Positions 1 through 24,992 of a stretch of DNA of 24,992 nt are shown here, piece after piece. The notes below the pieces were generated by a model that worked only from the letters and a program-made list of their open reading frames with translations, did not search any database and had not been told where the DNA came from. Every line of letters begins with the position of its first letter. Positions within the stretch are counted from its first letter, which is position 1. Origin of the DNA: a virus. The stretch spans positions 1-24,992 of the IMG/VR virus record IMGVR_UViG_3300032307_000968. One strand, given 5' to 3'. The position numbers and the translations under genes were made by a program.

Positions 1-2796
1 AACAATGCTGGTGTTCTAACGGAAGAACTATACAACAATCCAGCGTTATTTAATGGTTCCGTAAGAACATTCTGGAAAATGCCAAATTATGGTTATTTGG
101 ATACGCAAGCAATCCAAAGACCTGACTACGATGCGTACATGAACCTAATTCCAAGGACAGGGGATGTACCACCATTCAAACTTATTCTGCCATCAGCGTC
201 ATTGGCTGTTGTTGACAATTACTCCAAGATTGATGATTTATTGTCCGTTTTTGACAAACAAGTTTTGGATTTGTTTGAAAGAGAATTTTTGAAATTCTCA
301 CAATCAGTGCTGAATTTCGACCCACAAGTTGGTGATGGAGATTTCATAATTGATGACTCAAGAGCGACATCAAGAGGAACAAATCCTCAAAATACAACAA
401 ACAATCAATCCTACAGAAACTTCCAGCTTCTTTTTAGAGAGCTTATGAGTGTTCCGTTGCCAACCTCGTTTGCAACTCAAGAGGATTTGTTTAAACAAGT
501 TATAGACGCTCAGTTTTCAAAATCTATGAGTGAAATCCAAAACTTGATGGAATATGATGTGGCTTTCAGACTTGGTAACCCAACCCAGTACAAAAGAAGA
601 GAAACTGATTCATATTTGAGTTATGTATTGGGAACCGCTAATGTAATTGACCCGATACCATTTGGTCCTTACGTTCAGGGTTCACTTCCAACATTTGGTG
701 GTTCAGTATCGGTGTTGCTGTCAGAAATAGACAATCCAGCAGCATGGCAAGCATTGCGTTTAAATGTTGGTTTTTCTGAAATCCCTGAGTTAGCTTATAA
801 TAATGCTGGTTCTTTTATTACAGACTTCTTTGTTGACAACAATATTGCTTTCACACAACAAAACGTTGAGTTTCTAGCACCAATAATAAAAATGTATGCA
901 ACACAAAAACTGGAAGACCCAGCTATTACAGATACACTTTTTGCTAGCTCACTTGAAACATATTTGTCTTTGACAATTGATATTCAGAACACATCATTAG
1001 ACAATACTCTCACTCTTGTACGTAAAGAATTGCCAAATATTACAGAGCTTCCGGAGAGAACCATCCAAAGTCAATTTGATTCCAAACAAAGTAAAGTTGA
1101 ACTTTACGAGGTGTTCAAAGCACTAAACGACAAATGGATTTCTGGTTCGGATTTTACAAATCAGACTTTATTCGAGGACATTTTGTTTTTGGATAGAGCA
1201 TCAAGAAATATTGGTGACAAAGTTATCTTAGACATATTCAATTTACAACAGCTTGTAAATCCAGAAAGTCTAAACTACAACATGAGCGTATTCACATTCA
1301 TAAGTGGTATTCTAACTCAGAACCATTTTACTGTAATGCCAATGCCTGCTTACGTAAACTTCTATAATGTTCAACAAGTATCCGCAAGTGCTCAACCAAA
1401 TATTGAGCCTGGTCGAGATTTTGCTAACAATATGTGGGGAACATTTTTGAGTGTGGATTATCGTAATTCAGGACCAAAATTAGTTTGTTTTTATTCAGAA
1501 AGACCTTCAACCTATTTGGATTTGAAGAGTGAAACCAAAAATTATTTATTCCGTAGTGATGCTTTTGACTTGAGAGAAGCAGAACTCAATCCACTTATTG
1601 AGGACCAAGCTGACAAGTCAGACTGGTCAGTTTCAAACAGAGTGGTAGGTTTTAACGTGGACATCGGTACTAGAAACCAAAATGTTTTTTACTCATTCAG
1701 TATCCAACAAGATGGGGGTAAAGCTACTTCAGAATCAATTCAACAAATTAATTTGATGTCTGCAAGTGCTGCGGGTAGAACAACAGCAACACAAAATGTT
1801 TCTCTGTACAACATTTACAAAAATATGAGTTACCAGTGTGAGGTAATTTCATTCGGGAATGCTCTTATTCAACCAACAATGTATTTCAACTTGAGACACG
1901 TTCCGTTGTTTAATGGTTCATACATGATTACTGAAGTTGTCCACACAATTTCACCAGGAACATTCCAGACAAAATTCAACGGAATTAGACAAAGCGTATT
2001 CACTTTACCGTTACTTGAAGGATATCTCCAGACAATCAATAAAAATTTGGTAACAAAATTATTGCAAGCCAGTAAACAAACTCGAGATGTATCTAGAGGA
2101 ACTACAACTACCACAACCCAGGGTAATAATGCAAATCTTTCTACTGATACAAGAACAAGTGGAGCAACTCAAAATTCTTGTATGTCAAAAGTTCTCAATG
2201 AGCCATATTTGAACACTTTAGGTTATGAATCTGTTGCTGGATTATCAACATCAATTAATACGGCTGGATTTGTTACTCTTCTGAATCAAGTTACAGATAG
2301 TGATGATTTGAAATTTATAATTTTTGTATTGTCCTATGCATCAACGGGGGTTGATAATAGATTTGACTCAGGAAATAACAACTATGGTAAGATTACGTTG
2401 AACTATGACTATGGTGCTACCGCAGACTTATATTTCCAAAGAAGGTATGTTTGTCGAAGTATGAAGACTTTAAGCTCTTCTGAGGTTTCAATGCCATTTG
2501 CAGTATTTGATAGTCCATTAAATTACATGAGATTTGTAAGGGACAGAGTTACCAATAATCTTGGAGAAATACGTCAAAAAAGTATTGAGGTATACTACCT
2601 CCAAAACTGGCCTTACCCAAGAGCGTCGTCACAAACCTCCAACTCAACACTTCAAGCAAATCTTACAAATGCTGTGATACTTGCTAAACAGTTAGGGCTA
2701 ACAACAACAATTCCAATTTTCACACCAGTTGCAACACCAACCCCCCAACCAAATAATATTAATCTAATCAATACTGTTACCCCAACTTGTACCTAA
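1..2796 (+). CDS. Baseplate hub-like tail protein, 5'-truncated, with a glucosaminidase-like C-terminal region
   Basis: The reading frame is already open at base 1, so the first in-frame ATG (position 79) is probably internal and the true start lies upstream; 931 residues are visible. The segment encoded by about 1800-2010 (YFNLRHVPLFNGSYMITEV, then H-I-G-F-T-F-G-R spaced as in hub proteins) resembles the end of the gp27/gpD-type tail hub fold, where a ring protein joins tail tube and baseplate. A Thr/Gln/Asn-rich linker (about 2080-2180) follows. The last domain (about 2184-2600) carries NNNYGKI and PFAVFDSPLNYMRF, which recall the NN-(F/Y)G-I and F-x-x-(Y/F)-D-S segments of glucosaminidase-type lysozyme domains. 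The Glu expected just before the NNNYG block is not obvious (YASTG stands where LESG is usual). The tail ends in a Thr/Pro-rich stretch. Hub assignment is inference from local motifs; the lytic domain is weaker. Confidence 0.6.
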   Translation, partial: NNAGVLTEELYNNPALFNGSVRTFWKMPNYGYLDTQAIQRPDYDAYMNLIPRTGDVPPFKLILPSASLAVVDNYSKIDDLLSVFDKQVLDLFEREFLKFSQSVLNFDPQVGDGDFIIDDSRATSRGTNPQNTTNNQSYRNFQLLFRELMSVPLPTSFATQEDLFKQVIDAQFSKSMSEIQNLMEYDVAFRLGNPTQYKRRETDSYLSYVLGTANVIDPIPFGPYVQGSLPTFGGSVSVLLSEIDNPAAWQALRLNVGFSEIPELAYNNAGSFITDFFVDNNIAFTQQNVEFLAPIIKMYATQKLEDPAITDTLFASSLETYLSLTIDIQNTSLDNTLTLVRKELPNITELPERTIQSQFDSKQSKVELYEVFKALNDKWISGSDFTNQTLFEDILFLDRASRNIGDKVILDIFNLQQLVNPESLNYNMSVFTFISGILTQNHFTVMPMPAYVNFYNVQQVSASAQPNIEPGRDFANNMWGTFLSVDYRNSGPKLVCFYSERPSTYLDLKSETKNYLFRSDAFDLREAELNPLIEDQADKSDWSVSNRVVGFNVDIGTRNQNVFYSFSIQQDGGKATSESIQQINLMSASAAGRTTATQNVSLYNIYKNMSYQCEVISFGNALIQPTMYFNLRHVPLFNGSYMITEVVHTISPGTFQTKFNGIRQSVFTLPLLEGYLQTINKNLVTKLLQASKQTRDVSRGTTTTTTQGNNANLSTDTRTSGATQNSCMSKVLNEPYLNTLGYESVAGLSTSINTAGFVTLLNQVTDSDDLKFIIFVLSYASTGVDNRFDSGNNNYGKITLNYDYGATADLYFQRRYVCRSMKTLSSSEVSMPFAVFDSPLNYMRFVRDRVTNNLGEIRQKSIEVYYLQNWPYPRASSQTSNSTLQANLTNAVILAKQLGLTTTIPIFTPVATPTPQPNNINLINTVTPTCT

Positions 2797-2808
2797 TATA
2801 AGTTTGAG

Positions 2809-2816
2809 TATATTTA
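2809..2816 (+). promoter_or_regulatory. Candidate Bacteroidota-type -7 box before the 74-aa gene
   Basis: TATATTTA matches the Bacteroidota -7 consensus TAnnTTTG at 7 of 8 positions. CTTG at 2786-2789 lies 19 nt upstream, close to the -33 TTTG element. Transcription would begin near 2822, about 10 nt before the ATG at 2832. AT-rich intergenic DNA makes chance matches likely, so this is only a candidate. Confidence 0.3.
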
Positions 2817-2831
2817 TTAAGAAAAAACAAC

Positions 2832-3056
2832 ATGAATATGAATTCATTATTAAACCAATATCTAGGAAAGCAAACAAGAGTTTCTGAAAAAGATAACGGA
2901 GATGGTACAAAACAAGTTTGTGACCTTGATACGGGTGACTGCTACACCATCAGAGAAAGAGATGGTTTGATTGAAAGAGCCGGACATGATGTTACTCTGA
3001 ATAGAAGAGTACGTGTCGAAACCCCAAATGGTATTAAACAACTTTTAAACGGCTAA
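2832..3056 (+). CDS. Small hypothetical phage protein (74 aa)
   Basis: I do not recognise a family. The product is a short, charged, hydrophilic protein with no signal peptide or membrane segment. It contains two cysteines in the motif CDLDTGDC, which could form a tight turn or a partial metal site. The region after it (YTIRERDGLIERAGHDVTLN) looks like short beta strands. A second ATG at 2838 is an alternative start; the first was kept because it follows an A-rich leader (AAGAAAAAACAAC), the usual context in this window. It lies 35 nt after the hub-like gene and 4 nt before the next one, so it is probably co-transcribed with the latter. A structural or tail-assembly accessory role is possible from position only. 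Confidence 0.7.
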   Translation: MNMNSLLNQYLGKQTRVSEKDNGDGTKQVCDLDTGDCYTIRERDGLIERAGHDVTLNRRVRVETPNGIKQLLNG

Positions 3057-3060
3057 TCAA

Positions 3061-3681
3061 ATGAGTATTGATAAGAAAATATTGAGAGAGATTGAAAGAC
3101 ATCATAAAATCAATAAGTATATTAACGAGCAAGAAGCTCCGTTAGTACCTGGTTTACCCGAACCAGGATTAGATGCGGCAGCTGAACCTGCAGCTCCAGT
3201 GGCTCCAGAAACACCACAAAAAATTGATTTGGCAACTGATACTGAAGTTGAAAAAATTGGTGCAGATGCTGGAACTGAAAGTGGTACTGAAGAATTGGAT
3301 GTTACTGAACTGGTGAATTCACAGAAAAAAATTGAGACCAAGCAAGAAGAATATTTTGAAAACTTATTTAGCTATTTGCAAAACCTTGAATCAAAACTAT
3401 CTGACATGGACAACTTGGTAAACAAGTTGAATGACATTGAATCAAAAATTGAAAAATTCAGACCTAAATCACCCGAAGAAAAATTAGCATTAAGAACAAT
3501 CGACTCTGGACCCTTCAACAAAAAGCTATCAGATTTTTTTGATGACAAAAAAGAAGATTGGGAAAAATCCGGAAAACACGAATACATTTTAACATCTGAC
3601 GAAATTGAAGACATAAGTCCTGCAGAAATTAAAAACACATTCAGACTTAACGACAAAAATCAACTACCTAACAAATTTTGA
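3061..3681 (+). CDS. Hypothetical protein with Ala/Pro-rich linker and coiled coil (206 aa)
   Basis: No family is recognised. Three parts are visible: a basic N-terminal helix (residues 1-25, MSIDKKILREIERHHKINKY), a low-complexity Ala/Pro/Glu-rich linker (about 26-80), and a long helical, probably coiled-coil segment (about 85-135, with heptad-like L/I spacing in LFSYLQNLESKLSDMDNLV). A charged C-terminal part (to residue 206) follows. The acidic, elongated design resembles scaffolds, chaperones or tail-assembly factors, but nothing seen here fixes the role. It starts 4 nt after the 74-aa gene's stop codon and is the last gene before a strong terminator, so it belongs to the hub-side transcription unit. 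A short inverted repeat inside it (3148-3154 with 3161-3167) arises from its PGLPEPGL repeat. Confidence 0.7.
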   Translation: MSIDKKILREIERHHKINKYINEQEAPLVPGLPEPGLDAAAEPAAPVAPETPQKIDLATDTEVEKIGADAGTESGTEELDVTELVNSQKKIETKQEEYFENLFSYLQNLESKLSDMDNLVNKLNDIESKIEKFRPKSPEEKLALRTIDSGPFNKKLSDFFDDKKEDWEKSGKHEYILTSDEIEDISPAEIKNTFRLNDKNQLPNKF

Positions 3682-3705
3682 TTTACGATATAATTTACTA
3701 TAATT

Positions 3706-3735
3706 GAGGTTGTGGCAACACAACCTTTTTTATTA
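3706..3735 (+). terminator. Intrinsic terminator with GCAA tetraloop
   Basis: GGTTGTG (3708-3714) pairs perfectly with CACAACC (3719-3725) around the loop GCAA (3715-3718), a GNRA tetraloop. Six T residues follow from 3726. It lies 25 nt after the stop of the 206-aa gene and separates the structural unit from the gp32-like gene. Confidence 0.9.
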
Positions 3736-3767
3736 TTTGACAACTTGAAATCTATTTTCTATCTTTT
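3736..3767 (+). promoter_or_regulatory. Promoter of the gp32-like gene, Bacteroidota type
   Basis: TTTG (3736-3739), a 20-nt spacer, then TATCTTTT (3760-3767) match the Bacteroidota -33 TTTG / -7 TAnnTTTG pattern with one mismatch in the -7 box. The same stretch also reads as TTGACA (3737-3742), 17 nt and TATCTT, so it could be read as a sigma70-like promoter. It lies directly downstream of a terminator, where a new promoter is needed. The predicted start near 3773 gives a leader of about 20 nt before the ATG at 3793. Confidence 0.55.
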
Positions 3768-3792
3768 AAACACTAACTTAAATTAATTTTCT

Positions 3793-4641
3793 ATGAGTTC
3801 ATTAGACGCAGTACTTGCACAGTACGAAAAAAACCAACAATCTGGTGGTGGTAACTTTGGTAAAATGTCTCAGGACGAGCGCATGAAGAAATACTTCGCA
3901 CTCATTCTTGATGACAAATCAAATTCCGGCACCCGTCGTGTCCGCATCCTTCCTACTTCGGATGGAAGCTCTCCTTTTAAGGAAGCGTGGTATCACGAAA
4001 TCCAAGTGGGTGGTAAATGGCAAAAATTTTACGACCCAGGAAAGAACGACAACGAGCGTTCTCCTTTAAATGAAGTTTATGAAGAACTTATGTCCACTGG
4101 TAAAGAGTCGGACAAAGAGCTTGCTAAACAATACAAGTCTCGTAAGTTTTACATCGTTAAGGTCATCGACCGTGACCACGAAGAAGATGGTGTTAAATTC
4201 TGGCGTTTCAAACACAATTACAAGAACGAAGGTATTCTCGACAAGATTATTCCTATCTGGCGTAACAAAGGTGATATTACTGACCCAGAAAAAGGTCGTG
4301 ACCTAATTATTGAATTGGGTAAGCAGAAGACACCAAAAGGAGCAGTTTATACAACAGTATCAACTATTATGTACGAAGACCCTTCAGCAATCCATGATGA
4401 CAAAGCAACTATGGAAGAATGGTTGAAGGATGAATTGGGATGGCAAGATGTATATTCTAAGAAACCAGTTGAGTACCTTGAAGCAATTGCACGTGGTGAG
4501 ACCCCACGTTGGGATAGTGAAAAAGGTGGTTATGTGTATGGTAACGACGAAGCATCTACCGAATCATTTGGTGGTACATCTTCATCAAGCTATCAGGACC
4601 CTCAAGCGGAATCAACACCTGACGAGGACCTACCATTTTAA
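3793..4641 (+). CDS. gp32-like single-stranded DNA-binding protein, zinc-less
   Basis: This protein coats single-stranded DNA during replication and recombination and recruits helicase and recombinase partners. At 282 aa it is close to T4 gp32 (about 300 aa). The core pattern fits gp32: a basic N-terminal arm, RRVRILP (48-54), an aromatic patch YHEIQVGGKWQKFY (67-80), and basic-aromatic KSRKFYIVKVIDRD (115-128) followed by KFWRFKHNYKNEGILDKI (135-152). T4 gp32 binds zinc through one His and three Cys; this protein has no cysteine at all, and the corresponding loop (about 80-100) is polar. A Ser/Gly-rich linker leads to an acidic end, DEDLPF (277-282), like the DDDIPF tip of bacterial SSB. The gene stands alone between two terminators with its own promoter, which suits a protein needed in large amounts. 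Family assignment is fairly secure. Confidence 0.85.
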   Translation: MSSLDAVLAQYEKNQQSGGGNFGKMSQDERMKKYFALILDDKSNSGTRRVRILPTSDGSSPFKEAWYHEIQVGGKWQKFYDPGKNDNERSPLNEVYEELMSTGKESDKELAKQYKSRKFYIVKVIDRDHEEDGVKFWRFKHNYKNEGILDKIIPIWRNKGDITDPEKGRDLIIELGKQKTPKGAVYTTVSTIMYEDPSAIHDDKATMEEWLKDELGWQDVYSKKPVEYLEAIARGETPRWDSEKGGYVYGNDEASTESFGGTSSSSYQDPQAESTPDEDLPF

Positions 4642-4653
4642 TTTAAGTTAGTT

Positions 4654-4677
4654 GGGTGGGGGAAACCCCACCCTTTT
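4654..4677 (+). terminator. Intrinsic terminator with GAAA tetraloop
   Basis: GGGTGGGG (4654-4661) pairs with CCCCACCC (4666-4673) around GAAA (4662-4665), followed by TTTT. The 8-bp GC-rich stem is strong for this AT-rich DNA. It ends the gp32-like transcript. The short T run may allow some read-through into the next gene, which starts 14 nt later and has no obvious promoter of its own. Confidence 0.88.
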
Positions 4678-4690
4678 AATTATTAGACCT

Positions 4691-4927
4691 ATGACTAAAG
4701 AAACTAGACAAAAAGCAATCGACAGTCTCAAAAAGAAATATGAGGCTCAGATTTTGGAAGCGGAAGCAACTATAATGATTTATCTTGAAAATGCTGCCGG
4801 TATTGGCGAACACCCACAGATGTTAGAAGAAATGGATAACATGGTGGAGAAGTTAGCAAATGCAAGCGACAAATTACAAGTATTAACCGAATTTTGGAAA
4901 TATAATGGCAATAAAGAAAGCAACTGA
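4691..4927 (+). CDS. Small helical protein of unknown function upstream of uvsX (78 aa)
   Basis: The frame is open back to a TTG at 4652, but that start would place coding sequence in the terminator stem. The ATG at 4691 (MTKETRQKAIDSLKKKY) is therefore chosen. The protein appears all-helical, with a charged first helix, a middle segment YLENAAGIGEHPQMLEEMD and a last helix ending at LTEFWKY. There are no cysteines and no membrane segment. Its 3' end overlaps the uvsX start by 23 nt, so the two are likely translationally coupled. In T4, small replication and late-transcription accessory genes (59, 33) lie near gene 32, so a loader or co-activator role is conceivable. I cannot assign one from sequence alone. 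Confidence 0.75.
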   Translation: MTKETRQKAIDSLKKKYEAQILEAEATIMIYLENAAGIGEHPQMLEEMDNMVEKLANASDKLQVLTEFWKYNGNKESN

Positions 4928-5921
4928 TTTTTCTTCATTTAAGAAGAAATATTCAACCTCAGCAAAGTATAAACCCCAAAGATTTTTTGATTTGGGAACA
5001 GAGTTCCTCGATGCAGTTGGTCTACCTGGACCAGCAATTGGTCACATCAATATGTTCCTTGGACACTCTGATACTGGTAAAACTACTGCATTAATTAAGA
5101 CAGCGGTTGATGCTCAGAAGAAGGAAATTCTTCCTGTCTTCATTATCACAGAGCAAAAGTGGAGTTTTGAGCACGCACGACTTATGGGCTTTCAGTGCGA
5201 AGAAGCTGTTGATGAGGAGACTGGAGAAATTGATTGGGATGGATTTTTTATCTTCAACAATAACTTTGATTACATTGAACAGATTACTGATTATATCAAC
5301 GACTTGTTGGATGCGCAAGAAAAAGGTGAGCTAGAGTACAGCTTGTGTTTTCTTTGGGATTCAATTGGTTCGGTACCATCAAAGATGACTTTTGAAGGTA
5401 AGGGTGGTAAACAACACAATGCAGCAACTTTAGCTGATAAGATTGGTATGGGTATCAACCAACGTATATCTGGTTCGAGAAAAGCAGAATCCAAATTTGA
5501 AAACAGTTTGATTATTGTGAATCAACCTTGGGTTGAACTTCCAGATAATCCTTACGGACAACCTAAAATCAAAGCTAAAGGTGGTGAAGCAGTATGGCTT
5601 AATAGCTCGTTAGTATTTTTGTTTGGAAATCAAAAAGGAGCTGGTACAACCAAAATTACAGCAACTAAGGACAAGCGGACAGTTAAGTTTGCTAGTAGAA
5701 CTAAGGTTTCTGTAATGAAGAACCACATTAATGGTTTGGGTTACGAGGATGGTAAAATTATTGTTACACCTCATGGGTTCCTTGCGGGTAAGGATACTAC
5801 AGAAGAAAAGGCTTCTATCGAAACTTATAAGAAAGAATATTCCGATTATTGGAAAGAAATAATTGGTAGTGATGGGGATTTCACTTTGAAGGAAGAAAAG
5901 GACCCAGAGAGCTTCTTATAA
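4905..5921 (+). CDS. uvsX: UvsX/RecA-like recombinase
   Basis: An ATP-dependent strand-exchange protein that forms filaments on single-stranded DNA and drives recombination-dependent replication and repair. At 338 aa it is shorter than T4 UvsX (about 390). Walker A is GHSDTGKT (residues 53-60). TEQ (82-84) supplies Glu83 as the likely catalytic glutamate. Walker B is the hydrophobic strand LCFLWD ending at Asp152. IIVNQPW near residue 204 corresponds to the RecA motif with the Gln switch residue. The C-terminus is charged. The start ATG at 4905 lies inside the end of the 78-aa gene, and no better start is available. It comes after the gp32-like gene and before the 5' nuclease, matching the T4 recombination-replication set. 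A hairpin follows the stop. Confidence 0.9.
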   Translation: MAIKKATDFSSFKKKYSTSAKYKPQRFFDLGTEFLDAVGLPGPAIGHINMFLGHSDTGKTTALIKTAVDAQKKEILPVFIITEQKWSFEHARLMGFQCEEAVDEETGEIDWDGFFIFNNNFDYIEQITDYINDLLDAQEKGELEYSLCFLWDSIGSVPSKMTFEGKGGKQHNAATLADKIGMGINQRISGSRKAESKFENSLIIVNQPWVELPDNPYGQPKIKAKGGEAVWLNSSLVFLFGNQKGAGTTKITATKDKRTVKFASRTKVSVMKNHINGLGYEDGKIIVTPHGFLAGKDTTEEKASIETYKKEYSDYWKEIIGSDGDFTLKEEKDPESFL

Positions 5922-5941
5922 GGCTTATTTAGTATGTTAAG

Positions 5942-5995
5942 AAATGAGTTGTGGCTTGGCTGACTTATGCGGCCAACCACCTCATTTTATTTGTT
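5942..5995 (+). terminator. Long bulged hairpin, probable terminator after uvsX
   Basis: AAATGAG (5942-5948) pairs with CTCATTT (5981-5987), GTGG (5951-5954) with CCAC (5977-5980), and TTGGC (5956-5960) with GCCAA (5972-5976). TT and C are bulged, and the loop is 11 nt. A T-rich run (TTTTATTTGTTG) follows. It is larger and less regular than the other terminators here, so a regulatory RNA structure in the leader of the next gene is also possible. Confidence 0.65.
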
Positions 5996-6011
5996 GAACA
6001 ATTGAAAAAAA

Positions 6012-6017
6012 ATGTAA
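6012..6017 (+). promoter_or_regulatory. ATG-TAA start-stop element just before a TTG start
   Basis: ATGTAA forms a one-codon reading frame, in frame with and immediately followed by the TTG that opens the 5' nuclease gene. It sits in an A-rich context typical of starts in this window, so ribosomes could initiate here and stop at once, tuning initiation at the TTG. Function is inferred only from position. Confidence 0.3.
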
Positions 6018-7028
6018 TTGAAAACTCTATTAGTTGATGGAGATAATTTATTCAAAATTGGATTCCATGGAGTCCGAGACTTATTCGTTGAGGGTAACCA
6101 CATCGGAGGAATCTACCACTTCCTCAACACCCTTAGAAAACAACTTGTGGATAATGAGTACGACAAAGTTGTCGTATTTTGGGATGGAAAACATAACTCC
6201 CAAGCTAGACGTGAATTATATCCTGCTTACAAATTAAATCGCAAGAACAATATGACTGAAGAAAAACTTGAGTCATACTATTCTCAAAAAAACAGGGTAA
6301 AACAATATCTAGAAGAAATTTTTGTTAGACAGGTAGAAATTGAAGGTAATGAATCTGATGATTTAATAGCTTTTTATTGTCAAATTTCACGAGATGAAAA
6401 TAAAATGATTTTTTCATCTGATAAAGATTTGCTCCAGTTAATTGATGAACGAACATCCTTGTATTCTCCCTTGCAAAAATATACCTACCAAAACGGTGAC
6501 CTTGTAAAATTTGGTAATTCGTACATTCCACATCAAAACATTCTGGTGGCTAAAATTTTTTTAGGAGACCAAAGTGATAATATACAAGGGATTAAACAAC
6601 TTGGTGAAAAAACATTTGTAAAATATTTTCCCGAGGTACTTGAAAAGCCCATTTCTATTGGTGATATTTTAACAAGAACAGAAGTTCTAGCAAAAGAAAA
6701 AGCAAAACAAAACGTATTCAAAAATATTCTCAATGGTTTAACTAAAGAAGGTGAATTAGGAAATGAATTCTACGTAATTAACCAAAAAATAATGGATTTG
6801 AATAATCCATTAATCACTGAAGAAGCTAAAGAAATTGTTCAACAATATTATTCTGAATCTTTGGACCCAGAGGGCCGGGAAAGAAAAACAATAATAATGA
6901 TGATGATGGAAGATGGATTCTTCAAGTATCTCCCAAAAACAGACGAAGCGTTCGTCGAATTTTTGAAACCCTTTTTAAAATTAACAAGAAAAGAAAAAAG
7001 ACAATTTAATCAAACTAAATCAAATTAA
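6018..7028 (+). CDS. rnh: RNase H / FEN-type 5'->3' nuclease
   Basis: Removes RNA primers and 5' flaps from lagging-strand fragments with two-metal catalysis. Acidic residues of the FEN/T4 RNase H family are visible: VDGDN (Asp7, Asp9), FWDGKHNSQARRELYPAYK (Asp56 and the following basic helix), EGNESDDLIA (Glu109/Glu112, Asp114, Asp115), SSDKDLLQLI (Asp135, Asp137) and GDQSDNIQGIKQLG (Asp184, Asp187, helix-hairpin-helix). It has 336 aa, slightly longer than T4 RNase H (305). The start must be TTG at 6018: an in-frame TAA precedes it directly, and the next Met (residue 79) would remove the first catalytic aspartates. A run of ATG codons (IIMMMMED, near residue 295) comes from a trinucleotide repeat at about 6888-6908. 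The gene opens the replication/nucleotide unit. Confidence 0.88.
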   Translation: MKTLLVDGDNLFKIGFHGVRDLFVEGNHIGGIYHFLNTLRKQLVDNEYDKVVVFWDGKHNSQARRELYPAYKLNRKNNMTEEKLESYYSQKNRVKQYLEEIFVRQVEIEGNESDDLIAFYCQISRDENKMIFSSDKDLLQLIDERTSLYSPLQKYTYQNGDLVKFGNSYIPHQNILVAKIFLGDQSDNIQGIKQLGEKTFVKYFPEVLEKPISIGDILTRTEVLAKEKAKQNVFKNILNGLTKEGELGNEFYVINQKIMDLNNPLITEEAKEIVQQYYSESLDPEGRERKTIIMMMMEDGFFKYLPKTDEAFVEFLKPFLKLTRKEKRQFNQTKSN

Positions 7029-7030
7029 AA

Positions 7031-7483
7031 ATGAAAGAAGAAGCAATCATCAAAATGGAATTTCTCTTGACCCTCAATGACAACATTGTAGTTCAGAGAT
7101 TTTACAATGTGCGCAATTTTAATCCGCAGGCTCGTCACTCTTATGACCTAGCATACTTTATGAAACAAGTTGAAGATGACTTGGTTACTGACTTGAAGAT
7201 GAAAACTGTAATGTATATGATGGATAATCAAGAAGCTATCTATCTTGACCCAGAGATTCTTAATACCTCAAATACTGACGACCCAGAAAACTTCAATATG
7301 TATGTCAAATTGGCAGACGATGTTATTTTTCATAGAATTTTTGATGGAAAATTGTACCCCCCAAAAGTTCGTTACACCGTTGACGTGCGTCCTAGCTTGA
7401 AAAACATCCTCAAAGGATTGACTGACATTTTTTCAGCAGAAAATTTGTCTTACGAGTACATGGACTACGACCTATCTCGGTAA
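7031..7483 (+). CDS. Unknown protein between the 5' nuclease and helicase genes (150 aa)
   Basis: Function not recognised. It is a soluble mixed alpha/beta protein with an N-terminal beta-rich part (KMEFLLTLNDNIVVQRFYNV, residues 9-28), a helix (YDLAYFMKQVEDDLVTDLKM, 38-57), an acidic middle (TSNTDDPENFN) and a C-terminal part (PKVRYTVDVRPSLKNILKGL). There are no cysteines, nucleotide-binding motif or signal peptide. It starts 2 nt after the nuclease stop and 24 nt precede the helicase start, so it is co-expressed with replication genes. T4 has a helicase loader (gp59, 217 aa) and a recombination mediator (UvsY, 137 aa) not otherwise seen here, and this gene could fill one of those roles. No motif supports that beyond size and position. 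Confidence 0.75.
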   Translation: MKEEAIIKMEFLLTLNDNIVVQRFYNVRNFNPQARHSYDLAYFMKQVEDDLVTDLKMKTVMYMMDNQEAIYLDPEILNTSNTDDPENFNMYVKLADDVIFHRIFDGKLYPPKVRYTVDVRPSLKNILKGLTDIFSAENLSYEYMDYDLSR

Positions 7484-7507
7484 TATTTACTGAATACATT
7501 ACAGATT

Positions 7508-8890
7508 ATGACTAAGAATTTTGACTATCTAGGAAACACTTTTCAACTTCAACTACTCAACCAATTAATCTTAGATAAAGAATTCGCCCAGTCGATTATT
7601 GATGTTTTAGAACCATCTTACTTTGATAACAAGTATTTCAAACTTGTTATTCAAATGATAAGAGAGTACTACACAAAGTATCAGTCTACGCCAACTTATG
7701 ATACTCTTGACCAAATAGCTAAAGCAGAGATAAGCCAAGAGCTGGCACTCAAGATTGTTCTTGACACTTTGAAGCAAATTCAAGAAGCACCATTTGAAGG
7801 TGGTGTTTTTGTTCAAGAAAAAGCTTTGAAATTTTGTAAGCAGCAAGAACTTCAAAAAGCTATGGACAAGGCTCAAAAGATTATCACCAATGGTGATTTT
7901 GAGTCTTATGACCAAGTGGAAGGAATGGTTCGAGAAGCACTTCAAGTAGGTGAGAGAGAAACTGGAGTATTGGATGTATTCACTGGTTTGGATGATGTTC
8001 TGAACGATGATTACAGACATCCAATTCCCATGGGTATCGATGGCATTGACAGACTGTTAAAGGGCGGTTTAGCGAAAGGTGAGATTGGAGTTGTACTTGC
8101 ACCAACTGGCGTTGGTAAGACAACTTTGATGACCAAAATTGCTAACTCAGCATTTAGCATGGGTTACAATGTGTTACAGATTTTCTTCGAGGATAACCCA
8201 AAAATTATCCAACGAAAACATTTCACAATTTGGACGGGAATCGAACCTGATAATCTTTCACTACGAAAGGAAGAAGTTATGGATAAGATTGCTGAAATTC
8301 AGAATACGATGCCCAACAAACTGATATTGAAAAAGCTTCCGTCAGATACGATGACTATGGCACAAATCAAGAATCAGGTTCGTAAAATGATTGCCGATGG
8401 AACCAAAATTGACATGATTACCCTTGATTACATCGATTGTGTTGTTCCAGAGAACACCAAAAATGATGAATGGAAAGCTGAAGGTTCTGTTATGAGACAC
8501 TTTGAAGCAATGTGTCATGAACTTGGAATTGCCGGTTGGACAGCCACACAAGGTAACCGTTCATCAATTTCTTCTGAGGTAGTAACTACTGACCAAATGG
8601 GTGGTTCAATCAAGAAAGCTCAAGTAGGTCACGTAATCATTTCGGTTGCAAAAACTCTGCAGCAGAAAGAAATGAAACTTGCTACAATAGCAATCACCAA
8701 ATCCCGTCTTGGACAAGATGGTGTTGTATTTGAAAACTGTAAGTTTGACAATGAGTTGTTGATTATTGATACTGAATCTTCTGTGACCTTCTTAGGTTTT
8801 GAAGAACAGCAGGAACAACGCAAAAGTGATAGGGTCAAAGAGCTTATGGAAAAACGCAAGCTTAGAGAACAAACAAATAGTCCGATTTAA
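7508..8890 (+). CDS. Replicative DNA helicase, DnaB/gp41 family
   Basis: A hexameric 5'->3' helicase that unwinds the fork and carries the primase. At 460 aa it has the usual family length (T4 gp41 about 475). The N-terminal helical domain (about 1-110) begins as in DnaB-type proteins, with a short helix and a YF-x(3)-YF segment (38-44). A linker leads to the RecA-like motor domain, entered at GIDGIDRLLKGGLAKGEIGV (176-195). Walker A is APTGVGKTT (198-206), the FFEDN segment (226-230) carries the likely catalytic Glu, and Walker B is IDMITLDYID (301-310). TQGNR (347-351) is the sensor-like motif equivalent to SQLNR of DnaB. The basic, glutamine-rich C-terminus is typical. It lies between the 150-aa unknown and the ribonucleotide reductase genes in one transcription unit. 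Confidence 0.9.
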   Translation: MTKNFDYLGNTFQLQLLNQLILDKEFAQSIIDVLEPSYFDNKYFKLVIQMIREYYTKYQSTPTYDTLDQIAKAEISQELALKIVLDTLKQIQEAPFEGGVFVQEKALKFCKQQELQKAMDKAQKIITNGDFESYDQVEGMVREALQVGERETGVLDVFTGLDDVLNDDYRHPIPMGIDGIDRLLKGGLAKGEIGVVLAPTGVGKTTLMTKIANSAFSMGYNVLQIFFEDNPKIIQRKHFTIWTGIEPDNLSLRKEEVMDKIAEIQNTMPNKLILKKLPSDTMTMAQIKNQVRKMIADGTKIDMITLDYIDCVVPENTKNDEWKAEGSVMRHFEAMCHELGIAGWTATQGNRSSISSEVVTTDQMGGSIKKAQVGHVIISVAKTLQQKEMKLATIAITKSRLGQDGVVFENCKFDNELLIIDTESSVTFLGFEEQQEQRKSDRVKELMEKRKLREQTNSPI

Positions 8891-8920
8891 TTTAGCCATT
8901 AAAACTCAAATCTAAAACAA

Positions 8921-10201
8921 ATGAATACAACTGATATTGTTAGTTCAAGTGAACCCCGTTTTGTTATCAAACGCAGTGGTGATAAAGTCCCTTTCGAAGA
9001 GGACAAAATAAAAAATGCTATAATTAAAGCAATGCAATCAGTCGGTAAGGTAGACCCTGAAATGGCTGAGAAGATTGCTAGGATTACTAAGAAGGGTATT
9101 TTCAGAAATAATAAGATTGGAGTACCACATGTTGATGAAATTCATGACATGGTGGAAAACAAGTTAATGGACAATGGTTTGAATGACGTGGCTAAAGAGT
9201 ATATTATCTATCGCTCAAAGCACCAACCAAATATTTTCATGAAGAGAATTAACCTTAAGCCCTACGAATATCCAGCACTTGTAGAATACGTTGATGCTAT
9301 TCGTCATTCATATTGGGTTCACACTGAGTTCAATTTCACTTCTGATATCCAGGATTTCATGGTGCATCTGAATGAAAAAGAGAAGATGGCAGTACAACGT
9401 GCAATGCTTGCAATCTCACAAATCGAGATTGCGGTAAAAACTTTCTGGGGTGATATCTACAAGAGATTACCCAAACCAGAAATCGGAAGTGTTGGTGCAA
9501 CCTTTGCAGAATCTGAAGTGCGACATGCTGATGCATACTCACACCTACTACAGTTGTTGGGATTGAATGGAGAATTTGAAAACTTACTTGAAGTTCCTGC
9601 AATCCGTAGACGAATCAAATATTTGGAAAAATCTATCTCCGGCTCAAAGGCTGTGGAAAACCAAGATTACTTTGAATCAGTTGTATTGTTTTCAATGTTT
9701 GTTGAAAACGTTTCACTCTTCTCGCAATTCCTGGTAATTATGTCTTTTAACAAACATAAGAATGTGTTGAAAGGTATTAGTAACGCAGTTGAGGCAACTT
9801 CAAAGGAAGAGAATATTCACGCTGAGTTTGGTTTTGACCTGGTTAATCTAATCAAAAAAGAAAACCCAAACTGGTGGACACCAGAATTAGTTGAAGATTT
9901 GATTCAAGCAACCAAAGAAGCTTTTGAAGCTGAATCAGAAATCGTTGAATGGATTTTTGAAAAGGGTGATTTGGATTTCCTTTCAAAAGCACAAACAATT
10001 GAATTCATCAAACACCGTTTTAACGTTTCTTTGAATTCGATTGACATTGAGAATGTTTTTGAAGTCAACGAGAAACTCTTGGAAACTACCGAATGGTTTG
10101 ATGATGAAATTCTCACAACAAAACACACTGACTTTTTTAACAAGCGTAGTATTAATTACAGTAAAAAATCAAAATCTATTACGCTTAACGATTTATTTTA
10201 A
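8921..10201 (+). CDS. nrdB: Ribonucleotide reductase beta subunit with N-terminal ATP-cone
   Basis: The small subunit generates the radical used by the large subunit to reduce ribonucleotides to deoxyribonucleotides. Residues 14-104 form an ATP-cone (FVIKRSGDKVPFEEDKI at the start, YIIYRSKH at the end), a domain normally carried by the large subunit. The ferritin-like domain follows with likely metal ligands Glu169, Glu199 and His202 in ESEVRHADAY, Glu262 in FVENVSLF, and Glu297 and His300 in EENIH. Tyr206 stands four residues after His202, where the radical tyrosine of class Ia enzymes lies (E-x2-H-x3-Y). The C-terminus (TLNDLF) is the expected large-subunit docking tail. At 426 aa it is longer than usual by the size of the cone. 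ATP-cone NrdB proteins are known from flavobacteria, where the cone switches activity by changing beta oligomerisation. nrdA follows 24 nt downstream. Confidence 0.92.
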   Translation: MNTTDIVSSSEPRFVIKRSGDKVPFEEDKIKNAIIKAMQSVGKVDPEMAEKIARITKKGIFRNNKIGVPHVDEIHDMVENKLMDNGLNDVAKEYIIYRSKHQPNIFMKRINLKPYEYPALVEYVDAIRHSYWVHTEFNFTSDIQDFMVHLNEKEKMAVQRAMLAISQIEIAVKTFWGDIYKRLPKPEIGSVGATFAESEVRHADAYSHLLQLLGLNGEFENLLEVPAIRRRIKYLEKSISGSKAVENQDYFESVVLFSMFVENVSLFSQFLVIMSFNKHKNVLKGISNAVEATSKEENIHAEFGFDLVNLIKKENPNWWTPELVEDLIQATKEAFEAESEIVEWIFEKGDLDFLSKAQTIEFIKHRFNVSLNSIDIENVFEVNEKLLETTEWFDDEILTTKHTDFFNKRSINYSKKSKSITLNDLF

Positions 10202-10225
10202 TTTAAAAACAACGACAATAACAAT

Positions 10226-11932
10226 ATGGAAAATAGAGAACCTTTTGACTGGATTAATGATGAGTCAATTACATTCCTCCGACGAGGATATTTGAGTGAG
10301 GGTGAGCAACCCTTAGAACGAATAAGAACAATCGCTGAACATGCTGAAAAGATTTTGGGGATTGATGGATTTGCTGATAAATTCTACGACTACATGGGTA
10401 AAGGATGGTATTCACTGTCTTCTCCTGTGTGGGCAAACTTTGGAAAAAAGCGTGGATTACCTGTAAGTTGTTTCGGTTCAAATATTGGCGACAACATTGA
10501 GTCAATTCTTTACACTCAAGCTGAAGTCGGTGAGATGAGTAAAATGGGGGGTGGAACATCCGGTTATTTTGGAAACATTCGTGGTAGAGGTGCTGAAATT
10601 ACAGATAATGGTCACGCACCTGGCTCTGTACACTTCATGAATTTGTTTCAAAGTGTTGTTGATAACATTTCACAAGGTTCAACTCGTCGTGGACGATTCT
10701 CCCCTTACCTTCCAGTTGAACACCCAGACATCATGGAGTTTTTGGAAATTGGTACCGAAGGTTTTCCTATCCAAGATTTGACCCATGCTGTAACGGTATC
10801 TGACCAATTCATGGAAGAAATGATTGCTGGAGACAAAAAGAAACGAGCTATTTGGGCTAAAGTAATTCAACGTAGAGGTGAAATTGGTTATCCATACATT
10901 ATGTTCTCTGATACAATGAACAACAAGGCACCAGAGGTCTATCAAGAAAAAGGGATGAAGATTTATAACTCAAATCTTTGTTCGGAGATTGCACTTCACA
11001 ACTCAGAAGAAGAATCTTTTGTTTGTGTTCTATCTTCAATGAATGTTTTGCACTACGACGAGTGGAAAGATACTGATGCGGTTGAAATGATGATTTATTT
11101 CTTGGATGCTGTTGTTACTGAATTTATTGAAAAAATTGATGCTATTAGAAATAGTGGTACAATTGAAGGACAACGTGCATTCTTTTATCTAGAAAAAGCA
11201 TACAACTTTGCAAAGAGACAACGTGCTCTTGGTTTGGGAGTTTTGGGATGGCATTCATTGCTGCAATCCAAAGGGTTACCATTTGATTGTCGTGATACTG
11301 CTAGATTGAATGTCGAAGTATTCAAACTCATCAAAGAAAAATCGTACAAGGCATCTGCTGAACTTGCACAGATGTTTGGTGAACCTGAAACTTTGGTTGG
11401 TTATGGTCGTAGAAATGTTACTTTGAATGCAATCGCACCAACAACTTCATCAGCGTTCATTCTTGGACAAGTTTCACAATCAATCGAACCTATTTGGTCA
11501 AATTGTTATGTGAAGGACGTTGCTAAACTAAAAGTGACCATCAAAAATCCTGTGTTGAAAAACCTTCTCGCTAGTATGGGAAAAGACACCAAGACAACTT
11601 GGGACAGTATCAAAAAGAATGATGGTTCAGTTCAGCACTTGGAATTCTTGACTGATGAACAAAAAGAGGTCTTCAGAACTTTTGCTGAAGTAAACCAATC
11701 AGCAATTATCAATCAAGCGGCTATCCGACAAGATTTTATTGACCAGGCTCAATCCTTGAACCTTATGGTTTCTCCGGATATGCCTACAAAAGACGTTAAT
11801 AAGCTTTTGGTAGATGCATGGCAGTTGGGAGTTAAAACTCTTTATTACCAACATTCAATGAACTCAGCTCAAGCATTTGCTAGAAAGAAATTGAATGTAA
11901 ATGACTTGCACTGCGCATCATGTGAGGCATAA
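10226..11932 (+). CDS. nrdA: Ribonucleotide reductase alpha subunit lacking an ATP-cone
   Basis: The catalytic large subunit. Visible active-site residues are Cys82 in PVSCFG and Cys267 in FVCVLSSMN (the redox pair), Asn250, Cys252 and Glu254 in SNLCSEI (radical cysteine with its Asn/Glu), the tyrosine dyad Tyr540-Tyr541 in TLYYQHSMN for radical transfer, and CASC (563-566) near the C-terminus for re-reduction by thioredoxin or glutaredoxin. GGGTSGYFGNIRGRG (108-122) and GSTRRGRFSPYLPVEHPDI (151-169) are family signatures. At 568 aa it is far shorter than T4 NrdA (754). The missing part is chiefly the N-terminal ATP-cone, because residue 1 lies just before the first helix of the catalytic domain. 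Overall activity control would come from the cone on the partner NrdB. The gene ends at a strong terminator. Confidence 0.94.
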   Translation: MENREPFDWINDESITFLRRGYLSEGEQPLERIRTIAEHAEKILGIDGFADKFYDYMGKGWYSLSSPVWANFGKKRGLPVSCFGSNIGDNIESILYTQAEVGEMSKMGGGTSGYFGNIRGRGAEITDNGHAPGSVHFMNLFQSVVDNISQGSTRRGRFSPYLPVEHPDIMEFLEIGTEGFPIQDLTHAVTVSDQFMEEMIAGDKKKRAIWAKVIQRRGEIGYPYIMFSDTMNNKAPEVYQEKGMKIYNSNLCSEIALHNSEEESFVCVLSSMNVLHYDEWKDTDAVEMMIYFLDAVVTEFIEKIDAIRNSGTIEGQRAFFYLEKAYNFAKRQRALGLGVLGWHSLLQSKGLPFDCRDTARLNVEVFKLIKEKSYKASAELAQMFGEPETLVGYGRRNVTLNAIAPTTSSAFILGQVSQSIEPIWSNCYVKDVAKLKVTIKNPVLKNLLASMGKDTKTTWDSIKKNDGSVQHLEFLTDEQKEVFRTFAEVNQSAIINQAAIRQDFIDQAQSLNLMVSPDMPTKDVNKLLVDAWQLGVKTLYYQHSMNSAQAFARKKLNVNDLHCASCEA

Positions 11933-11960
11933 ATAAAGGTTTAATACCTTAATGAATGAA

Positions 11961-11990
11961 AAACCCAACAAAGAACTTGTTGGGTTTTTT
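11961..11990 (+). terminator. Strong intrinsic terminator after nrdA
   Basis: CCCAACAA (11964-11971) pairs with TTGTTGGG (11977-11984) around a 5-nt loop (AGAAC). Flanking AAA (11961-11963) can pair with the first Ts of a run of six T residues (11985-11990). A small hairpin (AAGGT 11936-11940 with ACCTT 11946-11950) precedes it. It separates the replication/nucleotide unit from the baseplate operon. Confidence 0.92.
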
Positions 11991-12014
11991 CATTTCTTAT
12001 AAAAATTTTCAAGG

Positions 12015-12022
12015 TATATTTA
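12015..12022 (+). promoter_or_regulatory. Candidate promoter box of the baseplate operon
   Basis: TATATTTA matches the Bacteroidota -7 box TAnnTTTG at 7 of 8 positions and is the same octamer found at 2809-2816. A promoter is expected here because a strong terminator lies just upstream. No good -33 element is seen (TTTC at 11993-11996 is the nearest). The distance to the ATG at 12029 is so short that the transcript would be almost leaderless. Confidence 0.35.
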
Positions 12023-12028
12023 TGTGAT

Positions 12029-12499
12029 ATGGCAGATGGTGTTACATATGGTTTAGCGTTTCCCTTTGAAAACTCCAATAAAGGAGATTATCTATTATTG
12101 ACAGAAACGCAATTTGCACAAATAAGAAGTGACCTAATTCACTTGTTACTAACAAGAAAAGGTTCTCGATACTATCTCCCAACATTTGGCACTAGGTTAT
12201 ATGAATTTCTATTTGAACCTTTTGACGGTTTAACCTTTGATGCTATTGAAGCAGACATAAGAGATTCGGTTCAACAATTTATGCCAAACTTACTTATAAA
12301 CAATATTACAATTGAACCTGCAGACCCTTCTGAAGAAGTTCCACTTGCAAGAGGTGAAAGTATTCCAGGACAAGCGAAGGATAATGTTTTCCGTGTTCCT
12401 GGAAAAGGGACATCGGAGTATACAGCAAAAGTTAAAATTGATTATGCTGTAGATAATAACACTTTCGCACAAAGTGATTTTGTTATCTTGAATATTTAA
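12029..12499 (+). CDS. Baseplate wedge subunit, gp25-like
   Basis: A member of the GPW/gp25 lysozyme-like fold family, which forms part of the wedge core joining the baseplate to the sheath. Family features are the N-terminal GLAFPFENS segment (residues 8-16), the helix DLIHLLLTRKGSRYYLPTFG (35-54) with the typical L-L-x-T-x-x-G-x-R-x-x-P-x-F-G pattern, and the following LYEFLFEPFD (57-66). The C-terminal half is beta-rich and carries an insert with Pro/Gly (about 98-128) not expected in the minimal 130-aa T4 protein. It is not an enzyme despite the family name. The start ATG at 12029 follows the terminator and promoter candidate by a few bases. The gp6-like gene starts 6 nt after its stop, as fits co-assembly of both in the wedge. 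Confidence 0.85.
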   Translation: MADGVTYGLAFPFENSNKGDYLLLTETQFAQIRSDLIHLLLTRKGSRYYLPTFGTRLYEFLFEPFDGLTFDAIEADIRDSVQQFMPNLLINNITIEPADPSEEVPLARGESIPGQAKDNVFRVPGKGTSEYTAKVKIDYAVDNNTFAQSDFVILNI

Positions 12500-12505
12500 C
12501 AATAT

Positions 12506-14344
12506 ATGGCTACAAACAGAATATCCTACACTGCTAGGGATTACGAAAGCATCAGAGTTGAATTACAAAACTATGTAAGAACATACTATCCTGAATTGAT
12601 TCAGGATTTCAACGATGCTTCAGTATTTTCTGTTTTTCTTGATTTGAACGCTGCAATTGCGGACAACCTACATTACAATATCGACAGAAGTATTCAGGAA
12701 ACAGTCCTGCAATATGCCCAGCAAAGGTCCTCAATATACAATATAGCCAGAACATACGGTCTTAAAGTTCCCGGACAAAGACCTTCAGTTGCTTTAGTTG
12801 ATTATTCAATTACTGTTCCTGCTTTTGGGGACAAGGAAGATGAAAGATACTTAGGTATTCTCACTCGTGGTTCACAGGTTTTTGGTGCTGGTATTGCATT
12901 TGAAAACCAAAACGATGTTGATTTTGCTTCCCCATATAACAGTTCGGGATTTCCAAACAGAACAAAAATTCCTAACTTCGATGCTAACGGAAACTTAATT
13001 AACTATACAATAACCAAAAGAGAATTGGTTGTTAATGGTATAACAAAAGTTTTCAAAAGAGTTATCAATCCAGCCGACGTTAGACCTTTCTACGAATTGT
13101 TTCTTCCTGAGAAAAACGTTTTGGGGATAACAAGTGTACTTCTGAAATCGGGAACTAACTATACCAACGTACCAACAGCATCAGAATTTATTGGTTTAGA
13201 AAATAGATGGTTAGAGGTTGATGCTTTAGCCGAAGATAGAGTTTTCATTGAAGACCCAACAAAAGTCTCTGACCAGCCAGGAATTAAAGTAGGAAGATAC
13301 GTTCAAACAAACAGTCGTTTCATTACGGAATTTACTCCAGAAGGATTTTTGAAAATGACTTTTGGTGGAGGTACAACTTCAGCTCAAGATAGTTTGAATG
13401 CTTTCACAAATCTGGGGGTTCCAGTTAACATCCAATCGTTGAGTAATAACTTCTCGCTAGGGTCGACACTAGCACCAAACTCAACACTATTTGTACAATA
13501 CAGAATAGGTGGGGGATTAGCTACAAACATAGGGACAAACGTTATTAACCAAGTTGGTACTGTATCATTCTTTGTTAATGGACCTTCACAAACCATTAAC
13601 TCTGCTGTAATCAACTCACTAAGGTGTAATAACCCAACGGCAGCCATAGGTGGTTCAAATGTTCCCACAACCGAAGAAGTTAGAAACTATGTTAGTTTTA
13701 ACTTTTCAGCTCAAAAAAGAGCCGTTACAGTTAATGATTATGAGTCTTTACTTCGCAACATGCCAAGTCAATTTGGTGCACCAGCAAAAGTGTCAATTAC
13801 AGAAAACAACAACAAAATCCTAATCAATTTACTATCTTTTGACACCTCAGGTAAATTGACAAACATTGTATCAAATACCCTAAAACAAAACGTTGCAAAT
13901 TACCTCTCTAACTATCGAATGATTAACGATTACATTCAGGTAACCACCGCGAACGTGATTGACCTTGGGGTTGAAATTTCAGTTGTTCTTGATGCCACCC
14001 AAAATTCTGGTCAAGTTGTTTCTGAGATTGTTAACCGAGTGTCTGAATATTTTAATCCAATCGGAAGAGAGTTAGGGCAGAACGTATATTTGTCGCAACT
14101 AAGAAGTATTGTTCAGAATCAAATAGGGGTTATTACGGTAACTGATATTGTAATTTCAAATAAAGTGGGGGGTCAGTATTCCGGAGCTGAAACATCAATG
14201 GCTTATTCAGACCCAGAATTGAAAATTATTGCTCCTGTTGATGATACAATCTTTGCTGAGCCAGACCAAATCTACCAAGTTAGATATCCTCAAAAAGATA
14301 TTGTAGTAAGAGTTAAGAATTTACAGAACGTATCTTTTACTTAA
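12506..14344 (+). CDS. Baseplate wedge protein, gp6-like
   Basis: Forms the inner ring or fork of the baseplate wedge together with the gp25-like protein. The first 95 residues match the conserved gp6 opening: YTARDYESIRVELQNYV (8-24), YYPELIQDFNDASVFSVFLD (27-46), the DNLHYNIDRSIQE helix (53-65) and RSSIYNIARTYGLKVPG (73-89). Middle beta-rich domains follow. The C-terminal part (about 385-510) has EEVRNYVSFNFSAQKRAVTV and NDYESLLRNMP, typical of the J/gp6 dimerisation region. Its 612 aa compares with 660 in T4 gp6. It lies directly after the gp25-like gene with a 6-nt gap and an A/T-only leader. Assignment rests on local motifs and gene order and is fairly secure. Confidence 0.85.
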   Translation: MATNRISYTARDYESIRVELQNYVRTYYPELIQDFNDASVFSVFLDLNAAIADNLHYNIDRSIQETVLQYAQQRSSIYNIARTYGLKVPGQRPSVALVDYSITVPAFGDKEDERYLGILTRGSQVFGAGIAFENQNDVDFASPYNSSGFPNRTKIPNFDANGNLINYTITKRELVVNGITKVFKRVINPADVRPFYELFLPEKNVLGITSVLLKSGTNYTNVPTASEFIGLENRWLEVDALAEDRVFIEDPTKVSDQPGIKVGRYVQTNSRFITEFTPEGFLKMTFGGGTTSAQDSLNAFTNLGVPVNIQSLSNNFSLGSTLAPNSTLFVQYRIGGGLATNIGTNVINQVGTVSFFVNGPSQTINSAVINSLRCNNPTAAIGGSNVPTTEEVRNYVSFNFSAQKRAVTVNDYESLLRNMPSQFGAPAKVSITENNNKILINLLSFDTSGKLTNIVSNTLKQNVANYLSNYRMINDYIQVTTANVIDLGVEISVVLDATQNSGQVVSEIVNRVSEYFNPIGRELGQNVYLSQLRSIVQNQIGVITVTDIVISNKVGGQYSGAETSMAYSDPELKIIAPVDDTIFAEPDQIYQVRYPQKDIVVRVKNLQNVSFT

Positions 14345-14370
14345 CATCTTTATTTAATTTTCATACCGGG

Positions 14371-14378
14371 TATATTTT
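14371..14378 (+). promoter_or_regulatory. Candidate -7 box before the 1667-aa gene
   Basis: TATATTTT matches TAnnTTTG at 7 of 8 positions, in the 91-nt gap after the gp6-like gene. A start near 14384 would give a leader of about 52 nt that contains the hairpin at 14389-14408. The -33 element is weak (CTTT at 14348-14351). Confidence 0.3.
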
Positions 14379-14388
14379 GATTAGGAAA

Positions 14389-14421
14389 GTGTTTTTGAAA
14401 AAAAACACCATAAATATTTAT
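14389..14421 (+). promoter_or_regulatory. Leader hairpin with GAAA loop and adjoining palindrome
   Basis: GTGTTTTT (14389-14396) pairs with AAAAACAC (14401-14408) around GAAA (14397-14400). No T run follows, so it does not look like a terminator. Directly after it, ATAAATATTTAT (14410-14421) is a perfect 12-nt palindrome. Read with the base before it, CATAAATA (14409-14416) matches the T4 late promoter TATAAATA at 7 of 8 positions, 20 nt before the ATG at 14436. It could be a late promoter, an RNA-stability element or both. Confidence 0.4.
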
Positions 14422-14435
14422 CATTAAAACCTTGA

Positions 14436-17400
14436 ATGGGACAGTCCTTGAGAATAAACACTAGTGTTGGTATAGATAAAAACATTTCATTCCAATTAGA
14501 CCAAGATTTCGAGTTTCTTGAAATCCTATCTCTTCAAATATTTCAAAATGATATTTACCCAAGAGATTGTGCTGATTTCGGAGTTGTTGTTGGTAGAGTT
14601 GTTGCAAACGGTGGACTTGGAATACCAAACGCAAAAGTATCGATTTTTGTTCCAATCACAGAGGCTGATGCCCTGAACGACAGAATAGTTCAGTTATATC
14701 CTTATACACAACCTAACGATAAAAATGATGATGGATACAGGTTCAACTTGTTACCATATCTACAATCCTATTCAACACATGCTGCAACCGGAACTTTCCC
14801 TTCAAGAGAGGATGTTCTTAAAGACCCCGTTGTAGTCGATATCTACGACAAATATTATAAGTTTACCGTAAAAACCAATGATAGCGGAGACTTTATGATT
14901 CTAGGTGTCCCTGTTGGACAGCAAACAATTGTTATGGATTTGGACTTGAGTGATATTGGAGAGTTTTCTTTAACACCTCAAGATTTAATTAGAATTGGTT
15001 TAGCGACAGAAGCACAAGTTGCAGGAAGCACATTCAGAACTTCAACTGACCTAGACTCACTTCCACAAATTATTCACATTGAAAAGGTTTTTGAAGTTGC
15101 TCCATTCTGGGGTGAGCCCACAATTTGCCAATCGTCAATAAGCAGAATCGATTTTGATTTAAGAGATGAAGCGAACATTGACATCCAACCTACGGCAGTG
15201 TTCATGGGTTCAATTTATTCTACTGGTGACGAGTTTAAAATAGCAGCACCACTTGGTTTTGGTGATGAACCACCTTCTTTGCTGACTGCCGGATGTAAGC
15301 CAAAAGATAATATGGGTAATCTTTGTGATTTGACTACTGGTCCAGGGCAACTTTTAGCTGTAAGACAAACAATAGTCCAAGATGACCAAGGGAGACCAAT
15401 TCTTGAAGAATACCGTTTAGAAAATTCTGGCAATGTCATTGATGAAAATGGTACTTGGTTGGTAGAGGTTCCAATGAACATGGACTACTTAACCACAAAC
15501 GAAGAAGGTCAAAGAATTTTTTCAAGAGACCCTCGGGTTGGTATACCAACAAAAAGTAAATACCGATTCAAAGTTAAGTGGCAACAAGCACCAACAGATA
15601 CAGAACCGGTTAAGAGAGCTTATTATTTATTACCTAATGTTAGGGAGTGGGGTTGGAGGACGTCAGTTATTGACCCAAACTATGATAACTCATTGAATAC
15701 AAGCCGAGAACTTGCTAGTTCATATTATTTTGGTCTTGATTGGACGGGATATACTGATGCAGAATCTGCGACAGTTTCAAATCAAAAGTTGCAGGCTGCA
15801 ATAAATTGTCAAGACACCTTTTATGAGTTTGAGTATAATAAAGTTTATACCCCTGCTGGTTTAATTGACCAATATAAAAGAGGTATCAATAGAGGTCGAT
15901 TTATTGGTATCAAGGAAATTGGGAATAGTGATTGTGAAACCACGGTAAATAAGTTTCCTGTAAATGATGGTGTAAAAAACTTCAGTACAAACTTTTTCTT
16001 GTTTGCTATATTGATGCAATTCATTCAATTAATTTTCCCTATAATTTTGATTATTTATCACGTTTTAGGATTTGTTGTTAATTCGTTTATAGTTCCTCTA
16101 ATTCAACTTGTTGTAAGGTTTCAGAATATTGTTGCTTATGCTTTGTTAGTCATTGGTGGTGCTCTAGCTATTTTTGGTGGAGCTGGAATACCTTTAATTG
16201 TTGCTGGTGTTAGTTTGCTATTAGGGGGGCAATCCTTAAGTAATCTTTTACAAAGATTTGTTCAATTTTTGAGATTTGGACCTTTAAGACTCCCAATGAT
16301 AACGTATCCTGAGTGTCAGAATTGTGATTGTGCAACCCCAAGTTTGGATGGTGGTGGTGACTCAACACCAAACTCATTATTAACACCATTAACACAGAGT
16401 GGTTTATATTTTGAAGCGTTTGAAGATTATTCCGGTTTACCACCTCAGAAAAATGGAGATGATGGAGAGCCAAGTGATGCAAACGTTTCGGTTTTATCTT
16501 TAATTTTTTCGGAATCAATTGGAACAAGAATATCAGACAATAAAAAATTAGGGCAAAATAATTCAACTGATTCACAAATTTCCAGATTACCAGACACATT
16601 AAATATTTTTAGGGTTCCAAAGAAGGTGTTTTCAATATCTCCGGACATCCCAATGGCCCAGAGAATTAATATTTTTAATACCAGAAAAAAGTATTTTGAT
16701 GGGGTAAACAGAATTAGTGTAAGTTTCGATAATCCAAATAATTTAACAACACAACACTTTGATAATACGTTAACAATTTTAACTCAATCACCCCTTACTG
16801 CTGGCACACTTTTAACTTGTGTGGGTATAGACAAAACTGAGGATGTAAATTTCCTTTATTCGGGAAATACTGCTTTTGGTGGTATCAGTGGAACTACTCT
16901 TCTTCCAGGTGCTGGAACTGTGACGGTAAACTATGCAACAAGCCAAACCGCAAATGCGAGTAAAACTTACTTTTTGAACACGGGTTCTACAATTGATAAT
17001 TATAAGTTTCCGGCAGATTTAGAATATTATCAAGTACTTACAGCAATCACCGTAAGTGACGCATTTGCAATATCAAGTGGGGGCTTCATGAATATTTTAG
17101 ATTCAAATACACAAATTGAGTGGGCGGTTAAAGATTTAGGAAATTGGGTTGGTCAAACATCTTTAACGGTTAAAACCAGAGATTTTTATGATGGATTTGA
17201 CAATCAATATATTTTAATTCTTCAAAGAGGCGTTGACCCATATTCACCCCTCTACACTAACCGATATGGTATTGGAAGTTTATTTGGATTATCAAACACA
17301 AATTCATTAACTTTTACTGCACAAACAAGACTTAACATTCCCATACAGGCTCTACCTGCTAATGGAATTTCAGTTCAAAACCACACCAGTCAAAACAACA

Positions 17401-19439
17401 TCTTCTATTCATCGTATTTCTTTGAAGCAACTAATGACTTCACTGCTTTTACAACAAGCAATGTTGGTTATTACAGTGCTATTGATGGAAATAGAAACTA
17501 TTCAATTTACAATAATCCAACCGTAGGTCCAATTAACACTCCTCTTATTACAACAGGCCAGATGGGATGGGTTTCAAACTATTTGAACACACCTACAAAT
17601 AGTTCCGTTGAAATTGTTGTTTCTAAACCAACAAACGATGCTTTCAGTACTACACCTAACCAAGCAAAATATGATGCGACAGAAGACTTGTCTGGAGCTG
17701 ATTTTTTTTGGATGAATGTTTATAATGAAGATGATGAATTCCAAGAAAACCCCTCTAATTCAAACAGCGTTTATTACAGTTTCTCATTATTACCCACTGT
17801 TGATGCTCCAAATACAAAACTCAATATTACTAATAAATCAAGAAACGTATTAAGAACCGACAGATTACCGTCGTCCGATTTCTTGGATGGTAATGCTTGG
17901 AATTCAGTTGTTCCTGTTTTACAAATGAACCGTGGATTTACCATGTATATTCTTGATACCGGTGGTGAAAGTATTGCGATAACAACTTATGGTTCTGGGG
18001 CAAGTATAGTTGGCAATGATATTGAAGACCTTCCAGGGGCATTGGATATCACTGAAACTTTTTCTTGTGAAAATATGGTGAGTCTTGATTGTTATTCTAA
18101 TGTCGGTAATACTTTAGTGGTTGATAGCAATTGTGTTGAGGAAGACAGAATTGAGCGTGGGTGTTTTGTTTTTGCTAAGCGTCCACTTATAAGAACATTA
18201 CCAGGAGATTTAGTAGCATTTACTGAGTGGGGTCTAAGATACAGATTTTTATACGCATTGTGTCAAGGGGTGGTTTCGCAAACATTTACAAATAACTGGG
18301 TGAATGGAAGTTTGTACACGTTCCCTTTTGCTGTAAGAACACTTTATGGTGCTAATAATCAAATTTCTAAAAGAGTTTTTTGTAAAGACCTCATTTATTA
18401 TAATGAAGACAGCAATAATTTTTACTATAGAAGCAGTCCATACAGCCCAACAAGCGACAGCTTTGTTGGAAAATTAAATAATCCACTTACTGGTTCTTTA
18501 AACGATTATAGTTTGAAAACTCCAGCAACTATCATGAACCTAGGGCCTAAAACAGCAATTTTCAAAGAGCTTACTTTGAATCCATCGGATGATGGTTTTG
18601 TTATGGATGTTCTCACTCCAACAAGTTATGGAGACACAAGTGATTTGTTAAACTTGTTTGTGATTACAAGAATGACAAATGCTTCCTATCTCAGATTCTT
18701 ACTTCAGTATTATCCAGGTGTTGCAGGAACTAACTTAGCAATTAACAGTTTATTTTCTAGACCACTTTTAAGACTTGATGGGGATATTACTCAAATGCTT
18801 TCAATTAATTCTGAATTCGGGGTTATAAAATTCAGTTCACAAAGTTATCAGGATGACCCTAATGACCCTAATAATCCGATTTACATCGCAAGAAATCCGA
18901 ACGGATTTTCGGTAATGGGTATTTTCTATTCATCGACTACTGAAGATTTACAATACAAGGATTACTTATCACCAGGAAGAATAAATTTCAGACCAACACC
19001 TTCTTCAAATGCTTTTCCTTATTATTATGATTTGAAATCACAAAGAGTTCCTTTTTATCGTTGGAGAAGAGATGATGTTGCAAAGTTGTGGAGCAGCATA
19101 AACGTCGTACTCAACTTAGGAAACCAAGTTGGAATATTCGGAACTCAAAGTAATGACTGGGCAACAGACAACTCTGACATTTTTAGCAAGAATTATCAAG
19201 CACAAGATAGAACAAACCCATCGCAACCATCTTACTTTTTGGGTTCAAATTCACAACTAAACGACATTGATGCTAGGGGATATATTTTTAATGTTGATGC
19301 AAATGGAAATTACTCAACAACAGCAGGAAACTATCCAGATGTTTTTGCGGTAGGTGCGCCAAACCATTTTTACTTTGGTTTAATAAAAGGAGGGACTTCA
19401 TTAGATAGGTTCAAATCAAAGTACTTAGCAGATGAATAG
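14436..19439 (+). CDS. Giant baseplate-operon protein with internal hydrophobic, membrane-like domain (1667 aa)
   Basis: Placed after gp25- and gp6-like genes, where T4 has gene 7 (1032 aa), but I see no clear gp7 similarity. The N-terminal part (about 48-173) contains GRVVANGGLGIPNAKVSIFV and KTNDSGDFMILGVPVGQ, the pattern of a carboxypeptidase-regulatory-like (Ig-type) beta sandwich. Residues 520-598 are almost wholly hydrophobic and would make three or four membrane helices (roughly 520-541, 543-560, 565-583, 585-598). ECQNCDC (Cys627, Cys630, Cys632) follows closely and could bind metal. The remaining 1000 residues are Asn/Ser/Thr/Tyr-rich and beta-like, with a DPNDPNNP repeat from 18855. 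Without a signal peptide, membrane insertion would probably happen during infection, as proposed for tape-measure proteins. Structural role likely; mechanism unknown. Confidence 0.8.
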   Translation: MGQSLRINTSVGIDKNISFQLDQDFEFLEILSLQIFQNDIYPRDCADFGVVVGRVVANGGLGIPNAKVSIFVPITEADALNDRIVQLYPYTQPNDKNDDGYRFNLLPYLQSYSTHAATGTFPSREDVLKDPVVVDIYDKYYKFTVKTNDSGDFMILGVPVGQQTIVMDLDLSDIGEFSLTPQDLIRIGLATEAQVAGSTFRTSTDLDSLPQIIHIEKVFEVAPFWGEPTICQSSISRIDFDLRDEANIDIQPTAVFMGSIYSTGDEFKIAAPLGFGDEPPSLLTAGCKPKDNMGNLCDLTTGPGQLLAVRQTIVQDDQGRPILEEYRLENSGNVIDENGTWLVEVPMNMDYLTTNEEGQRIFSRDPRVGIPTKSKYRFKVKWQQAPTDTEPVKRAYYLLPNVREWGWRTSVIDPNYDNSLNTSRELASSYYFGLDWTGYTDAESATVSNQKLQAAINCQDTFYEFEYNKVYTPAGLIDQYKRGINRGRFIGIKEIGNSDCETTVNKFPVNDGVKNFSTNFFLFAILMQFIQLIFPIILIIYHVLGFVVNSFIVPLIQLVVRFQNIVAYALLVIGGALAIFGGAGIPLIVAGVSLLLGGQSLSNLLQRFVQFLRFGPLRLPMITYPECQNCDCATPSLDGGGDSTPNSLLTPLTQSGLYFEAFEDYSGLPPQKNGDDGEPSDANVSVLSLIFSESIGTRISDNKKLGQNNSTDSQISRLPDTLNIFRVPKKVFSISPDIPMAQRINIFNTRKKYFDGVNRISVSFDNPNNLTTQHFDNTLTILTQSPLTAGTLLTCVGIDKTEDVNFLYSGNTAFGGISGTTLLPGAGTVTVNYATSQTANASKTYFLNTGSTIDNYKFPADLEYYQVLTAITVSDAFAISSGGFMNILDSNTQIEWAVKDLGNWVGQTSLTVKTRDFYDGFDNQYILILQRGVDPYSPLYTNRYGIGSLFGLSNTNSLTFTAQTRLNIPIQALPANGISVQNHTSQNNIFYSSYFFEATNDFTAFTTSNVGYYSAIDGNRNYSIYNNPTVGPINTPLITTGQMGWVSNYLNTPTNSSVEIVVSKPTNDAFSTTPNQAKYDATEDLSGADFFWMNVYNEDDEFQENPSNSNSVYYSFSLLPTVDAPNTKLNITNKSRNVLRTDRLPSSDFLDGNAWNSVVPVLQMNRGFTMYILDTGGESIAITTYGSGASIVGNDIEDLPGALDITETFSCENMVSLDCYSNVGNTLVVDSNCVEEDRIERGCFVFAKRPLIRTLPGDLVAFTEWGLRYRFLYALCQGVVSQTFTNNWVNGSLYTFPFAVRTLYGANNQISKRVFCKDLIYYNEDSNNFYYRSSPYSPTSDSFVGKLNNPLTGSLNDYSLKTPATIMNLGPKTAIFKELTLNPSDDGFVMDVLTPTSYGDTSDLLNLFVITRMTNASYLRFLLQYYPGVAGTNLAINSLFSRPLLRLDGDITQMLSINSEFGVIKFSSQSYQDDPNDPNNPIYIARNPNGFSVMGIFYSSTTEDLQYKDYLSPGRINFRPTPSSNAFPYYYDLKSQRVPFYRWRRDDVAKLWSSINVVLNLGNQVGIFGTQSNDWATDNSDIFSKNYQAQDRTNPSQPSYFLGSNSQLNDIDARGYIFNVDANGNYSTTAGNYPDVFAVGAPNHFYFGLIKGGTSLDRFKSKYLADE

Positions 19440-21126
19440 ATTTGAAATAATCCCCTCAAGACTTAGTTTTAAGTCCGCACCGATTGTTGACCAACAGGTT
19501 AGTATTGATTTGAATCAAACGCAAAAGGAGTTGACCCAGTATGTTAGAAACAACTCATTATCCCTTGAACAATTGTATCAGGATGAACGTCAAGCTTCAT
19601 CAAGATTTAGACCGAGCTTCAAGGTTCAGTATTTGTATGATAACACTTTGACTGGCACCACAGGGTACAATCCATTCAAGAATAATTTGTATTATGTTGA
19701 CCCAATACAATCAAAGTTAAGTGGTGTTTGGAAAGGATTTCCGCAATTTTATGAGTTTGATTTTTTTAGAACAAGAATAGATGATGGGCATTTTGATTAT
19801 CAACCTGTAAGTGCCTATACCTACAATTGGACTTACTACTTGACTTATGCTGCAGAAAATGACTATACCAAACCCATGGAAGCCACGTATCAAAATACTA
19901 CGATTAATTGGATTTCTGGGGATGGAATTCCTTTTATAATGTTTAAGTCCATCCAGGGAGGTGCAAACATAATCTCATTCCAATGTTTAATGCCGCACAA
20001 TTTGACAATCGACAATTTTGTCGAATTGTCATTTTCATATGACGAGGAAAATATATTTGGAATTTATTCATTTGGCGATTCCAACTTTGATAGTTCAAAT
20101 TTCATATTCAATATTTTAGATATTGGTTATACTGGAACAACATTTACCGACGGTGCAACAGGAACATTCAAAAGAGTACTAGACCCAAACAACTTAGCGG
20201 AAACTCGCTCAAAATATTATGTCAGAAAAAATAGAATTGTTTACAACGAAAATGATATTATAACAACAAAAACTGGGTTTGAATTAAATTCTTTTCCTAA
20301 CGAGAAAAAATTGGAGTACAGTTCAATAACTCCGAATGATGTAACCAGGATTTCTCAAAAAACAAGTTCATTGACATATAACTTCACCCTTGCAAAAGAC
20401 TTGGTGTTAAGTGCTACAACCGATAATCATAATCGTCCGGTTGGTGAAGTCTTTTTATCAATAGTTAACAAGGGATATAGTGGATACTTCAACAAAGCAA
20501 ATAATGGTGTTGGTTTGAAACAGGGTTGGGTATTCAATATAACCAATCAAGTGGATTCTTGGTGGAGCGAACTCAATCAGGATTCATATACCAACATACC
20601 AGTAGATTCGTACACTTTAACAAATGGAACTACAGAAACTTTCTATTATAACAGAGTGCTGAACCCTGGAGATTTAATTGATGGTGATTTTTGTGAGTGG
20701 AATGATTATACGCAATTCGAACTTGTGGTTTCTAGATATGTTCAAAAAATTCAGTTTAATCAGGAAGTTTTTACTACTGAAACAACACCGTCATATAATT
20801 CTTTGGGCTATTACTACTTACCCCACAATTCAATGGTGCTTAGGATATTCTCGGACTACATCGAAACATCCCCAGCAAACCAAGTTGATGGTATTCCATC
20901 TTGGGCATATTTCTCTGAACAAGACCAACAGTTCCGTTGGAGAGAACCATACTTTTATGGTGAATTTGATGAACTTGACAGGGGAACAAACTTTCCATAT
21001 TTAAACCGAGCACACTATCCTTTTTCCAACCAAATCTTTCGTTTAATTCCTGAGGGAAGTAATTATCAAGAGGTGCTGGGTGGATTTGATATTCCTGTTC
21101 AGCCAATCATTGATGACTGTGAATAA
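19432..21126 (+). CDS. Tail/baseplate structural protein of unknown family (564 aa)
   Basis: No family recognised. Composition is strikingly rich in Tyr, Phe, Asn, Ser and Thr and poor in Lys- or Glu-rich helices, which indicates a beta-structured virion protein. The N-terminus (IIPSRLSFKSAPIVDQQ) is followed by a helical-looking stretch (residues 27-55, NQTQKELTQYVRNN onward). Near the C-terminus WRWREPYFYGEFDELDRG-like aromatic-acidic text (WREPYFYGEFDELDRGTNFP, residues 503-522) stands out. The ATG overlaps the end of the 1667-aa gene by 8 nt (ATGAATAG), so the two are translationally coupled and probably made in fixed ratio. It occupies the position of T4 genes 8 to 10. A role as a wedge or tail-fibre-attachment protein is inferred only from order. 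A strong hairpin lies inside the gene at 20004-20030. Confidence 0.75.
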   Translation: MNRFEIIPSRLSFKSAPIVDQQVSIDLNQTQKELTQYVRNNSLSLEQLYQDERQASSRFRPSFKVQYLYDNTLTGTTGYNPFKNNLYYVDPIQSKLSGVWKGFPQFYEFDFFRTRIDDGHFDYQPVSAYTYNWTYYLTYAAENDYTKPMEATYQNTTINWISGDGIPFIMFKSIQGGANIISFQCLMPHNLTIDNFVELSFSYDEENIFGIYSFGDSNFDSSNFIFNILDIGYTGTTFTDGATGTFKRVLDPNNLAETRSKYYVRKNRIVYNENDIITTKTGFELNSFPNEKKLEYSSITPNDVTRISQKTSSLTYNFTLAKDLVLSATTDNHNRPVGEVFLSIVNKGYSGYFNKANNGVGLKQGWVFNITNQVDSWWSELNQDSYTNIPVDSYTLTNGTTETFYYNRVLNPGDLIDGDFCEWNDYTQFELVVSRYVQKIQFNQEVFTTETTPSYNSLGYYYLPHNSMVLRIFSDYIETSPANQVDGIPSWAYFSEQDQQFRWREPYFYGEFDELDRGTNFPYLNRAHYPFSNQIFRLIPEGSNYQEVLGGFDIPVQPIIDDCE

Positions 21127-21958
21127 GTACGATATAAGATTAGGGATAAATAATGCGGACAAAGTTCTGCAAATACCCGTCATGCTTGATTGGGAATTGC
21201 TCAATACTGAAAACGAAGTTGATAAACTTGAAGCACAAATTAACCAGGACATTGCTGGATTAGGAATTGATTTTGAAACAACAAGATTTTCACATTCAGC
21301 CTATACCTATACACCCCCCTCTTTAAGTATAATCCAACCAACCCCTACATTAAGAACAAGTGTCAATTATGAATTCAACTTTTTCTCTGGGGGTACTTTA
21401 AATGGGTCTACTTCAACGGCCAACTGGATACCCAACTACAACGCTCAAGGATTTTCTTACGATGAAATTTATTACTACACCAGAGGATTTACCAATAGCT
21501 TCTTCAAGTTGGACTTTTACGATTCACCTCAGCAAGCGGCTCAACAAAATTATTTGACGATTATTATCCCAACAACACAAGGGGAACAGATGCCAGTTGA
21601 CATGCAGGGGCTTGATGTTTTAATTAACAAGCCGGTATATTCTTTGGATTTTGTTGGTGATACAGATGGTTTCTTTGTTTACTGGTTAAAATCCAGGGAG
21701 TACATCAACATCGACCAGTTCTATGTAAGCTGCAAGTTTTATAATGCAAAAACGGGTCAGTTTGTTCGAATGATTAATAGACCTCAGAGTCTTCAAAATA
21801 TTAACACCTTTACTGTTAATAACTTATACAATTTCTACTACATCTACAAGTTGGATTATCCAAGTGAAAAGTATGTGGTATTTGACTTGCCAACCTTTGA
21901 GAGAGTAGGTACAACAACTCCCATAAAATGGTATGAATATGTAGGACCTAATGGCTGA
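21113..21958 (+). CDS. Tail/baseplate structural protein of unknown family (281 aa)
   Basis: The ATG at 21113 (MTVNKYDIRLGIN) is preferred over a GTG at 21080, because it gives a 14-nt overlap with the preceding gene, in line with the other junctions here, and removes an unlikely hydrophobic prefix. The protein starts with a short helical part (LDWELLNTENEVDKLEAQIN), then is beta-rich and aromatic (YEFNFFSGGT, FKLDFYDSPQQAAQQNYL). No known domain, membrane segment or catalytic motif is seen. Two hundred residues with alternating polar and aromatic residues suggest a beta-sandwich virion protein. Overlap with both neighbours (14 nt upstream, 8 nt downstream) places it in the same baseplate operon, probably as an assembly partner of the 564- and 356-aa proteins. 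Confidence 0.72.
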   Translation: MTVNKYDIRLGINNADKVLQIPVMLDWELLNTENEVDKLEAQINQDIAGLGIDFETTRFSHSAYTYTPPSLSIIQPTPTLRTSVNYEFNFFSGGTLNGSTSTANWIPNYNAQGFSYDEIYYYTRGFTNSFFKLDFYDSPQQAAQQNYLTIIIPTTQGEQMPVDMQGLDVLINKPVYSLDFVGDTDGFFVYWLKSREYINIDQFYVSCKFYNAKTGQFVRMINRPQSLQNINTFTVNNLYNFYYIYKLDYPSEKYVVFDLPTFERVGTTTPIKWYEYVGPNG

Positions 21959-23021
21959 TTATAAGTTTGTTGTTGGACCAGGTAATATAAGCTCTGACTT
22001 AACAACTGTTGATGTAAGTGGAACTAGCGTTGGGGTATATTCATCCATGACGCAAGTTCTAAGTGGGGGAACAAATGGTGATTCTATTTTAACAGGATTA
22101 AGCGTTTGTATTATGCTAACGGAGACCACCATCGATTTGGGATATTATTCGCCATTTGATGGTGCTGCAGAGCAGAAAGATGTGGTTACAAACTTTATTT
22201 TTACTTCATCAACCAACTCACCATATGTTTATACGGTTTTCAATTCTTCTGACAAAGCAGCTAACTACCTTGCTCTTGCCAGCTATACGATAAACTGGGG
22301 GGATAATACTCCAGATGAAATATTTTTGGGGGATACTTTGTCCCACACCTACCCAACAATACCATCAGGATATACCATTACGATGAAACAGACAACACCT
22401 TTTGGTGTTAATGACGTGTCCAAAATAGTAACGTTACCTTTTACAAATGCGGTAATTTATAACCCGTTGGGTCGTGCCTTCTTCACACCTCTTGGTGGAA
22501 GCTGGGCAAACACACCAATAAGTTATGATTACATATTCTCGGGTGATGCTGTGAACACAGTAGAAAGCGAGGTTTCTTCTGGATATACCCAGGTTCCATT
22601 TGTTGTTTCTGGAAACTCTAGCTCAAGAATTACGGAACTGGCTTTGTATGGGCCTGTTACATATCAAGTTGGGGTTCCTGTTTTTGTGGGGGGATTGCCC
22701 TATGGAGTTATCACGGATATGAATCCGGTGTTCACTGCATACACAATTCAAGATACAAATTATTATGACTATTCGGATGGAACAAGTATCTATTTCCAAA
22801 ATAGTGATGGTTTTACAAGCGACATGCTAACTGCGGTTCCAATCACAAAAGACGAGTTGTTGCTCAAAATACAAGACCAACCTCAAATCGTTACAGATGT
22901 TTATGTTGAAAGGGGTAAAAATACTGTGTACCAGCAGATTCAAAGATTAGGTGAGGTGTCTACCCTTTCCGGATTAATAAACTATGGTTATGGATACTAC
23001 ACCATAGAAAATAAGGGATAA
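21951..23021 (+). CDS. Tail protein with a PKD-like domain (356 aa)
   Basis: Residues about 111-163 read as a PKD-type Ig-like domain: YTINWGDNTPDEI (112-124) with the W-G-D turn (116-118), SHTYPTIPSGYTITM (131-145) with the H-T-Y strand, then a closing strand (VSKIVTLPF). PKD folds are common in surface-exposed adhesive proteins of Bacteroidota and also occur in phage tail and fibre proteins. The rest is Ser/Thr/Tyr/Gly-rich and beta-like, and it ends in a helical segment (DELLLKIQDQPQIVTDVYVE) with a Gly/Tyr tail. Its ATG overlaps the preceding stop by 8 nt (ATGGCTGA). A distal baseplate or fibre-attachment role is plausible; receptor binding is possible but not shown. Confidence 0.75.
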   Translation: MADYKFVVGPGNISSDLTTVDVSGTSVGVYSSMTQVLSGGTNGDSILTGLSVCIMLTETTIDLGYYSPFDGAAEQKDVVTNFIFTSSTNSPYVYTVFNSSDKAANYLALASYTINWGDNTPDEIFLGDTLSHTYPTIPSGYTITMKQTTPFGVNDVSKIVTLPFTNAVIYNPLGRAFFTPLGGSWANTPISYDYIFSGDAVNTVESEVSSGYTQVPFVVSGNSSSRITELALYGPVTYQVGVPVFVGGLPYGVITDMNPVFTAYTIQDTNYYDYSDGTSIYFQNSDGFTSDMLTAVPITKDELLLKIQDQPQIVTDVYVERGKNTVYQQIQRLGEVSTLSGLINYGYGYYTIENKG

Positions 23022-23050
23022 ACTATTTATAAAAATAAGAAACTTCAAGG

Positions 23051-23959
23051 ATGGCAATCGGAACCTACGGAACAATTAGACCAGCGGATGTATCGCCGGA
23101 GGATGTAGAAATCATCCTAAATTATACACCATCAAGGGATGAGACTGCAGATTTTGTGCTAACTACCCTTGACGCACCAAGTGTGCTTAGACCTTACTTT
23201 AACAACGCAGCCACTGGTGGAAATGCGAATGTTGAGGTTTTGGGTGGCTTATACAACCTAACACTTCCTGCTGATGTGTTCAATCAGGTGGGAATTTACA
23301 CAATGATGCTCCGACCTGCGCAGATTAGAACATCAATTACCGATTGTGGTGTCCTATCAGCTTTGCCAAACGTTAAAGGTATTATTATTGACCTTAACAA
23401 TGTCCCTTCGCAATTCAGAAACAAGTTTGCACCGCAGGGACTTATTGGATTTAGAGTTGAATATTTGAATCCAGATGGTTCGAAGATTCCAAACTTCTTT
23501 AGAATTGTAACTTCGAACTTCTATTGTGAGCCAGTGGTTGTGAACCAAGTAAACACAACACAGAAAGCTATTAGATATCGTTACGTGGAAGGGGTGACAA
23601 ACCTTATGTTCTGTACTTTGTCTCCTTCGTCATCTCCGACGAATAAGCCCAACGCAACACCATTTATCGGTCAACCAGGACAAAGTATTGTTATGACAAA
23701 CACTTACTTTAATCCGGTTACCATTGAGATTGATATGGTTGAATACGATATCTCTTCACTTGCAATTGCCCTTTACGGAAATCAGACCAAGAGTGTTGAC
23801 GATGGTATCTACACAATCTACGACAGTGATAATAACATTTACAAGCAGTACAACTTGTTTGAAATCCGTGACCAGTTCAATGCTCTTCTATACGAGGTTC
23901 GTCAGGATAGAGGTGCTAATATTGATTTTACTAAAAACTTCACAACAATAGTTAGCTAA
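23051..23959 (+). CDS. Tail/baseplate structural protein of unknown family (302 aa)
   Basis: No family recognised. It opens with MAIGTYGTIRPADVSPEDVEI and has several clear beta strands (VEVLGGLYNLTL, GIYTMMLRPAQI, GLIGFRVEYLNPDG), suggesting a beta sandwich or a domain that sits on the baseplate. The C-terminal part (GIYTIYDSDNNIYKQYNLFE, then a helix FNALLYEVRQDRG) may mediate oligomer contacts. Three cysteines are scattered without a motif. It is one of the few genes here with AAGG close to its start (CAAGGATG), a weak Shine-Dalgarno-like match. TTTATAAAAATAAG in the 29-nt gap before it is AT-rich but gives no clear promoter. The next gene starts on its stop codon (TAATG), so the two are translationally coupled. 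Confidence 0.72.
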   Translation: MAIGTYGTIRPADVSPEDVEIILNYTPSRDETADFVLTTLDAPSVLRPYFNNAATGGNANVEVLGGLYNLTLPADVFNQVGIYTMMLRPAQIRTSITDCGVLSALPNVKGIIIDLNNVPSQFRNKFAPQGLIGFRVEYLNPDGSKIPNFFRIVTSNFYCEPVVVNQVNTTQKAIRYRYVEGVTNLMFCTLSPSSSPTNKPNATPFIGQPGQSIVMTNTYFNPVTIEIDMVEYDISSLAIALYGNQTKSVDDGIYTIYDSDNNIYKQYNLFEIRDQFNALLYEVRQDRGANIDFTKNFTTIVS

Positions 23960-24992
23960 TGGCGGTAAATAGTACGAAGTTTTTCTACCCACCTACCCCG
24001 GGAAATGGGGCTGGAACCTTTGATGATATTGTTGGATTTCAAATCGTCGAGGGTGGCGGTCTAACTTCTGCTGTTTTTGATTTTACCACAACAGTTACCG
24101 AGAAGGTAAACAGGACTTTCTCTATTGGAACATTCTCGAATCCAATTTCACTTGAGGATTTGGATGTAAACTCCCTGGAGGAAAGCAGAAGAATTCTGCA
24201 GACCCAGTTTAGAGTTTACCCAAATTATGATGTTTCCCAAGTTCTTAACTTTTCTTTATATGGTTCTCTAGCAAAAAGGTTGAGTGTGTCTGTTACACAT
24301 ATCATCAATTATTTTCCTGCTGGTGTTGATGTAAGAAGAGTAATGCCAGATTTTACAACTGGACAAACAGCAACAGGAATTACCTATAATGCCGTAGAAC
24401 AAGAAACAACTTTCACAGTTCCAGTATCTCAAGCTTATAACCCATTCATGATTGAGTTCTCTCAGAGTGCTACAACAGCTATGATGGTAAGAGAATTGGA
24501 GACTTCTCAATACAGAAATTTGACAAGAAGTTACCTTAATTACGTTCTGGATTATAATGGAGAAACTTATATCGTTGTTGATTTCGAACCTTCTGTCAGC
24601 CAATCATCAGGAAACTTAATTTTCACTGTGTCTGGTGCACCATTTGGTAACGCAACAAGTTCTACTACTGAAGATTTTATTATCAGACCTAGCAACTACA
24701 TCGTTGACAAAGTATTTCAGGAAGATTTTGACGAGGTTGAGCAGTTTTTGATGAACCGCTTAATACAACCTGAATACACAGCCAATTTCCAAGTACCACA
24801 ACAAAACCAAGCTGGTCAGTTCTACACATCCTATGTTCAAGTTACATTCCCTAAGGATGGTGATTGGAATCTAGATATTACTTCATTCAGATTTGACAAC
24901 TACCTTGCAAGATTGGGGGATGTTGCGGGTGAGCTTGACACCTACAAAACAAATTTGATTTCGAGATTTTTGGTTACAGCATCAATCAAAGA
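23959..24992 (+). CDS. Structural protein running off the right edge (first 344 codons)
   Basis: The ATG at 23959 shares its A with the TAA of the previous gene (TAATG). From there the frame is open to the last base of the window without a stop, so this is the 5' part of a longer gene. The protein begins MAVNSTKFFYPPTPGNGAG, then has beta-rich segments (KVNRTFSIGTFSNPISLEDL, LSVSVTHIINYFPAG, FTVPVSQAYNPFMIEF). It ends within the window at a helical, charged stretch, RFDNYLARLGDVAGEL followed by DTYKTNLISRFLVTASIK. The shift from beta-rich to helical suggests a second domain downstream. No known family is recognised. Gene order and composition place it with the other baseplate/tail proteins. 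The opposite-strand open frame at 24268-24603 is a shadow of this gene. Confidence 0.78.
   Translation, partial: MAVNSTKFFYPPTPGNGAGTFDDIVGFQIVEGGGLTSAVFDFTTTVTEKVNRTFSIGTFSNPISLEDLDVNSLEESRRILQTQFRVYPNYDVSQVLNFSLYGSLAKRLSVSVTHIINYFPAGVDVRRVMPDFTTGQTATGITYNAVEQETTFTVPVSQAYNPFMIEFSQSATTAMMVRELETSQYRNLTRSYLNYVLDYNGETYIVVDFEPSVSQSSGNLIFTVSGAPFGNATSSTTEDFIIRPSNYIVDKVFQEDFDEVEQFLMNRLIQPEYTANFQVPQQNQAGQFYTSYVQVTFPKDGDWNLDITSFRFDNYLARLGDVAGELDTYKTNLISRFLVTASIK

Follow-up and report, generated by a model that had tools for sequence, protein, structure and literature searches.

Can a phage baseplate carry, within one of its own proteins, a domain that enters the envelope of the host during DNA delivery? 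The question is raised by a baseplate-operon product of 1667 residues, referred to here as BIG, which is encoded in the window analysed in this study (the whole stretch of 24,992 nucleotides, positions 1 to 24,992 of IMG/VR virus record IMGVR_UViG_3300032307_000968). An earlier note on this DNA had proposed that a hydrophobic segment of BIG is such a domain. Much of what that proposal builds on has stood: the segment is real, conserved and under constraint, it lies in a gp25-gp6 operon, and it has a pattern like that of a membrane bundle. The helix count and the comparison with T4 have fared less well. As to the proposal itself, we give about an even chance to the reading that the segment serves the baseplate as an anchor or pore element that inserts into a membrane, resembling phi29 gp9 in its action and unrelated to it by descent. 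The features on which the argument depends are collected in Table 1.

Table 1. Features of the window that bear on the hydrophobic segment of BIG and on its operon.
Feature	Position	Strand	Basis
gp25-like baseplate wedge gene	12029..12499	+	Pfam GPW_gp25, 39.4 bits against a cut-off of 27.2
gp6-like (Baseplate_J) wedge gene	12506..14344	+	Pfam Baseplate_J, 35 bits against a cut-off of 21.1; PHROG wedge subunits
BIG, baseplate-operon product, 1667 aa	14436..19439	+	open frame and translation
N-terminal beta-sandwich region of BIG, residues 44-250, with insertions (predicted)	14565..15185	+	fold suggestive of carboxypeptidase-regulatory/transthyretin-like domains
Cys500, first of four Cys bracketing the segment	15933..15935	+	35/35 full-length relatives
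Anchor motif N-K-F-P-V-N, residues 505-510	15948..15965	+	opens the gap-free core alignment; 284/285 members
First hydrophobic helix (predicted), residues ~518-580, conserved core 518-550	15987..16175	+	AlphaFold2 and column analysis
His542, on the stripe within the hydrophobic core	16059..16061	+	His in 79% of clade I (weighted)
Second hydrophobic helix (predicted), residues ~585-612	16188..16271	+	AlphaFold2; in relatives the length varies or the helix is absent
Cys627-x2-Cys630-x-Cys632 in motif YPxCxxCxC	16314..16331	+	35/35 full-length relatives; 128/129 of the wider clade
Second near-invariant Cys cluster: 1211, 1219, 1233, 1243, 1276	18066..18263	+	31-34/35 relatives
564-aa product, directly after BIG	19432..21126	+	relatives in about 203-205 loci
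~990-aa gp7/Tail_P2_I-like wedge protein (putative), 5' part, cut by window end	23959..24990	+	Tail_P2_I and profile matches

Residues 520-598 of BIG are almost free of charge, as the earlier note had observed: by translation they contain no Asp, Glu or Lys, one Arg and one His. The interval that it marked, 15990-16332, corresponds to residues 519-632 with one base over. The best 79-residue interval of BIG has a mean Kyte-Doolittle (KD) hydropathy of 1.98, a value reached by none of 5000 shuffles (mean 0.66, maximum 1.40), and a run of 92 residues contains no more than one charge, whereas the longest such run in 1000 shuffles had 69. The 19-residue KD peak of 2.64, on the other hand, is unexceptional for the composition of BIG (shuffle maximum 3.01). 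That is, the length of the hydrophobic stretch, and not its 19-residue peak, is what is exceptional. Among the remaining tail-operon products of the window, KD peaks are all below 1.5.

The segment had been judged long enough for three or four membrane helices, a number that is now less sure: two AlphaFold2 runs with different flanks both yield two helices, at residues ~518-580 and ~585-612, with pLDDT of 53-71 in the segment. The whole-model means of 57 and 50 denote low confidence, which applies equally to the predicted beta-rich structure of the parts of BIG around the segment. A VIA-align comparison of the hairpin (residues 527-620) returned only unrelated long helices, not above chance for helical models. 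Residues 44-250 align by VIA-align with several transthyretin/carboxypeptidase-regulatory domains at Z of 5-6.3 over 80-100 residues, values too low to establish a family, and Pfam CarboxypepD_reg scores the N-terminal part at E 0.063 and 14.1 bits, under its cut-off of 32.3. The resemblance of this region to transthyretin or carboxypeptidase-regulatory sandwiches is suggestive only.

The conserved core of the segment has a more definite signature. When the core is aligned gap-free over 33 residues, anchored at the motif N-x-hydrophobic-P-x-N, small or polar residues occupy columns 20, 24, 27, 31, 34, 38, 41 and 45, and oily residues the others. In the window these columns are A524, Q528, Q531, P535, L538, H542, G545 and N549, a perfect 3-4 heptad; which of the stripe columns are polar differs by clade. 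The mean KD value is -0.12 on the stripe versus 2.47 in the other columns, and strongly polar residues make up 34% of the former versus 6% of the latter. Although the heptad columns were first spotted by eye, the periodogram test is independent of that choice: in each of three clades analysed separately, hydropathy has its strongest period at 98-100 degrees, with column-permutation p-values of 0.001-0.008 for the maximum over angles, which, since the sequences are related by descent, serve as guides rather than as exact probabilities. Judged by its sequence, the core is a helix with a single small or polar stripe, turned inside out by comparison with a soluble coiled coil and patterned like the helices of a membrane bundle. 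A soluble bundle would have the reverse, an oily stripe and a polar outside.

A relative is counted here as having a hydrophobic stretch if, beyond the N-terminal part, its 19-residue KD reaches 1.6 or more. By this definition such a stretch occurs at the same place in 283 of the 285 members that extend far enough to show it, and in complete members it begins 72-198 residues past the N-terminal part. Only L151 and L237 differ, with a short soluble stretch in its stead. Both of them (L151 at 2870-5110) keep the N-terminal part and lack the hydrophobic segment as well as CxxCxC, and they are usable as natural deletions; when parts of L151 and L153 were used to search IMG/VR for others without the segment, no further case emerged. 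In the wider CxxCxC clade the span from the anchor to the Cys motif ranges from 71 to 172 residues and includes one to four KD peaks, the counts among relatives being 61 with one peak, 96 with two, 50 with three and 6 with four. A span of this range implies that a core is kept while the rest varies. Common to all members, including the short forms with 71-72 residues from anchor to Cys, is a minimal core of ~36 residues. In the gut/rumen clade this core has ~3 charges per 36 residues and is less membrane-like; in the first clade the flank after the segment is net positive, with K+R of 3.4 and D+E of 1.1 per 25 residues.

Values of dN/dS are ~0.055-0.11 in the segment versus 0.014-0.041 in the N-terminal part. 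Thus, the segment is under purifying selection and is slightly less constrained than the domain that precedes it. These values, together with the conservation of the segment, rule out a frameshift or a chance hydrophobic frame.

The segment is bracketed by four cysteines. The triplet Cys627-x2-Cys630-x-Cys632 is present as the earlier note reported, except that it does not follow at once but 28 residues past residue 598. The position of C500 is the anchor minus 5, and it is occupied by Cys in the 144 members with YPxCxxCxC and in almost none without it. Across 284 members, 144 have both C500 and CxxCxC, 135 have neither and 5 are discordant, a co-occurrence that is structured by clade and does not represent 284 independent events; of the five discordant members, two seem to be truncated where the contig ends and two retain CxxC. 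This co-occurrence suggests that the four cysteines belong to a single site, either a metal site or a disulfide clasp, at the hairpin base. Other cysteines occur nearby in some relatives and elsewhere in BIG. The L086-L137 subgroup has extra ones (CxxC...C...C) in a shorter hydrophobic insert, 5' of YPxCxxCxC, and the five at residues 1211-1276, far 3' of the segment, may form another metal or disulfide site.

The assignment of BIG to a baseplate operon, made in the earlier note, is borne out by its neighbours in nearly all of the 302 loci that contain the N-terminal part: gp6 is found in 297 and gp25 in 280. The 564-residue gene is found in about 203-205, a count lowered by the many contigs that end before it. 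From its place behind gp6, BIG might be taken as the counterpart of gp7. The hhalign probability to T4 gp7 is 0.3% and there is no Pfam hit, and we dropped this candidate when gp7-type matches pointed to the ~990-residue product instead. In four contigs Tail_P2_I gives weak hits in the same location, that of the ~990-residue product, and full-length relatives of this product match proteins of Immutovirus and of Microcystis phage Mel-JY01 by profile; there was no match to T4 gp7 itself. These full-length relatives contain the motif YLFKSKGTRRSVEF, as do Immutovirus gp109 and the Mel-JY01 protein, both labelled hypothetical in their records. By these profile matches, the gp7/Tail_P2_I-like wedge protein of the phage group is the ~990-residue product that starts at 23959. 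Since the gp7-type match falls to that product, and none to BIG, BIG is an additional member of the operon. At the other end of the window, a 905-residue product (79-2796) carries the stretch LRHVPLFNGSYMITEVVHTISPGTF, which is reminiscent of phage hub or VgrG-type proteins; the product as a whole had no family match.

BIG has hundreds of relatives in IMG/VR. A scan with BIG gave 69 loci at 33-94% identity, a scan with the alignment gave at least 598 confirmed stretches, of which 80 were kept, and scans with two distant genome-bin relatives gave 160 more rows. The relatives come from freshwater, marine and rumen/gut contigs of up to 412 kb, and are mostly 1400-3000 residues long. BIG has no match in Pfam, PHROG or NCBIfam (PHROGs were also blank for 29 members), a profile search of PDB sequences with BIG found no match, and tblastn of BIG and its relatives L058, L150 and L151 against INPHARED (50,697 phage records, phi29 included) found no relative. 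Foldseek, with both models against BFVD and with model 1 against the PDB, found nothing convincing except A0A8S5LA66. A tail sheath gene is present in 11 of 12 related long contigs. We conclude that a large uncultivated contractile-tailed phage family carries BIG, a protein that no protein-family library used here names. The L150 and L155-L234 members (rumen/gut, up to 412 kb) encode giant versions of ~1900-3000 residues that share the N-terminal part and the core helix but lack CxxCxC; the huge contigs of this clade had no tblastn match among named phage records.

The earlier note had also pointed to Bacteroidota, which is likely for the phage group as a whole, the window's own genome being known over just 25 kb. 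Two of four genome-bin matches are assigned to Bacteroidota, and a bS21 gene scores above the cut-off in 5 of the 12 related long contigs, some of which may be fragments. The bS21 phages described in PMC9723584 infect Bacteroidetes, and on this ground the hosts of the group are probably Bacteroidota. The contigs with bS21 are L120, L027, L052, L281 and L255 (G001, G002, G005, G006 and G007), and they link this tail type to bS21 phages. In L120, the tail-operon product at 22722-23783 also contains SprB repeats that score above the Pfam cut-off; such repeats are known from adhesins on the surface of Bacteroidota.

It is important to ask what else a conserved segment of this kind could be doing. 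Counting against insertion into a host envelope are the low AlphaFold2 confidence, the charged core of the gut/rumen clade, the segment-less L151 and L237, and the precedent of T4 gp7, a wedge protein that has a membrane-like stretch and yet has been solved as part of the baseplate. The segment could be pictured as a buried helical core, that is, an oligomerisation bundle inside the baseplate, formed by BIG with itself, with gp6 or with other wedge proteins, that never meets lipid. Contractile baseplates are indeed built on helical core bundles of the gp6 and gp7 types (PMC10457771), and both the presence of the ~36-residue minimal core in all members, short forms included, and the tolerance of charged residues in the gut/rumen clade would suit such a role. 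The gp7-type partner of gp6, however, is the ~990-residue product and not BIG. Moreover, with oily residues on most of its faces, the helix would have to be buried completely on nearly all sides; the variation in span and in the number of KD peaks is odd for a fitted core; and the segment-less relatives retain the rest of the N-terminal part. On balance we regard a buried core as somewhat unlikely.

Alternatively, the hairpin may act in the cell that makes the phage, inserting co-translationally in the host inner membrane and holding the growing baseplate there, with no role in the next infection. A segment this long and hydrophobic would be expected to engage the SRP pathway, a hairpin would keep both flanking parts in the cytoplasm, and the positive flank behind the segment fits a side that remains inside. 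A contractile device of Anabaena is anchored by Cis13 in the membrane of its producing cell (PMC8894136). Lytic phages, however, must afterwards detach from the membrane, and the window shows no device for release; nor are the peak counts consistently even. We consider this reading improbable. More improbable still, to a high degree, is that BIG is a non-virion membrane protein of infection, such as a host takeover or lysis helper, that lies in the tail operon by chance: such a role would fit its lack of similarity to named virion proteins in the Pfam, PHROG, NCBIfam and PDB profile searches, and is opposed by the size of its relatives, by its beta-rich predicted structure, and by its fixed place between gp6 and the 564-residue gene in some 300 loci of very different genomes.

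The preferred reading, insertion of the segment into the host envelope, can be spelled out as follows. BIG would be an extra structural baseplate protein of contractile-tailed, probably Bacteroidota-infecting phages, in which a hydrophobic helical hairpin sits between a beta-rich N-terminal part and a long beta-rich C-terminal part. The base of the hairpin would probably be clasped by C500 together with C627, C630 and C632, and in the virion the hairpin would be shielded by self-association or by neighbouring proteins. Upon contact or contraction, several copies would expose their hairpins, which would insert in the host envelope as a bundle, with the stripe facing inwards and the oily faces turned to the lipid. 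The inserted bundle might then anchor the baseplate, or line a passage for the tube or the DNA. In a bolder form, which we think unlikely, the contractile phages of Bacteroidota would have evolved a membrane-active baseplate whose Cys-clasped inside-out hairpins form an alpha-helical ring around the penetrating tube in the host envelope. To our knowledge, such a ring is a mode of entry that has not been described for contractile tails.

In general terms, the tail baseplate may have a part of its own in breaching or gripping the host envelope. If the segment does insert into membranes, the role of the baseplate goes beyond triggering and docking, which bears on how DNA of contractile phages passes the inner membrane and on how phages cross the envelope of Bacteroidota. 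The short forms and the rare segment-less relatives provide ready comparisons for examining these questions.

Among deposited sequences, one true relative of BIG is A0A8S5LA66 of Myoviridae sp. ctPuP5 (BFVD/UniProt; Foldseek E of 3.6e-30, 34% identity over 487 columns), which is deposited as uncharacterised and for which we found no description of the hydrophobic segment. The nearest named phages encode, close behind gp6, the large proteins Immutovirus gp109 and the 1336-residue protein of Mel-JY01, but these are kin of the ~990-residue product, not of BIG, and are without a hydrophobic stretch. The earlier note held that T4 wedge proteins have nothing like the segment. Nothing as long is found there, but residues 886-904 of T4 gp7 form a 19-residue stretch with a KD of 2.07, and the GenBank note on gp7 reads 'C-terminus is predicted integral membrane domain'. 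Since gp7 has nonetheless been solved as part of the baseplate, it is a warning against reading hydropathy as insertion. Like BIG, T4 gp7 is a large product encoded directly after gp6 with one membrane-like stretch; unlike BIG, it has a single stretch of 19 residues, it shares no profile similarity with BIG, and its type is represented here by another gene.

Two systems offer parallels to the proposed function. The contractile injection system of Anabaena, with Cis13 and Cis12, has a membrane-anchoring helix in its baseplate region, and the transmembrane helix of Cis13 anchors it in the thylakoid membrane (PMC8894136). The Cis13 helix is C-terminal, on a trimer of tail-fibre type, whereas the segment of BIG lies in the interior of a giant phage-operon protein, and Cis12, in the baseplate, has at most an amphipathic helix (PMC8894136). 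The other parallel, and the nearest as a working model, is gp9 of phi29, a podovirus tail knob protein of a phage with a Gram-positive host, to which no sequence relation was found. Its loop has a KD peak of 1.29 versus 2.64 in BIG, so that it is excluded as a quantitative match, and no such Cys bracket is present in the loop read; because of the lower peak the analogy is loose, and a pore-forming loop need not be as hydrophobic as the segment of BIG. Both, however, are beta-rich tail proteins (for BIG, by virtue of its operon) with one long internal hydrophobic loop. In phi29, gp9 is present in six copies, and its L-loops exit on genome release, leaving the tail knob and assembling into a barrel of helices whose outer surface is hydrophobic (PMC6542822).
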